Shown: positions 1 through 64,000 of the stretch, piece by piece | Position numbering within the stretch: the first letter of the stretch is position 1 | How the letters are laid out: each line of letters begins with the position of its first letter | Assembly: GCA_944363045.1 (NCBI GenBank) | Contig: CALVTT010000001.1 | Coordinates: 19,151 to 83,150, forward strand | Direction of reading: 5' to 3' | DNA: 64,000 nucleotides | DNA from: an uncultured Clostridia bacterium | Lineage (GTDB): Bacteria; Bacillota; Clostridia; Christensenellales; Borkfalkiaceae | Made by a program: the position numbers and the translations under genes | Notes under the pieces: model-generated | Databases searched by the model: none | What the model was told of the DNA's origin: nothing | The model's input: the letters and a program-made list of their open reading frames with translations, nothing else

Positions 1-1
1 G

Positions 2-343
2 GCGGGGCTCATCGCCCTCCCCGTGAGTTTGTGGTATGTGGTGCCCTATTTCGCCTTCTTCGGGCTGCATCCCATCGTCAACCGCCTGCAAAACAGGTTT
101 GTGCATAAAAAGCCGCTCGTCGCGCTCTGTGAAGTCTTAAAAGCCGTCTGGTTCGATCTTGCCATGTGGCTCTCGTGGTTCGTCCTCACGCGCATGACGG
201 GCATGCCGTTCCCCGACTACATCGAACAGTATTTATATTACATCCTCTTTCTCGGGGGCACGCTGTTCTTCTTTGTCTACGATTTTCTCATCTTCGCCTG
301 CCAGAAGTCGGTGGATACCGTCGTTTACCGCATCAGGAAATAA
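2..343 (+). CDS. C-terminal part of an unidentified membrane protein (5' truncated by window edge)
   Basis: The reading frame is already open at base 2 and stops with TAA at 341-343, so only the last 113 codons are visible. The visible part is hydrophobic, with about three membrane segments and a basic tail ending YRIRK. A GTG at base 23 could serve as a start, but the frame upstream is equally protein-like, so truncation is more likely. I do not recognise the family. It lies 48 nt upstream of rlmD on the same strand. Confidence 0.5.
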   Translation, partial: AGLIALPVSLWYVVPYFAFFGLHPIVNRLQNRFVHKKPLVALCEVLKAVWFDLAMWLSWFVLTRMTGMPFPDYIEQYLYYILFLGGTLFFFVYDFLIFACQKSVDTVVYRIRK

Positions 344-391
344 ACTTATGGCCGCCTCAGGCCGTGCTTAACAATAAAAGGGGGAAAGGGC

Positions 392-1783
392 ATGCTGCAA
401 AAAAACGATATTCTGACCGTCACCTGCGACTCTATCGGCACGAACGGGGAGGGGATCGTGCGCCTTGACGGCATGACGCTCTTTGTCCCCTATTTCCTCA
501 CGGGGGAGAGGGCGCGCGTCAAGGTGCTCAAAGTCAAGGGGAATGCGGCGTATGCCAAAGTGGAAGAACTTTTAACGCCCGCCGAGGACAGGATGCGCCC
601 CGCCTGCCCCGTCTTTGCCCGCTGCGGCGGCTGCCAGCTCCAGCACATGGCATATAGGATGCAGCTGCGCTTCAAGACGGCGCTCGTTCGCGACACCTTA
701 AAGAAGCTGGGCGGCGTCACGGCGGATGTTTCCGCCTGCGAGCGCAGCGAATCGGAGTACGGCTACCGCAATAAGCTGCAGCTGCCCATCGGCACGGTGA
801 ACGGCAAGAACGTCGTGGGCTTTTATGCCGAGCGCTCCCACCGCATCGTCGATACCGACGTCTGCCCCATCCATCCCGATTGGGCGGCGCCCCTCATCGC
901 CGCCGTCAAAAAATTCATGGAAAAGTGCGGCCTCGACGGCTATGACGAAGTCACGCATACGGGCCAGCTCCGCCACATCGTGGTGCGGCAGCTTGGGAAG
1001 AAGTTCCTCGTCACCCTCGTCACCGCCGTGCACGAGCTCAAGGGCATCGACTACTTTTTGTTCCTTTTAGACGAGATCTTCCCCGCCTACAGTTTTTATC
1101 TCAACTTCAACGACAAGGATACCAACGTCGTCTTCGGCGAGGAGTTCCGCCTCCTGAAGGGTCCGGGCGTCTACGAGCGCACCGAAGGCGGCATCACCTA
1201 TGAGGCGGGCGTCAATACCTTTTTGCAGATCAACGAGGGCGTCAGGGGCAAGCTCTATTCGCGCGCCGTCGCCTTCGCGGGCGAAAACGAGACGGTCATC
1301 GACTGCTATGCGGGCGGCGGCCTCATGACGGCAATGTTCGCAAAGAAGTGCCAAAAGGCGTACGGCATCGAGGTCGTCAAAGAGGCGCACGAGATGGCGG
1401 AGCGCTTAAAGGCGCGCAACGGCCTTGCGGACATGGAGAATTTATCGGGCAGGGTGGAGGATCTGCTGCCGCCCCTTCTAAAAAAGGAGAAGGGCGCGAC
1501 GGTGGTGCTCGATCCGCCGCGGGCGGGCGTGGAGCGCGGCGTTCTGAAGGCGCTCATCGCAAGCGATGCGGCGCGGCTCGTGATGATCAGCTGCAACCCC
1601 GCCACGCTGGCGCGCGATCTGGGGCTGCTCACGGGCACCCTTAAGGAGACGGAGAACGGCGAGCTCGTCCGCGCGCAGGGCGAGGCGCAGGGTGCCTATG
1701 AGATCGTCTCCGTTCAGCCCTTCGATATGTTCCCGCAGACCAAGTGGACGGAAACGCTCGTCTTTTTGCAGCGGAAGAAGTGA
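392..1783 (+). CDS. rlmD: 23S rRNA (uracil-C5)-methyltransferase, RlmD/RumA family
   Basis: This enzyme transfers a methyl group from SAM to C5 of a uridine in 23S rRNA. The 463-aa protein has the family's order: an N-terminal TRAM RNA-binding domain (about residues 5-60), four iron-sulfur cysteines (C72, C78, C81, C158), and a C-terminal Rossmann methyltransferase. The methyltransferase carries DPPRAGV (374-380) and the catalytic cysteine C401 in ISCNPATLARDL. A purine-rich GGGGGAAAGGG lies just before the ATG. A hairpin terminator follows. The family is sure; the exact target uridine (1939 or 747, as in RlmCD of Firmicutes) cannot be read from sequence. Confidence 0.93.
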   Translation: MLQKNDILTVTCDSIGTNGEGIVRLDGMTLFVPYFLTGERARVKVLKVKGNAAYAKVEELLTPAEDRMRPACPVFARCGGCQLQHMAYRMQLRFKTALVRDTLKKLGGVTADVSACERSESEYGYRNKLQLPIGTVNGKNVVGFYAERSHRIVDTDVCPIHPDWAAPLIAAVKKFMEKCGLDGYDEVTHTGQLRHIVVRQLGKKFLVTLVTAVHELKGIDYFLFLLDEIFPAYSFYLNFNDKDTNVVFGEEFRLLKGPGVYERTEGGITYEAGVNTFLQINEGVRGKLYSRAVAFAGENETVIDCYAGGGLMTAMFAKKCQKAYGIEVVKEAHEMAERLKARNGLADMENLSGRVEDLLPPLLKKEKGATVVLDPPRAGVERGVLKALIASDAARLVMISCNPATLARDLGLLTGTLKETENGELVRAQGEAQGAYEIVSVQPFDMFPQTKWTETLVFLQRKK

Positions 1784-1796
1784 AAGATGTTCCGAT

Positions 1797-1820
1797 GCCT
1801 CCTCCTTGAGGGGGCTTTTT
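1797..1820 (+). terminator. rho-independent terminator after rlmD
   Basis: An 8-bp stem (1797-1804 with 1808-1815, including one G-T wobble) is closed by a CTT loop and followed by five T residues. It separates rlmD from the V-ATPase operon. Confidence 0.75.
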
Positions 1821-1982
1821 CATGCACTCTATAAAACGCGCGGGGGAGTTTCGCCTAAAAGAGGGGGAAGGGAAGAAAAAGTGCGCACCGTGCCGCTTTG
1901 GAGGGCGCGGCGGCAGGGGCACGTCCCGCCCGAGACGGGCGATCGCAGGATGACGTAAGAGGGGCAAATGTCCGTCAATCTG

Positions 1983-2012
1983 TTGACATTCGTCATATTT
2001 CCATGTTATAAT
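1983..2012 (+). promoter_or_regulatory. consensus sigma-70 promoter of the V-ATPase operon
   Basis: A perfect TTGACA (1983-1988) and a perfect TATAAT (2007-2012) are 18 nt apart. Transcription should start near 2019. This rules out the upstream in-frame ATG at 1968 as the start of the first operon gene. Confidence 0.85.
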
Positions 2013-2072
2013 AGACAAGATAGTAAAAAAATGCCTGCGGAGCGTCTGCCCGCGGGCGCGGCGGAGAAAGTT

Positions 2073-2387
2073 ATGGAAGAGATCATCAAGGATATCGCGG
2101 CGGCGGAGGAAGAGGCGGCGCGCATCAAGGCGGCGGCGCAGGAGAAGGCACGCTCGCTCGTGGAAAACGCCGAGCGTGAGGCGCGCGCTCTCTTAGAAGC
2201 TGTCGAAGAGGAACTCAAAGCCTATCGCGACGGGCAAATGAAGCTCGCCGAACGGGAGGCCACCGCCGAATACGAGGCCGCAGTCGACGCCGCCCGCAAA
2301 CAGGCGGAAGCGGAGACGGGCAGGCTGCTCGAAAATACCGATGCTGCCGTCGGCAGGATCGCGGGGAGGATCTTAGGTGATCGTTAA
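2073..2387 (+). CDS. ntpF: V-type ATPase peripheral-stalk subunit (NtpF, G/H-type)
   Basis: This is the helical stator subunit that pairs with subunit E to form the peripheral stalk of V/A-type ATPases. The 104-aa product is almost entirely charged coiled coil rich in Glu, Ala and Lys, as is usual for the family. I place the start at ATG 2073 because GGAG lies 6 nt upstream; in-frame ATGs at 1968 and 2031 lie before or almost at the predicted transcription start. It overlaps ntpI by 11 nt, suggesting translational coupling. Identification rests mainly on position and composition, since the family is poorly conserved. Confidence 0.8.
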   Translation: MEEIIKDIAAAEEEAARIKAAAQEKARSLVENAEREARALLEAVEEELKAYRDGQMKLAEREATAEYEAAVDAARKQAEAETGRLLENTDAAVGRIAGRILGDR

Positions 2388-4383
2388 GATGAAAAAACTC
2401 GGCCTCGTGGGCATGGCGTACGAAAAGGACGCCATCCTCAACGCCCTGCAGCGCACGGGCGCCGTCGAGGTCAAACTGCACCGCGAGGAGGAGCATTCCC
2501 TGCCGCTCCCGCCCGCAGACGGCGAAATTTCTGCCTATCACGCCTCGCTGGAGGACGCTTTGGAGCGTCTCACGCAGGCGGCGGAGAGCTATGCCAAGGA
2601 GCACAAGGGGGCGCCTCATCCCGTGAAGGACGGCTTTGAAGTGAGCTATGAGGAGTTCATGGCGGCGGCAAACGACCGCTCGCGCATGGACGGGCTCATC
2701 GCGCGCGTCAACGCCCTCACCGATCAAAAGGCGGAAAAGCGCGCCGCCCTCAACAGGACGGAGCGCACCCTGCACGCGGCAGGCATTTACAGGAGCGTTC
2801 AAGAGCCGCTCGAAAGCTATGCGGCAACGGCGCACACGCGCGCCTTCTTCGGCACCCTGCCCGTGAACGCCTGGGAGAACGTCAAAGCGCAGCTTCCCGC
2901 CCTTGCGGAGGGCAAGGAGCTTGCCAAAGAGGACGACGAGGCGCTCATCTTCCTTATCCTGCACAAGTCGTGCGCGGAGGAGGGGGAGGCCCTCCTTGCG
3001 GGCACGGGCTTTACTTCCTGCCCCTTTACGGGAAAGGAGACGGGCGCGGAAGTGTATAAACGCCTGAAAGGGGAGTGCGAGGCGCTCTATCAAGAGCTCG
3101 ACGCCCTCGAGGAGGAGATGGCAGGGCTCGGCGGCGAGACGCGCGCCCTCAAAATTTACTGCGATTACATCGGCTACGAGGCGGAAAAAGCAGCCCTTGA
3201 CGAAAAGCTGCGCGGCACCGAGCGTACCTTCCTTTTGGAAGCGTTCGTGCCCGAGGACGCGGAAGAGCTCGTAAGGCGCGAACTTTCCTCGGCGGGGACG
3301 GTGTATCTCGAATTTTCCGAACCTGCGGAGGACGAGGAGCTGCCCACCCTCTGCAAAAACAATGCGGTGGTCTCCGATTTCGAATCGCTCACCAACACTT
3401 ACTCCGCGCCGAACGCGCGGGAGATGGACCCCAATACCATCATGGCCGTCTTTTACAGCGTGTTCATGGGCTTCATCATGGCGGATATCGGCTATGGGCT
3501 CTTGATGATGCTGGGCGGCGGGTATCTGAAGTATAAGAACAGAAGCAGAAAGGGGGGCATCGGCGCGCTTGCGGGCGTGTTCGCGGTCGGCGGCATCTTT
3601 GCCGTCATCTGGGGATTTTTATTCAACTCGCTCTTCGGCATCGCGCTGCCGTATGACCCTGTGCTGCCCAACGCGGAGAAGGAGATGTGTTCGTTCGCGG
3701 GCATTCAGATCCCCGAGGTGCTCGTCATTGCAATGCTTTTAGGCATCGTGCAGCTGATGGCGGGCTACATCTGCAAGGCGGTGCAGTGCTGGAGAAGGGG
3801 AGAGGTGTTGGACGGCATCTTGGACGGCGTCGTCTGGGCGCTCTTCTCGCTCGGCGCGGGTCTTGCCATCGCGGGGCTCGTGAGCAATTGGGAAATTTCC
3901 TTCCTTGCTCCCATCGGCGGCATTACGGCGGGCGTGACGCTCGTTGTCGCCATGATCGCGGCAGGGAGAAGAGAGAAGTTTTTGGGCAAGCTTTCCAAGG
4001 GCTTCGGCACGCTGTACGGCATCATCAACTACATGTCGGACGTCTTGAGCTATGCGCGCCTCTACGGGCTCATGCTCTCGGGCGCGGTGATTGCGCGCAT
4101 CGTCTCGGAGTACGCGGTCGGGTTTATCAATGACGGCGGCGTGCTCATCGTGATGGGCGTGCTGCTGATGGCCGTCGGGCATGTGTTCAACCTTGCGATC
4201 GGCCTTCTCGGTGCGTATATCCACGATGCGAGGCTGCAGTATGTGGAGTTCTACGGCCGCTTTTATGAGGGCGAGGGGGAGCTCTTTAAGCCCCTCGGCA
4301 GCAAGCACGAGCACATCTTCTTAAAGCCCCTCGCGGCAGAGAAGCGGGAGAAGGCGGGCGTGCCCGTGCCTACTAAGGCTTAG
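2377..4383 (+). CDS. ntpI: V-type ATPase membrane subunit I (a-type)
   Basis: Subunit I forms the stator half of the ion channel. The 668-aa protein has a cytosolic N-terminal half with coiled-coil segments (to about residue 330) and a C-terminal half with about seven membrane helices. The conserved segment LSYARLYGLMLSG holds the essential channel arginine. The start is GTG 2377, where GGAGG is 7 nt upstream and the product begins MIVKMKKL as in homologues; ATG 2389 has poorer spacing. It overlaps the end of ntpF. Confidence 0.93.
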   Translation: MIVKMKKLGLVGMAYEKDAILNALQRTGAVEVKLHREEEHSLPLPPADGEISAYHASLEDALERLTQAAESYAKEHKGAPHPVKDGFEVSYEEFMAAANDRSRMDGLIARVNALTDQKAEKRAALNRTERTLHAAGIYRSVQEPLESYAATAHTRAFFGTLPVNAWENVKAQLPALAEGKELAKEDDEALIFLILHKSCAEEGEALLAGTGFTSCPFTGKETGAEVYKRLKGECEALYQELDALEEEMAGLGGETRALKIYCDYIGYEAEKAALDEKLRGTERTFLLEAFVPEDAEELVRRELSSAGTVYLEFSEPAEDEELPTLCKNNAVVSDFESLTNTYSAPNAREMDPNTIMAVFYSVFMGFIMADIGYGLLMMLGGGYLKYKNRSRKGGIGALAGVFAVGGIFAVIWGFLFNSLFGIALPYDPVLPNAEKEMCSFAGIQIPEVLVIAMLLGIVQLMAGYICKAVQCWRRGEVLDGILDGVVWALFSLGAGLAIAGLVSNWEISFLAPIGGITAGVTLVVAMIAAGRREKFLGKLSKGFGTLYGIINYMSDVLSYARLYGLMLSGAVIARIVSEYAVGFINDGGVLIVMGVLLMAVGHVFNLAIGLLGAYIHDARLQYVEFYGRFYEGEGELFKPLGSKHEHIFLKPLAAEKREKAGVPVPTKA

Positions 4384-4447
4384 ATCAAGGAAAGAAGGCG
4401 ATTTTCGCCTGAAATACAATTTCGGAAATGTTTTGGAGGTCTTTTTT

Positions 4448-4930
4448 ATGCCTGGTACTGAAGTAGTACAAGAAGTGGTAGAGTATGGCTACGCGATCGC
4501 GATGATCGGCGTTGCATTGTGTGTCTTTTTGTGCGGCATCGGCTCGTGCATCGGCCTTTTTAAGTCGAGTGCGGCGGCTGCCGGCGTGCTGAGCGAGAAC
4601 CCCAAGCTTTTCGGCAAGGTGCTCGTCCTCGTGCTCCTTCCCGCAACGCAGGGTATTTACGGCTTCATCATCGGCATCATCGCCTCGGGCCCGGTCTTGG
4701 AAGCGGGCACGGCGATGGTGACCATCGATGGCTGGGGCATCTTGGGCGCCGTGCTGCCCATGGCCATTGCGGGCCTTGTTTCGGGCATCTATCAGGGCAA
4801 GGCGTCCGCCAACTGTATCTATGCCGTCGGCAAGCAGGAGGCGCTCTCGGGCAAGCTCATCATCTATCCCGCGATGATCGAGTTCTACGCCATCCTCGGC
4901 CTCATCATCTCCATCATCCTGCTCGCCTGA
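4448..4930 (+). CDS. ntpK: V-type ATPase proteolipid subunit K, sodium-type
   Basis: This is the rotor-ring proteolipid: 160 aa, two fused c-type hairpins, four membrane helices. All ligands that bind sodium in E. hirae NtpK (L61, T64, Q65, Q110, E139) have counterparts here: L64, T67 and Q68 in LLPATQGIYG, Q116 in SGIYQGK, and E145 in MIEFYAIL. The first hairpin carries no acidic residue, so one carboxylate serves each pair of hairpins. The start is ATG 4448, with GGAGGT 7 nt upstream; TTG 4433 lies ahead of that ribosome-binding site. Sodium coupling is inferred from the ligands, not proven. Confidence 0.95.
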   Translation: MPGTEVVQEVVEYGYAIAMIGVALCVFLCGIGSCIGLFKSSAAAAGVLSENPKLFGKVLVLVLLPATQGIYGFIIGIIASGPVLEAGTAMVTIDGWGILGAVLPMAIAGLVSGIYQGKASANCIYAVGKQEALSGKLIIYPAMIEFYAILGLIISIILLA

Positions 4931-4942
4931 CGGGGGTACGGT

Positions 4943-5521
4943 ATGGGGAAACAGGACATCATCGGCCGCATCTTGAGCGATGCCGAGGCGGAGGCCGCGG
5001 CGATCCTCAAAGAGGCGGAAGCGCGCGCGGAAGCCATCCGTAAAAACGCGGAGGACGGCGCGGAAAAAGAGCGCGAAAAGGCGCAGAAGGAGGCCGAAGG
5101 CAAGCGGCGCGCCCTGCTCGAAGGCAGGCGTGCGGCGGCGCGGCTGGATGCGCAGAAGATCGCCCTTTCCGGTAAGCGCCGCGTCATCGACGTCGTCTAC
5201 GGCCGCGCGGAGGACAAGCTCTCCAAACTCGAAGAGCACGCCTCCCTCGCGCTCATCTCCTCCCTCCTCGAAGCGTATGCGGAGAAGGGGGACGAAGTCG
5301 TGCTCGCGGAGGGCTATCCCTTTACGGCGGGCGTCAAAAAACTTGCCGTCGTGCGCGACAGGGCGCTGAACGTGGCAGAAAAGGGCGCCAAGATCTCGGG
5401 CGGGGTCATTCTTAGGAATGCTTCCTGCGACCGCGACCTCTCCCTTTCCTCGCTCCTCGCGGCGGATAAAGAGGCGCACCAGGCGGAACTTGCGGGGATG
5501 CTCTTCCCCGGCGCAAAGTGA
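4943..5521 (+). CDS. ntpE: V-type ATPase subunit E (peripheral stalk)
   Basis: Subunit E forms the peripheral stalk with NtpF. The 192-aa product has a long charged N-terminal helix (about residues 1-90, rich in AEAEA and KEAE patterns) followed by a compact C-terminal domain that contacts the catalytic head in known structures. It follows ntpK by 12 nt and is followed within 1-2 nt by ntpC. Length and operon position match the family. Sequence conservation in the helical part is low, so position carries weight in the call. Confidence 0.88.
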   Translation: MGKQDIIGRILSDAEAEAAAILKEAEARAEAIRKNAEDGAEKEREKAQKEAEGKRRALLEGRRAAARLDAQKIALSGKRRVIDVVYGRAEDKLSKLEEHASLALISSLLEAYAEKGDEVVLAEGYPFTAGVKKLAVVRDRALNVAEKGAKISGGVILRNASCDRDLSLSSLLAADKEAHQAELAGMLFPGAK

Positions 5522-5522
5522 T

Positions 5523-6491
5523 ATGATGGACAGCGGTTTCACAAACGGCGTCATCGCCGTCAAAGAGAAGCGCCTCTTCGGGGAGCGCCTCGTCCGCTTC
5601 GCGGAAATGAGCGCGGAGGACGTCTTCCGCGCCCTTACGGAGGCGGGCTACGGCTTTGGCGCCGCCTCCTCGGTGTATGAGTTCGAGGAGATGATCTTGG
5701 CGGAGGAGCGCGATCTCGACGCCTTCATCCGTACCTATGCGCCCTCCAAGGCGGAGCTCGAGTACTTCCTCGCCCCGCGCGATTTCCACAACGGCAAGGC
5801 GCTTCTGAAGGCGCACGCGTTGGGGAAGGACGCAACGGGGCTGCTCGCGCCCGACGGGCTCGTGCCCGCGGAGCGCATCGCTTCCTGCATCGAGGCGGGC
5901 GACTTTTCGCCCCTTTCGGGGGAGCTCAGAAAGGCGCTCGAAGAGGGCAAAGCGCTCCTCGACGAGAGCAAGGAGGGGGCGGGCGTTCAGCTCGGCGTCC
6001 TCTTCGAACGCGCGCTCTATGCGCATCTTGCAGCTTGCTGCACGAAAAACCGCTCCTTGAAGAAGCTCATCGCCCGCCGCGCCGACACGGAGAACATCCT
6101 CTCCTATCTGCGCGCGCCCTCGAAGGAGGCGGCAGAGGCGCTGTATGTCGCGGGGGGCACGCTCTCCAAGGCAAAACTTGCGGGGCTGTTTTCTTCCGAT
6201 GCCGACAAGGCGGAGCGCACGCTGAACGGCACGCCCTACGAGGCGCTCCTTCAAGAATGCTTTGCCGCCAAACGGGCGGGCAAGCCCCTCTCGGCGGCGG
6301 AAAAATCGGCGGACGATCTCGAGATGGACTTTTACCGCCACGCGCGTTACAGCAAGGAGGGGCGCGATCCCTTCCTCCTCTACGTCATCCGCCGCCGCGC
6401 GGAGAACGCCGACGTGCGCATCCTTCTCGTGTGCCTTTTGGCGGGGATGACTGCGGCGGAGATAAAAGTTCGCCTACGCGGCATTCTATAA
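5523..6491 (+). CDS. ntpC: V-type ATPase subunit C (d-type, rotor-ring cap)
   Basis: This subunit caps the proteolipid ring and links it to the central shaft. The 322-aa helical protein matches the AC39/NtpC family in length and in repeated motifs such as FHNGKALLKA and DNEMDFYRH-like segments near the C-terminus. Two adjacent ATGs (5523 and 5526) are possible starts right after the ntpE stop; the ribosome-binding site is weak, so coupling to ntpE is likely. The stop TAA lies in the left edge of the 282-nt non-coding insert that splits the operon here. Confidence 0.88.
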   Translation: MMDSGFTNGVIAVKEKRLFGERLVRFAEMSAEDVFRALTEAGYGFGAASSVYEFEEMILAEERDLDAFIRTYAPSKAELEYFLAPRDFHNGKALLKAHALGKDATGLLAPDGLVPAERIASCIEAGDFSPLSGELRKALEEGKALLDESKEGAGVQLGVLFERALYAHLAACCTKNRSLKKLIARRADTENILSYLRAPSKEAAEALYVAGGTLSKAKLAGLFSSDADKAERTLNGTPYEALLQECFAAKRAGKPLSAAEKSADDLEMDFYRHARYSKEGRDPFLLYVIRRRAENADVRILLVCLLAGMTAAEIKVRLRGIL

Positions 6492-6773
6492 CGCTTAAAC
6501 GGGCGCGAAAAGCATATGCGTCGCAATACTTTGTCGGGCTGCGGCAACTTTCAGTCACTTACTCGTCGGAGCAAGGCGAATTTTGCGGGCGTCTGCCATA
6601 GGGCAAACGCCGCGCTTATAACGCCTGCTCCTCCTCTTCCCACAAATCTTTTGCTTCGCAAAATCTTTGCGGGATCCCTGTAAGCTCCCTCAAGTTTTCC
6701 TCGCCCTTCTCGTCTTGCTCGTATCTGCTTTCCGGGCGTTATACAGGGTAACTCAATTTGATTCGGAGGTCAT
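6492..6773 (+). repeat. non-coding insert inside the V-ATPase operon, related to the element at 63607-64000
   Basis: All other gene pairs in this operon are 0-64 nt apart, but 282 nt separate ntpC from the next gene. No convincing frame is present. The ends carry an 8-bp inverted repeat TATAACGC (6487-6494) and GCGTTATA (6736-6743). An internal block at 6581-6673 aligns with 63660-63752, sharing the words TTTTGCGGGC, AACGCCGCGC, CTCCTCTTC and AAATCTTTT in the same order. It contains a small hairpin around GCTTCGC. It looks like a MITE-like or other small repeated element; no transposase is seen. Confidence 0.55.
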
Positions 6774-7124
6774 ATGACCGGTAAAATGGCGATCGTCGGC
6801 GACGGCGACAGCATCATGGTATTTCAGGCGGCGGGCGTTTCGGCATTTGCCGCCGAAAACGAGAAGAAGGCGCGCGACATCCTTCGTAAGATCGCGAAGG
6901 ACTACGAGGTCATCTTCCTCACCGAGGAATTGGCGCGCCCGCTCGCTGATTTTTTGAAGCGGTTCGACGAGGCGCCCTATCCCGTCGTGCTCCCCATCCC
7001 ATCGGGCAGGGGCAGCGACGGTTTGGGCGAGGAGCTCGTGAGGGGCGCGGCGGAGCGTGCGCTCGGCATCGACATCTTCTTCAACAACGGACCGCGTGAA
7101 GCATCCGAGGAGACTCATCAATGA
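6774..7124 (+). CDS. ntpG: V-type ATPase subunit F (central shaft; NtpG in E. hirae naming)
   Basis: This small central-shaft subunit binds subunit D and transmits rotation. The 116-aa product has the family fold pattern: [17 protein letters not shown] at the N-terminus, then the conserved FLTEELA, and PVVLPIPSG before the C-terminal helix. GGAGGT lies 6 nt before the ATG. It overlaps ntpA by 4 nt (ATGA). Its place between C and A equals that of ntpG in the E. hirae operon. Confidence 0.9.
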
Positions 7125-8893
7125 GCAGTATAGGTAAAACGGTAAAGGTTTCGGGCCCCCTCATCATCGCAGAGGGCATGGCGGACGCCAAGATGTACGA
7201 CGTCGTCCGCGTTTCCAAACTCGGCCTCATCGGCGAGATCATCGAAATGCGCGGCGACAGGGCGTCCGTGCAGGTCTATGAGGAGACGAGCGGCTTGGGT
7301 CCCGGGGAGGAGGTCGTCTCGACGGGCGAACCGCTCTCGGCGGAGCTCGGCCCCGGGCTCCTCACGGGCATCTTCGACGGCATCCAGCGCCCCTTGACAA
7401 CGCTCTTTTTCAAGAGCGGCAACCGCATTTCGCGCGGCGTCTCCGTCAACAGCCTCGACAGGGAGCGCAAGTGGCACTTCGTGCCCTCCGTCAAGGCGGG
7501 CGACGTCGTCGAGGAGGGCGACATCCTCGGCACCGTGCAGGAGACGGAGATCGTCTCCCACCGCATCCTCGTGCCCAACGGCATGCACGGCAGGGTGACT
7601 TCTATTACGGAAGGGGACTTCACCATCACCGATACGGTGTGCGTCCTCCGCAACGAGGCGGGGGAGGAGAAGGTGTGCATGCTGCGCAAGTGGCCCGTCC
7701 GCAAGGGGAGGCCGTACCGCGAGAAGCTCTCGCCCACCCGCCTCATGGTCACCGGCCAGCGCGTCATCGATACCCTCTTTCCCATTGCCCGCGGCGGCGT
7801 GGCTGCCGTGCCCGGGCCCTTCGGCAGCGGCAAGACGGTCGTGCAGCATCAGCTCGCCAAGTGGGCGGATGCCGACATCATCGTCTACGTCGGCTGCGGC
7901 GAGCGCGGCAACGAGATGACGGACGTCCTCAACGAATTCCCCGAGCTCAAGGACCCCAAGACGGGCGAACCCTTGATGAAGCGCACCGTGCTCATCGCCA
8001 ACACTTCCGATATGCCCGTGGCGGCGCGCGAAGCCTCCATCTATACGGGCATCACCATTGCGGAGTACTTCCGCGACATGGGCTATCACGTCGCCATCAT
8101 GGCAGATTCCACCTCCCGCTGGGCAGAGGCGCTGCGCGAGATGAGCGGCCGCCTCGAAGAGATGCCGGGCGACGAGGGCTATCCCGCCTATCTTGCGAGC
8201 CGTCTCGCAGAATTTTATGAGCGCGCGGGCATCGTCAAGACGCTGGGGCGGGACGACCGTTCGGGCTCCGTCACGGCGATCGGCGCCGTGTCGCCTCCCG
8301 GCGGCGATCTGAGCGAGCCCGTCTCGCAGGCGACTCTTCGCATCGTCAAGGTGTTCTGGGGGCTCTCGGCTTCCCTTGCCTATAAGCGCCACTTCCCCGC
8401 CATCGATTGGCTCGTCAGCTATTCGCTCTATGCCGACAAGATGAAGGAGTGGTACGATGAAGAGGTGGGGCGCGATTTCCTCAGATCCCGCCAATTCGTG
8501 ATGACGACGCTGCAGGAGGAGGCCGCCCTCGACGAGATCGTGCGCCTCGTGGGCATGGACGCCCTCTCCTCGCGCGACCGCCTCACGATGGAGACCGCCA
8601 AGATGATCCGCGAGGACTATCTCCACCAGAACGCCTTCCACGAGGTGGATACCTTCACCTCCATGAAAAAGCAGCTTCTGATGCTGCGCCTCATCTACGA
8701 ATACCACCGCCTTGCGGGCGAGGCCATCGAGTCTTACGCGGACTTTTCCGACATCCTCGCCTGCCCCTGCCGCGAGAAGATCGGCAGGGCGAAGTACATT
8801 CCCGAGGAGGAACTTTCTTCCTTCGATGAGATCTTCAGCGAGATGAACGCCGAACTCAAGGCGGTCGCACAGGGAGGGGAAGAGGATGTTTAA
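7121..8893 (+). CDS. ntpA: V-type ATPase catalytic subunit A
   Basis: Subunit A hydrolyses ATP in the head of the rotary pump. The 590-aa protein carries the P-loop GPFGSGKT at residues 232-239 and the catalytic glutamate in GCGERGNE (E261). It also has the A-subunit-specific non-homologous insert between the beta-barrel and P-loop, with PNGMHG near residue 152. ATG 7121 overlaps the ntpG stop, and the 3' end overlaps ntpB by 8 nt. Length is typical. Confidence 0.97.
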
Positions 8894-10268
8894 GGAATAT
8901 AAGACCATCCGCGAAGTCGTGGGGCCGCTGATGCTCGTCGAGGGCGTCGAGGGCGTCACCTACAACGAGCTCGTGGAGATCGTGGGAAAGGACGGGTCTC
9001 TGCGCCGCGGCAAGGTGCTGGAGATCGATAAAGACAAGGCCGTCGTGCAGCTCTTTGAAAATTCGCAAGGGTTGCAGATGTCCGAGAGCCGTGCGCGCTT
9101 TTTGGGCCATGCGCAGGAGCTCGCCGTCTCGCGCGATATGCTCGGCCGCGTCTTCGACGGCATGGGCAACCCCCGCGACGGGGGCGAAGCCGTGCTGCCC
9201 GAGAAGATGCTCGACATCAACGGCGAGCCCATCAACCCCGCCGCCCGCGACTATCCCAACGAGTTCATCCAGACGGGCATCTCCGCCATCGACGGCCTCA
9301 ACACCCTCGTGCGCGGCCAGAAGCTGCCCGTGTTCAGCATGAGCGGACTTCCTCACGCCGAGCTCGCCGCCCAGATCGCCCGCCAGGCCAAAGTGCGCTC
9401 GGGCGCAAGCGAATTTGCCGTCGTCTTCGCCGCCATCGGCATCACCTTCGAGGAGTCGCAGTACTTCGCCGAGGAATTCCGCCGCACGGGCGCCATCGAA
9501 CGCACGGTGCTCTTTACCAACCTTGCAAACGACCCCGCCGTCGAGCGTATCGCCACCCCCCGCCTCGCCCTCACCTGTGCGGAGTACCTCGCCTTCGACT
9601 GCGGTATGCACGTTCTCGTCATCATGACGGATATGACCAACTACGCGGAGGCGCTGCGCGAAGTGTCGGCGGCGCGGCGCGAAGTTCCGGGGCGAAGGGG
9701 CTATCCCGGCTATCTCTACACCGACCTTGCATCCCTCTACGAGCGCGCGGGCCGTATCCGCGGCTGCAAGGGCTCCATCACGCAGATCCCCATCCTCACC
9801 ATGCCCGAGGACGACAAGACGCACCCCATCCCCGACCTCACGGGCTATATCACCGAGGGGCAGATCATCCTCTCGCGCGATCTTTACAAGAAGGGCATCA
9901 ACCCGCCCATCGACGTGCTGCCCTCCCTCTCCCGTTTGAAGGACAAGGGCATCGGCGCGGGCAAGACGCGCGAGGACCACGCGGATACGCTGAACCAGCT
10001 CTTTGCCGCCTATGCGCGCGGCAAGGAGAGCAAGGAGCTCTCCGCCATCCTCGGCGAAGCCGCCCTCACCGAGACGGACAAGCTGTATGCAAAGTTTGCC
10101 GAGGAGTTTGAAAAGGAGTATCTCGGCCAGGGCTTCGAGACCGACCGCTCCATCGAGGAGACGCTCGATCTCGGCTGGAAGCTCCTTCGCATCCTGCCCG
10201 AGGGCGAGCTCAAGCGTATCCGCACGCAGTATATCGAAAAGTACCTGCACGGCAAGGCGGAGGAGTAA
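8886..10268 (+). CDS. ntpB: V-type ATPase regulatory subunit B
   Basis: Subunit B alternates with A in the hexameric head and completes the nucleotide sites without strong hydrolysis. The 460-aa protein lacks a canonical P-loop, as expected ([18 protein letters not shown] in its place), and has the conserved SGSVTQIPIL-like segment [15 protein letters not shown] and the conserved arginine region [11 protein letters not shown]. It overlaps ntpA by 8 nt and is followed 1 nt later by ntpD. Confidence 0.96.
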
Positions 10269-10269
10269 G

Positions 10270-10890
10270 ATGGCAAGGCTCAACGTCAACCCCACGCGCA
10301 TGGAGCTGAAAAAGCTCAAGGCGCGCCTTGCGACTGCCGTGCGCGGGCACAAGCTCTTAAAGGATAAATCGGACGAGATGATCCGCCGCTTCACCGTGAT
10401 GGCGCGCGAAAACCTTGCCCTCCGCCGCGAGGTAGAGGGGGAGTTGGTGCGCGTTTTGGGGCAGTTCCAGGTGGCGCGTTCGGTGACGCCCGCCTACCGT
10501 GCCGAGGCAGCCTTTGCGCTGCCCGCCGCTGCGGTGAACGCCGAGTGCTCCGTCACAAGCGTGATGGGGCTCGACGTTCCCAAGATCGAGCTTTCCCAAA
10601 GCGGCGGCGCGGGGCTCCCGTACGCCTACTTCGAGATCACGAGCGAGGCGGACTACTCGGTGAGCATGGCGGCGGCGCTCCTGCCTAAACTCGTGCGCCT
10701 TGCCGAGGTAGAAAAGGCGGTGAGGATGCTCGCCGACGAGATCGAACGCAACAAGCGGCGCGTCAACGCGCTCGAATATGTCATGATCCCCCAGCTCGAG
10801 GAGACCATCGCCTATATCCGCGAGAAATTGAGCGAGAACGAGCGCGCCGCGCTCGTGCGCATCATGAAGGTCAAGGGCAAGCAGCAATAA
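10270..10890 (+). CDS. ntpD: V-type ATPase central-shaft subunit D
   Basis: Subunit D is the coiled-coil rotor shaft. The 206-aa product starts MARLNVNPTRMELKKLK, the family signature, has long N- and C-terminal helices, and ends with RRVNALEYVMIPQLEETI, also typical. It is the last gene of the operon and is followed by a terminator. The E. hirae genes ntpH and ntpJ (the latter a potassium transporter) that would come next are absent. Confidence 0.94.
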   Translation: MARLNVNPTRMELKKLKARLATAVRGHKLLKDKSDEMIRRFTVMARENLALRREVEGELVRVLGQFQVARSVTPAYRAEAAFALPAAAVNAECSVTSVMGLDVPKIELSQSGGAGLPYAYFEITSEADYSVSMAAALLPKLVRLAEVEKAVRMLADEIERNKRRVNALEYVMIPQLEETIAYIREKLSENERAALVRIMKVKGKQQ

Positions 10891-10910
10891 CGCCGAAATA
10901 AGGCCTATTT

Positions 10911-10946
10911 CCCGTCCGCCGTTTGAAAGCGGGCGGGATTTTTATT
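10911..10946 (+). terminator. rho-independent terminator of the V-ATPase operon
   Basis: CCCGTCCGC pairs with GCGGGCGGG (one G-T wobble) across a 9-nt loop and is followed by ATTTTTATT. Confidence 0.8.
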
Positions 10947-10963
10947 CTTTCGCCGCTCCCTGC

Positions 10964-10992
10964 TTGATTTTTTGCCCGATTTGGTATATAAT
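10964..10992 (+). promoter_or_regulatory. promoter of the flavodiiron/rubredoxin operon
   Basis: TTGATT (10964-10969) and TATAAT (10987-10992) are 17 nt apart, about 48 nt before the start codon of the flavodiiron gene. Confidence 0.75.
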
Positions 10993-11040
10993 AAGAGAAA
11001 ACAGTTCAAATGCGCCTGCGGGCGCTTTGCGGAGGATATC

Positions 11041-12237
11041 ATGTACAATACTGCGGCCATTGCCGAAGATCTTTTCTACGTCGGCGCGAGCGACAGGCGG
11101 CTCTCCCTCTTCGAGAACGTCTATCCCGTCCCGCGCGGCGCATCTTACAATTCCTATCTTCTCCTGGACGAGAAGACCGTCCTCTTCGACACCGTCGATC
11201 ACGCCGTCTCCGAACAGTTCCTCGAGAATGTGGAACACGTTTTAGGGGGCAGGGCGCTCGACTACGTCGTCATCCATCACATGGAGCCCGACCATTCCTC
11301 GACGCTCTCCGAAGTGCTCTTGCGTTATCCCGGAGCCAAGATCGTCTGCAATCAGAAGATCGACGGCATGCTGAAAAATTACGGCTGCTGCGCGGGCGAA
11401 AAGCTGCTTATGAAGGAGGGGGACGAGCTTATAACGGGCAGCCACACCTTGAAGTTCGTCTTTGCGCCCATGGTGCACTGGCCGGAAGTGATGATGAGCT
11501 TCGACTTGAAGACGGGCGCGCTCTTTTCGGCGGACGCCTTCGGCACTTTCGGAGCGCTGGGCGGCAGCCTTTGGGCGGATCGAGTGGACTTTGAACACGA
11601 CTTTTTGGACGATGCGCGGAGATACTACATCAATATCGTCGGCAAGTACGGCGTGCAGGTGCAGAGCGTGCTCAAAAAGGCGGCGGGGCTGAACATCAAC
11701 TATCTCTTCCCCCTGCACGGGCCGCTGTGGAGGGAAAACATCGGCTGGTTCGTGGAAAAGTACCTCACCTGGAGCAGCTATACGCCCGAGGAGAAGGGGG
11801 TGCTCGTCGTCTACGGCAGCATCTACGGCCATACGGCGAACGCGGCGGAGATCGTCGCCTCCCGCCTGGCGGAAAAGGGCGTCAAAGTCAAGGTGTACGA
11901 CGCTTCGATGACCGACCTTTCCCTGCTCGTTTCGGAGGCCTTCCGCTATTCGCACGTCGTCTTCGCTTCGGCGACCTACAATAACGGTATCTTCGTGAAG
12001 ATGGAGCAGTTCTTGTCCGACCTCAAGGCGCACGCCTTCCAGAACCGCGCCTATGCCGTCATCGAGAACGGCTCGTGGGCGCCGCAGGCGGGCGCGCTGA
12101 TGGAAGGGGAGCTCGCCTCCTTCAAGAACATGAAAAAGTTGGGCGAAAAGGTGACGCTGCTCTCCTCCGTCAAAGAGGAGACGCGCGAAAAACTGTTGGC
12201 GCTTGCCGACCTCGTTGCCGAGGACGTGAAGGCATAA
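11041..12237 (+). CDS. fprA: flavodiiron protein (FprA-type oxygen or NO reductase)
   Basis: Flavodiiron proteins reduce O2 to water (or NO to N2O) at a di-iron site, with electrons passed from rubredoxin to FMN. The 398-aa protein has an N-terminal metallo-beta-lactamase domain with the di-iron motif HMEPDH (residues 80-85), then a C-terminal flavodoxin domain whose FMN loop is YGSIYGHTAN (about 258-267). GGAGGATAT lies before the ATG. A rubredoxin gene follows 60 nt downstream, its likely partner. Together they suggest oxygen or NO defence in an anaerobe. Substrate preference is not readable. Confidence 0.93.
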   Translation: MYNTAAIAEDLFYVGASDRRLSLFENVYPVPRGASYNSYLLLDEKTVLFDTVDHAVSEQFLENVEHVLGGRALDYVVIHHMEPDHSSTLSEVLLRYPGAKIVCNQKIDGMLKNYGCCAGEKLLMKEGDELITGSHTLKFVFAPMVHWPEVMMSFDLKTGALFSADAFGTFGALGGSLWADRVDFEHDFLDDARRYYINIVGKYGVQVQSVLKKAAGLNINYLFPLHGPLWRENIGWFVEKYLTWSSYTPEEKGVLVVYGSIYGHTANAAEIVASRLAEKGVKVKVYDASMTDLSLLVSEAFRYSHVVFASATYNNGIFVKMEQFLSDLKAHAFQNRAYAVIENGSWAPQAGALMEGELASFKNMKKLGEKVTLLSSVKEETREKLLALADLVAEDVKA

Positions 12238-12297
12238 CGCCTTATAAAGGGATCAGGGCGCGGATGCGCCAAAAAATAAAGCAAGGAGTAAAACACT

Positions 12298-12453
12298 ATG
12301 AAGTATGTATGCACGGTCTGCGGCTATGTCTACGACGAGGAAACGGGCGATCCCGATAACGGCATCGCGCCTGGCACCCTGTGGAAGGATGTCCCCGATG
12401 ACTTCACCTGCCCGCTCTGCGGCGTAGGCAAGGACGATTTTTCCGCCGAATAA
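12298..12453 (+). CDS. rubredoxin
   Basis: This is a 51-aa one-iron electron carrier. The iron ligands are C5 and C8 (CTVCG) and C38 and C41 (CPLCG), in the standard two knuckles, with the conserved aromatic core [20 protein letters not shown] lies about 8 nt before ATG 12298. It is co-transcribed with the upstream flavodiiron gene and probably feeds it electrons. Confidence 0.95.
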
Positions 12454-12464
12454 GGCAGGAAACG

Positions 12465-12495
12465 CGCGGGCTTCCTTTGGGAGCCCGCTTTTTTT
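12465..12495 (+). terminator. rho-independent terminator after rubredoxin
   Basis: A GC-rich stem (GCGGGCTTCC with GGGAGCCCGC) is followed by seven T residues. Confidence 0.85.
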
Positions 12496-12560
12496 GAAAA
12501 GACGGGGGAACGGGAGGGGAAGCTTTCCTCATCTTCCATGAAAACACATACGCACTTTGT

Positions 12561-12589
12561 TTGAAAAAGGGCAAAGCGTGTGATATATT
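12561..12589 (+). promoter_or_regulatory. promoter of lon
   Basis: TTGAAA (12561-12566) and TATATT (12584-12589) are separated by 17 nt. I see no CIRCE inverted repeat, so HrcA control is not indicated. Confidence 0.65.
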
Positions 12590-12673
12590 GATAAGGCAGC
12601 ATCTTGTATGCGGCCGAGAAGCGCCCCTTTCCGCGCGAAGAGGGCGGCTCTTCATAAGAAAAAGGAGGAAGTC

Positions 12674-14995
12674 ATGGCAGAAAATAAGATAAGAACGCTC
12701 ATCCTCTCCGTCGTTCCCATGCGCACGCAGGTCGTGTTTCCCGATCTCTCCGTCGCCTTTGACGCGGGGCGCGGCATCTCGCTTGCCGCCGTCGAGCGCG
12801 CCAACTTCAACGATAAACTCATCTTTTTGACCAAACAGAAGGACGGCCGGGAGGAAGTCCCCGGCGAGGACGGCCTTTTCTTCGTGGGCACGGTGGCGCG
12901 CGTCCGCCAGGTGACGAGGCTCCCCGGCGACCGCATCCGCGTCTTTGCCAGCACGCTCTATAGGGCCCGCGCGCGCGATTTCCGCATCGAGGACGGCTAT
13001 ATCTACGCCGTCACCGACGAGCTCACCACCATCCACGGCGATCCCACGCTGGAGGAGGCGTACTTCCGCACCGCCAAAGAGCTTGTAAAGGACGTCGTGC
13101 AGGCGGACGGCAAGATCTCGCAGGAAGTGGACGGGCGGCTCGCGACCATCGGCGACATCGACGAGTACATCAACGTCTGTGTCTATAATATGCGCATCCG
13201 CGAGGAGGTCAAACAGCAGCTTTTGGAAGAGACCCGCCTTGTGGAGCGCCTTAAGCTCTTTGAGCGCTGCCTCAACGACGAGCTGGAAATTTCCCGCCTC
13301 GAGCGCAAGATCGCCCAGGACGTGAGGAAAAATATCGACCAGTCGCAGAAGGAGTATTACCTCCGCGAACAGCTCAAGGCCATCCACGCCGAGCTCGGCG
13401 ACGACGTCGAGGAGAATGCCCGCCTGCGCGAAAAACTGCTTGCAAAACACCTTCCCAAAGAGGTGGAGGACAAGGCGATGGCGGAGCTCGCCCGCATGGA
13501 CAAGATGCCCGCCTCCTCGCCCGAATATACCGTTCTGCGCAACTATGCCGATTGGCTCATCGACCTTCCCTGGACGGAGGAGACCACGGACACCGAGTCG
13601 CTCGCGGACGTTGAAAAGGTCCTCAACGACGATCACTACGGGCTGGAAAAGATCAAGGAGCGCGTCGTTGAGTATCTCGCCGTCTTAAAGCTGACGGGGG
13701 AATTGAAGGCGCCCATCTTGTGCCTCGTCGGCCCGCCCGGCGTGGGCAAGACGAGCATCGCCAAGTCGGTGGCGCGGGCGCTGGGCAGAAAGTTCGTGCG
13801 CATGAGCCTGGGCGGCCTCAAAGACGAGGCGGAGATCCGCGGCCACAGGCGCACCTACATCGGCGCCATGCCGGGGCGCATCCTCTACGAGATGAAGAAC
13901 GCGGGCTCCATAAACCCCGTCTTCCTCCTCGACGAGGTGGACAAGATCTCCATGGACCTGCGCGGCGACCCCGCCAGCGCCCTTTTGGAAGTTTTAGACC
14001 CCGAGCAAAATTCCACTTTCCGCGACAGGTACCTCGAAGTTCCCTATGATCTGAGCAAGGTGATGTTCATCGCGACCGCCAACACGCTCGACACCATCCC
14101 CGGGCCTTTGCGCGACAGGATGGAGATCATCGAGCTCTCGGGCTATACCCCGCAGGAGAAGGAGGAGATCGCCAAGCGCTATCTCGTGCCCAAGAAGCGC
14201 AAAGAGAACGGCCTCACCGAGGAAAACCTGCGCATCACCGACGGGGCGATCGGCGAGATGATCGACGGCTACACGATGGAGGCGGGCGTGCGTTCTTTGG
14301 AGCGCACCATCGGCACCGTCTGCCGCAAGGCCGCTGTGCGCATCGCCAAGGACGAGGAGAAGAAGGGCATCACCGTCACACGGCAGAATCTTGAAAAGTT
14401 TTTGGGCGCCAAGCGCTTTTTGCGCGACGAGGAGATGCGCGAAAAGGACGAAGTGGGCGCCGCCACCGGGCTTGCCTGGACGGCGGTGGGGGGCGCGACG
14501 CTCACCATCGAAGTCTCCGCCATGCAGGGCAAGGGGGATATCTTGCTCACGGGCAAGCTGGGCGACGTGATGAAGGAGTCCGCCCGTGCCGCCATCAGCT
14601 ATATCCGCGCCCATGCCGAAAAGTACGGCATCGACGAGGAGGAGTTCGAGAAGAAGGATATCCACATCCATATCCCCGAGGGGGCGACCCCCAAGGACGG
14701 CCCCAGCGCGGGCATCACCATGGCGACAGCCATCCTCTCCGCCTTCACCAATCACCCCGTTCGGCGCGACGTCGCCATGACGGGGGAGATCACCCTGCGC
14801 GGCAAGGTGCTGCCCATCGGCGGGCTCAAAGAGAAGGCGCTCGCCGCCAACCGCATCGGCATCAAGAACGTCATCATCCCCGAGGAGAACAAGAAGGACG
14901 TCGAGGAGATCCCCGAGGCCGTGCGCAAGAACATCAACTTTATCTGCGTCAACAATGTAGACGAAGTGTTCCACAACGCCGTCGAGGGGCTTTAA
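12674..14995 (+). CDS. lon: ATP-dependent Lon protease
   Basis: Lon unfolds and degrades damaged and regulatory proteins. The 773-aa protein has the N-terminal substrate domain, a coiled-coil linker, an AAA+ module with P-loop GPPGVGKT (about residues 353-360) and Walker [10 protein letters not shown], and a C-terminal Ser-Lys protease domain. The catalytic serine lies in DGPSAGI (about S678) and the lysine in [10 protein letters not shown] about 43 residues later. ATG 12674 has AAAGGAGG upstream; an earlier in-frame ATG at 12608 lacks one. engB follows, an order common in Firmicutes. Confidence 0.97.
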
Positions 14996-15037
14996 CGCCC
15001 TTCGCCCGAGGGCAAATAAAACGAGAAGGAGGCTCCT

Positions 15038-15613
15038 ATGGAGATCAAAGAGGCAAAATTTTTGAAGTCCGCTGCCGAAGTGGGCGGCTTTCTGCGCCCC
15101 GAGCGCCCCATGATCGCCGTCTGCGGCAGGAGCAACGCGGGCAAGAGCTCGCTCATCAACATGCTGGCAAACCGCAAAAACCTCGCCAAGACGAGCGCCG
15201 CTCCCGGCAGGACGCGCCTTGTCAACTACTTCGACTTCGGCGCCTTCTGGCTCGCCGACCTCCCCGGCTACGGCTATGCCGCCGTCTCGCGCGATGAAAA
15301 GGCGCGCTGGGGCAGGACGCTCGACGCCTTCTTCGCAAAAAAGGAGGACATCCGCCATGTGTTCCTCCTCATCGACATCCGCCGCGATCCCTCGGGCGAC
15401 GATCTGCAGCTCGTCGACTTTTTGAACTACAACATCATCCCCTTTTCCGTCATCGCCACCAAGAGCGATAAGCTCTCGCGCATGAAGACAAGGGAAAGAA
15501 GGCGGGCGATCGCCAATGCTTTCGGCCTCGGCGAGGGCAACGTCGCCGTCGTTTCCTCGCTTACGGGCGAGGGCAGGGAGGAGCTGCTCACCCGCATCGC
15601 CGCCCTGTTGTAA
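15038..15613 (+). CDS. engB: ribosome-biogenesis GTPase EngB/YsxC
   Basis: This small GTPase assists assembly of the 50S subunit. The 191-aa protein shows G1 GRSNAGKSS (about residues 29-37), G3 DLPGYGYA and G4 TKSDK in the right order. Its length is normal. AAGGAGG precedes the ATG, and it lies 42 nt after lon, so co-transcription is likely. The conserved G2 threonine segment APGRTRLVNYF is intact. Confidence 0.95.
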   Translation: MEIKEAKFLKSAAEVGGFLRPERPMIAVCGRSNAGKSSLINMLANRKNLAKTSAAPGRTRLVNYFDFGAFWLADLPGYGYAAVSRDEKARWGRTLDAFFAKKEDIRHVFLLIDIRRDPSGDDLQLVDFLNYNIIPFSVIATKSDKLSRMKTRERRRAIANAFGLGEGNVAVVSSLTGEGREELLTRIAALL

Positions 15614-15815
15614 AGGGGTCTGACATTTGTAATAAACAGAGCACTTTGCGGCAATATGCGAACTTTTATGAAAAACACGACAAAAACCTGACAAAAACCT
15701 GACATTTCTTTGTTGGACAAAGCGGTAAAAATGTGCTATCCTATAAGCAGCCGAAGCGAGGTGCACCAAGCAAGGTGGCTCCGCGCGACCACGGAGGAAT
15801 TTCGGGAAAATGCGA

Positions 15816-15845
15816 GAGGCCCGCAGCGTGCACGCTGCGGGCCTC
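15816..15845. repeat. perfect 30-nt palindrome
   Basis: The halves GAGGCCCGCAGCGTG and CACGCTGCGGGCCTC are exact reverse complements with no loop. The run after it is AAACTTT rather than a T tract, so it is not a classic terminator in this direction. It could be an operator or a cruciform-forming site. Confidence 0.7.
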
Positions 15846-16003
15846 AAACTTTGCCTCGCCGCCCCGCTTTTCCGCCCCGCCCTGCTCGTTCTGCCGCGCA
15901 TTTTTCGGCGGGATGCCGCACGGGCATTATGGGAGCATGACGCGCGGACATTGCGGCGGCATTATAATGTATAGGGAAAAGTGCTCTTCCGGGCATGAAA
16001 AGA

Positions 16004-16032
16004 TTGACGAAACGCGGCTTTTGTGCTATCAT
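16004..16032 (+). promoter_or_regulatory. promoter placed so that its transcript begins at the XRE start codon
   Basis: TTGACG (16004-16009) and TATCAT (16027-16032) are 17 nt apart. Only six bases separate the -10 box from ATG 16039, so transcription should begin at or next to the A of the start codon, giving a leaderless mRNA. Confidence 0.7.
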
Positions 16033-16038
16033 ATCGCT

Positions 16039-16608
16039 ATGGATATTTCAGAAAAGCTCATAAGCCTGCGCAAGGCGTGCAGCCTCTCGCAGGAAGATTT
16101 TGCCGCCCGCGTCGGCGTTGCCCGTCAGACGGTCGTCAGCTGGGAACAGGGCGCCCGCCCCTCCGCCTTCAACCGCAGGCGCATCTGCGAAGAATTTTCC
16201 CTGCCCGTCAACTATTTCGATGCGGACGTCAACGTGACGCTGCTCCCCGTCGTTGCTGCCCCCGTCAAGGCAGAGGAGGCGGAGGAAGAGCACGCCCCCG
16301 GCGTCGTGCGAGTGATCTCAAGGCCTGCCTCCGACGCGCTGCGTTCGCTCGGCACCGTGATGCGCTGGGGGAACGTCGTCTTTGTGGGGCTGATACTTTT
16401 GTGCGTGCTCATCGGCGTGGTCTGCGTGGCGGTCGGCGCCTTCTTGCAGGCAGATAAGGACTCCGCCCTCGTCGTGCTCATCAATCCCACGGGCATCTTT
16501 TATGTCTGCCTATTTTTGGCGGGGATCGCCGTCGTCTTTTATACCGCCTGCTTCTTTGTGCGGCTCTTCCTGCGCGAAAAACTGCGCATCCAGGTCCGCG
16601 GCAAGTAA
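16039..16608 (+). CDS. XRE-family regulator with C-terminal membrane anchor
   Basis: The 189-aa protein begins with an XRE helix-turn-helix (residues 1-55: SLRKACSLSQEDFAARVGVARQTVVSWEQG), then an acidic linker (AEEAEEEH, about 80-87). Two hydrophobic segments follow (about 115-140 and 150-177) and a basic tail. This layout is that of membrane-tethered transcription factors. I chose ATG 16039 because the domain starts there and the promoter lies just upstream; the frame is open further upstream but would run through the promoter and palindrome. No ribosome-binding site precedes it. Its target and signal are unknown. Confidence 0.8.
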   Translation: MDISEKLISLRKACSLSQEDFAARVGVARQTVVSWEQGARPSAFNRRRICEEFSLPVNYFDADVNVTLLPVVAAPVKAEEAEEEHAPGVVRVISRPASDALRSLGTVMRWGNVVFVGLILLCVLIGVVCVAVGAFLQADKDSALVVLINPTGIFYVCLFLAGIAVVFYTACFFVRLFLREKLRIQVRGK

Positions 16609-16691
16609 AAGGGCGCTTTGCGGGCGTTGGCGGCAAGGCTCAAAAAGAACGGGGAAAGGACAAAATTTCTCCGTTTTTTACTGTAAAAAAG

Positions 16692-16720
16692 TTGCCATGC
16701 CGTCAAAAATATGGTAAAAT
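16692..16720 (+). promoter_or_regulatory. promoter of rpsB-tsf
   Basis: TTGCCA (16692-16697) and TAAAAT (16715-16720) are 17 nt apart. About 107 nt of leader precede rpsB, long enough for ribosomal-protein autoregulation, but I cannot match a known leader fold. Confidence 0.7.
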
Positions 16721-16833
16721 ATCACGGTTAGAAATCCACACCCCGAAAGAGCGCCGCGCTCCGTGCCCGCAAATCTCATCGCCGCGGGCAGCAGGCGGAA
16801 GAACGCACACGGGGGAGGTTCAACGGAGGAATT

Positions 16834-17601
16834 ATGGCAGTTATCACCATGAAGCAGCTGCTCGAAGCGGGCGTCCACTTCGGGCACCAGACGAGGAAGT
16901 GGAACCCCAAGATGAAGAAGTACATCTTTGCGGCACGCCACGACATCCACATCATCGACCTTGAAAAGACGGCAAAGCTCATCGAAGAGGCTTATACCTT
17001 CGTCGTCGAGTCGGTGAAGGCGGGCAAGAGCGTTCTCTTCGTCGGCACCAAGAAGCAGGCGCAGGACGCCATCAAGGAAGAGGCGGAGCGCTGCGGGCAG
17101 TTCTATGTCAACTCCCGTTGGCTGGGCGGGTGCCTCACCAACTTCAAGACCATCCGCGCCCGCATCGACTATCTTGAGAAGCTCGAGAAGATGGAGGAGA
17201 GCGGCGAGTTCGACCTCCTTCCCAAGAAGGAAGTGCTCGGCCTCAAGAAGGAGATGGCAAAGCTCGAGGAAAACCTCGGCGGCATCAAGAATATGCGTAC
17301 CCTTCCCGGCATCATGTTCATCGTCGACCCTCATAACGAGGACATCGCCGTCGCCGAAGCGCGCAAGCTGCACATCCCCATCGTCGCCATCACCGATACC
17401 AACTGCGACCCCGATCTCATCGACCACGTCATCCCCGGCAACGACGACGCCATCCGCGCCATCAAGCTCATCTCGTCCGTCATTGCCAACGCCGTCATCG
17501 AGGCGAACCAGGGCGAGACGTTTGACGCCGCTCCCGCTCAGGAGGAGGCTGCTCCCGCAGCAGAGGCAGAGCCCGCAGCCGAGGCTCCCGTTCAGGAATA
17601 A
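16834..17601 (+). CDS. rpsB: 30S ribosomal protein S2
   Basis: S2 joins the 30S subunit late in assembly. The 255-aa protein starts with the family signature [22 protein letters not shown] and contains the conserved [15 protein letters not shown] and [12 protein letters not shown] segments. The C-terminus has a low-complexity Ala-Glu-Pro tail, common in high-GC members. GGAGGAATT precedes the ATG. tsf follows after 21 nt, the standard arrangement. Confidence 0.98.
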
Positions 17602-17622
17602 TTTTTCAGGAGGAACACAACA

Positions 17623-18537
17623 ATGGCAGGATTTACGGCAAAGGACGTCATGACGCTCCGTGAACAGACGGGCGCGGGCATGATGGACTGCAAGAAGGCC
17701 CTCACCGATGCAGAGGGCGATATGAGCAAGGCGGCAGATCTTCTGCGCGAGCGCGGCATCGCAAAGGCTGCCAAGCGCGCTTCCAAGATCGCGGCAGAGG
17801 GCGTCGTCTACGCCTATGTCGAGGGCAAGACGGGCGTGCTCGTCGAAGTCAACTGCGAGTCCGACTTCGTTGCCAAGGGCGACAGGTTCCGCGCCCTCGT
17901 CGAGACGGTCGCAAAGCAGATCGCGGCGACAAAGCCGCAGGACGTCGAAACGCTGCTCGCTTCCGCGCTCCCTTCGGGCGAGACGGTCGAAGCGTTCGTC
18001 ACCGATCAGACCGCCGTCATCGGCGAAAAGATCTCCGTCCGCCGCTTCACGGTGTATGAGAGCGCCGGCCACATCGAGACGTATATCCACATGGGCGGCA
18101 CGATGGGCGTCATGCTCAACTTCGCCTGCGAAGAGAACGACGTCACGAAGGAGCTTGCGCACAACGTCGCGCTCCACGTCGCCTTCTCCAAGCCTCAGTA
18201 CATGACGAAGGACGAAGTCTCCGAGGAAACGCTTGCCAAGGAGAAGGAGATCCTCATGAAGGAAGTCATGAACGAGGGCAAGCCCGCGAACATCGCCGAA
18301 AAGATCGTGCTCGGCAAGATCAAGAAGTTCTACGAGGAGAACTGCCTGCTCGACCAGAAGTTCATCAAGGACGACAAGGTGACCATCGCCCAGCTCATCG
18401 CCGAGGAATCGAAGAAGGCCGGCTGCCCCGTGGAGCTCAAGGCGTTCTGCTTCTATGTCATGGGTCAGGGCCTCGAGAAGAAGAGCGAGGATCTGCAGGA
18501 GGAAGTCGCCAAGCAGGTCGAGGCGATGAAGAAATAA
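17623..18537 (+). CDS. tsf: translation elongation factor Ts
   Basis: EF-Ts recycles EF-Tu by driving out GDP. The 304-aa protein shows the N-terminal UBA-like helix with LREQTGAGMMDCKKAL and the core motif VNCESDFVA, followed by the MHIA-like region HNVALHVAFSKPQY. AGGAGG precedes the ATG. In most Firmicutes pyrH follows directly; here a repeat nest and another gene intervene. Confidence 0.97.
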   Translation: MAGFTAKDVMTLREQTGAGMMDCKKALTDAEGDMSKAADLLRERGIAKAAKRASKIAAEGVVYAYVEGKTGVLVEVNCESDFVAKGDRFRALVETVAKQIAATKPQDVETLLASALPSGETVEAFVTDQTAVIGEKISVRRFTVYESAGHIETYIHMGGTMGVMLNFACEENDVTKELAHNVALHVAFSKPQYMTKDEVSEETLAKEKEILMKEVMNEGKPANIAEKIVLGKIKKFYEENCLLDQKFIKDDKVTIAQLIAEESKKAGCPVELKAFCFYVMGQGLEKKSEDLQEEVAKQVEAMKK

Positions 18538-18544
18538 GTTCACA

Positions 18545-18710
18545 CTTTTTTGCGCAAGCGCAAAAAAGTCGTGAGGGGTGGAGTGTTGCGATTTTAACTT
18601 ATTTTATCGCCCGCGAATTCATCTGTCATTCTAAGAACACTAAGCCTCAAGTATGAGGCAAATTGAGTGAGCCAGCGCAAGGGAACCTTGCTTGGCTCAT
18701 TTTATTTTTA
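18545..18710 (+). ncRNA. dispersed structured repeat, copy 1 (three hairpins, stems covary with copy at 38485)
   Basis: It starts 8 nt after tsf. Hairpin 0 pairs 18545-18555 with 18558-18568 across a central AA. A conserved stretch follows (about 18571-18643, including the GCGAT/ATCGC pair and ATCTGTCATTCTAAGAACA). Hairpin 1 pairs GCCTC 18644-18648 with GAGGC 18655-18659, then comes the linker AAATTGAGT (18660-18668). Hairpin 2 pairs 18668-18674 with 18693-18699 and 18677-18682 with 18686-18691, around an internal loop GC/T. A TTTTATTTTTA run follows, so hairpin 2 also serves as the tsf terminator. Function beyond termination is unknown. Confidence 0.6.
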
Positions 18711-19250
18711 GAAGCAACAAAGGGCAACCCTCCTCGCGGGATTTTATTTTAGAAATTCACGAATTTCTTTCGCTGCGCGAAACAAATTCCGTGAGAAAAT
18801 TTCGCGAAAATCTTTTTGCTGCGCAAAAATCTTTCCGCGAGTTTAAGTGCCCTGCGGGTACAAATTGAGTCCCGCAGCGGAGGGCAACCCTCCTTGCGGC
18901 ATTATTGGGGAACCAACTCCCTCAGTCTCGCTTTGCTCGACAGCGTCTCGCGCGATAGAGACCGCGCTTCGGTCAGGAAACGGCGCGCACAATGCGCCGT
19001 TTCCAAGTTCGCAAGTGGTCAAAGCCACACCGTGGCTTTGCCAAGAAAGCACTTGCTCACCCTCAAAGAGGGAGCCACGGGGGTTAGCGTTGTTTCCTTG
19101 CCTCCCTCTGAGAGGGAGGTGCCCCGAAGGGGCGGAAGGAGTTATCTGATCGCAGGCTTCCGCTTGCGGAGCGAACGATTCGATCTTAACAGGCGGTTTC
19201 GGTCGCCTGTTTTTTCGGCTCTCTATTTTCAATATAATATAATTTTCAAA
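18711..19250 (+). repeat. repeat nest between tsf and the cytidylate-kinase-like gene
   Basis: This stretch has no credible gene. In order it holds a decayed hairpin-2 arm (around AGGGCAACCCT, 18720-18731), hairpins with TGC loops (TTTCGC/GCGAAA near 18768 and TTTTTGC/GCAAAAA near 18813), and a third two-hairpin unit (18845-18899). Next come the sequence CTCCCTCAGTCTCGCT (18917-18932), which recurs inverted at about 38711-38726, and small inverted repeats such as GTGGCTTTG/CAAAGCCAC. The word CCTCCCTCTGAGAGGGAGG lies near 19109. It looks like layered remnants of small non-coding elements. Confidence 0.55.
18845..18899 (+). ncRNA. two-hairpin unit, second copy of the hairpin1-linker-hairpin2 module
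   Basis: AAG precedes hairpin 1 (GTGCCC 18847-18852 with GGGTAC 18856-18861, one G-T wobble). The linker AAATTGAGT (18862-18870) follows, then hairpin 2: outer CCGCA 18872-18876 with TGCGG 18895-18899, internal loop GC/T, inner GGAGGG 18879-18884 with CCCTCC 18888-18893, loop CAA. Both stems differ in sequence from the copies at 18641 and 38581 yet pair fully, while linker and internal loop are the same. Confidence 0.55.
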
Positions 19251-19257
19251 GCGGGTA

Positions 19258-19286
19258 TTGATTTTTATGGCGGGGCGTGCTATAAT
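19258..19286 (+). promoter_or_regulatory. promoter of the cytidylate-kinase-like gene
   Basis: TTGATT (19258-19263) and TATAAT (19281-19286) are 17 nt apart, 54 nt before ATG 19341. The gene thus restarts transcription after the repeat nest. Confidence 0.75.
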
Positions 19287-19340
19287 GGGGGCAGAAAGGG
19301 CGGCGAGAGAGCGCGCCCGTATGATAAGGAGGGCAGTACC

Positions 19341-19922
19341 ATGAAGCACAGGATCATCACCGTCAGCCGTGAATTCGGCAGCGGCGGCCGCACCATCGCC
19401 AAGGAAGTGGCGGAAAAGCTGCACATCCCCTGTTACGACCAGGAGCTCATCGAGAAGGTGGCGGAAGAGAGCGGCTTTGCCAAAGAATACATCGCCGAGC
19501 ACGGCGAACACACGGGAAATTGGCTCACCAACGCCTTTGCCGCGGCGGCCTCGTACTACGGGCCCATCGGCAGGGACTTCGTCTGGATGGCGCAGCGCAA
19601 GGTCATTTTGGAGCTCGCCGAAAAGCACCCCTGCGTCATCGTCGGGCGGTGCGCGGACTTCATCCTGCGCGATAAGGCCGACCTTCTGAAGGTCTTCATC
19701 CATGCCGATCCCGCCTTCCGCGCCGACCGCATCGTGCGCGTCTACGGCGAGCGGGAAGATTCGCCCGAAAAGCGCATCCGCGACAAGGATAAGCGCCGCA
19801 TGGCATACTACCGCTACTATACGGACATCGATTGGGGCGTCGCCAAGAATTACGACATCTGCCTCGACAGCGGCACGGTCGGCATCGACCGCTGCGCGGA
19901 CATCATCTTCTCGCTCTATTGA
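19341..19922 (+). CDS. cytidylate-kinase-like P-loop protein
   Basis: This belongs to the cytidylate kinase-like family (Cytidylate_kin2 type), 193 aa. The nucleotide loop at the N-terminus is SREFGSGGRTIAKEVA (residues 9-24), a variant P-loop with GSGGR instead of GKS/T, as is usual in this family. Further conserved parts are the tyrosine-aspartate turn CYDQELIEKVA, IVGRCADFIL, and a helical lid with RDKDKRRMAYYRYY. AAGGAGG precedes ATG 19341; the frame runs open upstream through repeats, which I do not count as coding. The substrate is unproven. It is inserted in the tsf-pyrH interval. Confidence 0.8.
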   Translation: MKHRIITVSREFGSGGRTIAKEVAEKLHIPCYDQELIEKVAEESGFAKEYIAEHGEHTGNWLTNAFAAAASYYGPIGRDFVWMAQRKVILELAEKHPCVIVGRCADFILRDKADLLKVFIHADPAFRADRIVRVYGEREDSPEKRIRDKDKRRMAYYRYYTDIDWGVAKNYDICLDSGTVGIDRCADIIFSLY

Positions 19923-20068
19923 GGGGGAGAGCGGCTCTAACTGCCGCACAAAGCACAACATACCGCGGCGGGAGCGCTAAATAAGCGGCGCTTCCCGTCT
20001 TTTGCGGCGTTTTTCGCCGTAGTTTCATGAAAATCATTCGCAATTCGCGTGCTTTTTCGCCGCGGATA

Positions 20069-20077
20069 TGATATACT
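20069..20077 (+). promoter_or_regulatory. extended -10 promoter of the pyrH operon
   Basis: TGATATACT (TG at 20069-20070, TATACT at 20072-20077) is an extended -10 element; the -35 region is weak. It lies 44 nt before pyrH and probably serves pyrH through cdsA. Confidence 0.6.
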
Positions 20078-20120
20078 ATTAAAAATCGAAGCGCCCTCAC
20101 AGCGGCGCAAAGGGGATACT

Positions 20121-20831
20121 ATGCAGCCGAAATACAAGCGCGTCTTACTCAAACTGTCGGGCGAAGCACTCGCGGGCGACCAGAAATTCGGCCTCAACGA
20201 AGAAGTCATCTCGGGGGTCGTCGATCAGCTCGTCAAAGTGCACGATATGGGCGTGGAGATCGCGCTCGTCATCGGCGGAGGCAACTTCTGGCGGGGCAGG
20301 CAGGGCACCAATATGGACCGCGCCACCGCCGATCAGATGGGCATGCTGGCGACCGTCATCAATTCGCTCGCCATGATGGACGCCATCGAACAGAGGGGCG
20401 TGCCCACGCGCGTGCAGACGGCGCTCAACATGATCTCCGTCGCCGAGCCCTACGTCCTTCGGAAGGCGCTCCGTCACTTTGAAAAGGGGCGCATCGTCAT
20501 CATGGCGTGCGGCACGGGCAATCCCTATTGCTCGACGGACACGGCTGCCGCCCAGCGCGCCTGCGAGATAAGGGCGGACGTGCTGCTCATGGCAAAGAAC
20601 GTGGACGGCATCTACGACAGCGACCCCGCCCTCAACCCCGATGCCAAGAAGTACGACAGGCTCACGTTCAGCGACATCGTCAACAAGGGCCTCAAGGCGA
20701 TGGACGCCACCGCCGCCACCATGTGCATGGAGAACGACATCCCCGTGCTTGCCTTTGCCCTCGGCGAGAAGGACTCCATCCTGCGCGCCGTCTGCGGCGA
20801 GAATTTAGGCACCCTCATCAGCAACGAATAA
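20121..20831 (+). CDS. pyrH: uridylate kinase (UMP kinase)
   Basis: PyrH phosphorylates UMP to UDP for RNA, sugar nucleotides and wall precursors. The 236-aa amino-acid-kinase-fold protein has the phosphate loop LLKLSGEAL (about 9-17), [10 protein letters not shown], the UMP site [11 protein letters not shown] near the C-terminus and [20 protein letters not shown] precedes ATG 20121. It is followed by frr 18 nt later. Confidence 0.98.
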
Positions 20832-20849
20832 TCATTTAAGGAGACGATC

Positions 20850-21419
20850 ATGGAAAACGAAAAATTGGAAGAGATCTTTTTGGTGCTCGAGGATAAGCTC
20901 GACAAAGTGGTGACAGTCCTCAAAGACGAGTATCAGACCATCCGCGCCGGCCGCGCCAACCCGCACATTCTGGACAGGCTGCAAGTGGAGGCATACGGCG
21001 GCATGAGCCCCCTCAACCAGCTGGGCAACGTCGCCGTCGCGGACGCAAGGTGCCTTGTCATCAGCCCCTGGGATAAGTCGCTCTTAAAGGCCATCGAAAA
21101 GGCCATCCTCGCCTCCAACATCGGGCTCAACCCCACCAACGACGGCAACGTCATCCGCCTCGTCTTCCCCGAACTCACCGAGGAGAGAAGAAAGGAGCTC
21201 GTGAAGCAGGTGCGCCGCATGGGCGAGGACGCCAAAGTCGCCGCCCGCAACGTGCGCCGCGAGGCGATGGACGGCATCAAGAAGATGAAGAACGGCAAGG
21301 AGATCTCCGAAGACGAGGCCTCCAACGCCGAACAGGATGTGGAGAAGGACATCTCCAAGTGCATGGAGGAGCTCGACAAGGCCGTTTCCGCCAAGGAAAA
21401 AGAGCTCATGACCATCTGA
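20850..21419 (+). CDS. frr: ribosome recycling factor
   Basis: RRF splits post-termination ribosomes together with EF-G. The 189-aa protein has the typical helix-rich form with the signature TIRAGRANPHILDRL (about residues 30-44), NDGNVIRLVFPELTEERRKEL and RNVRREAMDGIKK. Length is normal. Its stop codon shares a base with the uppS start (TGATG), suggesting coupling. Confidence 0.98.
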   Translation: MENEKLEEIFLVLEDKLDKVVTVLKDEYQTIRAGRANPHILDRLQVEAYGGMSPLNQLGNVAVADARCLVISPWDKSLLKAIEKAILASNIGLNPTNDGNVIRLVFPELTEERRKELVKQVRRMGEDAKVAARNVRREAMDGIKKMKNGKEISEDEASNAEQDVEKDISKCMEELDKAVSAKEKELMTI

Positions 21420-22114
21420 TGGGGGAGCTTCCCCGCCACGTCGCCGTCATCATGGACGGCAACGGGCGCTGGGCGCAAAGGCGCCTCCTTCCCCGCAGCG
21501 CCGGCCACAGCGCGGGCTTAAAGCGCATGATCGCGCTCTCCGAATACTTCTTTCACCGCGGCGTGGAAGTGGTGACGCTGTACGCCCTCTCGCAGGAAAA
21601 TCTCTCCCGCTCCCAAGAGGAGCTTGCCGCCCTCTTCGCGCTCTTCCGCACCTATTTCTCGGGCAACGTCGAGCGCCTGAAAAAGAACGATCTCAGGCTC
21701 GAGGTCATCGGTGAGCTCTCTCTCCTGCCCGAGGACATCCAAACGCTCATCGGGGAGGGCAGGGAGCGGACGAAGGAGGGGAAAAAGGGCACGCTGGTGC
21801 TCGCCATCGCCTACGGGGCGCGGCAGGACGTCGTGCGCGCCGTCAATGAAGCCGTAAAGGCGGGCAAAGAGGTGACGATGGAGAGCTTTTCCGCCCTGCT
21901 TTCGACGGGGGCGTATCCTCCCTTAGACCTTCTCATCCGCACGGGCAGGGAAAAGCGGCTCTCCAACTTCCTGCTCTATGAGGCGGCGTACGCCGAACTG
22001 TATTTTTCCGACAAGATGTTCCCCGACTTTTCCGATGCGGATGCGGAGCGCGCGCTCGAAGACTATATGACGCGCGACCGCCGCTACGGCAAGGTCAAGG
22101 CGGAAGAAGGCTGA
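21419..22114 (+). CDS. uppS: undecaprenyl diphosphate synthase (isoprenyl transferase)
   Basis: UppS adds isopentenyl units in cis to make the C55 lipid carrier for wall synthesis. The 231-aa protein has the catalytic MDGNGRWA (D13), LYALSQEN, the LLIRTGREKRLSNFL diphosphate-binding segment and the C-terminal ELYFSDKMFPDF. The start is ATG 21419, which overlaps the frr stop by one base. The next gene, cdsA, begins 7 nt after it. Confidence 0.96.
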   Translation: MGELPRHVAVIMDGNGRWAQRRLLPRSAGHSAGLKRMIALSEYFFHRGVEVVTLYALSQENLSRSQEELAALFALFRTYFSGNVERLKKNDLRLEVIGELSLLPEDIQTLIGEGRERTKEGKKGTLVLAIAYGARQDVVRAVNEAVKAGKEVTMESFSALLSTGAYPPLDLLIRTGREKRLSNFLLYEAAYAELYFSDKMFPDFSDADAERALEDYMTRDRRYGKVKAEEG

Positions 22115-22121
22115 GTTTGCC

Positions 22122-23021
22122 ATGAAGAGACTCCTCACGGGTATCGTCTATATCCTCATCCTCCTGAGTGCCTTTTTGCTCAGGAGGTATGTGCATCTGC
22201 TCTTTTTCGATGCCCTCGTGCTGCTCTTTTCGGTGCTTGGCACTTTCGAGATGCTGCGCGCCTTTGAAGGCCGCATCGACGGGCTGCAAAAGGGGGTCGT
22301 ACTGTTCTTTTCCTCGGGCATCATCGTCTGCTATGCGCTGACGGATACCCTCTACCGCAATTTGCAGGAGACGAGCCCCGAGATCGTCAACTATTCCCCC
22401 CTCATCACCTTCGTCGTCTTTATGGCGGGCCTTGCGCTTCTTTTCGGGCTGCTCGTCTTCCGCCACGAAAAGACCTCGCTCGACTCTTTGGGCTGTTCGC
22501 TCATCTGTTTGCTCTATCCCTCCGTCTTTTTGCTCGTGCTCACGGGCTGCAACCATATGCCCGCCTATTCGGAGATCGGCATTTTGTTCGTCTTTGTCAT
22601 CTGCCCCTTTGCGGACAGCCTCGCCTACGTCTTCGGGCGGCTGCTCGGGGGAAAGCTCCCCAAGAAGCTCTCACCCACGGTGAGCCCAAATAAGACGCTC
22701 ATCGGGGGCTTCGGCGGGCTCATCGGCGGGGCGCTGGGCGCGGTGTGCATCTTTTTCGTCTACTACGGCCTTCTGGAGCCCTGCGATCTCAATACGGAGT
22801 GGCTCAACCTCGTCTTCTTCATCGCCCTCGGCGTGCTGACGGCGGCATTTACGGAATTCGGCGACCTCGTGGAGAGCGCCTTGAAGCGCAAGCTGGAAAT
22901 AAAGGACATGGGCAAAATTTTGCCCGGGCACGGCGGCATCCTCGACCGCATCGACTCATCCCTCTATGCGGGGCTCATCGTCTGCTTTGTGCTGACGATG
23001 CGCATCCTCATTACGGGATAA
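22122..23021 (+). CDS. cdsA: phosphatidate cytidylyltransferase
   Basis: CdsA makes CDP-diacylglycerol from phosphatidate and CTP, the entry to phospholipids. The 299-aa integral membrane protein has about eight hydrophobic helices. It ends with the family signature: ALKRKLEIKDMGKILPGHGG followed by LDRIDS (about residues 247-275). FADSLAYVFGRLLG, also conserved, lies near 165. The gene is closely spaced after uppS. A hairpin lies between it and dxr. Confidence 0.94.
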   Translation: MKRLLTGIVYILILLSAFLLRRYVHLLFFDALVLLFSVLGTFEMLRAFEGRIDGLQKGVVLFFSSGIIVCYALTDTLYRNLQETSPEIVNYSPLITFVVFMAGLALLFGLLVFRHEKTSLDSLGCSLICLLYPSVFLLVLTGCNHMPAYSEIGILFVFVICPFADSLAYVFGRLLGGKLPKKLSPTVSPNKTLIGGFGGLIGGALGAVCIFFVYYGLLEPCDLNTEWLNLVFFIALGVLTAAFTEFGDLVESALKRKLEIKDMGKILPGHGGILDRIDSSLYAGLIVCFVLTMRILITG

Positions 23022-23039
23022 CAAGGATAAGAACGAAGA

Positions 23040-23071
23040 GGGCGGCATAAAATAGAGTGGAGCCGCCCTTT
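23040..23071 (+). terminator. probable terminator or attenuator between cdsA and dxr
   Basis: GGGCGGC (23040-23046) pairs with GCCGCCC (23062-23068) and TTTG follows. The T run is short, so partial readthrough to dxr is likely. Confidence 0.5.
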
Positions 23072-23098
23072 GTCATAAATTTTTTTGGGGAGGCGGTC

Positions 23099-24220
23099 AT
23101 GAAGATCGCATTGATCGGCTGCAGCGGCAGCATCGGCAGGCAGGTCGCCGAGGTCGTGCGGGAGCACCCCGCACACTTTTGTTTTTCCGCCCTCATCGGC
23201 GGCAGCGATAAGGAGGCGCTTGAAAAGCTGTGCGCCGAGTTTTGCCCCGCCTTTGCGGGCCTTGCCGAGGGGGGAGAAGCAGAGCTCCCCGTAGGCACCC
23301 GCCTTCTGCAGGGAGCGGAAATTTTAGAGCACGCCTTTGACGGCGCCGACGTCGCCCTCATCGCGGCGGGCGGCTTTGCGGGGCTTTCCTATACGCTGCG
23401 GGCGGCGGAGCTCGGCCTGAAAGTTGCCCTTGCCAACAAGGAATCGCTCGTCTGCGGCGGCGAGCTCGTCACTTCCGCCGTCAAAAAGAGCGGCTCTGAC
23501 CTCGTGCCCGTGGACAGCGAGCATTCGGCGCTCTTTCAGGCGCTCTCCTTCCGCCGCGACGCGCCCTTTTCTAAGCTCATTTTAACGGCGAGCGGCGGAC
23601 CCTTCTTCCGCCTGACGAAAGAAGAACTCAAAAGCGTGACCGCAAGGGACGCGCTCCGTCACCCCACCTGGAAGATGGGCCCCAAGATCACCATCGACAG
23701 CGCCACCCTCCTCAACAAGGGGTACGAGGTCATCGAGGCGCGCTGGCTTTACAACGCGCCCTTTGAAAACATCGAGGCGGTCGTGCATCCCGAGAGCATC
23801 GTGCATTCCCTCGTCTCCTTTGAGGACGGCGCGATGATGGCGCAGCTCGGTTATCCCGATATGAAGCTGCCCATCCAGCTGGCGCTCACCTATCCCGAGC
23901 GGCTGCCCTGCGTCAAAGAGCTCGACCTCGTCTCCCTCGGCGCGCTGCACTTTTACGCCCTCCCCAAAGAGAAATTTCCCTGCTATTCGCTCGCCCTCGC
24001 GGCGGGGGAGGCGGGCGGCACCGCGCCCACCGTGCTCAACGCGGCGGCGGAAGTCGCCGTCCACGCCTTCTTAAAGGAGGAGATCTCCTTCCTTCGCATC
24101 GCAGATACGATCGAGGCAGCGCTCTCCGCTCTCCCGCGCGAGGACGTTGCCTCCTTCGGGCAGCTCCGCGAGACGGACGCCCGCGCCCGCCGCTCTGCCC
24201 GCAATTTTATCTATGACTGA
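23099..24220 (+). CDS. dxr: 1-deoxy-D-xylulose 5-phosphate reductoisomerase
   Basis: Dxr makes 2-C-methyl-erythritol 4-phosphate, the committed step of MEP isoprenoid synthesis. The 373-aa protein has the NADPH loop GCSGSIGRQ (about 7-15), ANKESLVCGGELV, the metal and substrate region PVDSEHSALFQ, SGGPF and KMGPKITIDSATLLNKG. ATG 23099 has GGGGAGG upstream. It overlaps rseP by 8 nt. With uppS next door, the block links isoprenoid precursor and carrier synthesis. Confidence 0.97.
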   Translation: MKIALIGCSGSIGRQVAEVVREHPAHFCFSALIGGSDKEALEKLCAEFCPAFAGLAEGGEAELPVGTRLLQGAEILEHAFDGADVALIAAGGFAGLSYTLRAAELGLKVALANKESLVCGGELVTSAVKKSGSDLVPVDSEHSALFQALSFRRDAPFSKLILTASGGPFFRLTKEELKSVTARDALRHPTWKMGPKITIDSATLLNKGYEVIEARWLYNAPFENIEAVVHPESIVHSLVSFEDGAMMAQLGYPDMKLPIQLALTYPERLPCVKELDLVSLGALHFYALPKEKFPCYSLALAAGEAGGTAPTVLNAAAEVAVHAFLKEEISFLRIADTIEAALSALPREDVASFGQLRETDARARRSARNFIYD

Positions 24221-25481
24221 ACTTCTCGCTTTTGATTGGGGCACGGTGGGTTCCGTGCTCCTTGCCATCCTCATCCTGCTTGCGATGATCACCGTGCACG
24301 AGTTCGGGCACTACATCGTCGGCAAGCTCCTCCGTTTCCGTATCAACGAGTTCTCCATCGGCTTCGGTCCCGCCCTCATCAAGCGGCGCAGCAAGCGGAC
24401 GGGGGAGCTCTTTTCCGTGCGCCTCATCCCCCTCGGCGGCTACTGCGCCTTTGACGGCGAGGACGGCCTCGACGAGGAGACCGCCCTCCAAGACCCGCCC
24501 GAAGAGGCCTTTGAGGAGTTCAAAGAGCCGCAAACGCCCGCTTCTTTGCAGGGCGCCGGGGGCGAGCCCTCCGAGGCGGAGCGGCTCATCCGGGGCTCCT
24601 CGACGGCCGTACAGCCCCGGGGGGAGCCCTTCACCAAGCGGCCGCCGTGGGCGCGCATCCTCGTGCTGATCGCGGGCGCGCTCATGAACTACATCTTTGC
24701 GGTCGTCCTCATCCTCATCGAATTTTTCGCCTGCGGGCAGACGCTCATCGCCGTCTACGAAGCCGCCCCCGCCGAAGGGGAGTACGCCGCCTATTCTCTC
24801 CACGATCAGGACATCATTTTAGAGGCGGACGGGCGGGGCGTGTACCTTACGACCGACCTTCTTGCGGCGCTCCACGGCAAAGAGCAGGGCGATCTCGTGC
24901 CCTTCACCGTCTCGCGCGTCGTCGAGTGGGCGGAGGAAGGCGTCGCCGCACGGCGGGAGCAGATGCAGATCACCGTCATGCTGCGCGCGGACGTGGGGGA
25001 CGCGTCGAGCGCGGATGCCGGCGTCCTATGGCGTGCCATCGGCGCGGCGCAGGACGAGGAGGGGAACTTCCTGATGGCGAACGCCGTCTCCAAGTTCGGC
25101 TTTTTCGAGACCGTGGGTCGCTCCTTCGCCTATTCCTTCAAGATCGCGGGCTCCATTTTCCGCGTCCTCGGCGAGCTTTTGACGGGCAGGCTGGGGCTCG
25201 ACGCCTTCGGCGGGCCGGTGACGACCATCTCCATGACGGCGCAGCTCGCCTCGATGGGCTTTAAGTACTTTTTAGAGATCGCGGGCTACATCGGCGTCAA
25301 TCTCGCCGTCTTCAACCTCCTGCCCATTCCCGCCCTCGACGGCAGCAAGGTGGTCTTTACCGCCATCGAATGGGTGCGCGGCAAGCCCATCTCCCGCAGA
25401 GTGGAGGCGGTCATCCACGCCGTGGGCTTTGTGCTCATCTTGGGCTTTGCGGTGCTTGTCGATATTTTACAATTTGTATAA
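24213..25481 (+). CDS. rseP: site-2 intramembrane metalloprotease RseP/RasP
   Basis: RseP-type proteases cut membrane-embedded regulators such as anti-sigma factors. The 422-aa protein has zinc ligands HEFGH (H29, H33), a PDZ domain (about residues 170-270) and the third metal site in NLLPIPALDGSK near the C-terminus, with about four membrane helices. An acidic, low-complexity insert of about 50 residues (roughly 84-138) separates the first helix pair from the rest and is longer than usual. ATG 24213 overlaps the dxr stop. Confidence 0.94.
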   Translation: MTELLAFDWGTVGSVLLAILILLAMITVHEFGHYIVGKLLRFRINEFSIGFGPALIKRRSKRTGELFSVRLIPLGGYCAFDGEDGLDEETALQDPPEEAFEEFKEPQTPASLQGAGGEPSEAERLIRGSSTAVQPRGEPFTKRPPWARILVLIAGALMNYIFAVVLILIEFFACGQTLIAVYEAAPAEGEYAAYSLHDQDIILEADGRGVYLTTDLLAALHGKEQGDLVPFTVSRVVEWAEEGVAARREQMQITVMLRADVGDASSADAGVLWRAIGAAQDEEGNFLMANAVSKFGFFETVGRSFAYSFKIAGSIFRVLGELLTGRLGLDAFGGPVTTISMTAQLASMGFKYFLEIAGYIGVNLAVFNLLPIPALDGSKVVFTAIEWVRGKPISRRVEAVIHAVGFVLILGFAVLVDILQFV

Positions 25482-25486
25482 AACGG

Positions 25487-25520
25487 GGCGCGCCCGCGGA
25501 CTTTCGTCCGCGGGCGCGCC
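25487..25520. terminator. strong hairpin between convergent rseP and thiT
   Basis: A perfect 14-bp GC-rich stem (25487-25500 with 25507-25520) and a 6-nt loop lie between the two convergent genes. Short T-rich runs flank it, and it probably ends transcription from rseP. Confidence 0.7.
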
Positions 25521-25552
25521 TTATCTTGATCGCAATATCGGGAGTTATTTCG

Positions 25553-26710
25553 TTATGCCTGCGGCTGTGCGCTCCCCGCCTGTTCTGCGGGCGCGGGCTC
25601 GGCGGCGGGCTTTACGGTGTTGAAGCGCCTCATCTGCTTGACGAACGCCCTAGAGCTGAAGAGGATGACTGCCGCCACGATGGCGATGGCGATATCGGGC
25701 AGCACATAGCCCGCCTGATAGGTGAGGCTGTACAGCCACACGGGCTGACCCTCGGGCGCCCACATACCGAAGGCGAACATACCCGAGAGGAAGTGCATCA
25801 CGAAGCGCGAAAGGCCTGCAACGACGCCGCCGAGCGCGATCTGCACCTGCGGCACCTTATCGAGCGCCTTGACCTTCGCAAAGCAGCCCGCAAGGCCGAT
25901 GCACATGAAGGCGAGGGGATAGTCGAGGAGGAACTGTGCGGGGTGCAGGATGTAGGGATCCTGGAACGCCTGCAGAATGCCGTAGATGAACCCTGCAAAC
26001 ACGCCCTTCCTGGTGCCGAACATATAGGAGTAGATCATGAGGGGCACGAGGGAAGCGATGGTGATGGAGCCGCCCTGGGGCATCTTGACGATGCGAAGAT
26101 AGGAGAGGGCAAAGCTCATGGCGATGCAGACGGCGGCGTACGAGATGGCCTTGGTGTCGAAGCCCTTCTTGTCGCCCTTCCCCGTGAGGAAGGTGGCGGC
26201 GAGCACGGCGACGATGGCGACGGCTGCCGAAATGTAGAGCGCGACGGACTCGACATCGTCGTTGGTGGTGCCGTTCATGTCGGCGGCATCGCCCGACTCA
26301 TAGTAGATGCCCATGCAGACGAGGGAGGCAACGAACGCCGCCCCGATGAGCACGCCCGAGATCGCATACGTCACGGCGCAGCGCTTGACAAAGAGCAGCA
26401 CCGCGCTCACGGCGATCGCTCCGATGAGGGAGACGAGGGGCGCAAACAGGGTGAGGGTGATGCCGTCCTCGAGGAAGGTGAAGGTGAGCAGCGTGATGCC
26501 CACGGCGCACGCATAGACGACGAAGAAGATGAGGCTCGCTTTGAGGAAGGGCGCCCTCATTTCGCCGCGGATGAGGAGCACGCAGACGAGGAAGATAAGC
26601 GCCAAGGCGATGGTCGCCCAGAAGCAGATGCCGCGCGCGATGTTCATGGGCGAATCGAAGAGGATGGGGTACCATTCTGCGGGATCCGCCAAAAGGGAGT
26701 TGAGTAACAT
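25553..26710 (-). CDS. thiT: ThiT-type thiamine ECF S component with an extra N-terminal membrane domain
   Basis: The C-terminal part (about residues 190-370 of 385) matches ThiT, the thiamine-binding S component of ECF transporters. It has MPQGGSITIASLVPL, GFIYGILQAFQDPYILHP and QFLLDYPLAF, where the family's ligand residues lie. The first 185 residues hold about five more membrane helices that standard ThiT (about 180-200 aa) lacks. ATG 26710 has GGAGG upstream. A TPP riboswitch and a perfect promoter precede the gene, which supports thiamine import. No ECF ATPase or T subunit is in the window, so a shared module elsewhere is needed. Confidence 0.88.
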   Translation of the reverse strand: MLLNSLLADPAEWYPILFDSPMNIARGICFWATIALALIFLVCVLLIRGEMRAPFLKASLIFFVVYACAVGITLLTFTFLEDGITLTLFAPLVSLIGAIAVSAVLLFVKRCAVTYAISGVLIGAAFVASLVCMGIYYESGDAADMNGTTNDDVESVALYISAAVAIVAVLAATFLTGKGDKKGFDTKAISYAAVCIAMSFALSYLRIVKMPQGGSITIASLVPLMIYSYMFGTRKGVFAGFIYGILQAFQDPYILHPAQFLLDYPLAFMCIGLAGCFAKVKALDKVPQVQIALGGVVAGLSRFVMHFLSGMFAFGMWAPEGQPVWLYSLTYQAGYVLPDIAIAIVAAVILFSSRAFVKQMRRFNTVKPAAEPAPAEQAGSAQPQA

Positions 26711-26765
26711 AAAAAAACCTCCATAATTTTTTGAGTTACCCGCCTCGATGGGAGACCCATCGGAT

Positions 26766-26886
26766 AAAAAAACGCCCGCAAAAGCGCGGGCGGAACTTTT
26801 ACCTTGAAATCCTGTCTTTCGTCCAAGCATTACCTTGCCCGATTCAAGTGGTATCATCTCAGCTTGTTACAGCACCCACGACGGAT
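26766..26886 (-). promoter_or_regulatory. TPP riboswitch with terminator, controlling thiT
   Basis: Read on the minus strand, 26886-26810 contains the THI-box landmarks: GGGTGC, GCTGAGATGATACCAC, TTGAATC, and AGGTAATGCTTGG ending in CGAAAG. Downstream, CGCCCGC and GCGGGCG (26792-26773) form a terminator stem followed by seven T residues. Thiamine pyrophosphate should therefore favour termination. Confidence 0.92.
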
Positions 26887-26903
26887 AATTCATTTGTGCT
26901 CTC

Positions 26904-26932
26904 ATTATAGGGCATCGCCGCGCGGATGTCAA
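26904..26932 (-). promoter_or_regulatory. consensus promoter of the thiT transcript
   Basis: On the minus strand TTGACA (26932-26927) and TATAAT (26909-26904) are both perfect and 17 nt apart. Confidence 0.9.
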
Positions 26933-26961
26933 GGATTTTCGCGGTTTTTTGCCGCTTCCGA

Positions 26962-26990
26962 TTGTATTTTGTCTGTACTTATGCTATAAT
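26962..26990 (+). promoter_or_regulatory. promoter of the yfbR-like gene
   Basis: TTGTAT (26962-26967) and TATAAT (26985-26990) are 17 nt apart. The -35 boxes of this and the divergent thiT promoter are about 30 bp apart. Confidence 0.75.
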
Positions 26991-27024
26991 GGCTCCTGCG
27001 CGCAAGTGCGCAGGAGAACACGCA

Positions 27025-27606
27025 ATGGAATATTTTTACGCCTATTTAGACCGCATGAAGTTCATCAAGCGCTGGCAGCTCATGCGCTCGGTGCGCGAGG
27101 AGAACATCATGGAGCACTCGCACTCGGTGGCGGTCTTAACGCACGCCCTCGTTTCCATCGAAAACGGCGTCTTCGGCGGGCATATCGACGCGGAAAAAGC
27201 CGTCCTTTACGCCCTCTACCATGAGGTGAGCGAGGTGATGACGGGCGATATGCCCACCCCCGTCAAGTACTTCAACAAGAGCATCCACGGGGAATACGAA
27301 AAGCTCGAACAGCTCGCCGTGGAAAAGATCGCAGATACCCTCCCGCCCGAGCTCAAAGAAGAACTCTACCCTTATTTGCAGGCGGACAAGCATTCGGATG
27401 AGTACCGCTTTGTCAAGGCCGCCGATAAGCTCTCCGCCTACATCAAGTGTTTGGAGGAGCTGCGCTCGGGCAACCGCGAGTTCGCCCAAGCCGAGCGCAC
27501 CATTCTGGCATCGCTCGAGCACATGGAGCTTCGCGCCGTCAACTATTTTATCGAACACTTCATCCCCGCCTTCTCGCTCTCTCTGGACGAGCTCGAAGGG
27601 CTTTGA
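27025..27606 (+). CDS. HD-domain 5'-nucleotidase, YfbR family
   Basis: YfbR-type enzymes dephosphorylate deoxynucleoside monophosphates using a divalent metal. The 193-aa protein has the HD-fold metal ligands: H in MEHSHSVA (residues 31-38), the HE pair in LYHEVSEVMTGDMPTP (about 71-86), and a late aspartate in FVKAADKLSAY. The conserved N-terminal RMKFIKRWQLMR matches the family. CAGGAG precedes ATG 27025. It stands alone behind its own promoter and ends at a bidirectional terminator. Confidence 0.88.
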   Translation: MEYFYAYLDRMKFIKRWQLMRSVREENIMEHSHSVAVLTHALVSIENGVFGGHIDAEKAVLYALYHEVSEVMTGDMPTPVKYFNKSIHGEYEKLEQLAVEKIADTLPPELKEELYPYLQADKHSDEYRFVKAADKLSAYIKCLEELRSGNREFAQAERTILASLEHMELRAVNYFIEHFIPAFSLSLDELEGL

Positions 27607-27628
27607 GCGCTCTTTTCGCGCCAAACGG

Positions 27629-27664
27629 AAAAAAGGCTCCGTGTTCCTTCACGGAGCCTTTTTT
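27629..27664. terminator. bidirectional terminator
   Basis: AAAAAAGGCTCCGTG pairs perfectly with CACGGAGCCTTTTTT across a 6-nt loop. It serves yfbR on the plus strand and the GNAT gene on the minus strand; the last codons of the GNAT gene form part of the stem. Confidence 0.9.
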
Positions 27665-28101
27665 ATCACAAAGTTGATAAGAGTTACCCCGCACCGCACA
27701 ACTTCCTGCCGCCTTTCCACGCGGTAGCCGCGCCGTTCGAAGAAGGGGCGGGCGGTGAGGGAGGCGTGCGTTGTGAACTGTGCGGCGGGGCATGCCCTTT
27801 CCAGCGCTTCCAAGAGGGCGGAGGCAATGCCGCGCCGCGTGTGCGCGGGATGGACGTAGAGGCGGTCTAAATAACCGTCCTCCGTCATGTCGGCAAAGCC
27901 GAGGAGGACGCCGTCCTCTTCGGCGACGAGCGTATGATGGGCGCGGAGGGAAGCATCCCACGCCCCTTCGTCGATGCGCCCCGTTGCCCAGGCGTCGAGC
28001 TGCTCCTGCGTATAATCGCCGCGGCAGAGTGTGTGCACGCTCTCAAAAAAGAGGGCGGCGATGGCGGCGAGGTCTTCCGTTTGGTAGGGGCGCAGGGTCA
28101 T
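27649..28101 (-). CDS. GNAT-family N-acetyltransferase
   Basis: The 150-aa protein has the GNAT layout: an N-terminal LRPYQTEDLAAIAALF, the beta-4 segment LDRLYVHPAHTRRGIASALLEAL with the acetyl-CoA loop (about residues 79-99), and the C-terminal ARPFFERRGY. It resembles the small putative acetyltransferases called YafP or ElaA-like. The substrate is unknown. It overlaps mnmG by 4 nt and is the last gene of the dnaA-mnmG minus-strand group; its 3' end lies in the terminator hairpin. Confidence 0.85.
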   Translation of the reverse strand: MTLRPYQTEDLAAIAALFFESVHTLCRGDYTQEQLDAWATGRIDEGAWDASLRAHHTLVAEEDGVLLGFADMTEDGYLDRLYVHPAHTRRGIASALLEALERACPAAQFTTHASLTARPFFERRGYRVERRQEVVRCGVTLINFVIKKAP

Positions 28102-29966
28102 TTGTGCTCTTTTAGGGTGAGATACACCATGAGGACGGCGATGTCGGCGGGGTTGACGCCCGAGATGCGCTCCGCCTGCCCTAAATTGAGGGGGCGGATG
28201 CGGGCGAGCTTTTCGCGCGCTTCGAGGCGCAGCCCGTCGATGCGTTCATAGTCGATGTCGGGCGGCAGCGGCTTTTCCTCCATCTTCTTTGCCTTTTCGC
28301 GCTCGCGCTCGCTCGTCTTCAAGTACCCCTCGTAGCGCACTTCCGTCTCGGCGGAGAGGAGGATGTCGTTGGGCACCCCCTCGAAGAGGTCAAATTCGCG
28401 CTTTATTTCCGCGATGGGGATATTGCGGCGCAGAAGGTCTGCATAGGTGACGCCGTTCGTGAAGTGATCGCCGTGCGCTTCCAAGAGGGCGGCTGCCCGC
28501 TTGTTGTCGGCGCGCGTGTTGAGGAGGGAGAGCACCTCCTCGCGCATTGCTTTGCGCTCTAAAAAGCGCTGCCATCTTTCGTCCGTCACGAGCCCGCACT
28601 GCCGCCCGAGCGGGGTGAGGCGCACGTCCGCGTTGTCCTGCCGCAACAGCAGGCGGAATTCGGCGCGCGAGGTCATCATGCGGTAGGGCTCGTCCGTGCC
28701 CTTCGTGACGAGGTCGTCGATGAGCACGCCGATATACGCCTGGTCGCGCCGCAAAATGAGGGGCGGCAGCCCGCGCAGCTTCAAAGAGGCGTTGAGCCCC
28801 GCCACAAGCCCCTGCGCCGCCGCTTCCTCATAGCCGCTCGTGCCGTTGATCTGCCCCGCGGTGTAAAGGCCTTCCACCTTCTTGAATTCAAGGGTGGGCA
28901 GCACGTCGAGGGTGTCGATGCAGTCATATTCGATGGCATAGGCGTAGCGCACGATCTCGCAGTGCTCAAGGCCCTTCACCGTGCGGTACATCTCCTTTTG
29001 CAGGTCGTGAGGGAGGGAGGTCGAAAGCCCCTGCACATACACCTCGGTGGTGTCTGCGCCCTCGGGCTCCAAAAAGAGTTGGTGGCGCTCCTTATCGGCA
29101 AAGCGCACGACCTTCGTCTCGATGGAGGGGCAGTAGCGGGGACCCGTCGAAGAGATGGTGCCGTTATAGAGGGGCGCGCGGTCGAGATTGTTTAAGATGA
29201 GCTCGTGCGTCCTTTGGTTGGTGTAGGTGAGGTAGCAGACTTCCTGGCAGTCTGCGGGCGGCACGCCGTCGTTCAAAAAGGAGAAGGGGAACACTTCTTC
29301 GCCCGGCTGTACGGTGAGGGCGGAGGTGTCCACCGTGCGGCCGTCGAGGCGGGCGGGGGTGCCCGTCTTGAAACGGCGCACCGAATAGCCGAGCTCCATG
29401 AGGCTTTGGGTGAGGAGGGTAGCGGGGGCGAATCCGTTGGGGCCGCTCTCTTTGACGACTTCCCCCGTGATGGTGCGGGCATTGAGGTAGACGCCCGTCG
29501 CAATGACGGCGGCACGGCAGGAAAAGACGCCGCCGTAGTGGGTGACGACGCCCGAAACTTTCCCGTTCTCGGTGAGGATGCGCGCCGCCTCGCCCTGCAC
29601 GATGCGCAAATTTTTCGTGTGCTCCAAAACGCGCTTCATCTCGCGGTGGTAGGCGTTCTTGTCCGTCTGGGCGCGGAGGGACTGCACTGCCGCCCCCTTG
29701 CCCGTGTTGAGCATACGGTATTGCAGCGCCGTGAGGTCGGCGACAATGCCCATCTCCCCGCCCAAAGCGTCTATTTCGCGCACCAAATGCCCCTTCGCCG
29801 TGCCGCCGACGGAGGGGTTGCAGGGGAGAAAGCCGATGCTGTCTAAATTGAGTGTCAAAAGGACGGTCTTCTGCCCCGTTCTGGCGAGGGCGAGGGCGGC
29901 TTCCGTGCCCGCGTGCCCCGCGCCGATGATGACGGCGTCGTACGTCCCTTCCGAAAATTCCTGCAT
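28098..29966 (-). CDS. mnmG: tRNA uridine 5-carboxymethylaminomethyl modification enzyme MnmG (GidA)
   Basis: MnmG, with MnmE, modifies the wobble uridine of several tRNAs using FAD, glycine or ammonium and methylene-THF. The 622-aa protein has the FAD loop IGAGHAGTEAALA (about 15-27), the signature NPSVGGTAKGHLVREIDALGG and the GQINGTSGYEEAAAQG segment near residue 370, plus the C-terminal helical domain. mnmE is not nearby. It begins 3 nt after the dnaA stop on the same strand. Confidence 0.97.
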   Translation of the reverse strand: MQEFSEGTYDAVIIGAGHAGTEAALALARTGQKTVLLTLNLDSIGFLPCNPSVGGTAKGHLVREIDALGGEMGIVADLTALQYRMLNTGKGAAVQSLRAQTDKNAYHREMKRVLEHTKNLRIVQGEAARILTENGKVSGVVTHYGGVFSCRAAVIATGVYLNARTITGEVVKESGPNGFAPATLLTQSLMELGYSVRRFKTGTPARLDGRTVDTSALTVQPGEEVFPFSFLNDGVPPADCQEVCYLTYTNQRTHELILNNLDRAPLYNGTISSTGPRYCPSIETKVVRFADKERHQLFLEPEGADTTEVYVQGLSTSLPHDLQKEMYRTVKGLEHCEIVRYAYAIEYDCIDTLDVLPTLEFKKVEGLYTAGQINGTSGYEEAAAQGLVAGLNASLKLRGLPPLILRRDQAYIGVLIDDLVTKGTDEPYRMMTSRAEFRLLLRQDNADVRLTPLGRQCGLVTDERWQRFLERKAMREEVLSLLNTRADNKRAAALLEAHGDHFTNGVTYADLLRRNIPIAEIKREFDLFEGVPNDILLSAETEVRYEGYLKTSEREREKAKKMEEKPLPPDIDYERIDGLRLEAREKLARIRPLNLGQAERISGVNPADIAVLMVYLTLKEHK

Positions 29967-29969
29967 AGT

Positions 29970-31319
29970 TTACTGTTTTAAGACGGCGCTCTTGATGTCG
30001 GTGACGGCCTTTGCAACGCTGTCGTTGAGGCGCATGAGGTCGGCGATCTTGTCGCGCGCGTAGATGACGGTGGAGTGATCTCTCCCGCCCATCACTTTGC
30101 CGATGGAAATGAGGGGCACGGAGAGCATATCGCACATCAAATAGATGCAGATCTGGCGGGCGCGGACGAGGTCCTGCCGCTTGCTCTTGCCCGTGATGTC
30201 GCTCTCCTTTAAGGAGAAGTAGTGGGAAGCGGCGCGCAGGATGCTCTCGGGCGTCACTTCCTCCTGCGCGTCGCCCTCGACCACGCTCTCCTGGAGAGCG
30301 AGCGAGGCGAGCTTCAAGGTGATGGGCTCCTCGTGCAGCTTGCTCGCGAAGATGACGGTGTTGAGCCGCCCTTCGAGAGTGCGCACGTTGTTGTCGGTAT
30401 TCCTCACGAGGAAGGAGAGCACGTCGTCGGGGATGACATACTTTTTTTCGAGCGCCTTGCGCTTTAAGATGGCGATCTTCATTTCGAGGTCGGGCGGCTG
30501 GATGTCGGCGATGAGCCCGCCCTCGAAGCGGGTCCTAAGGCGCTCCTCGAGCGTCGTCAGCTCCTTTGCCGGGCAGTCGGAGGAGATGACGATCTGCTTG
30601 TGCTGGGAGAAAAGCTCGTTGAAGGTGTGGAAGAATGCCTCCTGCACGCCGTGCTTGTTCGCCCAGAATTGGATGTCGTCGATGATGAGCACGTCCACGT
30701 TGCGGTAGCGGTTGCGGAAGCGCGTCTCACTGTCCCGCCCCGCGCCGCGCTTTGAGTACATGCTGTCCACATATTCGTTGAGGAACTTCTCGCTCGTGGT
30801 GTAGATGACGTGGAGGGAGGGCTTCTTTTCGGCGATCTCGTTGGCGATCGCCTGCATGAGGTGGGTCTTGCCGAGCCCCGTGCCGCCGTAAATATAGAGG
30901 GGATTGAAGTTTTCGCCCGGGGCCTCCGCCACCGACTTGGCGGCGGCATAGACGAACTTGTTGGAAGGCCCCACCACGAAGGAATCGAAGGTGAAGCGCT
31001 TGTCCAAAGTGACGGTCGTCTCTTCGAGGGCGTCGGGCATCTCGGTGAGGGTGTACGTCTCGCTGCCGTCGACGACGATGATGAAGTCGGAAAGCCCCGT
31101 TTCGGAAGTCTTGACGGCCTCGCGCAGTTTTTCGGCATGGCTCGTCGTGATGACGTTCGCCGTAAGGTCGGTCTCCGCCTGCAATACGATCTTGCGGTTG
31201 ACGATGTCCTGCGGGACGAGCGGTTCGATGAACGTGCTGAAGGAGATGGGCGTAAATACCTTTCTTGCCCGCTCCTTGATCTGGTCCCACATCACTTCCA
31301 ACTGAGTATATTCCGCCAT
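29970..31319 (-). CDS. dnaA: chromosomal replication initiator DnaA
   Basis: DnaA unwinds oriC. The 449-aa protein has domain I (1-80), a short linker, an AAA+ domain with P-loop GGTGLGKTH (145-153) and Walker B VLIIDDIQFW, and the C-terminal DNA-binding domain with MGGRDHSTVIYARDKI. In most Firmicutes dnaN follows; here mnmG follows, and recF lies divergently upstream. The 142-nt gap to recF contains no TTATNCACA box, so oriC is probably not there. Confidence 0.98.
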   Translation of the reverse strand: MAEYTQLEVMWDQIKERARKVFTPISFSTFIEPLVPQDIVNRKIVLQAETDLTANVITTSHAEKLREAVKTSETGLSDFIIVVDGSETYTLTEMPDALEETTVTLDKRFTFDSFVVGPSNKFVYAAAKSVAEAPGENFNPLYIYGGTGLGKTHLMQAIANEIAEKKPSLHVIYTTSEKFLNEYVDSMYSKRGAGRDSETRFRNRYRNVDVLIIDDIQFWANKHGVQEAFFHTFNELFSQHKQIVISSDCPAKELTTLEERLRTRFEGGLIADIQPPDLEMKIAILKRKALEKKYVIPDDVLSFLVRNTDNNVRTLEGRLNTVIFASKLHEEPITLKLASLALQESVVEGDAQEEVTPESILRAASHYFSLKESDITGKSKRQDLVRARQICIYLMCDMLSVPLISIGKVMGGRDHSTVIYARDKIADLMRLNDSVAKAVTDIKSAVLKQ

Positions 31320-31461
31320 TTTATCCTCTGAAATGCTTTTCCTTTTGCCGCTGTTTTGCTATAATAGGGGGTGAAAACAGGGTAAAGCGTATTTTATTCC
31401 ATTTCAATTATAATACAACTTCCGCCGAAAGAAAAGTGTTTTTCAAGAGAAAGTTCCCCTC
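31320..31461. promoter_or_regulatory. dnaA-recF divergent intergenic region
   Basis: The 142 nt are AT-rich compared with the flanks and hold two plus-strand TATAAT words (31360-31365 and 31409-31414) without good -35 partners. On the minus strand TATTAT (31366-31361) could serve dnaA. No DnaA-box cluster is visible. Confidence 0.5.
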
Positions 31462-32547
31462 ATGCGCATAAAAAAACTCACGCTTCACAACTTCAGGAAT
31501 TACGAGGACGAGACGTTCTCCTTTCGGGAGGGGCTCAACGTGCTCACGGGCCGCAACGCGCAGGGCAAGACCAACTGCGCCGAGGCCGTCTTTTACCTCT
31601 GCACGGGTTCCTCCCTCCGCATCCGCCACGACCGCCAGCTCATCCGCCGCGGGGAGAGCTGCGCTTCCCTGCGCGCCGAGGGGGAGAGCCGCTTCGGCGC
31701 CCTCACTTTGGAGGCGGATATCTTTGAAAACAAGCGGGAGCTGCGCGTCAACGGCGTAAAAGTCAACAGGAGCGCCGACTTTTTGGGCAACATCAACAGC
31801 GTGTTCTTCTCCCCGGGGGAGCTGCGCCTCATCCAGGACGGCCCCGACGAACGCCGCCGTTTCCTCAATCTGTCCATTTCTCAGACCTCCCGCCCCTACG
31901 CGCAGGCGCTCTTGCGTTACAATAAAATTTTAGACCAGCGCAACAACCTTCTGAAGAACCGCGACGTCTCCCTCGTCCTCGATACCCTCCCCGTGTGGGA
32001 CGAGCAGCTCGCCCGCTATGCCGCCGTCATCGTGCGCCACCGCGCGGCGTATTTGAAAGAGCTCTCCCCCCTCGCCGCCGAGGCGCACCGCTTCCTTACG
32101 GACGGGGGAGAGGAGCTTTCGCTCTCCTTCGACGCCGACTATCCCGAGGGGGAGGAGGAGATCGCGGAAAAACTCATGCGGGAGCTCAAGGCCGCCAACG
32201 AGCGCGATCTGCGCCTCGGCTTCACCACGGTGGGGCCGCACCGCGACGATGTGAAGATCGCGATCGGCGGGGCGGACGCCCGCGCCTTTGCCTCGCAGGG
32301 GCAGGCACGCACGGCGGCGCTCTCCTTAAAGCTCGCCGAAGTGGAAATTTTCACCCGCCTTGCGGGGGAGCCGCCCGTGCTCGTTCTCGACGACGTGATG
32401 AGCGAGCTCGACCTGCCGCGAAGAAAGAAGCTCGTCAAGCGCACGGAAGGGCTGCAATGCATCATCACCTGCACGCACGCCGAACGCGTCCTCTACGGCA
32501 GGGAGACCAACAAGATCCGCATCTTCGGGGGGAAGATCGTATCATGA
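31462..32547 (+). CDS. recF: DNA replication and repair protein RecF
   Basis: RecF binds gapped DNA and helps RecOR load RecA. The 361-aa SMC-like ATPase has the N-terminal LHNFRNYEDE, P-loop GRNAQGKTN (30-38), the ABC-type signature region FASQGQARTAALSLKLAE and Walker B VLVLDDVMSELD. It overlaps the next gene by 4 nt. Its separation from dnaN and head-to-head position with dnaA is a rearrangement of the usual dnaA-dnaN-recF order. Confidence 0.96.
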   Translation: MRIKKLTLHNFRNYEDETFSFREGLNVLTGRNAQGKTNCAEAVFYLCTGSSLRIRHDRQLIRRGESCASLRAEGESRFGALTLEADIFENKRELRVNGVKVNRSADFLGNINSVFFSPGELRLIQDGPDERRRFLNLSISQTSRPYAQALLRYNKILDQRNNLLKNRDVSLVLDTLPVWDEQLARYAAVIVRHRAAYLKELSPLAAEAHRFLTDGGEELSLSFDADYPEGEEEIAEKLMRELKAANERDLRLGFTTVGPHRDDVKIAIGGADARAFASQGQARTAALSLKLAEVEIFTRLAGEPPVLVLDDVMSELDLPRRKKLVKRTEGLQCIITCTHAERVLYGRETNKIRIFGGKIVS

Positions 32548-33404
32548 GGGCGGACCTTCACCTCCATTCCTTCTGCTCGGACGGCAGATATGCCCCCGCC
32601 GAGGTCGTTGCCCGCTGCAAGAAGGCGGGGCTTTCCCTCTGCGCCCTCACCGATCACGACAGCATGGAGGGCGTGCCCGAAGCGCTCGCGGCGGCAAAGG
32701 AGCTTTGTATCGGCTGCGTGCCCGGCTGGGAAGTCTCCGCCTACGAGGACGTCAAGGTGCACGTCCTCGGCTATGGCTGCGAACGGGGCGCTGCATATTT
32801 CGAGTTTCTCAAAGAGCGCAGAGAGGGCGCCGTCGTGCGCGCCGAGGACATGATCCAAAAGGGCAACGCCTGTCTGGGCGTAAAGGTGACCCTTCAAGAC
32901 GCCTTCGCGCTCCGTGCCCGTCCCGATGCGCCCCTTCACACCATGCACGTCGTGCGCGCCTTTGCGCGGGCGCTGGGGGCAAGAGAAGGGGATGCTTACC
33001 GCGAAATGGCGGGGAAGCTGTATTTAGAACTTTTCGACCGCGGAAAGCCCGCCTATTCCGCGCTCTGCCGCCCTTCGCCCGAGGATGCCGTCCGCGTCAT
33101 CCACCTATCGGGCGGGCTTGCCGTGCTCGCCCACCCCGGGCGCATCCGTTTGGGGGAGCAAGAAAAGCTTGCCCTCTTCGACCGCCTGACGGCGGCGGGG
33201 CTCGATGGCATAGAATGCGTCTACACCACGCATACTGAGGAGGAGACGCAGGCCTTCTCCGCCTATGCGGCGGCGCACGGGCTGCTTGCAACGGGCGGTT
33301 CCGACTTCCACATGGAGGACGGCCTCCACGTTGTCGGGGAGCCCCTCTTTGAGCCCGACGGGCGGCTGCTCGAGGCCCTGCGCTCGCGCGGGGTGGATAT
33401 TTGA
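32544..33404 (+). CDS. PHP-domain phosphoesterase (YciV/RNase AM-like)
   Basis: PHP enzymes hydrolyse phosphoesters with a trinuclear metal site. The 286-aa protein has the N-terminal DLHLHSFCSDG (residues 4-14), TDHDSMEGV, HVLGYG, the late AHPGR and SDFHMEDG, which supply the family's metal-binding His and Asp residues. The order matches the YciV/TrpH group that removes nucleotides from RNA or acts on small nucleotides. ATG 32544 overlaps the recF stop, so the two are probably translated together. Confidence 0.87.
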   Translation: MRADLHLHSFCSDGRYAPAEVVARCKKAGLSLCALTDHDSMEGVPEALAAAKELCIGCVPGWEVSAYEDVKVHVLGYGCERGAAYFEFLKERREGAVVRAEDMIQKGNACLGVKVTLQDAFALRARPDAPLHTMHVVRAFARALGAREGDAYREMAGKLYLELFDRGKPAYSALCRPSPEDAVRVIHLSGGLAVLAHPGRIRLGEQEKLALFDRLTAAGLDGIECVYTTHTEEETQAFSAYAAAHGLLATGGSDFHMEDGLHVVGEPLFEPDGRLLEALRSRGVDI

Positions 33405-34159
33405 AAGGGCAAAGGGCGGTTTATGCGATCGTGACGGCTGCGCTCCTTCTTTGGGGCGCTTTTGCTTTGCCTGCTCTCCTGCCCTCTTCCCGCGCCTCTG
33501 CGGCGGCGGGGGACACGCTGCTCTCCTCCTGCACGACTTATTACAGCGAGGGGAATTTAGGGCGCGCGCACAACGTGGAGCTGGCGGCAGGGCGCATTGC
33601 GGGCACCGTGCTTCTCCCGCGCGCAAGTTTTTCCTTCAACGCGGCGGCGGGGGAGCGCAGCGGGGAGAACGGCTATTGGGAGGCGCCCGTCATCGAGAAC
33701 GGGGAATACGTCATGGGCATCGGCGGGGGCGTCTGCCAGGTGAGCAGCACCCTCTTTTATGCTGCGCTCGAGGCAGGCGTGCGCGTGTCGGAGAGCCATC
33801 CGCACTCCCTGCCCGTCTCCTACATCCCGCCCTCCCTTGACGCCATGGTGAGCAAGTGGAGCGATCTGAAACTCTTCAACTGCCGCGCCTTTCCCGTGCG
33901 CATCGAGGCAACGGCGGAGGACGGCGTGCTCACCGTGCGCATCTTCGGTACGCCCGACGGCCTTTTGTACCGCGCGGAGAGCGAAGTCCTCGCCCGCATC
34001 CCGCCCCTTGAGGAGGACGCAGAGGGCTTTGGGGGGAAGGAGGGCATTGTGAGCGAGAGCTATCTCAGCGTCTTCGGGGAGGGGGGAGAGCTCATCTCGC
34101 GCACGCGGATCAGGCGGGATGTGTATTCCCCGCGCTCTTATTCCCCGCCGCAGGGATAG
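33401..34159 (+). CDS. secreted VanW-like protein
   Basis: The 252-aa protein starts with a signal peptide (about residues 1-35, basic start, hydrophobic core, AxA site). A VanW-type domain follows with RAHNVELAAGRIAGTVLLP, FSFNAAAGERS, GGGVCQVSSTLFYAA and HSLPVSYIPPSLDAMV. VanW is named from vancomycin-resistance clusters, but its function is not settled; no resistance is implied. I use TTG 33401, which overlaps the preceding stop and has GGGGTGG 6 nt upstream. The link to recF and PHP genes is unexplained. Confidence 0.85.
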   Translation: MKGQRAVYAIVTAALLLWGAFALPALLPSSRASAAAGDTLLSSCTTYYSEGNLGRAHNVELAAGRIAGTVLLPRASFSFNAAAGERSGENGYWEAPVIENGEYVMGIGGGVCQVSSTLFYAALEAGVRVSESHPHSLPVSYIPPSLDAMVSKWSDLKLFNCRAFPVRIEATAEDGVLTVRIFGTPDGLLYRAESEVLARIPPLEEDAEGFGGKEGIVSESYLSVFGEGGELISRTRIRRDVYSPRSYSPPQG

Positions 34160-34209
34160 AAAAATGCGGCAAAGCGGACGAAAAAGTGCGGAAATTTGCG
34201 CAAAAACAG

Positions 34210-34238
34210 TTGATTTTTACCTGTGTTTCGGGTATAAT
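34210..34238 (+). promoter_or_regulatory. promoter of rplS
   Basis: TTGATT (34210-34215) and TATAAT (34233-34238) are 17 nt apart. Confidence 0.8.
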
Positions 34239-34244
34239 CATCAA

Positions 34245-34320
34245 GTGACTTCGGGCGTTCCGCTGCCGAGAGCCTGCCGAGGATGCGGGTAAATACCAAA
34301 CCGGGAATGAACGCTTTGTG
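34245..34320 (+). promoter_or_regulatory. probable ribosomal protein L19 leader
   Basis: The leader contains GGCGTTCCGCTG (from 34254) and, further on, ATGCGGGTAAATACC and CCGGGAATGAACGC. GCGTT can pair with AACGC, and CCGC with GCGG. This agrees with my memory of the Firmicutes L19 leader that autoregulates rplS. The match is by eye and should be scored with the covariance model. Confidence 0.6.
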
Positions 34321-34340
34321 ATCGAATGGAGGTTAAGTCA

Positions 34341-34685
34341 ATGAAAGGTCTCATTGAAGCGATCGAGCGCGAGGGGCTCAAAGAGAACGTGCCCCAATTC
34401 AACGTCGGCGACACCGTCAAGGTGGGCTACCGCATCATCGAGGGCGGCAAGGAAAGGATCCAGAATTTTGAGGGCGTGGTCATCGCCAAGAAGCACGGCG
34501 GTATCCGCGAGAGCTTCACGGTGCGCCGCCTCTCCTTCGGCGTCGGTGTGGAGCGCTGCTTCCCCCTGCACTCGCCCAAGGTCGCCTATGTCACCGTCGT
34601 CCGTGCGGGCAAGGTGAGAAGGGCAAAGCTCTACTATCTGCGCGGCCGTACCGGCAAGGCAGCCAAGGTCAAGGAAGATATCTGA
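34341..34685 (+). CDS. rplS: 50S ribosomal protein L19
   Basis: L19 sits at the 30S-50S interface. The 114-aa protein shows [25 protein letters not shown] and the highly conserved [20 protein letters not shown], ending with [12 protein letters not shown]. The start is ATG 34341, with GGAGG about 9 nt upstream; an ATG at 34326 overlaps that ribosome-binding site. It is transcribed alone, from its own promoter to a strong terminator. Confidence 0.98.
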
Positions 34686-34699
34686 AAACAACGAACGGA

Positions 34700-34730
34700 A
34701 GGCGGCGCCGGCGGCGCCGCCTGTTTTTTT
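34700..34730 (+). terminator. rho-independent terminator of rplS
   Basis: AGGCGGCGCC (34700-34709) pairs with GGCGCCGCCT (34713-34722) and is followed by seven T residues. Confidence 0.93.
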
Positions 34731-34750
34731 GGAAAAATTGCGAAAAACCG

Positions 34751-34779
34751 TTTACAATTCTTCCGCAATCGGTTAGAAT
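34751..34779 (+). promoter_or_regulatory. promoter of the GT-C-like membrane protein
   Basis: TTTACA (34751-34756) and TAGAAT (34774-34779) are 17 nt apart. Confidence 0.65.
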
Positions 34780-34823
34780 AGAGAACGGCGGCAATATCTG
34801 CCGTCATGTGAAGGAATGCATTT

Positions 34824-36815
34824 ATGAAGAAGAATTTCTGGAAAAACGCCACCAAACATTTCCGCGCCTTTCTCATTTTGGCGCTTGCGTTTTTAGCGAT
34901 CGGGCTGGGAACGCTGGGCAGCGTCACGTCGACGGGCGGCTCCTTTGTCCTTACCTCCAAACAGGAAGGGGATGCCAAGGAACCCAGCCTTGTCTTTCAT
35001 CTTTCTCTGCCCGAAGAGCTGTCGGGCACGCGTACATCTTATATTTATGTCAAAAAGATCCTTGTCAACGCGGGCGCTGTCTCTGCTCCCGCCGGCGAGA
35101 CGACGGAACTTCGCATCAGCCGCGCCACTTCGGCGACTTCCTCCTTCAGCACCACCTATGCACTTACCGTTCCCTCCGTCTATGCGGCGGCGACGGAAGA
35201 GGAGGAGGGTATCTCCAACGCCTCTTATAAATGGTTGGAGTTCGATGTGACGAGCGCCACCTCCGCCACAAACGGCTGGTCGCTTTCCACCTATTCTTAT
35301 TATTGTTTCTTTGCGCGCAGCAGCAGCGTGCGCATCAATGAAGTGCTGTTTATTGCCGAAAATACCGACCTTGCCGAAGAGGACAGGGAGCCCATCCTGC
35401 TCGATGCCGAGCTCGACGATGCCTCCGTTATCCGCGGACGGGAAGGGGAGAGCAAGAAGGAAGCGCTCGCACGCGCTGCGGCCGTTCTCGACAGTCAGAC
35501 CCTCCCCGTGCTTGCCTCGTCTTCCTTCTACCGTTTTTCGGAGGAAGAGGCCTATTCGCTCATGACCATCGACGAGATGCGCGCGGGCGGCTCCTATGTG
35601 ACGGGCGATACCTATCTTGCCGATACCGTCTATAACGCTCTGGGCACGGATATCCTCGCCCTCGGCACGCTCATCTTCGGCATGAGCCCCTTCGGCCTCC
35701 GCTTCTTCCCCTTTCTTGCCGCTTTCGGCGTACTCGTTGTCGGCTATTTCCTCGTCAGAGACCTCGCCAAGAGCGATCGAGCCGGCTTCATCTTCGCCGT
35801 TTTGTATGCGCTCTCTGCCGCCTTTTTTGCGGCGGGGCATCTGGGGACGCCCCTCATGCTCGGCATATTCTTCTTCACGGCATCCGTTTACTTCTGCCAC
35901 AAGTTCTATGCGAAGGGCATCCGCACGGCAAACGCGAGAGGCGTCCTGCCCGTCATTTTGAGCGCGCTCTTCGGGGCGCTCGCCGTTTGCACCAACGGGG
36001 CATGGCTCATCCCCATGGCGGGCGTCGTTGTGCTGTTCGCCTTCGGCATGGTGCGCCAGAAGAGGGCGAAGGAGTACTATCTTGCCAAGGCGGAAGAAGG
36101 CTCCGCGGCGGACGATGCGGAGGAAGAGGCTCCCGCTCCCGTGCGCAGGGCGCGCGTGGAGGCGGAGTACCGCTATAAGGACCGCGCTGCCGTCGTCTCC
36201 TTTGCCGTCGTCTTCCTCGTCGGGGCGCTGCTCATCTCGCTGCTCGCGGTCATCCCCGCCTATCTTCCCTATGTGCGCGTGTTCGGCGACCCCGCCTCGC
36301 CCATGAACGTCTTTGCCGTTGCGTGGAAGCTGTTCGCGGGCGGCTTTACGGGGGTCAACGCCGTCTCCTATACGCAGAGCTGGCTGCTGCACATCCTCTT
36401 TATGGGCACGGGTGAGATCTTTGCCGTCACCTGCGCGGGGATCCTCAGCGCAGCCGCCGCCGCTGCCGTCGGCATCGTGGCGCTCGTGTGGTTCTTCCTC
36501 CAAAAGAAGGATGAAAAGAGGGAGGGCGAAAAGACGGCTCTGCGTGCGCTCGTCATTGCGGGCGCGGGGCTCGTGCTCTCGCTCATCTGCTCTTTCTTTG
36601 GCGGCGGGGCGTTCGGCTTCACGCTCATGGCGCTCGTCTTCCTCTTTGCGCTCGGCGGGTTTGCGGGCGACAGAGTGCTTTCCGGCGGGCAAAAGGCGGC
36701 GAAGGTGATGATGTGGGTATTTGCGGCAGTGCTCATCCTGTGCTTTTTGCTGCTCATCCCGTTCACCTTCTCGGTGCCCCTGCCTGTCGGGCTGCAGACG
36801 GCGCTCTTTGCCTGA
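34824..36815 (+). CDS. large membrane protein, possible GT-C (PMT/ArnT-like) glycosyltransferase
   Basis: The 663-aa protein has one N-terminal membrane helix (about 14-34), then about 200 residues that look extracellular (Ser/Thr-rich, SSFSTTYALT), then about ten membrane helices. Residues near 240-300 resemble the start of GT-C transferases: an acidic SEEEAY and MTIDEMRAGG before a helix with LIFGMSPFGLRFFPFL. In classic members the acidic pair directly follows helix 1, so the extracytoplasmic segment would be an insert. An acidic cytosolic loop lies near 420. The assignment is tentative. It is flanked by its own promoter and terminator. Confidence 0.5.
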   Translation: MKKNFWKNATKHFRAFLILALAFLAIGLGTLGSVTSTGGSFVLTSKQEGDAKEPSLVFHLSLPEELSGTRTSYIYVKKILVNAGAVSAPAGETTELRISRATSATSSFSTTYALTVPSVYAAATEEEEGISNASYKWLEFDVTSATSATNGWSLSTYSYYCFFARSSSVRINEVLFIAENTDLAEEDREPILLDAELDDASVIRGREGESKKEALARAAAVLDSQTLPVLASSSFYRFSEEEAYSLMTIDEMRAGGSYVTGDTYLADTVYNALGTDILALGTLIFGMSPFGLRFFPFLAAFGVLVVGYFLVRDLAKSDRAGFIFAVLYALSAAFFAAGHLGTPLMLGIFFFTASVYFCHKFYAKGIRTANARGVLPVILSALFGALAVCTNGAWLIPMAGVVVLFAFGMVRQKRAKEYYLAKAEEGSAADDAEEEAPAPVRRARVEAEYRYKDRAAVVSFAVVFLVGALLISLLAVIPAYLPYVRVFGDPASPMNVFAVAWKLFAGGFTGVNAVSYTQSWLLHILFMGTGEIFAVTCAGILSAAAAAAVGIVALVWFFLQKKDEKREGEKTALRALVIAGAGLVLSLICSFFGGGAFGFTLMALVFLFALGGFAGDRVLSGGQKAAKVMMWVFAAVLILCFLLLIPFTFSVPLPVGLQTALFA

Positions 36816-36827
36816 ATGATGTTTTCA

Positions 36828-36857
36828 AAGAACGAAACGCGGGCGCGTTTCGTTCTT
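36828..36857 (+). terminator. terminator after the GT-C-like gene
   Basis: AAGAACGAAACGCG pairs perfectly with CGCGTTTCGTTCTT across two G residues, followed by GTCTTATTTT. Confidence 0.75.
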
Positions 36858-36972
36858 GTCTTATTTTCGTAAAGATCTCTTTCTGCGGAAAAGGCCTCTC
36901 CGTGAGGGCGGCAGGAACATATCTCCCGCACGGTCTGCGGGGCAAAATACAGAGGAAAAAGGGGGAACGGCG

Positions 36973-38490
36973 ATGATCTCAAACGTGACTTGTTTTGCGT
37001 TGGCGGGGCTCGAAGGGGTGCCCGTCACGGTGGAGACGGACGTCAACAGGGGCGTGCCCGCCTTTGAAATGGTGGGCCTTCCCGACGCCGCCGTCAAGGA
37101 GTCCAAGGAGCGCGTGCGCTCCGCCCTCAAAAACAGCGGCTTTCAATTTCCCGTCGTCAAAGTCACCGTCAACCTCGCTCCCGCCGACCTTAAAAAGGAG
37201 GGCGCCGTCTTCGACCTTGCCGTTGCCATCGGCCTTTTGAAAGCGAGCGAGCAGCTCGTGGGGGCAAACCTTGCAGGCATCGTCTTTTTGGGTGAGCTCT
37301 CCCTCGACGGCAGCCTCCGTCCCGTCAGGGGGCTCCTGCCCATCCTCATTTCCGCCAAGTCGCGCGGCTTTACCACCTTCGTCATCCCTGCCGCCAATGC
37401 GGGCGAGGCGCGCTTTTTAGACGGCGTCACCGTCTATCCCTGTTCCACGCTCATGCAGGCCGTCAAGTTCCTTGTCGGCGCCGAACGGCCCGAGCCCGTC
37501 AAACCCGTCCGCTATGTGCCCGGGGCGAGAGGGGAGAGCTCTTCCGACTTGAAATTCGTCAAAGGCCAGCCTCTGGCGCGGCGGGCGGTGGAGATCGCCG
37601 TCGCAGGCGGGCACAACTTGCTCCTCGTCGGCCCGCCCGGCACGGGCAAGACGATGATCGCCCGCTGTATCCCCACCATCATGCCCGACCTTTCCTTCGA
37701 CGAGGCGCTCCAGATCACCAAGATCCACTCCGTCGCAGGCATTTTGGGCGAGGAGGGCATCGTCACCGAGCGGCCCTTCCGCACGCCCCACCATACGGCG
37801 ACCACCGTCTCCATGTGCGGCGGCGGCAACCGCGTGGTGCATCCCGGCGAAATTTCCCTCGCGCACGGCGGCGTGCTCTTTTTGGACGAGCTGCCCGAAT
37901 ACAAGCGCTCGACTTTGGAGGCGCTGCGCCAGCCCCTCGAGGACGGCAGGATCACCATCTCCCGCTCGGGCGGCAGCTGCACCTATCCCGCGCGCTTCAT
38001 GCTCTGCGCGAGCATGAACCCCTGCCCCTGCGGTAACTACGGGTCGGAAAAACTCACCTGTACCTGTACGCCCGCCGAGATCAGAAATTACCGCCGCAAG
38101 GTGTCGGGGCCCCTTTTGGACCGCATCGACCTTCAGGTGGAGGTGGATGCCATCGGCTACGACGACCTCACGGCAGATACGGCGCAGGAAAGCTCCGCCT
38201 CCGTCCGCGAGCGCGTCAACGGGGCAAGGCGCATCCAGCGCAACCGCTTCGAAGAGAAGCCCATCCACACCAATGCCGAGATGGGGGAGCGGGAACTGAG
38301 GGAGTTCTGCGCGCTCTCGCCCGAGTGCGACCGCATCTTGCGCGACGCCTTCGAGCGCATGCAGCTCTCGGCGCGGGCACGGGCGCGCATCATCAAAGTG
38401 GCGCGCACCATCGCCGATCTCGACCAGAGCGAGGATATCATGCCCCGCCATATGTTTGAGGCGGTGTCGTATCGTATTTCATTTCGTTGA
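36973..38490 (+). CDS. comM: YifB/ComM-family AAA+ ATPase (Mg-chelatase-like)
   Basis: ComM-type helicases promote branch migration during transformation in some bacteria. The 505-aa protein has an N-terminal Lon-like domain (GLPDAAVKESKERVRSAL near 36), a P-loop GPPGTGKT (about 226-233), Walker B GVLFLDELPE, a four-cysteine loop CPCGNYG...CTCTP (about 353-370), and a C-terminal Mg-chelatase domain. ATG 36973 has GGGGGAACGG upstream; the frame extends upstream without support. It is next to dprA, as in many Firmicutes. Role in this organism is inferred. Confidence 0.93.
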   Translation: MISNVTCFALAGLEGVPVTVETDVNRGVPAFEMVGLPDAAVKESKERVRSALKNSGFQFPVVKVTVNLAPADLKKEGAVFDLAVAIGLLKASEQLVGANLAGIVFLGELSLDGSLRPVRGLLPILISAKSRGFTTFVIPAANAGEARFLDGVTVYPCSTLMQAVKFLVGAERPEPVKPVRYVPGARGESSSDLKFVKGQPLARRAVEIAVAGGHNLLLVGPPGTGKTMIARCIPTIMPDLSFDEALQITKIHSVAGILGEEGIVTERPFRTPHHTATTVSMCGGGNRVVHPGEISLAHGGVLFLDELPEYKRSTLEALRQPLEDGRITISRSGGSCTYPARFMLCASMNPCPCGNYGSEKLTCTCTPAEIRNYRRKVSGPLLDRIDLQVEVDAIGYDDLTADTAQESSASVRERVNGARRIQRNRFEEKPIHTNAEMGERELREFCALSPECDRILRDAFERMQLSARARARIIKVARTIADLDQSEDIMPRHMFEAVSYRISFR

Positions 38491-38644
38491 TTTTTAGCAA
38501 GCTAAAAATCAACGAGGGGCGGGCTACGCGATTTTAAGCATCGTTATCGCCCGCGAACGCATCTGTCATTCTAAGAACAATAAGCCTCTGGTAAGAGGCA
38601 AATTGGGTCTCGCAGCGCAAAAGCGTGGTTTTGCTTGCGGAAAT
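38485..38644 (+). ncRNA. dispersed structured repeat, copy 2
   Basis: Hairpin 0 is a 30-nt palindrome with AA at its centre (38485-38498 with 38501-38514) and includes the comM stop codon. The stretch 38511-38583 matches that after tsf, including GCGAT/ATCGC and ATCTGTCATTCTAAGAACA. Hairpin 1 pairs GCCTC 38584-38588 with GAGGC 38595-38599; the linker is AAATTGGGT (38600-38608). Hairpin 2 pairs TCGCA 38610-38614 with TGCGG 38636-38640 and GCAAAA 38617-38622 with TTTTGC 38629-38634, with internal loop GC/T and loop GCGTGG. Hairpins 0 and 2 have other sequences than in copy 1 but the same form. Confidence 0.6.
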
Positions 38645-38876
38645 AATTTAAGAAGCAGCGAGGGAAACCGCGTCCCTCTTGGCTCCTTCTCTGAGGGAGC
38701 TGTCGAGCGCAGCGAGACTGAGGGAGTCGCATTATTATAAAATGCAAGAGTTCGGCAAAGGCAGTTCTCTTCATTGCACGAGAAAGTGCCGCGTGCAGCG
38801 TGACGGAAGGTGTAAAACTTTCCGCAAAAGCTGCGTCGGCGGGTTTTGCGGAAAAATATAAAACAAGGAGGCGGAT
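38645..38876 (+). repeat. further repeats before dprA
   Basis: A second hairpin-2-like arm (AGCAGCGAGGG with CCCTCTTGGCT, about 38652-38685) is followed by GGAGCTGTCGAGCGCAGCGAGACTGAGGGAGT-type sequence (about 38695-38728), the inverse of the repeat near 18915. Close to dprA, TTTCCGCAAAA and TTTTGCGGAAA (about 38818-38855) form a hairpin followed by AATATA. No gene is supported. Confidence 0.5.
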
Positions 38877-39956
38877 ATGACGCAGGATGAGTTGGGGATC
38901 GTATGGCTCTGCGGGTGCACGGAGCTCGATAAGCGCGAGTGCGTCGCCCTCCTGCGCGCGGCGAAAAGTCCCGCCCGTCTTTTGGAAGATTACGAAAAAA
39001 TTGCGCCCGCGGTGATACGATCGCCTAAGGCGCGGTTATATAAAGAGAGAGGCATTCGCTTTGCAGCCGCCGAAGGGCTCGTAAAAGAGCTGGAAAAAGA
39101 GGACGTCTTTCCCGTTACCGTGCTCGACGGCGACTACCCCGAATCGCTCAAAAACATCGCCTCGCCGCCCCTTCTTCTGTACGGGAAGGGGGAGCGCGCC
39201 CTCTTGCGGGAGCGAAAGTTCTGCATCGTCGGCTCGCGCGTGACCCCGCCCTGGGCGGAGAGCCTCGGCCGCACCATCGCAGAGGCGCTCTCCTCCCGCT
39301 TTTGCATCGTCACGGGGCTGGCGGAAGGGGGAGACAGCGCCGCGATACAGGGCGCGCTGCCCTCGGGCAATCTCATCTCCGTGCTGCCCTGCGGGCTCAG
39401 GGAATGCTATCCCGCCTCGCACGCGGGGTTGAAGGAGAAGATCGCGCGAAGCGGCCTGCTCCTCAGCGAATATCCGCTTTCCGAGGGCGTTAAAAAGTAC
39501 ACCTTCCACGAGCGCAACCGCCTGCTCGCGGGGCTTTCGGAGGGCGTGCTCGTGCTTTCGGCGGGGGAAAAGAGCGGCGCGCTCATCACCGCGAACTGCG
39601 CGGCGGAGTTCGGCCGCGACGTCTTCGCCCTGCCCTACCGCCCCAACGAGGCGCGCGGCGCGGGCTGCAACGACCTTTTGAAGAAGGGCGCCTCCCTCGT
39701 GACGGAGGCGGAGGACATCCTCTCCTTCTACGGCTTTGAAAAGGAGCCGCCTAAAAAAGAGGAGAAGGGGCCCGTGCTTTCCGCCGAGGAGCGCCGCGTG
39801 TATGAAGTTCTGCGCGAGGGGGGAGAATTGCATACGTCCGTACTTGCGGAGAGGGCGGGGCTGCGCATCTTTGAAGTCTCGGCCGTGCTCTCCTCGCTGG
39901 AGATAAAGGGGCTCGCCGTCAAGGCGGGCGGCAACCGCTATTCCCTTGCGCGCTGA
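38877..39956 (+). CDS. dprA: DNA-processing protein DprA, divergent
   Basis: DprA protects incoming single-stranded DNA and loads RecA. The 359-aa protein has a SAM-like N-terminal region, the Rossmann core with FCIVGSRVTPPWAESLG (about 118-134), RNRLLAGLSEGVLVLSAGEKSGALITA and a C-terminal winged-helix domain (about 300-359). The usual GLARGID..AH motif reads GLAEGGDSAA here, so Arg, Ile and His are changed. GGAGG precedes ATG 38877. It starts the dprA-topA-trmFO-hslVU group. Confidence 0.9.
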   Translation: MTQDELGIVWLCGCTELDKRECVALLRAAKSPARLLEDYEKIAPAVIRSPKARLYKERGIRFAAAEGLVKELEKEDVFPVTVLDGDYPESLKNIASPPLLLYGKGERALLRERKFCIVGSRVTPPWAESLGRTIAEALSSRFCIVTGLAEGGDSAAIQGALPSGNLISVLPCGLRECYPASHAGLKEKIARSGLLLSEYPLSEGVKKYTFHERNRLLAGLSEGVLVLSAGEKSGALITANCAAEFGRDVFALPYRPNEARGAGCNDLLKKGASLVTEAEDILSFYGFEKEPPKKEEKGPVLSAEERRVYEVLREGGELHTSVLAERAGLRIFEVSAVLSSLEIKGLAVKAGGNRYSLAR

Positions 39957-39981
39957 ACGCGCGGCAACTATAAGGAGCAAT

Positions 39982-42231
39982 ATGGATCTCATCATCGTAG
40001 AGTCGCCCTCCAAGGCGAAGACTATTTCCAAATACCTCAAGGGCAAGTACCGCGTGGACGCTTCGGGCGGCCACATCCGCGACCTGCCGCAAAAGACGCT
40101 GGGCGTTGCCGTCGAAAAAAACTTTGAGCCGCGCTACGTCGTCTCGGCGGGCAAGGAGGAGACGGTCAGGCGCCTCACAGAGGAAGCCAAAAAGGCCGAC
40201 CGCGTCTATCTCGCGACCGACCCCGACCGCGAGGGCGAGGCCATCTCCTGGCACTTGCAGACGGTTTTAGGCCTCGATAAGGACGGCGAGAACCGCATCG
40301 AGTTCAACGAAATTTCCCCCAAAGCCGTCACAAAGGCCTTGGAATACCCGCGGAAGATCAACTATAACCTCGTGGACGCCCAGCAGGCGCGCCGCGTCCT
40401 CGACCGCCTCGTGGGCTACAAGCTCTCGCCCCTCCTCAACAACAAATTGCAGAGCGGGCTCTCGGCGGGGCGCGTGCAGTCCGTCGCCCTCCGCCTCGTC
40501 GTCGACCGCGAGCGCGAGATCCAAGCCTTCAAACCCGAAGAATATTGGACGATCACCGCAGAATTGCAGGACAAGGGCAAGAAATTCTCCCCCTTCAAGG
40601 CGGTGCTCGAAAAGTTCAACAATAAAAAGCTCAAAGTGGGCAGCAAGGAGCAGGCGGACGCCGTCCTTCAAGCGCTCGCGGCGGGGAAATATACCGTCTC
40701 CTCCGTCAAAAAGAGCGTGGCGCGCTCGCACGCCCCCGCTCCCTTCACGACGAGCACATTGCAGCAGGATGCCTCCAATAAGCTCGGCTACACCGCGCCC
40801 GAGACCATGCTGATGGCGCAGCACCTCTATGAGGGCATGGACGTCGAGGGGGAGGGGCACATCGCCTTCGTCACCTATATCCGTACCGACTCGACGCGCG
40901 TTTCCGACGAGGCGCAGGCGGCGGCGCTCTCCTATATCGAGGGGCGCTTCGGCAAAGAGTACTGCCCCGCAAAGCCCAATCACTACGCCTCCAAGAAGGG
41001 GGCGCAGGACGCGCACGAGGCCATCCGTCCCATCGACGTCACCCTCACCCCCGAGCGCGCCAAGAAGATGCTCGATAAAAAGCACTATCAGGTCTATAAG
41101 CTCATCTATGAGCGCTTCATCGCCTCGCAGATGGCGGAAGCCCTCTATGACGCGATGCAGATCGTCATCGACAACAGCGGCTATTCCTTCAAGGCGACGG
41201 GCAGAAGTTTGAAATTTGCAGGCTATACCGCCGTCTATCAGGAAGTGAAGAAGGAGGAGGAAGAGGAGGGGAGCGCAAAGCTGCTGCCCCCCCTTGCGGA
41301 GGGCGACGCGCTCGACGCGCTCGGCATAAAGCCCGAGCAGAAGTTCACCAAGCCCCCCATGCGCTATACGGACGCCTCCCTCGTCAAGGCGATGGAGGAC
41401 AAGGGCATCGGCCGCCCCTCGACGTACGCTTCCATCATCTCCGTCCTCAATAAGCGCAAGTATGTGACGAAGGAGGGCAAGTACATGGTGCCCACCGAGA
41501 TCGCCTACCGCATCACCGATATGCTCTGCAAGTACTTTACCGACATCATGGACGTCGGCTTCACGGCGGACATGGAGGAAAAGCTCGACGACATCGAGGA
41601 GGGCGGCAAAGATTGGCACGAGATCATCTCCGCCTTTTACCCGCCCTTTGCGGAAAAACTGCGCTATGCCTCGACGGACGGCGATGAAATGACGGATATC
41701 CTCTGCGAGAAGTGCGGCCATCCCATGGTGCGCAAGACGGGCAAGTACGGCAAGTTTTTGGCCTGCTCCAACTATCCCGCCTGCTCGAATATCATTTCCG
41801 AGGACACGGCGCCCGTCTCCGATACCCCCTGCCCCAAGTGCGGCGCGATGATGATCGTGCGCAGCGGCCGCTTCGGCAAGTTCCTCGCCTGCCCCAATTA
41901 CCCCAAGTGCAAGTCGACGCTCCCCTTCGGCGAGGAGAAGAAGCGGGAGGAAAAGCTCGAGGGCACCTGCCCCGTCTGCGGCAAGCCCGCCAAAGTGCTC
42001 TATACGCGCACGGGGCGGCTCTACTACGGCTGCAGCGGCTATCCCGCCTGCAAGTTCATGAGCTGGGACGAGCCCACGGGCGAGAAGTGCCCGCTCTGCG
42101 GCGAGGCGATCGTCAAGACCAAGAAGGGCGTTTTGAAGTGCAGCAATAAGGACTGCTCCTATCAGCCTCCTCAGCCCCAAAAGGGGGAGGCGGGGCAGCA
42201 GCCGCCCCGAAAGGGAGAGGGGAAGGCATGA
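39982..42231 (+). CDS. topA: DNA topoisomerase I
   Basis: TopA relaxes negative supercoils. The 749-aa type IA enzyme has the TOPRIM domain (IVESPSKAKTISKYL near 4; the DxDxE motif TDPDREGEA), the active-site tyrosine in VTYIRTDSTRVS (about Y299), and EAIRPIDV. The C-terminus has four C4 zinc ribbons (about 575-735), the last ending CSNKDCSYQ. AAGGAG precedes ATG 39982. Its stop overlaps trmFO by 4 nt. Confidence 0.97.
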   Translation: MDLIIVESPSKAKTISKYLKGKYRVDASGGHIRDLPQKTLGVAVEKNFEPRYVVSAGKEETVRRLTEEAKKADRVYLATDPDREGEAISWHLQTVLGLDKDGENRIEFNEISPKAVTKALEYPRKINYNLVDAQQARRVLDRLVGYKLSPLLNNKLQSGLSAGRVQSVALRLVVDREREIQAFKPEEYWTITAELQDKGKKFSPFKAVLEKFNNKKLKVGSKEQADAVLQALAAGKYTVSSVKKSVARSHAPAPFTTSTLQQDASNKLGYTAPETMLMAQHLYEGMDVEGEGHIAFVTYIRTDSTRVSDEAQAAALSYIEGRFGKEYCPAKPNHYASKKGAQDAHEAIRPIDVTLTPERAKKMLDKKHYQVYKLIYERFIASQMAEALYDAMQIVIDNSGYSFKATGRSLKFAGYTAVYQEVKKEEEEEGSAKLLPPLAEGDALDALGIKPEQKFTKPPMRYTDASLVKAMEDKGIGRPSTYASIISVLNKRKYVTKEGKYMVPTEIAYRITDMLCKYFTDIMDVGFTADMEEKLDDIEEGGKDWHEIISAFYPPFAEKLRYASTDGDEMTDILCEKCGHPMVRKTGKYGKFLACSNYPACSNIISEDTAPVSDTPCPKCGAMMIVRSGRFGKFLACPNYPKCKSTLPFGEEKKREEKLEGTCPVCGKPAKVLYTRTGRLYYGCSGYPACKFMSWDEPTGEKCPLCGEAIVKTKKGVLKCSNKDCSYQPPQPQKGEAGQQPPRKGEGKA

Positions 42232-43532
42232 TCCGCGTCATCGGCGCGGGGCTCGCGGGCAGCGAAGCGGCTTACTTTTTGGGCAGCCGCGGCGTCGAGG
42301 TCGAGCTTGTCGACATGAAGCCGCAAAAATTCACCCCCGCGCACGAGAGCGAAAATTTCGGCGAGCTCGTCTGCTCCAACTCCTTAAAGAGCGACGATAT
42401 CCGGGGCAATGCCTGCGGGCTCTTAAAAGAGGAGATGCGGCGTTTAGGCTCGCTGACGATGGCGGCGGCGGAAATATCCCGCGTGCCGGCGGGCGGGGCG
42501 CTCGCCGTCGACAGGGAGAAGTTCTCCGCCTATATCACCCAAAAACTGCGCGCCTGCCCGCATATCCATATCATTTGCGAGGAAGTGACGGCGCTGCCCG
42601 AAAGCGGCATCGTCGCCACCGGACCCTTGACGGGCGGGGCGCTCTACAAGGACATCGAGCAAAAACTCGGCGCTTCCCTGCACTTTTACGACGCCTCCGC
42701 GCCCATCGTGGCGGCGGACAGCATCGACTATTCCCGCACTTTCACGGGCGACAGATACGGCAAGGGCACGGGCGATTACATCAACTGCCCACTTACAAAG
42801 GAAGAATATGAGGCCTTTTGGGAGGCGCTCACCTCCGCCGAGCGGGCGAATTTGCACGACTTTGAAAGGGGGGAGATCTTCGAGGGCTGTATGCCCCTCG
42901 AGGTGATGGCATCCCGCGGGAAGGATACGCTGCGCTTCGGCACCTTCAAGCCCGTGGGGCTCACGGACGGGAGCGGCCTTCGCCCCTATGCCGTCTTGCA
43001 GCTGCGCAAGGAGAACGAGGCGGGCACGAGCTATAACCTCGTCGGCTGCCAGACCAACTTAAAGTTCGGAGAGCAAAGGCGGGTATTTTCCCTCATCCCC
43101 GCCCTCGCCCGGGCGGAGTTCGAGCGCTACGGCGTCATGCACCGCAATACCTATCTCCCCTCGGACAGGCTCTTGAATGCCGACTTTTCGCTCAAAAGCA
43201 ACCCAGATCTCTTTTTTGCGGGGCAGATCACGGGCGTCGAGGGGTATGTGGAGAGCGCCATGAGCGGGCTCTTTGCGGGCATCCACCTCTGGAACAGGCT
43301 CCGCGGGCTGCCGCCGCGCGTGCCCGAGGACACCTGCGTTTCGGGTGCGCTCGCCCGCTATATCTCCACGGAAAATAAGGACTTTCAGCCCATGAATGCC
43401 AACTACGGCATCCTCAGGCCAAGCTTTCCCGCCCTGCGGGATAAAAAAGAAAAGAAGAGACGCCTCGGAGAGCTTGCGCTCGAAGAGATCGAACGCTTCA
43501 AAGCGGCGATCTATGGCGAAGGAGGAAATTAA
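42228..43532 (+). CDS. trmFO: tRNA (uracil-54-C5)-methyltransferase, folate-dependent
   Basis: TrmFO makes ribothymidine 54 in tRNA using methylene-THF and FADH2. The 434-aa protein has the FAD loop IGAGLAGSEAAYFLG (4-18), the conserved CSNSLKSD with its cysteine (about residue 49), the GGALYKDIEQKL region and the late ITGVEGYVESAMSGLFAG. It overlaps topA by 4 nt and abuts hslV. The order topA-trmFO-hslV is normal for Firmicutes, though xerC is missing. Confidence 0.96.
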   Translation: MIRVIGAGLAGSEAAYFLGSRGVEVELVDMKPQKFTPAHESENFGELVCSNSLKSDDIRGNACGLLKEEMRRLGSLTMAAAEISRVPAGGALAVDREKFSAYITQKLRACPHIHIICEEVTALPESGIVATGPLTGGALYKDIEQKLGASLHFYDASAPIVAADSIDYSRTFTGDRYGKGTGDYINCPLTKEEYEAFWEALTSAERANLHDFERGEIFEGCMPLEVMASRGKDTLRFGTFKPVGLTDGSGLRPYAVLQLRKENEAGTSYNLVGCQTNLKFGEQRRVFSLIPALARAEFERYGVMHRNTYLPSDRLLNADFSLKSNPDLFFAGQITGVEGYVESAMSGLFAGIHLWNRLRGLPPRVPEDTCVSGALARYISTENKDFQPMNANYGILRPSFPALRDKKEKKRRLGELALEEIERFKAAIYGEGGN

Positions 43533-44066
43533 ATGGAATTTCGCGGAACGACCATCTGCGCCGTCAAACGGGACGGCGTCACGGCCATCGCGGGGGACGG
43601 ACAGGTCACCCTGGGCGAGTCGGTCGTGTTCAAAAATACGGCGGTCAAGGTGCGCCGCATCTACGGCGGCAAGGTCATTTTGGGCTTTGCGGGCTCGGTG
43701 ACGGACGCCTTCTCCCTTTCGGAGCGCTTTGAGGGGATGCTCAACAAATTTGCGGGCAATCTCATGCGCTCGGCGGTGGAGCTTGCAGACCTTTGGCGCA
43801 GCGATAAGATCGGAAGAAAGCTCGACGCCATGATGATCACGGCGGATAAGGATACCCTTCTCATTCTGTCGGGCACGGGCGAAGTCATCGAGCCCGACGA
43901 GGGCATCTGCGCCATCGGCTCGGGCGGCAACTATGCGCTCGCCGCGGCACGCGCCCTTGCCCAGAACACCGATTTTTCCGCCGAGGAGATCGCGCGCAAG
44001 GCGCTGAAAATTGCCAGCGAAATTTGTGTATATACGAACGACCATATAATTTGTGAGACGGTGTAA
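43533..44066 (+). CDS. hslV: HslV (ClpQ) peptidase of the HslVU protease
   Basis: HslV is the threonine peptidase driven by HslU. The 177-aa product begins MEFRG followed by [10 protein letters not shown]; removal of the five residues exposes the catalytic Thr, as opposed to the Ser used in Bacillus Cod[15 protein letters not shown] and the glycine-rich [15 protein letters not shown] are typical. GGAGG lies just before the ATG. hslU follows 12 nt later. Confidence 0.96.
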
Positions 44067-44078
44067 GGAGGAACAAAC

Positions 44079-45389
44079 ATGGATCTTTCTCCCAAACAGA
44101 TCGTAAACGAACTCAATAAGCACATCGTGGGGCAGGACGAAGCCAAAAAGGCGGTCGCCATCGCCCTTCGCAACCGCTACCGCCGCTCGCAACTCTCCCC
44201 CGAGATGCGCGAGGAGATCACGCCCAAGAACATCATCATGAAGGGTCCCACGGGCGTGGGCAAGACGGAGATCGCAAGAAGGCTCGCAAAGCTCGTCAAG
44301 GCCCCCTTCATCAAGGTGGAGGCCACCAAGTACACCGAAGTCGGCTATGTCGGCAAGGACGTCGAGGGCATGGTGCGCGACCTTGTGGAGAGCGCCGTGC
44401 GCCTTGTCAAGGACGAAAAGGCGGCGGAAGTGTCCGTCAAAGCCACGGCGGCTGCCGAACAGCGCGTCGTCAAAATTTTGGCGGAATTCAAAAAGGCCGA
44501 CCGCGGCGAGACCCCGCGCGAAGTGTTTGAAGCCAACCTTCTCGACTCCCTCAGAAAGGGCGTCTTCAACGACCTCGTGGTCGAGGCGGACGTAAGAGAC
44601 GAGCCCAAGACGATGGAGCTCGTGCCGGGCGGTGCCGCCATCAACTTGGGCTCCATCTTCGGCGAGATGCTGCCGCCCAAAAAGAAGCGCCGCAAGATCG
44701 CCGTCAAGGAACTTTTGAAGCTCTTCCTCGCCGAGGAGAGCGATAAGCTCATCGACAACGACGCCGTCGAGGAGGAGGCGGTGCGCCGCGCCGAGAACGA
44801 CGGCATCATCTTCATCGACGAGATCGATAAGATCGCCGCCAAGGGCAACACGGGCGGGGCGGACGTCTCGCGCGAGGGCGTCCAGCGCGACATCCTGCCC
44901 ATCGTCGAGGGCAGCACGGTGATGACCAAGTACGGGCCCGTCAAGACGGACTATATGCTCTTCATTGCGGCGGGCGCCTTCCACGTTGCCCGCGTCGAGG
45001 ACCTCATCCCCGAGCTCCAAGGGCGCTTCCCCGTCTCCGTCGAGCTCACCCCTCTCACCAAAGAGGACTTTGTCAACATCCTCACGAGCACGGAGCATTC
45101 CTTAACGCGGCAGTACGCGGTGCTCCTTGCCGTCGACAACATCGACTTAAAATTCACGCCCGACGCCATCGAAGCCATCGCCGAGATCTCCGAGGAGATC
45201 AACATGACGAGCGAGGACATCGGCGCGCGCCGCCTGCATACGGTGATGGAATACCTGCTTGAAGACATCTCCTTCAACGCGGGCGGCGGGGACTATCCCA
45301 TCGTCACGGTGGAGATCGACCGCAAGTACGTCGAGGAGCATCTTGCGAAGATCACCAAGAACCGCGATCTGAAAAAGTACGTCCTGTAA
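44079..45389 (+). CDS. hslU: HslU (ClpY) unfoldase ATPase
   Basis: HslU unfolds substrates and feeds them to HslV. The 436-aa AAA+ protein has the P-loop GPTGVGKTE (about 56-64), the pore loop sequence YTEVGYVGKDVE, an I-domain (about 110-230, shorter than in E. coli) and Walker B GIIFIDEIDKI. The C-terminus ends KKYVL, close to the tail that inserts into HslV. AGGAGG precedes the ATG. Confidence 0.97.
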   Translation: MDLSPKQIVNELNKHIVGQDEAKKAVAIALRNRYRRSQLSPEMREEITPKNIIMKGPTGVGKTEIARRLAKLVKAPFIKVEATKYTEVGYVGKDVEGMVRDLVESAVRLVKDEKAAEVSVKATAAAEQRVVKILAEFKKADRGETPREVFEANLLDSLRKGVFNDLVVEADVRDEPKTMELVPGGAAINLGSIFGEMLPPKKKRRKIAVKELLKLFLAEESDKLIDNDAVEEEAVRRAENDGIIFIDEIDKIAAKGNTGGADVSREGVQRDILPIVEGSTVMTKYGPVKTDYMLFIAAGAFHVARVEDLIPELQGRFPVSVELTPLTKEDFVNILTSTEHSLTRQYAVLLAVDNIDLKFTPDAIEAIAEISEEINMTSEDIGARRLHTVMEYLLEDISFNAGGGDYPIVTVEIDRKYVEEHLAKITKNRDLKKYVL

Positions 45390-45405
45390 GGCGGCAGGGG
45401 GGGAT

Positions 45406-45876
45406 ATGACGAAGGAACAGTTCAAAGAGCTTGAAAAGCGCGCCAAGTCGGGCGATGCGGTGGCGGAATACGATTTGGGCGTTGCCTATCAGCGCGGCGA
45501 CGGCGTCAAGGCAGACTTGAAGCGCGCCGTCGTCTGGTGGAAGAAGTCGGCGGAGGCGGGCTATGCCCTCGCCGAGTACAACCTCGCCGTCGCGTATCAG
45601 CGCGGGCTGGGGGTCAAAGAGGACTTGAAGCTCGCCGTCCGTTACTATACGAGCGCGGCGGAAAAGCACTTCGGCCCCGCCGAGTACAACCTCGGCTTCT
45701 GCTACTTTAACGGCAGCGGCGTGGAAAGAGACCCCAAGCGCGCTCTCTTTTGGTGGAACAGCGCGCTCTCGCACGGGTTCCAAAAGGCGGGCGAGGCCAT
45801 CGGCAAGTTCGCCGCGCGCCTCATGCAGGCGGAAGAGGAGAGAGAACAGCAAAGCAAAAAGGAGCAGCATTCATGA
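45406..45876 (+). CDS. Sel1-repeat (TPR-like) protein
   Basis: The 156-aa protein consists mostly of three Sel1 repeats of about 36 residues (roughly 19-54, 55-90 and 91-126). They share AEYNLGVAYQRGDGV, D-LKRAV and W-KSAAE patterns. The C-terminus is charged (EEEREQQSKK). Such repeats mediate protein contacts; no catalytic motif is present and there is no signal peptide. It sits where codY often follows hslU in other Firmicutes. It overlaps hisS by 4 nt. The partner is unknown. Confidence 0.85.
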   Translation: MTKEQFKELEKRAKSGDAVAEYDLGVAYQRGDGVKADLKRAVVWWKKSAEAGYALAEYNLAVAYQRGLGVKEDLKLAVRYYTSAAEKHFGPAEYNLGFCYFNGSGVERDPKRALFWWNSALSHGFQKAGEAIGKFAARLMQAEEEREQQSKKEQHS

Positions 45877-47135
45877 TCCAGGCACCCAAGGGGACAAAGG
45901 ATATTTTGCCCCGCGACGTATATCTGTGGCACCACATCGAGGAGGCGGCAAGAAAGACCGCTAAAACCTACGCCTTCAAGGAAATAAGAACGCCCGTCTT
46001 TGAACACACCGAGCTCTTTGTGCGCGGCGTGGGCGACACGACGGACATCGTCAACAAGGAGATGTACACCTTCCTCGACAAAGGGGGCAGGAGCATCACC
46101 CTGCGCCCCGAGGGCACGGCGGGCGTGGCGCGCGCCTTTATCGAGAACGGCCTCATGAGCGGGGCGCTGCCCGCCAAGATGTACTATTTCATCTCCGCCT
46201 TCCGCTACGAGCGCCCGCAGGCGGGCAGGCTGCGCGAATTTCATCAGTTCGGCTGCGAGCTCTACGGCGCTGCCTCGCCCGAAGCGGACGCCGAAGTCAT
46301 CTCCCTTGCCGACAGTTTTCTGCGCTCGCTCGGCCTCAAAGAGGTGGTGCTCCGCCTCAATTCCATCGGCTGCAAGAGCTGCCGTGCCGCCTATCATGCA
46401 GCACTCAAAGAGTATTTCCGCCCTCACCTTCAAGAGATGTGCGCCGACTGCAACGCCCGCTTTGAAAAGAACCCCATGCGGATGCTCGACTGCAAGGAGG
46501 AAAAGTGCCGCGCGTTGACGGCGGGCGCGCCGAAAATTTTAGACTTCCTCTGCGACGACTGCAGAGCGCACTTCGAGGAAGTCAAGCGCCTCCTCGACGA
46601 GGCGGGCGTCAAATATACCGTCGATCCTTCCATTGTGCGCGGGCTCGACTATTACAGCCGCACCGTCTTTGAATTTGTGACGAAAGCCGCGGGCGCGCAG
46701 GGCACGGTGCTCGGCGGCGGCAGATACGATACCCTGCTCGAACAGATGGGCTCTAAACCGCTGCCCGCCGTGGGCTTTGCCGTGGGCATGGAGCGGCTCC
46801 TCATGGTGATGGCGGCAGAGAATGCGCCCGTACCCGCGGAGAAAGGGGTCGCCTGCTATCTTGCGGGCATGGACGGGGAGAGCCGCAAGAAGGCCTTCGT
46901 GCTCGCCTCTGCGCTCAGGCGGGAGGGCATCTCCTCGGAGACAGACCTTATGGAGCGCTCCTTAAAGGCGCAGTTCAAGTATGCCGACAAGATGGGCGCG
47001 CGCTTTGTGGCGGTCATCGGGGCGGACGAGCTCGCCGCGGGCGAGGCGCAGGTCAAGGACATGAGGGACTCTTCGTCCGAACGGGTGAAATTTGAGGACC
47101 TTTGCACATACTTAAAACAAAAAACGGAGGAATAA
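45873..47135 (+). CDS. hisS: histidyl-tRNA synthetase
   Basis: HisRS charges tRNA-His. The 420-aa class II synthetase has motif 1 near the N-terminus ([17 protein letters not shown] start), motif 2 [20 protein letters not shown] (about 108-127), the histidine-specific [13 protein letters not shown] and GGGRYDTL, and the C-terminal anticodon domain. ATG 45873 overlaps the Sel1 gene stop. aspS, the usual neighbour in Firmicutes, is absent. Confidence 0.97.
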
Positions 47136-47139
47136 TGCA

Positions 47140-47466
47140 ATGTCAAAGAACGTAAGAGAGATCAAGGGCGAAGAGCTTGTAAAGCTCGTGAACGAGGGCA
47201 AGACCGTCGTGTGCGACTTCTGGGCGACCTGGTGCGGCCCCTGCCGTATGCTCGCGCCCGTGCTCGACAAGGTCGCGGAAGAGTTTGCAGGAAAAGCCGA
47301 GTTCGTCAAGGTGGACGTCGACGAGAACGGCGCCGTGGCGCAGCAGATGGGCATCATGTCCATCCCCGACGTCTATATCTTCGAGGGCGGCAAAGTCAAG
47401 ACGCATCAGCTGGGCTACGTTCCCGAAAGCGCGATGCGCGAGTTTTTGAAGGCAAATCTGAAATAA
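47140..47466 (+). CDS. trxA: thioredoxin
   Basis: The 108-aa protein has the active site WCGPC (31-35), the buried aspartate (D26 in VCDFWATW) and the cis-proline in IMSIPDVYIF. These are the features of a standard cytosolic thioredoxin that reduces protein disulfides. It is 4 nt after hisS and ends the operon at a clear terminator. No thioredoxin reductase gene is in the window. Confidence 0.96.
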   Translation: MSKNVREIKGEELVKLVNEGKTVVCDFWATWCGPCRMLAPVLDKVAEEFAGKAEFVKVDVDENGAVAQQMGIMSIPDVYIFEGGKVKTHQLGYVPESAMREFLKANLK

Positions 47467-47475
47467 GTTCACGAG

Positions 47476-47506
47476 CTTCCCCCGGAGCCTTCCGGGGGAA
47501 GTTTTT
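47476..47506 (+). terminator. terminator after trxA
   Basis: CTTCCCCCGGA pairs perfectly with TCCGGGGGAAG across a 4-nt loop, followed by five T residues. Confidence 0.92.
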
Positions 47507-47537
47507 GCGTGCGGCGGGGCGGTTCCCGCGCAAACAG

Positions 47538-47566
47538 TTGCCTTTTGCGGCGAAGTGTGATACAAT
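47538..47566 (+). promoter_or_regulatory. promoter of glyA
   Basis: TTGCCT (47538-47543) and TACAAT (47561-47566) are 17 nt apart, 30 nt before ATG 47597. Confidence 0.75.
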
Positions 47567-47596
47567 GAAAGAAATTTTCACGCCAAGGAGAAGTCT

Positions 47597-48847
47597 ATGA
47601 TCGATCTGAGCTGTATCCGCAATGCCGATCCCGAGCTTTGCGCCGCCATGGAGCAGGAACTTGCCCGCCAGCGGGGCAACCTCGAACTCATCGCCAGCGA
47701 GAACATCGTCTCGCCCGCCGTCATGGCAGCGATGGGGAGCCATCTCACCAACAAGTACGCCGAAGGCTATCCCGGCAAGCGCTACTACGGCGGCTGTCAG
47801 TTCGTCGACATCGCCGAAGACCTCGCGCGCGACCGTCTGAAGCAAATTTTCGGCTGCGATCACTGCAACGTGCAGCCGCACAGCGGCGCGCAGGCCAACT
47901 TCGCCGTCTATTTCGCGATGTTGAAGCCCGGCGATACCATCATGGGCATGAACCTCTCCCACGGCGGGCACTTAACGCACGGCTCGCCCGCCAACATCTC
48001 GGGCACTTACTTCAACATCGTCCCTTACGGCGTTTCCGCCGAAACGGAGACCATCGACTACGACGAGATGGAGAAGATCGCTTTGGAGTGCAAGCCGAAG
48101 ATGATCGTCTCGGGCGCCAGCGCCTATCCCCGCATCATCGACTTCGCGCGCATCCGCGCCATCTGCGACAAGGTGGGGGCTCTGATGATGGTGGACATCG
48201 CCCACATCGCAGGGCTCGTCGCCGCGGGGCTGCATCCCAACCCCGTGCCCTATGCCGACTTCGTGACGACGACCACGCACAAGACGCTGCGCGGCCCGCG
48301 CGGGGGCGTCATCATGTGCAAGGAGCAGTATGCGAAGGCCATCGATAAAGCCGTCTTCCCCGGCACGCAGGGCGGGCCTTTGATGCACGTCATCGCCGCT
48401 AAGGCCGTCGCCTTCAAGGAGGCGCTCTCCCCCGAATTCAAGGAGTATCAGGCGCAGATCGTCAAGAACGCCGCCGCCATGGCTGCGCGCTTTACGGAGA
48501 ACGGCGTGCGCCTCGTTTCGGGCGGCACGGACAACCACCTCATGCTCGTCGACCTTCGCAAGGAGAACATGACGGGCAAGGAGCTGGAAAAGCTCCTCGA
48601 TGAGGCGCACATCACCGCCAACAAGAACACCATCCCCTTCGAGACGACGTCGCCCTTCATCACGAGCGGCGTGCGCATCGGAACGCCCGCCATCACCTCG
48701 CGCGGGATGAAGGAAGGGGAGGCCGTGGAGATCGCCGACCTCGTCACCGAAGTCATCCGCCGCCGCGAAGAGGCAGTGCCCTCCGTTTCGGAGCGCGTTG
48801 CCGCCCTCTGCGCCAAGTTCCCCATCTACGAGAACGATATCCTCTGA
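47597..48847 (+). CDS. glyA: serine hydroxymethyltransferase
   Basis: GlyA interconverts serine and glycine with tetrahydrofolate. The 416-aa PLP enzyme has LIASENIVS near residue 30, the [15 protein letters not shown] signature, the PLP lysine in [14 protein letters not shown] (about residue 226) and the C-terminal [20 protein letters not shown] precedes the ATG. It supplies one-carbon units used by TrmFO and others. Confidence 0.98.
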
Positions 48848-48893
48848 GACGGATCGTCGGGTCTGCTTGAAAATAACCGCATGATGCGATCAT

Positions 48894-49005
48894 AAGGGGA
48901 ATGATGTCTCCCCGCAGGGCTGTTTCGGCATTGCCGCCGAACTCCCTCGAACCGCTGAAAAAGCTGATGACGTCTGCGTAGTTACGCGGAGCATCGGCTT
49001 TTTTT
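48894..49005 (+). promoter_or_regulatory. fluoride riboswitch (crcB motif) with overlapping terminator
   Basis: The aptamer contains AAGGGGAATGATGTCTCCCC and, after an extra hairpin (about 48913-48948), AACCGCTGAAAAAGCTGATG followed by ACGTCTGC. GATGTC (48903-48908) can pair with GACGTC (48969-48974) to make the long-range helix of the fold. The terminator uses the same 3' part: 48962-48979 pairs with 48984-48999, then seven T residues. Fluoride binding should thus prevent termination. Confidence 0.87.
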
Positions 49006-49027
49006 CTGTTCCGCGAAGGAGAATGCA

Positions 49028-50233
49028 ATGGAACTGTTACCCTCTTTGGCTCTCATCTGTCTTTCGGCATTGCTTTTGGGGTCGCTTTGCGCCAAGATCA
49101 AGCTTCCGCCCCTTCTGGGAATGCTCATCGTCGGCATCGTGCTGGGACCGTATGTGCTCGGTCTCATCTCGCCCGATATCCTGCACCTCTCGCCCGACCT
49201 CAGGGAGATCGCCCTCATCATCATACTCATGCGGGCGGGGCTCAACCTCGATCTCAAGGATCTCAAAAAGAACGGCAGGTCGGCGGTCATGCTCTGCTTT
49301 GTGCCTGCCACGGCGGAAATTTTGGCGTATCTCCTCTTCGGCACGCTCATTTTGCAGCTTTCTTTGCTCGATGCCGCCATTCTCGGCTGTGTGATGGCGG
49401 CGGTCTCGCCCGCCGTGGTGGTGCCGCGCATGCTGCGCCTCAAGGAGGAGCGCCTCGGCACGGATAAGGGCATCCCCGATATGATCATGGCGGGCGCTTC
49501 GGCGGACGACGTGTTTGTCATCGTGCTCTTTACTTCCTTCACGGCGATGGCGGGCGGGGGCGCATTCTCCTTTCATATCGTCTGGCAGGTGCCCGTCTCC
49601 ATCCTGCTCGGCATTGCCGCGGGCGCGGGAATGGGGGCGCTTATTGCCCTCTTTGTAAAGCGGGTGCATATGCGCGACAGTATTAAAGTTATCCTGCTGC
49701 TTTGCTTCTCCTTTCTCTTTGTAGCGCTGGAGGATGCGATCGAAGCACGGGTGCCTTTTTCGGGGCTGCTCGCCGTCATTGCCTTCGGGGCGGCGTTTTA
49801 TGCCCTTCACCGCGTGTGCGCGGGGAGGCTTTCGGCAAAGTTCTCCCGCCTTTGGGTGTTCGCGGAGATCCTGCTCTTCGTGCTGGTGGGAGCGGAGGTC
49901 GATCTTTCCTATGCGCTGCGCAGCTTCGGTCCCATCCTTGCGGTCATCTTCCTCGCGTTGTTTGTGCGCATGGGCGGCGTCTTTTTGTGCGTCCTCGGCT
50001 CCCGCCTGAGCGGAAGGGAGCGCCTTTTCTGCATGGCGGCTTATACGCCCAAGGCCACCGTGCAGGCCGCGATCGGCGCCATCCCGCTTTCGATGGGGCT
50101 CGCCTGCGGACAGACCGTGCTCACGGCAGCCGTGCTCGCCATCCTCATCACCGCGCCCCTCGGGGCGTTCCTCACCGATCTTCTTGCCCCGCGCCTGCTG
50201 CAAAGGGAAGGGATCGCGGCGCCCGCTGTCTGA
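49028..50233 (+). CDS. CPA-family cation/proton antiporter, fluoride-regulated
   Basis: The 401-aa protein has about 12 membrane helices. Its core carries AGASADDVFVIVLFT (about residues 157-171), the DD motif of electrogenic CPA2-type exchangers, plus PPLLGMLIVGIVLGP at the N-terminus as in KefB/NapA relatives. There is no C-terminal nucleotide-binding domain. The upstream fluoride riboswitch suggests a role in fluoride tolerance, as known for antiporters in such regulons. Whether it exports cations, or aids fluoride handling directly, is open. Confidence 0.85.
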   Translation: MELLPSLALICLSALLLGSLCAKIKLPPLLGMLIVGIVLGPYVLGLISPDILHLSPDLREIALIIILMRAGLNLDLKDLKKNGRSAVMLCFVPATAEILAYLLFGTLILQLSLLDAAILGCVMAAVSPAVVVPRMLRLKEERLGTDKGIPDMIMAGASADDVFVIVLFTSFTAMAGGGAFSFHIVWQVPVSILLGIAAGAGMGALIALFVKRVHMRDSIKVILLLCFSFLFVALEDAIEARVPFSGLLAVIAFGAAFYALHRVCAGRLSAKFSRLWVFAEILLFVLVGAEVDLSYALRSFGPILAVIFLALFVRMGGVFLCVLGSRLSGRERLFCMAAYTPKATVQAAIGAIPLSMGLACGQTVLTAAVLAILITAPLGAFLTDLLAPRLLQREGIAAPAV

Positions 50234-50250
50234 AAATTTGACGCGTCCCG

Positions 50251-50279
50251 TTGACAAGTTCTTCGGGGCGTGTTATAAT
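50251..50279 (+). promoter_or_regulatory. consensus promoter of the marR-ABC operon
   Basis: TTGACA (50251-50256) and TATAAT (50274-50279) are both perfect and 17 nt apart. Confidence 0.92.
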
Positions 50280-50287
50280 GTATTATC

Positions 50288-50316
50288 GTTGCGCGCGCAA
50301 CCGTTGCGGACGCAAG
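50288..50316. promoter_or_regulatory. probable MarR operator (tandem inverted repeats)
   Basis: GTTGCGCGCGCAAC (50288-50301) is a perfect palindrome. A related imperfect site, GTTGCGGACGCAAG (50303-50316), follows directly. Both share TTGC and GCAA half-sites and lie right at the expected transcription start, a fitting place for autorepression by the MarR protein encoded next. Confidence 0.65.
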
Positions 50317-50359
50317 CAGTTTTTGGCGCCGCCTCGTTTTGGGCGGTGGGGGAGGAGCA

Positions 50360-50788
50360 ATGAAATTCATGAAGAACATCCAGCTCATCGCGCGGAGCGC
50401 AGATATGTTCCGCGAAGAGGAGCTGAAAAATCTGAATATCGGCGGCTGCCGGGCGAAGTACCTTTTGGCGGTCGCGCGCGAGCCCGGCATCTCGCAGGAG
50501 GAGCTCTCGCGTACGCTCTTTGTCAACAAGAGCAATGTGGCGCGGCAGATCGAAGCGCTGGAAAAGGCGGGCTTTGTGCGGCGGGAGGAGAACGAGCGCG
50601 ACCGAAGGGCGGTGCTCGTCTATCCCACGGAGCAGCTCGAAAGGGCGCTGCCGCGCATCCGCGAAGTGCTCGCTGCCTGGCGCGCTCTCGTCACCGAAGG
50701 GTTCAGCGAGGAGGAGCGGGAGACGCTCGCCCGCCTGACGGGCAAGATGGTCGAAAGCGCCCGCCGCTATATGGAGGGCAGGAAATGA
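50360..50788 (+). CDS. MarR-family transcriptional regulator
   Basis: The 142-aa protein has the MarR winged-helix core: the recognition region ISQEELSRTLFVNKSNVARQIEAL (about 43-66) and the wing VRREENERDRRAVLVYPTE (about 71-89), where DRR is strongly conserved. GGAGGAGC precedes ATG 50360. It overlaps the first ABC gene by 4 nt. The arrangement points to a repressor of its own multidrug-type exporter. The inducer is unknown. Confidence 0.92.
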   Translation: MKFMKNIQLIARSADMFREEELKNLNIGGCRAKYLLAVAREPGISQEELSRTLFVNKSNVARQIEALEKAGFVRREENERDRRAVLVYPTEQLERALPRIREVLAAWRALVTEGFSEEERETLARLTGKMVESARRYMEGRK

Positions 50789-52482
50789 AGCGCACCCTCG
50801 GCTATCTGAAGCCCTATGCGGGCAGGACGGCGCTCGCCCTTGTCACCAAGACGGCGGGCAGCATCTCCGAGCTCGTCCTTCCCTATCTGCTCTCCTATAT
50901 CATCGACGAGCTCACGCCCTTAAAGAACGAGCCTGCCGTCTGGATCGCGGGCGGCATCATGCTCTTTTTCTCACTTTTAGCGCTCTTTGGCAATATCGCC
51001 GCCAACCGCCTCTCGGCGCTCGTCGCGGGGGCGATGACGCGGGCGCTGCGGCACGACCTCTTCCGCAAGACGAGCTACTTGAAGTGCAGCCAGGTGGACG
51101 AGGTGACCGTGCCGTCGCTCATCTCCCGCCTCACTTCCGATACCTACTACGTCAACCAGATGGTGGCGCGCACCATGCGCATGGGGGTACGGGCGCCCAT
51201 CCTGCTGGCGGGCGGGCTGCTCTTTTGCTTTTTGCTCAACGCGCGGCTGGCGCTCGTGCTCGTCGCGGTCATCCCCGTCGTCGCCGTGCCGCTCTATTTT
51301 ATTACGAGGAAGAGCGTCCCAATGTATCTCGCCGTGCAGAAAAACGGCGACCGCATGGTGCGCACCGTGCAGGAGGACATCACGGGCATCCGCGTTATAA
51401 AGGCGCTCTCGCGGACGGAGCGCGAGAGCGAAAAGTTCGGCGGCATCGCCTCCGACGTCGCCTCCTCCGAGTTCCGCGCCCAAAGGGTGATGTCGCTCAC
51501 CAATCCCTTGACTTCGCTCATCCTCAACTTGGGGCTTGTGGCGGTCATCGTGGCGGGCGCCTTCCTTTCCGCCGAGGCGGGCGACGTGACGGGCTTTTTG
51601 ACTTACTTCATCATCGTGCTCAACGCCATGCTGGGCATCTCGCGCATCTTCGTGGTGCTCTCGCGCGGGGCGGCGTCGGCGGAGCGCATCGAAAGCATCC
51701 TCGCCCTCGACGAGCGCGAGGAGGTGGGGGACTATCCCGCGGGCGACCCTGCCTTCGCGGTGGAGTTTCGCGGCGTCTCCTTCTCCTACGGCGGAGAAAA
51801 GGAGCATTTAACAAATATCTCCGTTGCCTTAAAGAAGGGAGGCTCGCTCGGCATCATCGGGCCGACGGGCTGCGGCAAATCGACGGTCGTCAACCTGCTG
51901 CTGCGCCTTTACGACGTCTCGGCGGGCGCGGTGTATGTGGACGGCGCGGACGTGCGCTCCCTTCCCGCCGATGTCCTGCGCAAAAAGTTCGGCGCCGTCT
52001 TTCAGAACGGCTATCTGATGGCGGCGAGCATCCGCGAGAACATCGACTACGGCAGAGGGCTTTCCGAGGAGGCGATCAAAAAGGCGGCGCGCTCAGCGCA
52101 GGCGGAGGAGTTCATCAAGGAGCTCCCCGATGGGTACGATCACGACCTCGCTGAGAAGGCGGGCAACCTTTCGGGCGGGCAGAAACAGCGGCTGCTCATC
52201 GCGCGGGCGCTTGCGGGCGCGCCCGAGATCGTCGTCCTCGACGACAGCTCCTCCGCCCTCGACTATGCGACGGACGCGGCGCTGCGCAGGGCATTGCAGC
52301 AAGAATACGCGGGCACGACGCGCATCGTGGTGGCGCAGCGGGTGAGTTCGGTCAAAAACTGCGGCCTCATCCTCGTCATGGAGGACGGCGGTGTGACGGG
52401 CATGGGCACGCATGAGGAGCTGATGAAGACGTGTAAAGAGTACCGCGCCATTGCCGAGACGCAGATGGGGGAGGCCGTTTGA
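50785..52482 (+). CDS. ABC exporter half-transporter 1 (degenerate catalytic site)
   Basis: The 565-aa protein has six membrane helices (to about residue 315) and a nucleotide-binding domain with P-loop GPTGCGKST, a canonical signature LSGGQKQRL and a Walker B that ends in LDD instead of LDE. The switch histidine is Gln (VVAQRVSS). These changes are those of the non-catalytic half of heterodimeric exporters such as BmrCD or TM287/288. The partner gene follows 67 nt later. ATG 50785 overlaps marR. The substrate is unknown, probably a drug or lipid-like compound. Confidence 0.9.
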   Translation: MKRTLGYLKPYAGRTALALVTKTAGSISELVLPYLLSYIIDELTPLKNEPAVWIAGGIMLFFSLLALFGNIAANRLSALVAGAMTRALRHDLFRKTSYLKCSQVDEVTVPSLISRLTSDTYYVNQMVARTMRMGVRAPILLAGGLLFCFLLNARLALVLVAVIPVVAVPLYFITRKSVPMYLAVQKNGDRMVRTVQEDITGIRVIKALSRTERESEKFGGIASDVASSEFRAQRVMSLTNPLTSLILNLGLVAVIVAGAFLSAEAGDVTGFLTYFIIVLNAMLGISRIFVVLSRGAASAERIESILALDEREEVGDYPAGDPAFAVEFRGVSFSYGGEKEHLTNISVALKKGGSLGIIGPTGCGKSTVVNLLLRLYDVSAGAVYVDGADVRSLPADVLRKKFGAVFQNGYLMAASIRENIDYGRGLSEEAIKKAARSAQAEEFIKELPDGYDHDLAEKAGNLSGGQKQRLLIARALAGAPEIVVLDDSSSALDYATDAALRRALQQEYAGTTRIVVAQRVSSVKNCGLILVMEDGGVTGMGTHEELMKTCKEYRAIAETQMGEAV

Positions 52483-52549
52483 GGAGCATTCATCGGCTGA
52501 ATACTATGTCGCCCTTGCGTGCAGCTACCCTTTGAACGGATAGAAAATT

Positions 52550-54358
52550 ATGCCAATGAACCTTGCAAAAAACGATCTCAAACCCGTGCGCGAGGGGGGA
52601 AAGCGCGCGGACGTCAAGTATGTGGCGCGCAGCCTCTTGAAGTACGCAAAGCCCTATCTGCCCCTCTTTTTCCTCGTCTTTCTCTCCTCTATGGCGGGCA
52701 CCGTGCTGTCCTTGCTCGGCCCGCAGGTGTGCGGCTATGCCATCAACGAGATAAAGCCGGGCGGCGCCACCGACTTTGATGCCGTCGGCCGCTATGCCGC
52801 CGTGCTCGCGGGGGTGTATATCGCTTCGGGCGTGCTCTCCTATCTCTCGGCGATCGGGCTGAGCTACTTCTCGCGCTGTATCATCAGGCGCATCCGCAGC
52901 GACCTCTTTGCAAAGCTCATGACGCTGCCCGTCGCCTACTTCGACGCGCGCCAGGCGGGCGACATCATCTCCGTGCTCTCTTACGACCTCGACACATTGG
53001 GCGAATCGCTCGCCAATGACGTGATGATGGTCCTCACCAGCGCCGTTACCATCGTCGGTTCGCTCGTGATGATGCTCGTCACCGCGCCCCTGCTCGTCAC
53101 CGTGTTCGCGGTGACGGTGCCGCTCTCGGCGCTCTTCACGCGCTGGCTCACCCACAAGGTGCAGCCCCTCTTCCGCGCCCGTTCCAAAAAGCTGGGCGAG
53201 CTCAACGGCTTTGTCGAGGAGATCGTCTCGGGGCAGAAGACGACGAAGGCCTACTGCTGCGAGGAGGCATTCCTCGCCCGCTTTGAAGAAAAGAACGCTG
53301 CCGCGGCGGACGCCTACACCGAGGCGGAGAGCTACGGCACGATCACGGGGCCTTCCGTCAACTTCATGAACAATCTCTCGCTTTCGCTCGTCAGCGTCTT
53401 TGGCGGGCTCATGTATATGAACGGCGTCATCGCGAGCGTGGGCGGTATCGCCTCCTTCGTGCTGTATTCGCGCAAGTTCTCGGGCCCCATCAACGAGATC
53501 GCCAACGTTCTGAGCGAGTTCCAATCTGCCCTCGCCGCCGCCGAGCGCGTTTTCCGCGTCTTTGAGGAGCCCTCCGAGCCCGCCGATGCCGAAGGCGCCC
53601 GCGAGCTTACCGAGGTAAAGGGGCGGGTGGACATCGAGCACGTCCGCTTCGGCTACGACCCCGAAAAGCCCGTTTTGCACGATCTTTCCCTGCACGCGGA
53701 GAGCGGCGACCTCATCGCCGTCGTGGGGCATACGGGCGCGGGAAAGACGACGCTCGTCAACCTTTTGATGCGCTTTTACGATGCGCAGGCGGGCCGCATC
53801 CTCATCGACGGGCAGGACATCACCGAAGTGACGCGCGCCTCCCTGCGCCGCGCCTTTTCGATGGTCTTGCAGGATACCTGGCTGTTTGCGGGCAGCGTGC
53901 TCGAAAACGTGCGCTACGGCAGCGAGGAGGCTTCAAGGGAGGAGGTGGAGCGCGTCTGCCGCGAGGCGAAAGTCGCCTCCTTTGTGGAAAAACTGCCAAT
54001 GGGGTACGATACCGTGCTCACGGACAACGCCGTCAACATCTCCAAGGGGCAGAAACAGCTCATCACCATCGCCCGCGCCATGCTCTCCAAAGCGCCCATG
54101 CTCATCCTCGACGAGGCGACGAGCAACGTCGATACGCGCACGGAGCAAGATATCCAGGCCTCCATGGAGCGGCTGATGCAGGGGCGGACGTGCTTTGTCA
54201 TCGCCCACCGCCTCTCCACTATCCGCCACGCCAAAAATATCCTTGTCATGGACCACGGCGACGTCGTCGAACAGGGCACGCACGAGGAGCTGCTCGCCCG
54301 CAATGGCAAGTATGCCAAGCTGTATGCCGCGCAGTTCGATGCGGGGATGCAGATATAA
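52550..54358 (+). CDS. ABC exporter half-transporter 2 (catalytic Walker B)
   Basis: The 602-aa partner has six helices after an N-terminal extension of about 35 residues. Its nucleotide-binding domain has P-loop GHTGAGKTT, a degenerate signature ISKGQKQL, a proper Walker B LILDEATSNVD and the switch histidine in VIAHRLST. Its weak signature faces the weak Walker B of the first half, so both defects fall in one composite ATP site, as in known heterodimers. The start ATG 52550 has no strong ribosome-binding site. Double hairpins follow. Confidence 0.9.
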   Translation: MPMNLAKNDLKPVREGGKRADVKYVARSLLKYAKPYLPLFFLVFLSSMAGTVLSLLGPQVCGYAINEIKPGGATDFDAVGRYAAVLAGVYIASGVLSYLSAIGLSYFSRCIIRRIRSDLFAKLMTLPVAYFDARQAGDIISVLSYDLDTLGESLANDVMMVLTSAVTIVGSLVMMLVTAPLLVTVFAVTVPLSALFTRWLTHKVQPLFRARSKKLGELNGFVEEIVSGQKTTKAYCCEEAFLARFEEKNAAAADAYTEAESYGTITGPSVNFMNNLSLSLVSVFGGLMYMNGVIASVGGIASFVLYSRKFSGPINEIANVLSEFQSALAAAERVFRVFEEPSEPADAEGARELTEVKGRVDIEHVRFGYDPEKPVLHDLSLHAESGDLIAVVGHTGAGKTTLVNLLMRFYDAQAGRILIDGQDITEVTRASLRRAFSMVLQDTWLFAGSVLENVRYGSEEASREEVERVCREAKVASFVEKLPMGYDTVLTDNAVNISKGQKQLITIARAMLSKAPMLILDEATSNVDTRTEQDIQASMERLMQGRTCFVIAHRLSTIRHAKNILVMDHGDVVEQGTHEELLARNGKYAKLYAAQFDAGMQI

Positions 54359-54366
54359 AGAAGTGG

Positions 54367-54440
54367 GGGCGGCGCCTGCGTTGGCAGGCGCCGCCCGAGA
54401 AAAGAAGCGCCCGCCGCGGCTTTTTAGCCGCGGCGGGCGC
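54367..54440. terminator. two strong hairpins between convergent operons
   Basis: Hairpin 1 pairs 54367-54379 with 54384-54396. Hairpin 2 pairs 54407-54420 with 54427-54440. On the minus strand hairpin 2 is followed by TTCTTTTCT, so it probably ends the phosphoesterase operon; hairpin 1 lacks a T run. Confidence 0.75.
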
Positions 54441-54454
54441 ATTCTCTATTTGTG

Positions 54455-55351
54455 TCATTTGCATTGCAATTCGGCCAAAATGACTTCGGGGCGGTTATTG
54501 ATGCGGAAGGGGAAGATGCTGTTGCCGATACCGCGGCTGACGAGCATACTTGTATTTCCTTCTTGGAACAGTCCCGCATCATAGCGGGGGAAGAAACCTT
54601 GATCGGGGGCGTAGAGGCCGCCTAAAAAGGGGAGGCGGAATTGCCCGCCGTGCGCGTGTCCTGCAAGCACAAGATCGATGCCAAACTCTTGATAGATGCC
54701 GATCAGTTCGGGCCGGTGGGAGAGGAGCAGCGTGAAGCCGTCCGCCTTTTCCATTAGGGTCTTAAGCTGCGCGCGCATACGATCTTTTTCGCCGTCCGTA
54801 CCGAATTTATCGTCGTTCACTCCGAAGCTCGGGTCGTCAACGCCCAAAAGGGTGATGCTTTCCCCGTTTCGTTCCAAAGTGACGTGCTCGTTGGCGAGCA
54901 CGGTGACGCCGGCCTCTTCGAGAGCGCGGCTGAATGCCGCATAGGCGGGTACGCGCGCTTCGTGATTGCCTGTCACATAATAGCAGGGGGCGATGGCGGC
55001 GGCCGCTCTTGCAAAGGTGAGCGCGGTTTCCGTGTCGGTGCGGCGGGAGTTGATGAGGTCTCCCGTGATGGCAATGAGATCGGGCTCTGCCTCTTGCAGC
55101 AGGGAAAGGAGGTCTTTGTTATTCTCCCCCATTTCCGCGTTATGCAGGTCGGAGACATGCGCGATCGTAAAGCCGTCAAAGGCTTGCGGCAGACGACTGC
55201 TTGCGATCAAATAACGGTTGAGTTCCAAAGCTGTATTGCCCCAACAGATCAGGGCGATGAAGGCGGTCAAAAGAGCAGCGGCTGCAACAGAGATGAGTGC
55301 GGTGATGGCCTTTTTAGCCGCGGCGGGCGCGCTTTTACAGCGTTTATTCAT
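54455..55351 (-). CDS. membrane-anchored metallophosphoesterase (YkuE/YaeI type)
   Basis: The 298-aa protein has an N-terminal membrane segment (about 17-37), then a calcineurin-like domain with HVSDLHN (64-70), TGDLINS, VTGNHEAR, LLSHRPE and LAGHAHGGQFRLP. These supply the two-metal site. The anchor would place the domain outside the membrane. Relatives include UDP-diacylglucosamine hydrolase-like and other lipid-linked phosphoesterases, but the substrate is unknown. It overlaps the DUF368 gene by 8 nt, suggesting a shared role in lipid-carrier chemistry. Confidence 0.88.
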   Translation of the reverse strand: MNKRCKSAPAAAKKAITALISVAAAALLTAFIALICWGNTALELNRYLIASSRLPQAFDGFTIAHVSDLHNAEMGENNKDLLSLLQEAEPDLIAITGDLINSRRTDTETALTFARAAAAIAPCYYVTGNHEARVPAYAAFSRALEEAGVTVLANEHVTLERNGESITLLGVDDPSFGVNDDKFGTDGEKDRMRAQLKTLMEKADGFTLLLSHRPELIGIYQEFGIDLVLAGHAHGGQFRLPFLGGLYAPDQGFFPRYDAGLFQEGNTSMLVSRGIGNSIFPFRINNRPEVILAELQCK

Positions 55352-56297
55352 CCTTCATCACGCGCTTTCTTTCGTACTGCACGAAGAAGTGGGCGGCGAT
55401 GATGCCGAGGGCAAAGAGCAGCATGCCGATGCCCAGCTCCCGCCACATGGCGGCGCCCATCGTCCAGCCCGTATAGACTTCCACGATCTCGGGGTTGAAG
55501 AACATCGTCACAATGGAGCCGAGCGAAAGCCCCGCAATGGTGTAAAAGGCGGGGGCGCGCTTTTTTTCGAGCAGGCGGCTCAGGCCGTTGGAGACGGTGA
55601 GAAGCCCTAAGATAAAGCCGGCGGCAAGGCAGACGTAGACGAGGAGCACCATGGGGTTTTCTCGCCAATAGGTGAGGCTCACCGAGTTGAGGAGGGGGGT
55701 AAAACAGCCAAAGGTCATGAGGAGCGCGGTGGCGCTGAGCCCCGGCACCAGCTGGGTGATGGCGATGGCGAAGCCGACGAGGAGAAAGAGAAGGTAATGA
55801 TACCAGGAAAGGTTTTCGAGCGAGAGCATATCGGGTGTGCCGAAGACGGAGAGTGCCGAGAGCCCGAGCGGGAACAGGAGCCCGAGGGCAAAGAGGACGA
55901 TGCGGACGGGCGTAGGCTTCTCGCCTTTGATTTCGTCGGTGACGGCGGGGAAGGCGCCCAGCATGAGCCCCGCGAACAGCGCCACGATGGCAAAGGGGAG
56001 GAGATTTAAGAGCGCTTTGACGCCGAAGAACCCGAGGACGAGCCCCACGATGCCGCCGAGGACGACGGGCAGGAGGAAGCGCGCGCTCTCCTTGAAGCGG
56101 CGGAAGATGCCGCCGAGGGCATAGAGGAGCTTTTCGTAGAGGCGGAAGATGATGGCGACTGCCGAGCCGCTCACCCCGGGCACGATGACGGCGAGCCCGA
56201 TGAATGCCCCGAGGATGCCGCCCTTTACTACTTCTTTGCCGTTCTTGTAGCGGAGATCGATCTCTCCGCTCTGCTGTTCTTTCTGTTTTTTGCTCAT
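55344..56297 (-). CDS. DUF368 membrane protein (PopT-type polyprenyl-phosphate transporter)
   Basis: DUF368 proteins have been shown in other bacteria to help return undecaprenyl phosphate to the cytoplasmic face of the membrane. The 317-aa protein has about eight helices and two related half-domains, with IGLAVIVPGVSGSAVAIIF (about 32-50) and AITQLVPGLSATALLMTF (about 187-204), each bearing the VPG.S motif. AAGGAG precedes the ATG. It is co-transcribed with the phosphoesterase. Function here is inferred from the family. Confidence 0.88.
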   Translation of the reverse strand: MSKKQKEQQSGEIDLRYKNGKEVVKGGILGAFIGLAVIVPGVSGSAVAIIFRLYEKLLYALGGIFRRFKESARFLLPVVLGGIVGLVLGFFGVKALLNLLPFAIVALFAGLMLGAFPAVTDEIKGEKPTPVRIVLFALGLLFPLGLSALSVFGTPDMLSLENLSWYHYLLFLLVGFAIAITQLVPGLSATALLMTFGCFTPLLNSVSLTYWRENPMVLLVYVCLAAGFILGLLTVSNGLSRLLEKKRAPAFYTIAGLSLGSIVTMFFNPEIVEVYTGWTMGAAMWRELGIGMLLFALGIIAAHFFVQYERKRVMKDE

Positions 56298-56332
56298 AGC
56301 GCTCCTTTTTGAGTGTCTCTATTTTCTTGGAT

Positions 56333-56362
56333 ATTATACTATTTTTATAAGGCACAAGTCAA
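56333..56362 (-). promoter_or_regulatory. promoter of the DUF368-phosphoesterase operon
   Basis: On the minus strand TTGACT (56362-56357) and TATAAT (56338-56333) are 18 nt apart. Confidence 0.8.
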
Positions 56363-56401
56363 CCGTTTGCGGCGTTCATCGTTGGCGGGTTTTAGCGGCG
56401 C

Positions 56402-56433
56402 AAAAAAAGAGCGGGCCCTTGTTGGGGTCCGCT
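56402..56433 (-). terminator. terminator of the zinc-ribbon gene
   Basis: On the minus strand AGCGGACCC pairs with GGGCCCGCT with one mismatch, and seven T residues follow. Confidence 0.65.
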
Positions 56434-56459
56434 TCGTGTGTTGAGGGCGTTCAAGCCGC

Positions 56460-56957
56460 TCAATAATAGGTGCCGTACGGGGGCTGGCCGCCGTAGATGG
56501 CATCAAAGAGGGCATCAAAGAAGCCCGAAAAGACGCCCACCGCCAGGAGAACGATCATCAGCACCCAGAAGACGAGGGTGACGATGCTGATGATGAGCCC
56601 CGCCGTCGCAAAGCCGCTCGAGGAGTACTTTTCGCGCTGCGCAACGCCGATGGCGCTCAAAATGAGGCCCACGAGGGGCACGACAAAGGTGGAGCCCGCT
56701 ATGACCGAGACGAGAGAGACGATAAATCCCGCGATGCCGAGGCTGTTGACGGGCTTTTTCTCCTTCTGTGCGTTGATCTGTACGCCGCAATGGGGGCAGA
56801 CCACCGCCTTGGGGTCGACTTCCTTGCCGCAGTTCTTACAATAGGCGCGGGGCGTTTCGGCGGCGGGCCGCTGTTCGGGCACGCCCGTCTTGGCGCCGCA
56901 TTCGGGGCAGACGACGGCATTATCGTCGATCTGTTTGCCGCAATTTCTGCAATACAT
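56460..56957 (-). CDS. double zinc-ribbon protein with two membrane helices (DUF4190-like)
   Basis: The 165-aa protein has two zinc ribbons with CRNCGK...CPECGA (residues 3-23) and CKNCGK...CPHCGV (about 41-61). Two hydrophobic segments with a DUF4190-like pattern (GIAGFIVSLVSVIAG and AGLIISIVTLVFWVLM) and a short tail ending GTYY follow. Such proteins are common and functionally unassigned. I use ATG 56957 because GGAGG is 8 nt away; ATG 56963 is too close. It has its own consensus promoter. Confidence 0.85.
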   Translation of the reverse strand: MYCRNCGKQIDDNAVVCPECGAKTGVPEQRPAAETPRAYCKNCGKEVDPKAVVCPHCGVQINAQKEKKPVNSLGIAGFIVSLVSVIAGSTFVVPLVGLILSAIGVAQREKYSSSGFATAGLIISIVTLVFWVLMIVLLAVGVFSGFFDALFDAIYGGQPPYGTYY

Positions 56958-56985
56958 ACGCATTTCCTCCTTGTGTGACAAAAAG

Positions 56986-57014
56986 ATTATATCACAGACA
57001 GTCAAATTTGTCAA
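56986..57014 (-). promoter_or_regulatory. consensus promoter of the zinc-ribbon gene
   Basis: On the minus strand TTGACA (57014-57009) and TATAAT (56991-56986) are both perfect and 17 nt apart, beginning just after the HTH gene pair. Confidence 0.9.
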
Positions 57015-57020
57015 GTACCT

Positions 57021-57224
57021 TCATTCAAGGAGATCGTCGAGGGAGACGTCGTAGAGCCGCGCGAGCTTGATAAAATTTTGCAAGGTGGGCACATTCACGC
57101 CCCATTCATACGCCTGATAGGACTGCGTGGCGATGCCGAGCTTTTCCGCCACCTGTTTTTGGGTGTATCCGTACTGCAAGCGCAGCGCTTTCAGGTTTTT
57201 TGCCAAGTTATAAAGCTCGTTCAT
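57021..57224 (-). CDS. 67-aa XRE-type HTH protein, second of a tandem pair
   Basis: The whole protein is one XRE helix-turn-helix: NLKALRLQYGYTQKQVAEKLG, then a recognition helix with ATQSYQAYEWG, then LQNFIKLARLYDVSLDDLLE. It is 53 of 67 residues identical to its upstream neighbour and their last 23 residues are the same. ATG 57224 lies 1 nt after that neighbour's stop, so they are co-transcribed. The recognition helix is where the two differ most, suggesting related but separate DNA sites. Role unknown; autoregulation is likely. Confidence 0.85.
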   Translation of the reverse strand: MNELYNLAKNLKALRLQYGYTQKQVAEKLGIATQSYQAYEWGVNVPTLQNFIKLARLYDVSLDDLLE

Positions 57225-57225
57225 G

Positions 57226-57429
57226 TCATTCGAGGAGATCGTCGAGCGAGACGTCGTAGAGCCGTGCGAGTTTGATAAAGTTTTGCAAGGTGGGCACGGT
57301 GATGCCCGCCTCATAGGCGTGATAGGACTGCGGCGTGATGCCGAGCTGTTCTGCGACGAACTGCTGCGTATAGCCGTATTGCCGCCGCAATGCCTTGAGA
57401 TTTTCGGGTAATTTATACAACTCTTGCAA
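57226..57429 (-). CDS. 67-aa XRE-type HTH protein, first of a tandem pair
   Basis: This is a minimal XRE domain protein (NLKALRRQYGYTQQFVAEQLG, TPQSYHAYEAG, then the C-terminal stretch shared with its neighbour). I place the start at TTG 57429, because GGAGG is 7 nt upstream and the product then has exactly the 67-aa length of the paralogue; GTG 57447 lies ahead of the ribosome-binding site. Two palindromes lie just upstream between it and a divergent small gene. The pair may bind as homo- or heterodimers. Confidence 0.83.
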   Translation of the reverse strand: MQELYKLPENLKALRRQYGYTQQFVAEQLGITPQSYHAYEAGITVPTLQNFIKLARLYDVSLDDLLE

Positions 57430-57447
57430 AATAGTGCCTCCGTTCAC

Positions 57448-57477
57448 TTGACATCTTACAGTTTCAAACTGTAAGAT
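57448..57477 (+). promoter_or_regulatory. promoter of the 55-aa gene
   Basis: TTGACA (57448-57453) and TAAGAT (57472-57477) are 18 nt apart. The space between them is filled by a perfect palindrome. Confidence 0.65.
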
Positions 57478-57506
57478 ATGAGGAAATAAGTTTATAACTT
57501 ATTCCT
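57453..57506. promoter_or_regulatory. two palindromic sites, probable operators of the HTH pair
   Basis: Site 1 (57453-57477) pairs ATCTTACAGTTT with AAACTGTAAGAT around a single C, perfectly, between the -35 and -10 boxes of the divergent promoter. Site 2 (57481-57506) pairs AGGAAATAAGTT with AACTTATTCCT with one extra A. Two sites and two paralogous HTH proteins suggest linked control. Confidence 0.65.
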
Positions 57507-57519
57507 TTGAGGTACGGCT

Positions 57520-57687
57520 ATGCAAGAGAAGACGTTATCGGCGGAAGAACTGTTAAATATCGTCCACATTCTTTTGAAGGACGAACTCACGGCGGTCATC
57601 AGAAGGCGCGGGGATGAGCTCACCATCACCTTCCCGGGCGGAGAGCGGTTCGCGCTCACGCTGTGGAAGGAGGGGAAAAATCCTTGA
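57520..57687 (+). CDS. 55-aa protein of unknown function, divergent from the HTH pair
   Basis: The frame runs from ATG 57520 (GAGGT 7 nt upstream) to TGA 57685-57687. The N-terminus is helical and acidic (SAEELLNIVHILLKDEL, residues 7-23). The C-terminal half looks like a beta-hairpin (AVIRRRGDELTITFPGGE). There is no signal peptide or membrane helix, and I do not recognise it. Its stop codon lies in the -35 box of the ribU promoter. Sharing an operator region with two repressor-like genes, it could be their regulated target or an accessory protein; this is inference. Confidence 0.6.
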   Translation: MQEKTLSAEELLNIVHILLKDELTAVIRRRGDELTITFPGGERFALTLWKEGKNP

Positions 57688-57712
57688 CAAGGGGAGCGGG
57701 GCGTGATAAAAT
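57684..57712 (+). promoter_or_regulatory. promoter of the FMN riboswitch-ribU transcript
   Basis: TTGACA (57684-57689, perfect) and TAAAAT (57707-57712) are 17 nt apart. Confidence 0.88.
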
Positions 57713-57727
57713 AAAATCATCGAATAT

Positions 57728-57892
57728 TCTTTGGGGCGGAGTGCAAGTCTCCACCGGCAGTAAAGTCTGCGAAGGGCCGCGTGCCCCCGAACGGGTGAAA
57801 TTCCCGTACCGACGGTATAGTCCGGATGAGAAAAGAAAAACAGCTTTTTTCGCGCCCCTCCATATCCTATGGAAAGGGCGCTCTTTTGTTGC
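57728..57892 (+). promoter_or_regulatory. FMN riboswitch (RFN element) with terminator, controlling ribU
   Basis: The aptamer (57728-57838) has the RFN landmarks TTGGGGCGGAGTGCAAGTC, CACCGGCAGTAAAG, GGGCCGCGTGCCCCCG, GGGTGAAATTCCCGTACCGA and CGGTATAGTCCGGATGAGA. Downstream GCGCCCCTCCATA pairs with TATGGAAAGGGCGC (about 57853-57883), followed by TCTTTTG, an intrinsic terminator. FMN should repress ribU. Confidence 0.94.
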
Positions 57893-57928
57893 AAAGGATA
57901 TCCGAAATATTTTTACGAGGTGTCTTTT

Positions 57929-58681
57929 ATGGCAGCAAAGAGTTATTTTTCGGCGACGCGCATCGCCATGATCGCGCTCTTTTCGGCGCTCGCGGGGGTA
58001 CTTTATATCCTCAACTTCTCCATTCCCTTCGCCTTCCCCGGGTTTTTGGAGTTCCGCTTCTCCGACGTCCCCGTGCTCATCGGCACGTTCGCTTTGGGGC
58101 CCGTGGCGGGCTGCATCATCGTCGTCTTCATGGTGCTTCTAAAGCTCGTCATCGTCTCCACGAGCACCTACTTCGTGGGCGATCTTGCCGATATCCTCGT
58201 CGGCTTTGCCCTCGTCATCCCCGCGGGGCTCATCTACAACAAAAACCGCACTTTTAAGGGAGCGCTCTTTGCGATGGGTGCGGGTACGCTCGTCTCGACG
58301 GCGCTCGCCGTGCTCCTCAATCGCATCCTGCTCGTGCCCGCCTATGTGGAGCTGATGTTCGGCGGCAGTTGGGAGCCCATCCTCGGCATGATGACGCCGC
58401 TCTTTCCGAACTGCACTCAGGAGAACTTTTATACCCTCTATCTGTGGGTGTCCGTGCTGCCCTTTAATCTTCTGCGCTGCATCGTCGCCTCTTTATTGAC
58501 GCTGCTCGTCTATAAGCACATCTCGCGCGCCATCAACCGCCTCAACGAGCGGCTGGTGCCCAAGTACGAGCTGACGGAAGCGGACGTGAAGAAGCGGAGG
58601 ATCGTCACCGTGCTCGCCTTTATTGCCGTCGCGCTCGTGCTTGTGGGGCTGGCGCTCCTTCATTACTTTCTGACTGATTGA
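57929..58681 (+). CDS. ribU: riboflavin ECF transporter S component RibU
   Basis: RibU captures riboflavin for an ECF transporter. The 250-aa protein has about six membrane helices and the conserved RFSDVPVLIGTFALGPVAG (about 41-59) and STYFVGDLADILVG. The C-terminus has an extra helix. The FMN riboswitch upstream supports the substrate. I choose ATG 57929, with ACGAGGTG upstream; an upstream in-frame ATG at 57869 falls inside the terminator. No energy-coupling genes are in the window. Confidence 0.93.
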   Translation: MAAKSYFSATRIAMIALFSALAGVLYILNFSIPFAFPGFLEFRFSDVPVLIGTFALGPVAGCIIVVFMVLLKLVIVSTSTYFVGDLADILVGFALVIPAGLIYNKNRTFKGALFAMGAGTLVSTALAVLLNRILLVPAYVELMFGGSWEPILGMMTPLFPNCTQENFYTLYLWVSVLPFNLLRCIVASLLTLLVYKHISRAINRLNERLVPKYELTEADVKKRRIVTVLAFIAVALVLVGLALLHYFLTD

Positions 58682-58688
58682 AAAATTC

Positions 58689-58717
58689 TTGCCAAAAACT
58701 GCCGTTTGCGCTATAAT
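58689..58717 (+). promoter_or_regulatory. promoter placed so that its transcript begins at the tsaE start codon
   Basis: TTGCCA (58689-58694) and TATAAT (58712-58717) are 17 nt apart. Six bases later comes ATG 58724, so the transcript should start at or beside the start codon, as for the XRE gene at 16039. Confidence 0.8.
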
Positions 58718-58723
58718 GTGCAT

Positions 58724-59125
58724 ATGGCAGTTTTTATTTCCTCCTCGGAAGGGGAGACCTTCCGCTGGGCGGAAGAGTATGCAAAGACGCTGCGCCCCGG
58801 CGATACCGTGCTTTTGGACGGCGAGATGGGCGCGGGCAAGACGGTGATCGCCAAGGGCATCGCCAAAGGGCTCGGCATTTTGCAAGAGGTCACAAGCCCC
58901 ACTTATGCCTATATCAACAGCTATGAAGGAAGGCTCTTTCACTTCGACTGCTACCGCATCCAAAGCGAGCGGCAGGCATGGGAGCTGGGCTTTGCCGACT
59001 ACTTTGAGCTCGGCGGCATCTGCCTCGTGGAATGGAGCGAAAATATCGCGGGCCTTCTGCCCGAGGCGGTAAAGCGCGTCGCCGTGAAAAAATTGGGCGA
59101 GACGCAGCGGGAGATCGAATTTTGA
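58724..59125 (+). CDS. tsaE: tRNA t6A ATPase TsaE
   Basis: TsaE drives the TsaBD complex that makes t6A at position 37 of ANN-decoding tRNAs. The 133-aa protein has the P-loop GEMGAGKT (33-40), TSPTYAYINSYEG and FHFDCYRI (Walker B region), with VEWSENI near the end. The start ATG 58724 follows the -10 box by six bases and has no ribosome-binding site, so a leaderless mRNA is likely. It overlaps tsaB by 4 nt. tsaD is not nearby. Confidence 0.94.
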   Translation: MAVFISSSEGETFRWAEEYAKTLRPGDTVLLDGEMGAGKTVIAKGIAKGLGILQEVTSPTYAYINSYEGRLFHFDCYRIQSERQAWELGFADYFELGGICLVEWSENIAGLLPEAVKRVAVKKLGETQREIEF

Positions 59126-59736
59126 ACTATCTTGCTATCGATACGAGCGGCGAATATCTGACGGTCATCGCAAAGCACGGGGAAAGGGCGGAGCGCGTGT
59201 TCCGTCCCGACTGCCTCGCCAAGCACTCCGTCGTCCTCATGGAGGAGATCGAGGGGGCGCTTGCGCGCGCGGGCATGACGGCGGGGGAGTGCGACTTCTT
59301 CGCGGTCGTCGTGGGGCCGGGCTCGTTTACGGGCATCCGCATCGGCATCGCGACTGTCAAGGGATTGTGCTTTGCCTGCGACAGGCCCGCCCTTGCCGTC
59401 ACTTCGCTCGACTGCATCGCATATAGTGTAGAAGGCCGCGTGCTCTCCCTGGTGGACGCGGGCCACGGCGCGGTGTACGCCTGCGCCTATGAAGAGGATA
59501 AGTCTGCCGCCCTTGCGCCCGCCTATATGACGGGGGAGGAAGCGGCTGCGCTTGCCGGAACGTTTGCGCCCTATGCCGAAAAGCAGCTCTTCATCGGCGG
59601 GAAGGAGGCTCAAAGGGCGGATGTGTGCCTCGGCCTCGAACGCGCCGCAGAGACGTGCGCGGCGAACGCAAAGCCCGCGGCGCAGCTTGCGGCATTGTAT
59701 TTAAGAAAGTCTTCGGCGGAGGAAATGCGGAAATGA
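59122..59736 (+). CDS. tsaB: tRNA t6A protein TsaB
   Basis: TsaB is the non-catalytic ASKHA partner of TsaD. The 204-aa protein has the N-terminal YLAIDTSGEYLTV, HSVVLMEEIEG and the conserved VVVGPGSFTGIRIGIATVKGL (about 68-88). The metal-binding residues of TsaD are missing, as expected. The start is TTG 59122, which overlaps the tsaE stop; no ATG suits. It overlaps rimI by 4 nt. Confidence 0.93.
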   Translation: MNYLAIDTSGEYLTVIAKHGERAERVFRPDCLAKHSVVLMEEIEGALARAGMTAGECDFFAVVVGPGSFTGIRIGIATVKGLCFACDRPALAVTSLDCIAYSVEGRVLSLVDAGHGAVYACAYEEDKSAALAPAYMTGEEAAALAGTFAPYAEKQLFIGGKEAQRADVCLGLERAAETCAANAKPAAQLAALYLRKSSAEEMRK

Positions 59737-60170
59737 ATATGCGGCTTTGGCGCTATGAAGATCTCAACGAGATCGCCGAACTCGAGAGCGAGTGCTTCTC
59801 GCAGGACCCGTGGAACGTCAGGATGCTGGCGGAGTGCTTCCTTTCGCCCCATTTCGTGGGGGTCTTGATGGAGGAGGACGGCGCGGTGACGGCTTACGGC
59901 GGCATCGGCGTCGCCGAGGACGAGGCGGAGTTGCAGCTCATCGCGACCGCCGAGATGTACCGCCGCTGCGGCAGGGGCAAGCTCATCCTTGCCCGCCTCG
60001 AGGAGGAGGCAAAGAGCCGCGGCGCCAAGAAGATGTTCCTCGAAGTGCGCGTCTCCAACTCGGCCGCCCTTCTCATGTACTTAAAGGACGGCTTCGAAGG
60101 CATCTATACCCGCCCGCGCTACTACCGCAACGGCGAGGATGCCGTCGTGATGAAGAAGGAGCTCGTCTGA
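59733..60170 (+). CDS. rimI: ribosomal-protein-alanine N-acetyltransferase-like protein RimI
   Basis: The 145-aa GNAT protein matches RimI: CFSQDPWNVRML (about 24-35), the acetyl-CoA loop RRCGRGKLILARLEEEA (about 78-94), VRVSNSAALLMYLKDGFEGIYTRPRYY and the C-terminal EDAVVMKKEL. RimI acetylates the N-terminus of S18 in E. coli; in Firmicutes its range is less sure. ATG 59733 overlaps tsaB. The tsaE-tsaB-rimI order is standard. Confidence 0.93.
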   Translation: MNMRLWRYEDLNEIAELESECFSQDPWNVRMLAECFLSPHFVGVLMEEDGAVTAYGGIGVAEDEAELQLIATAEMYRRCGRGKLILARLEEEAKSRGAKKMFLEVRVSNSAALLMYLKDGFEGIYTRPRYYRNGEDAVVMKKELV

Positions 60171-60919
60171 ACATCTCCCTTTTGCAGCAGGGGGAAGGAA
60201 GAGATCTCGTGTTCCTGCACGGGTATTTGAGCAGCAAGGAGAGCTTCTATCCGCAGATAAGCTATTTTTCGCGCCATTTCCGCGTGACCGCCTTCGACTT
60301 CCCGGGCTTCGGCAGGAGCGACCCTCTCCCCGCCGCCTGGTCGGTGGGGGACTATGCCGATTGGCTGCAAAGTTTTTTGCGCGGGCAGGCGATCTTTCGC
60401 CCCCTCGTCATCGCCCATTCTTTCGGCGGCAGGGTGGCTTTGAAGTGCCTTGCGCGGGGGATGTTCGCGGGCGCGGTGCTCACGGGCTGCGCGGGCGTCG
60501 TGAAAAGGCGGACGCTTTGCTATCGCCTCAAGGTCGGGAGCTACCGCCTTGTAAAAAAGGTCTTCCCGCGCTTTGCCGAATTAAAGTTCGGGAGCAAGGA
60601 GTACCGTTCGCTCTCCCCCCTCATGCGGGAGAGCTATAAAAAGATCGTCAACGAGGACCTGAGGGCGGAGGCAAGGCTCATCCAAAGCCCCGTGCTCTAT
60701 CTCGTCGGGGAGCGCGACAAAGAGACGCCGCTCTCCGTCGCTAAGGCGTTACACGCGTGTACGGCGGGGAGCAGGCTCGCCGTATTCAAGGGGTGCGGGC
60801 ACTTCGCCCACCTCGAAAAGCCGCTCTTGTTCAACTTGACGGCAGAGGAGTTTTTTGATGACACCGGAAACGATATTGTGCATTTTTGTGGGTTCGGCGG
60901 CGGCCGCCCTTCTCTATAG
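60167..60919 (+). CDS. alpha/beta hydrolase
   Basis: The 250-aa protein begins NISLLQQGEGRDLVFLHGYLSS, with the oxyanion HGY near residue 19, the nucleophile elbow AHSFGGR (about 83-89), the aspartate in LVGERDKETP and the histidine in GCGHFAHLEKP. This is a complete triad of small esterases. The best start is CTG 60167, which overlaps the rimI stop and has AAGGAG 5 nt upstream; TTG 60182 would cut a beta strand. The last 20 residues overlap the next gene by 62 nt and look unconserved. Substrate unknown. Confidence 0.82.
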   Translation: MNISLLQQGEGRDLVFLHGYLSSKESFYPQISYFSRHFRVTAFDFPGFGRSDPLPAAWSVGDYADWLQSFLRGQAIFRPLVIAHSFGGRVALKCLARGMFAGAVLTGCAGVVKRRTLCYRLKVGSYRLVKKVFPRFAELKFGSKEYRSLSPLMRESYKKIVNEDLRAEARLIQSPVLYLVGERDKETPLSVAKALHACTAGSRLAVFKGCGHFAHLEKPLLFNLTAEEFFDDTGNDIVHFCGFGGGRPSL

Positions 60920-62432
60920 TTTTTGTCTGACGCCCGTTCTCGGCGTGCTGCAGCAGTGCGGCTACGGCGAGAGGGAGCTTTTCCGCTGGTATTTCCACAA
61001 GCACAATATGCTGCGCCGCCGTCATGCCCTCTTTGCCCTCTCGGAGGTGCTGCTCGTCTCCCTCTTTGCGCTCTGTTTCTCCTTTTTGGGGAGTTCGCTC
61101 GCCTGCCTCGTCTCGGCGGTGCCTTTCATCGGGCTGGGGATCTTGTATATCCTCTCTTCCCGCCATGCGCTCAAGGTGCCGCTGCGCCGTTCCGCGCGCA
61201 TGATGCGCCTCGGCGGCTGCTGTTTCGTGCTCCTCACCGCCCTCATCTTCGGCGTGAGCGCGGGTATGTGGTTCGCGGCGGAGGCCGCGGGAAGCGAACT
61301 TTTCCGCCTCTTCCGCTTTGTGCCCGTCGCCCTCTTCCCTCTCGTCTTTCCCTTTGCGGCGGCGCTTGCGAGCCTTCTTATGAAGCCCTACGAGCTGCTC
61401 CACAACCGCCGCTTCATCGCCCGCGCCAAGAAGAAGCTCGCCGCCGATCCCTGCATCAAGGTGGGCATCACGGGCAGCTTCGGCAAGACGAGCGTCAAGC
61501 ACTTCGCCGCGGAGATGCTCTCGGGGAAGTTCCGCGTGCTGGCAACGCCGCAGTCCTACAACACGCCCATGGGCATCGCCCGCACGGTGAAGGGCGGGCT
61601 TGGCTGCGACATCTTCCTCGCCGAAATGGGCGCCCGCCGCGAGGGCGACATCAAAGAGCTCTGTGAGCTCGTGTGCCCCGAGTACGGCATCGTCATCGGC
61701 ATTTCCGATCAGCATCTCGAAACGTTCGGCTCGCTCGAAGCCATCGCCGCCGAAAAGAGGGTGCTCGCGGAGTACGCCCCCAAAGCCGTTCTGGGCGCGA
61801 GCGTGCGCTACGATAAGCCGGGCGCCCTCAAAGAGGGGCGCGACTTTGCGGCGGAGGATATCATCTGCACGGAGGAGGGCACTTCCTTCACCCTGCGCTT
61901 AGGCCGAGAGCGCGTGCGCATGGAGACCAAACTCTTGGGCCGCCACAGCGCGGAGGACGTCGCCTTTGCGGCGGCGCTCTGCTCCATGCTGGGCATGAGC
62001 CTTCAGGAGATCGCCTCTTCCGCAGGCCTTTTGACGCCTGTGCCGCACCGCCTTGAAAAGCGCGTCTTCGGCGGCGTCAACATCCTCGACGATTCCTATA
62101 ACGCCAACACGGCGGGGGCGCTCTCGGCGGTGGAGACCTTGAAGCTCTTCAAGGGGCGCAAGTTCGTGGTGACGCCCGGGCTCGTGGAGCTCGGCGAACT
62201 CGAAGAAAAGCGCAACGGCGAGCTGGGCGCGGCGCTCGTGGGGCTCGACGGCATCATCCTCGTGGGCGAGACGCGCGTCTCCGCCGTCAGCGCGGGGTAT
62301 CTCAATGCGGGCGGCGACGGCGGCAAGCTGCGTACCCTGCCCACCCTGCGCGAGGCGCAGCTCGTCTTGAAGAACGAGCTCGGACCGGGCGATACCGTGC
62401 TCTTTTTGAACGACTTGCCCGACAACTACTGA
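60858..62432 (+). CDS. MurF-like Mur ligase with N-terminal membrane domain
   Basis: The 524-aa protein starts with about five membrane helices (to about residue 180). A Mur ligase core follows with P-loop GITGSFGKTSVKHFA (about 206-220), EMGARREGDIKEL, ISDQHLETFGSLEAIAAEK and LDDSYNANTAGALSAVETL, the last two typical of MurF. The usual N-terminal MurF substrate domain is absent and a membrane domain stands in its place. Since ddl follows directly, joining D-Ala-D-Ala to a wall precursor is a fair guess, but it could be a second, specialised ligase. ATG 60858 has GAGGAG upstream. Confidence 0.8.
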   Translation: MTPETILCIFVGSAAAALLYSFCLTPVLGVLQQCGYGERELFRWYFHKHNMLRRRHALFALSEVLLVSLFALCFSFLGSSLACLVSAVPFIGLGILYILSSRHALKVPLRRSARMMRLGGCCFVLLTALIFGVSAGMWFAAEAAGSELFRLFRFVPVALFPLVFPFAAALASLLMKPYELLHNRRFIARAKKKLAADPCIKVGITGSFGKTSVKHFAAEMLSGKFRVLATPQSYNTPMGIARTVKGGLGCDIFLAEMGARREGDIKELCELVCPEYGIVIGISDQHLETFGSLEAIAAEKRVLAEYAPKAVLGASVRYDKPGALKEGRDFAAEDIICTEEGTSFTLRLGRERVRMETKLLGRHSAEDVAFAAALCSMLGMSLQEIASSAGLLTPVPHRLEKRVFGGVNILDDSYNANTAGALSAVETLKLFKGRKFVVTPGLVELGELEEKRNGELGAALVGLDGIILVGETRVSAVSAGYLNAGGDGGKLRTLPTLREAQLVLKNELGPGDTVLFLNDLPDNY

Positions 62433-62453
62433 CGAAAGGATATTTGGCTCAAC

Positions 62454-62493
62454 GGCCCGTACCGAAGAACAGGTGCGGGCCTCATTTTATTTT
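62454..62493 (+). terminator. attenuator-like hairpin between the Mur ligase gene and ddl
   Basis: GGCCCGTACC pairs with GGTGCGGGCC (one wobble) across an 8-nt loop, followed by TCATTTTATTTT. No promoter is obvious after it, so it may reduce rather than end transcription into ddl. Confidence 0.65.
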
Positions 62494-62506
62494 GGGGAGG
62501 AAGGAT

Positions 62507-63604
62507 ATGAAGCGCATAGCAGTCTTTTTCGGAGGCGTTTCCAACGAGCACGACATTTCGGTGCTCACGGGGCTCATGGCGGTGAACTTATTGAAAAGCG
62601 CGGGGTATGAGGTGCTGCCCGTCTTTCTGCCCCCTGCGGGCGGCATGGCGCTCGCGAAGGACGGCGCGCGCGCCGAAGACTTTGCGGGGGAGGCGAAATT
62701 CCCCGCCGTCGAGCTGCGCGGCTGTGCCCTCGTAAAGTCGCGCGGCATTTTCAAGAAAAAGCTCCAATTCGACGCAGCCCTCAACTGCTGCCACGGGGGG
62801 ATGGGAGAGGACGGCACGCTCGCGGCGCTTCTCGCCTTTCACAAAGTGCCATCCGCCTCGCCCTCGATGGAGCTTTCGGCGGCGTTCATGGATAAGTCGC
62901 TTGCAAAAATTTTTGCGAGGGGGCTGGGGCTTCCCGTTCTTGATTCCGCCTGCGTGCGGGAGGGGGAAGGGGAGCGCGCCGCACGGGAGGCTGCCTTGCT
63001 CGGCTATCCGCTCGTCGTCAAGCCCTGCCGCCTCGGTTCGAGCATCGGCATCACTGCCGTCAAGGATGAGCGGGAACTTCTTGTCGCCCTCGCCCTTGCC
63101 TTCCGCCTCGACGGCGCCGCCCTCCTCGAACCCTATCTTGCGGGGAAGCGCGACCTCAACTGCGCCGCCGTGCAGCGGGGAGGGGAGCTCCTCCTCTCGC
63201 CCGTCGAGGAAGTGTTCTCCTCCTCGCCCGTCCTCACCTTCGGCGAAAAGTACGAGAGCGCCGAACGCCGCAGCGTCATTCCCGCCGACATCCCGCAGGA
63301 GGCGGAGCAAAGTATCCGCGCCTGTATGCGGGCGATCGCCGAGGCCTTTCCCTTCCGCGGCGTCGTGCGCGGCGACTTCTTCCTTTCGGAGGGCAAGGTC
63401 TATTTCAACGAGCTCAACACAGTGCCGGGCTCGCTCGCCTTCTACCTCTTCGGCGATACGCTCACCGAGGCGCGCGCGTTCCTCTCCTCGCTCGTGGAGA
63501 ACGCCGCTCCCCCTGAAGAGCGGAAGCCCGTCTGCACGGGGCTTTTATCGCGCGCGCGATTTGCGGGCGCAAAAGGTTGCAAAAGCCGTCCCTCCGTGCT
63601 ATAA
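62507..63604 (+). CDS. ddl: D-alanine--D-alanine ligase
   Basis: Ddl makes the D-Ala-D-Ala dipeptide used by MurF. The 365-aa ATP-grasp enzyme has the N-terminal IAVFFGGVSNEHDISVLTG, HGGMGEDGTLAALL, the VVKPCRLGSSIGITAV segment (about 170-185) and the C-terminal YFNELNTVPGSLAFYLF with the metal ligands. ATG 62507 has GGAGGAAGG upstream. The last codons contain a promoter (63577-63605) directed out of the gene. Confidence 0.95.
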   Translation: MKRIAVFFGGVSNEHDISVLTGLMAVNLLKSAGYEVLPVFLPPAGGMALAKDGARAEDFAGEAKFPAVELRGCALVKSRGIFKKKLQFDAALNCCHGGMGEDGTLAALLAFHKVPSASPSMELSAAFMDKSLAKIFARGLGLPVLDSACVREGEGERAAREAALLGYPLVVKPCRLGSSIGITAVKDERELLVALALAFRLDGAALLEPYLAGKRDLNCAAVQRGGELLLSPVEEVFSSSPVLTFGEKYESAERRSVIPADIPQEAEQSIRACMRAIAEAFPFRGVVRGDFFLSEGKVYFNELNTVPGSLAFYLFGDTLTEARAFLSSLVENAAPPEERKPVCTGLLSRARFAGAKGCKSRPSVL

Positions 63605-63605
63605 T
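63577..63605 (+). promoter_or_regulatory. promoter reading out of ddl into the terminal element
   Basis: TTGCAA (63577-63582) and TATAAT (63600-63605) are 17 nt apart. The transcript would start near 63612, inside the left inverted repeat of the element that follows. Confidence 0.7.
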
Positions 63606-63606
63606 A

Positions 63607-64000
63607 CCATACTGTAAGGGAACAGTACGAACCACGCTTTTTCGTCGCGGCAAGACGTGTTTTGCGGGCATTCGGCAAAGCCGAACGCCGCGCCTTTTCC
63701 GTCTGCCGCTCCTCTTCGCCAAAATCTTTTCAAAGAAAATATTTTGGCGAGGGCTGTGGTATCAATGTGCGCCTTGCCGTTCATCGTCTTTGCAATACGG
63801 CGGTATTGCTGCATCCTCTTCACGGCAAAGCATCTCAAAATCTACTCGCCAAAAGTGCGAAGCAATCAAAAGCTGCGGTTTTGCCCCCAGACAAGGCAAG
63901 GGCCGCAGGCCGTGCCGAGCGCACGGTCAAGGGCCTTAACGCAGTATCGGGGCAAAATACGCGCTTTTGATCGGGTTCCTATTATTCCCTTACAGTATAG
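63607..64000. mobile_element. non-coding element with 27-bp terminal inverted repeats (MITE-like)
   Basis: The left end (63607-63633) and the reverse complement of the right end (64000-63974) agree at 23 of 27 positions, including ATACTGTAAGGGAA without change. No credible gene lies between. Its block 63660-63752 resembles 6581-6673 inside the V-ATPase operon. The window ends exactly at the last base of the right repeat, so target-site duplication cannot be tested and the element could extend further. Confidence 0.6.

Follow-up and report, generated by a model that had tools for sequence, protein, structure and literature searches.

The window analysed here is a 64,000-nucleotide stretch from an uncultured Clostridia bacterium (assembly GCA_944363045.1, also labelled G000; 1.77 Mb, 79% complete), whose relatives are labelled below by G and a number. 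It contains two long copies of a repeat made of hairpins and constant blocks, both on the forward strand. Gene calls came from a small codon model, for which seven genes of the window served as training set, and Pfam identified the products encoded upstream of the two copies as EF-Ts and a ComM-type Mg-chelatase protein. Unit 1 runs from 18538 to about 18715, immediately 3' of the tsf stop codon (18535-18537). Unit 2 runs from 38482 to about 38650, with the comM stop codon (38488-38490) lying inside its first hairpin, h0. Full units measure about 165-180 nt in the order h0, B, h1, h2, and short (h0-h1-h2), solitary and tandem forms also occur. The features in and around the window copies are as follows.

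18538..18575, + strand: unit 1 module A, h0 (TTCACACTTTTTTGCG.../...GTGAG), directly after the tsf stop codon
18576..18643, + strand: unit 1 module B, GATTTTAAC ... TCGCCCGC ... TGT-CATTCTAAGA-ACA, with a weak small stem
18644..18659, + strand: unit 1 module C, h1 (GCCTCA/TGAGGC), then AAATTGAG
18669..18698, + strand: unit 1 module D, h2, with outer stem GAGCC/GGCTC, inner stem GCAAGG/CCTTGC and an internal loop
18699..18715, + strand: AT-rich 3' linker of unit 1, T-rich here, the family average being without a U-tract
18713..18735, + strand: degenerate solitary h2-like fragment (AAGGGCAACCCTCCTCGCGGG), found by inspection
18756..18795, + strand: solitary h0-like hairpin (TTCACGAATTTCTTTCGC.../...GTGAG), found by inspection, of a type that serves as h0 in relatives
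18800..18899, + strand: short unit of A-C-D form (own-genome match C1:37978-38056, E 6.4e-10), the third copy of the first-pass annotation; its parts are h0 at 18800-18841, h1 at 18847-18861, AAATTGAG, and h2 at 18872-18899
38482..38516, + strand: unit 2 module A, h0 (CGTTGATTTTTAGC/...ATCAACG), which overlaps the final comM codons, stop included
38517..38583, + strand: unit 2 module B, with TGT...ACA present
38584..38599, + strand: unit 2 module C, h1 (GCCTCT/AGAGGC), then AAATTGGG
38610..38640, + strand: unit 2 module D, h2, with inner stem GCAAAA/TTTTGC

The first-pass annotation, made from the window alone, had described two long copies with common blocks and with first and last hairpins that differ in stem sequence and still pair. 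Both copies are present at the tsf and comM 3' ends and have in common the blocks ATCTGTCATTCTAAGAACA and AAATTGRG. Pairing of h0 and h2 holds within each copy, and the inner h2 stems differ as claimed (GCAAGG/CCTTGC versus GCAAAA/TTTTGC). The predicted fold of each unit was better than those of 200 out of 200 dinucleotide shuffles, with z-scores of -5.7 for unit 1 and -4.4 for unit 2. The third copy had been taken to comprise only the last part of the repeat. Its h1 and h2 are indeed present, but it also has its own first hairpin fused to them (18800-18841), and it is therefore a variant unit.

Other repeats occupy the same intergenic space. A second dispersed repeat (ACTCCCTCAGTCTCGC...GCTGTCGAGC) adjoins the window units at 18916-18944 and 38699-38727; elsewhere it occurs as CTTGCCTCCCTC...GAGGGAGGTGCC beside many units, and several intergenic repeat families are interleaved. 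On the minus strand, a hairpin repeat (GATCCCGCAAAGATTTTGCGAAGC...) at 6653-6676 and in the surroundings resembles the AAATCTT type of h0 and is part of another recurring block, which also splits module B in two units of the relative G269 (sites C7:4622 and C58:1081). The window also holds two neighbouring direct copies of a 203-nt sequence at 57021-57428, with 77% identity.

BLAST with unit 1 returned 49 pieces in its own genome at E up to 10. As the first-pass annotation had proposed, a covariance model was built and searched against the genome. The model, R1, covers the B-h1-h2 part and was built from 24 aligned full units of that genome, in which it found 51 matches at E up to 10 and 41 at E < 1e-8; 34 matches spanned R1 at E below 1e-24, the 24 model-building units included. 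The 20-nt block, allowing up to three mismatches, occurred at four places and the reversed pattern at none. Further copies are thus present by the dozen in the genome itself, and R1 at E 0.01 matched 128 of 301 genomes of the family in 7 of 18 genera, with up to 11 candidates scored per genome. Within the genus, 47 genomes had matches (that of the window included) and five listed genomes had none. An order-wide sample gave matches at E 1e-4 in 22 of 396 genomes, every one in the same family and together representing 3 of 142 genera.

Searching named genomes for the exact core pattern yielded at least 118 stretches, 80 of which were retained as loci. Nearly all of these are labelled 'uncultured Clostridia bacterium' (isolates Lapin and BRZ), and three belong to Candidatus Gallimonas gallistercoris. 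One locus in a Sediminibacterium bin had no model match and is probably a chance occurrence. Carriage by phages or plasmids was rejected, with zero exact-core matches in viral contigs and no BLAST match to unit 1 in phage and plasmid collections. Scanning the whole window against Rfam 15 at gathering scores returned only an FMN riboswitch (57723-57841) and a fluoride riboswitch (48888-48983), leaving the hairpin repeat unmatched. A known Rfam family had been named in advance as a competing outcome, and a lenient scan of six loci of the genome yielded nine matches at E up to 1, none of which reached the gathering score. The FMN riboswitch itself is present in 59 of 61 genus genomes searched. 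Targeted full-text literature searches, a scope outside which the individual motifs of PMC8040213 lie, showed no description of the hairpin repeat. This dispersed repeat, which belongs to a family of uncultured gut Clostridia, thus appears to be undescribed.

Among 229 unique copies, the 209 of at least 110 nt were placed relative to called genes, and an upstream gene was called for 188. Units are co-directional with this gene in 154 cases and opposed in 34. In 56 of the 154 co-directional copies, the stop codon and the first constant block are 33-50 nt apart, which is the length of h0; the remaining ones are second or later units of arrays, or follow other repeats. At 20 of 21 sites in the genome itself (21 retained of 24 tried), an h0-type hairpin starts 0-6 nt past the stop codon; the tsf and comM copies had been reported to begin at gene ends. 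This leading hairpin is the unit's own h0 at 15 sites and a solitary h0, or h0 plus another repeat, at five. Only the stop codon and 0-6 variable bases precede h0 at these 20 sites, and h0 mostly opens with GTTCAC, ATTCAC or TTTCG. The exception is site C52:9670, at which the unit sits behind a terminator. There (loci L012 and L308) a full unit in the genome corresponds to a solitary hairpin with a different sequence (AAGGCTTTTTTGCG...) in G269, which suggests that hairpins can act as landing sites.

Placement behind stop codons agrees well with the earlier suggestion of a 3'-UTR element. Orientation (154/188 co-directional) and closeness to the stop codon (20/21 sites) also argue for a functional 3'-UTR RNA, in which case the folded RNA would regulate how stable the upstream gene's mRNA is or how its translation terminates, units would be kept for that reason, and mobility would be secondary. 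However, the ten upstream genes tested with Pfam are functionally unrelated, encoding EF-Ts, Mg-chelatase/ComM, the SRP GTPase, serine dehydratase, an EF-G-like protein, a PLP enzyme, the acetolactate synthase small subunit, a DeoR regulator, a Clp ATPase and ribosomal protein S18.

Comparison with relatives revealed that the same gene ends may be occupied or empty. The comM gene was located in 60 of 61 genus genomes, and by inspection the comM-dprA junction is empty in 28 of 30 genomes read, with the next gene following shortly after; units are present in the genome of the window and in G269. At the tsf 3' end, full units occur in the genome of the window and in G235, a short unit in G269 and a divergent unit in G316. 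No unit was seen there in other readable relatives (30 loci; six unreadable, one gene end misassigned). We then used the 21 gene ends of the genome as a joined query and fetched the orthologous regions. Occupancy was 18/20 and 19/20 in the close species G269 and G215, and 5/20 and 6/20 in the more distant species G235 and G316. Because occupancy varies within the genus, and five listed genomes of the same genus lack any match, the RNA is not essential, which counts against the functional-RNA explanation.

Terminators offer a second view of occupied and empty sites. A crude scan within 110 nt of the stop codon was positive at 12 of 29 empty sites (G235 and G316) versus 3 of 48 filled sites, and the three consist of a hairpin plus T-run within module B. 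In filled G215, a terminator at +402 of site C4:35444 is similar to the one that empty relatives have at +12/+18. At C34:6434, relatives have a terminator at +37/+61, and filled sites have one at +245, +294 and +551; at C9:3463 it lies at +7 in relatives and at +450 when filled, the letters differing at both of these sites. Given that at three sites the filled locus has its terminator only 245-551 nt downstream, versus directly after the gene in relatives, units appear to have been inserted into 3' UTRs. The simplest account is insertion between a stop codon and its terminator, or between the genes of an operon. Judged from this position only, units should belong to the mRNA.

These observations also bear on whether units are mobile transcription terminators that replace native ones, which we regard as very unlikely. 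Strong hairpins do lie directly after genes, terminators are found more often at empty than at filled sites, those at filled sites fall in module B, and the scan flags B or h2 at sites C47:3423, C48:2272, C17:13199, C69:257 and C52:9670. Against this, there is no average U-run behind h2, h0 or h1, and the 14 letters after h2 average roughly MAGTAATTTNRGAA across 127 copies. A terminator lies further downstream at three filled sites, although its sequence is native-like at only one. The first-pass annotation had read the end of the repeat as terminator-like: the hairpin h2 is there, but a typical terminator is doubtful on average, even though the crude scan flags some units. Function as an intrinsic terminator is weakened accordingly.

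Insertion as the direction of change is what the comparisons suggest, gain and loss being inseparable at some sites. MITEs are marked by terminal inverted repeats and a target-site duplication. By eye, no target-site duplication or fixed target sequence was seen at comM and the 21 sites, where empty sites come from other species and boundaries are not base-exact. The idea of a hairpin-ended mobile element, raised at first as one of three options, fits well with units that are present or absent between related species, modular and often tandem.

We next consider the pairing. In 24 units of the genome, RNAalifold identified two-sided changes at 12 of 20 predicted pairs. Among 131 distinct foreign copies, taken from named genomes, 92.0% of stem cells pair, compared with 34.5-53.0% when partners are slid by 1-3 columns. 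Two-sided changes affect 627 cells, where shuffling gives a mean of 228.5, and the covariation score reaches 0.566 compared with 0.157 when shuffled; a two-sided change of any kind occurs at 17 of 20 pairs, just over the shuffle mean of 14.6. Since this alignment had been fitted to the model, 114 full-length copies were also aligned structure-blind. Ranks 1-5 of 7503 corrected column-pair scores then fell within the h1 and h2 stems, with h2 pairs correct to within one column of register. The column pairs at ranks 6 and 7, and several below them, link stem letters with loop letters that do not pair, as expected from recurring hairpin types. Covariation in the larger alignment is therefore very strong, as the first-pass annotation had anticipated, and no formal p-value is attached to it because copies within one genome are non-independent.

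Individual stems differ in how strictly they pair. In 223 distinct copies there are 37 arm combinations for h1 and 23 for inner h2, mismatched ones included. Pairing is intact in 176 of 200 copies for h1, 205 of 210 for inner h2, and 209 of 219 for the first three outer h2 pairs. For the TGT/ACA stem the paired share is 85% of cells, and the lower part of the outer stem of h2 is not a general feature. A long B stem, visible by eye in few copies, was unsupported by a helix scan, so module B was modelled with the short TGT/ACA stem alone. Run on the full alignment, RNAalifold missed h0, whose arm types are too dissimilar to align, and h0 was therefore assessed by single-sequence folds. At least ten pairs form in 89% of 235 distinct h0 windows, and the median energy is -15.0 kcal/mol versus -7.5 kcal/mol for mononucleotide shuffles.

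Such covariation argues for a functional RNA, and the first-pass annotation had taken pairing kept through sequence change as the mark of selection on structure. Pairing is indeed kept, but the step to selection is only partly safe, since whole hairpin types recur. Much of the variation takes the form of whole hairpin types common to different copies, so recombination of ready-made hairpins or template-directed correction of arms may contribute. When entire hairpins are exchanged, covariation is weaker ground than usual for concluding that structure is under selection. As a test of folding as RNA or DNA, we compared G-U with A-C combinations and counted 27 and 6, respectively, in 1757 cells of the 14 best pairs (the count leaves out the TGT/ACA pairs, the first h1 pair and the lower outer h2 pairs). 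The FMN riboswitch, used as a control in 30 genus genomes, was equally poor in G-U (9 of 766 paired cells). The test is thus blind here and was dropped, lending nothing to the functional-RNA explanation.

Shared sites in close species allowed turnover within units to be followed. Gene-end DNA in G269 and G215 is 78-96% identical to that of the genome (median about 91%). Nevertheless, at the same gene ends in these three genomes, only 5 of 46 pairs, three of them at one site, have B modules that are at least 90% alike, versus 1 of 1280 non-orthologous pairs. Identical h1 was found in 5 of 46 ortholog pairs versus 5.9% of non-orthologous pairs, and h0 was at least 90% alike in 8 of 46 versus 7.0%; similarity of orthologs is lowered in these comparisons because 9 of the 46 pairs involve a misparsed short or interrupted unit. 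Mean likeness of module B was 0.70 for ortholog pairs and 0.65 for random pairs. As ortholog pairs are on average just slightly more alike than random ones, some of the turnover could reflect independent insertion on repeated occasions and not module exchange. That the same gene in close species carries different hairpin types is a further point against the functional-RNA explanation, which on balance we consider possible but rather doubtful.

Single sites illustrate how modules change separately. At C4:35444 in G269 and G215, h0 is retained (98%) and B has changed; at C34:6434, B is retained (90%) with h0 and h1 changed; and at C9:3463, h0 and h2 are retained with B and h1 changed. The whole unit is conserved in all three genomes at C11:15756. 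Across 77 distinct units from these three genomes, types at opposite ends are not significantly linked (h0-h1 p 0.08, h0-outer h2 p 0.07, h0-inner h2 p 0.84), whereas adjacent modules are linked (h0-B and h1-outer h2, each p 0.0005). Same-strand neighbours closer than 320 nt number 72, with 65 of these at 158-261 nt. G150 has five units at steps of about 165 nt, and tandem units at the C46:11946 site in G269 have near-identical B and different h0.

Several loci depart from the usual layout. In G265 (L105:330-900), a tandem duplication of a whole unit takes in the 3' end of the upstream gene, with 205-nt spacing. Loci L332 and L353 (G316 and G235) have another long module B with its own large hairpin between h0 and h1, so there are several middle modules. 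The h0 at C48:2272 of the genome (L014:552-726) is a hybrid with a 5' arm of the CGCCGC type and a 3' arm of the GCCGTG type; mainly its inner stem pairs, and it is likely recombinant.

It is quite possible, if short of probable, that a DNA process keeps the pairing, either by correcting arms through replication template switching or by exchanging whole hairpins through gene conversion. Covariation would then be no proof of selection. Hairpin types recur and combine freely, and the h0 at C48:2272 joins arms of two types, as crossing-over in the loop would give. Likewise, the 5' arm of the comM copy is the host sequence CGTTGAT, which is also present in empty G235, and the 3' arm matches it. 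However, the internal loops of h0 and h2 stay unpaired, and arm correction would erase these; arms that are mismatched form a minority.

Movement by a known type of enzyme was also considered. In a REP/REPIN-type system, a Y1 (IS200-like, RAYT) transposase would mobilise the units by working on folded single-stranded DNA. The units resemble REPs in being gene-end palindromes that are mosaic or clustered and kept despite letter changes, as REPs are described in PMC2817692. A Y1_Tnp domain occurs in 15 of 61 genus genomes, G316 included. Yet none was found in the genome of the window (79% complete) or in G269 and G235 (92-93% complete), both unit-rich, and no mobilising enzyme for the hairpin repeat was found. 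The two Y1 loci whose flanks were read resemble ordinary IS200 elements with other hairpins, and the GTAG/TGTGG foot was not seen before h0 on inspection. A Y1/RAYT mover is thus disfavoured, and we rate the REP/REPIN explanation as highly improbable.

Taken together, we favour the explanation that these are short non-coding modular repeats, BOX/BIME-like in kind, that have spread within one family of uncultured gut Clostridia, with a probability of roughly 0.7. Units would arrive by insertion and later change module by module, through recombination or gene conversion via the short constant blocks or through repeated insertion. They are probably non-autonomous and may be copied by a trans-acting activity to which the fold matters more than the stem letters. 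Their persistence behind stop codons could reflect that harm is smallest at this position. Carried in the mRNA, they may influence 3'-end decay or the terminating ribosome.

A more speculative version, which we think unlikely, is a dedicated, enzyme-driven hairpin-exchange system. By analogy with integron integrases and attC, a putative enzyme would read the folded single strand by its shape (internal loops and spacers, as opposed to stem letters) and would swap or insert hairpin cassettes at gene ends, the cassettes here being non-coding 3'-UTR modules. The integron attC site, cited purely as a parallel, has RYYYAAC/GTTRRRY boxes and goes with an integron integrase. If such a system exists, each gene would receive a rapidly changing mRNA tail.

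Spread as modular repeats, the explanation we prefer, has wider implications. Strong covariation in a bacterial intergenic element can come from a mobile repeat that shuffles fast, a point of importance for pipelines in which covariation is used to call structured RNAs. Sites that are shared but carry different hairpins make it possible to test mosaic-repeat turnover directly, together with the question of whether mobility can be guided by shape alone. Strong hairpins a few bases past many stop codons amount to a natural experiment in which translation termination and the 3' ends of mRNAs can be studied. In E. coli, REPs near stop codons can reportedly stall ribosomes, according to the Deutscher laboratory.

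Among known systems, the BOX elements of Streptococcus (boxA-boxB(n)-boxC) are modular short interspersed repeats with an optional or repeated inner module; according to PMC3049150, they have a strong predicted RNA fold, are enriched between convergent genes and vary in insertion among genomes. The hairpin repeat has a similar modular order with an optional inner module (h0-B-h1-h2, h0-h1-h2, solitary h0, tandem), a likeness of description and not of sequence. Unlike BOX, it has three separate covarying hairpins with many stem types, lies few bases past stop codons and mostly in sense, and is repeated in tandem as whole units instead of one inner module. NIMEs (Neisserial intergenic mosaic elements), again likened by description and not by sequence, mix by recombination and have an architecture unlike that of the hairpin repeat. 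These are composite intergenic repeats of 70-200 bp, as outlined in PMC3049150. The 3161 candidate structured RNA motifs found by comparative genomics in human microbiomes (PMC8040213) are, as generally described there, covarying, intergenic and in some cases palindromic, and can be set beside the hairpin repeat to that extent. BIME/REP elements are extragenic palindromes that are mosaic, clustered and kept despite altered letters, according to PMC2817692 and PMC3116915. The hairpin repeat likewise consists of extragenic palindromes clustered near gene 3' ends. It differs from BIME/REP/REPIN elements in that units run head-to-tail and not in alternating orientation, that each unit comprises three different hairpins with constant spacers, that a GTAG foot is absent, and that no link to RAYT was found. 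With the BOX likeness resting on description, and with the REP foot and RAYT aside, the hairpin repeat is nearest in kind to BOX elements and BIMEs.
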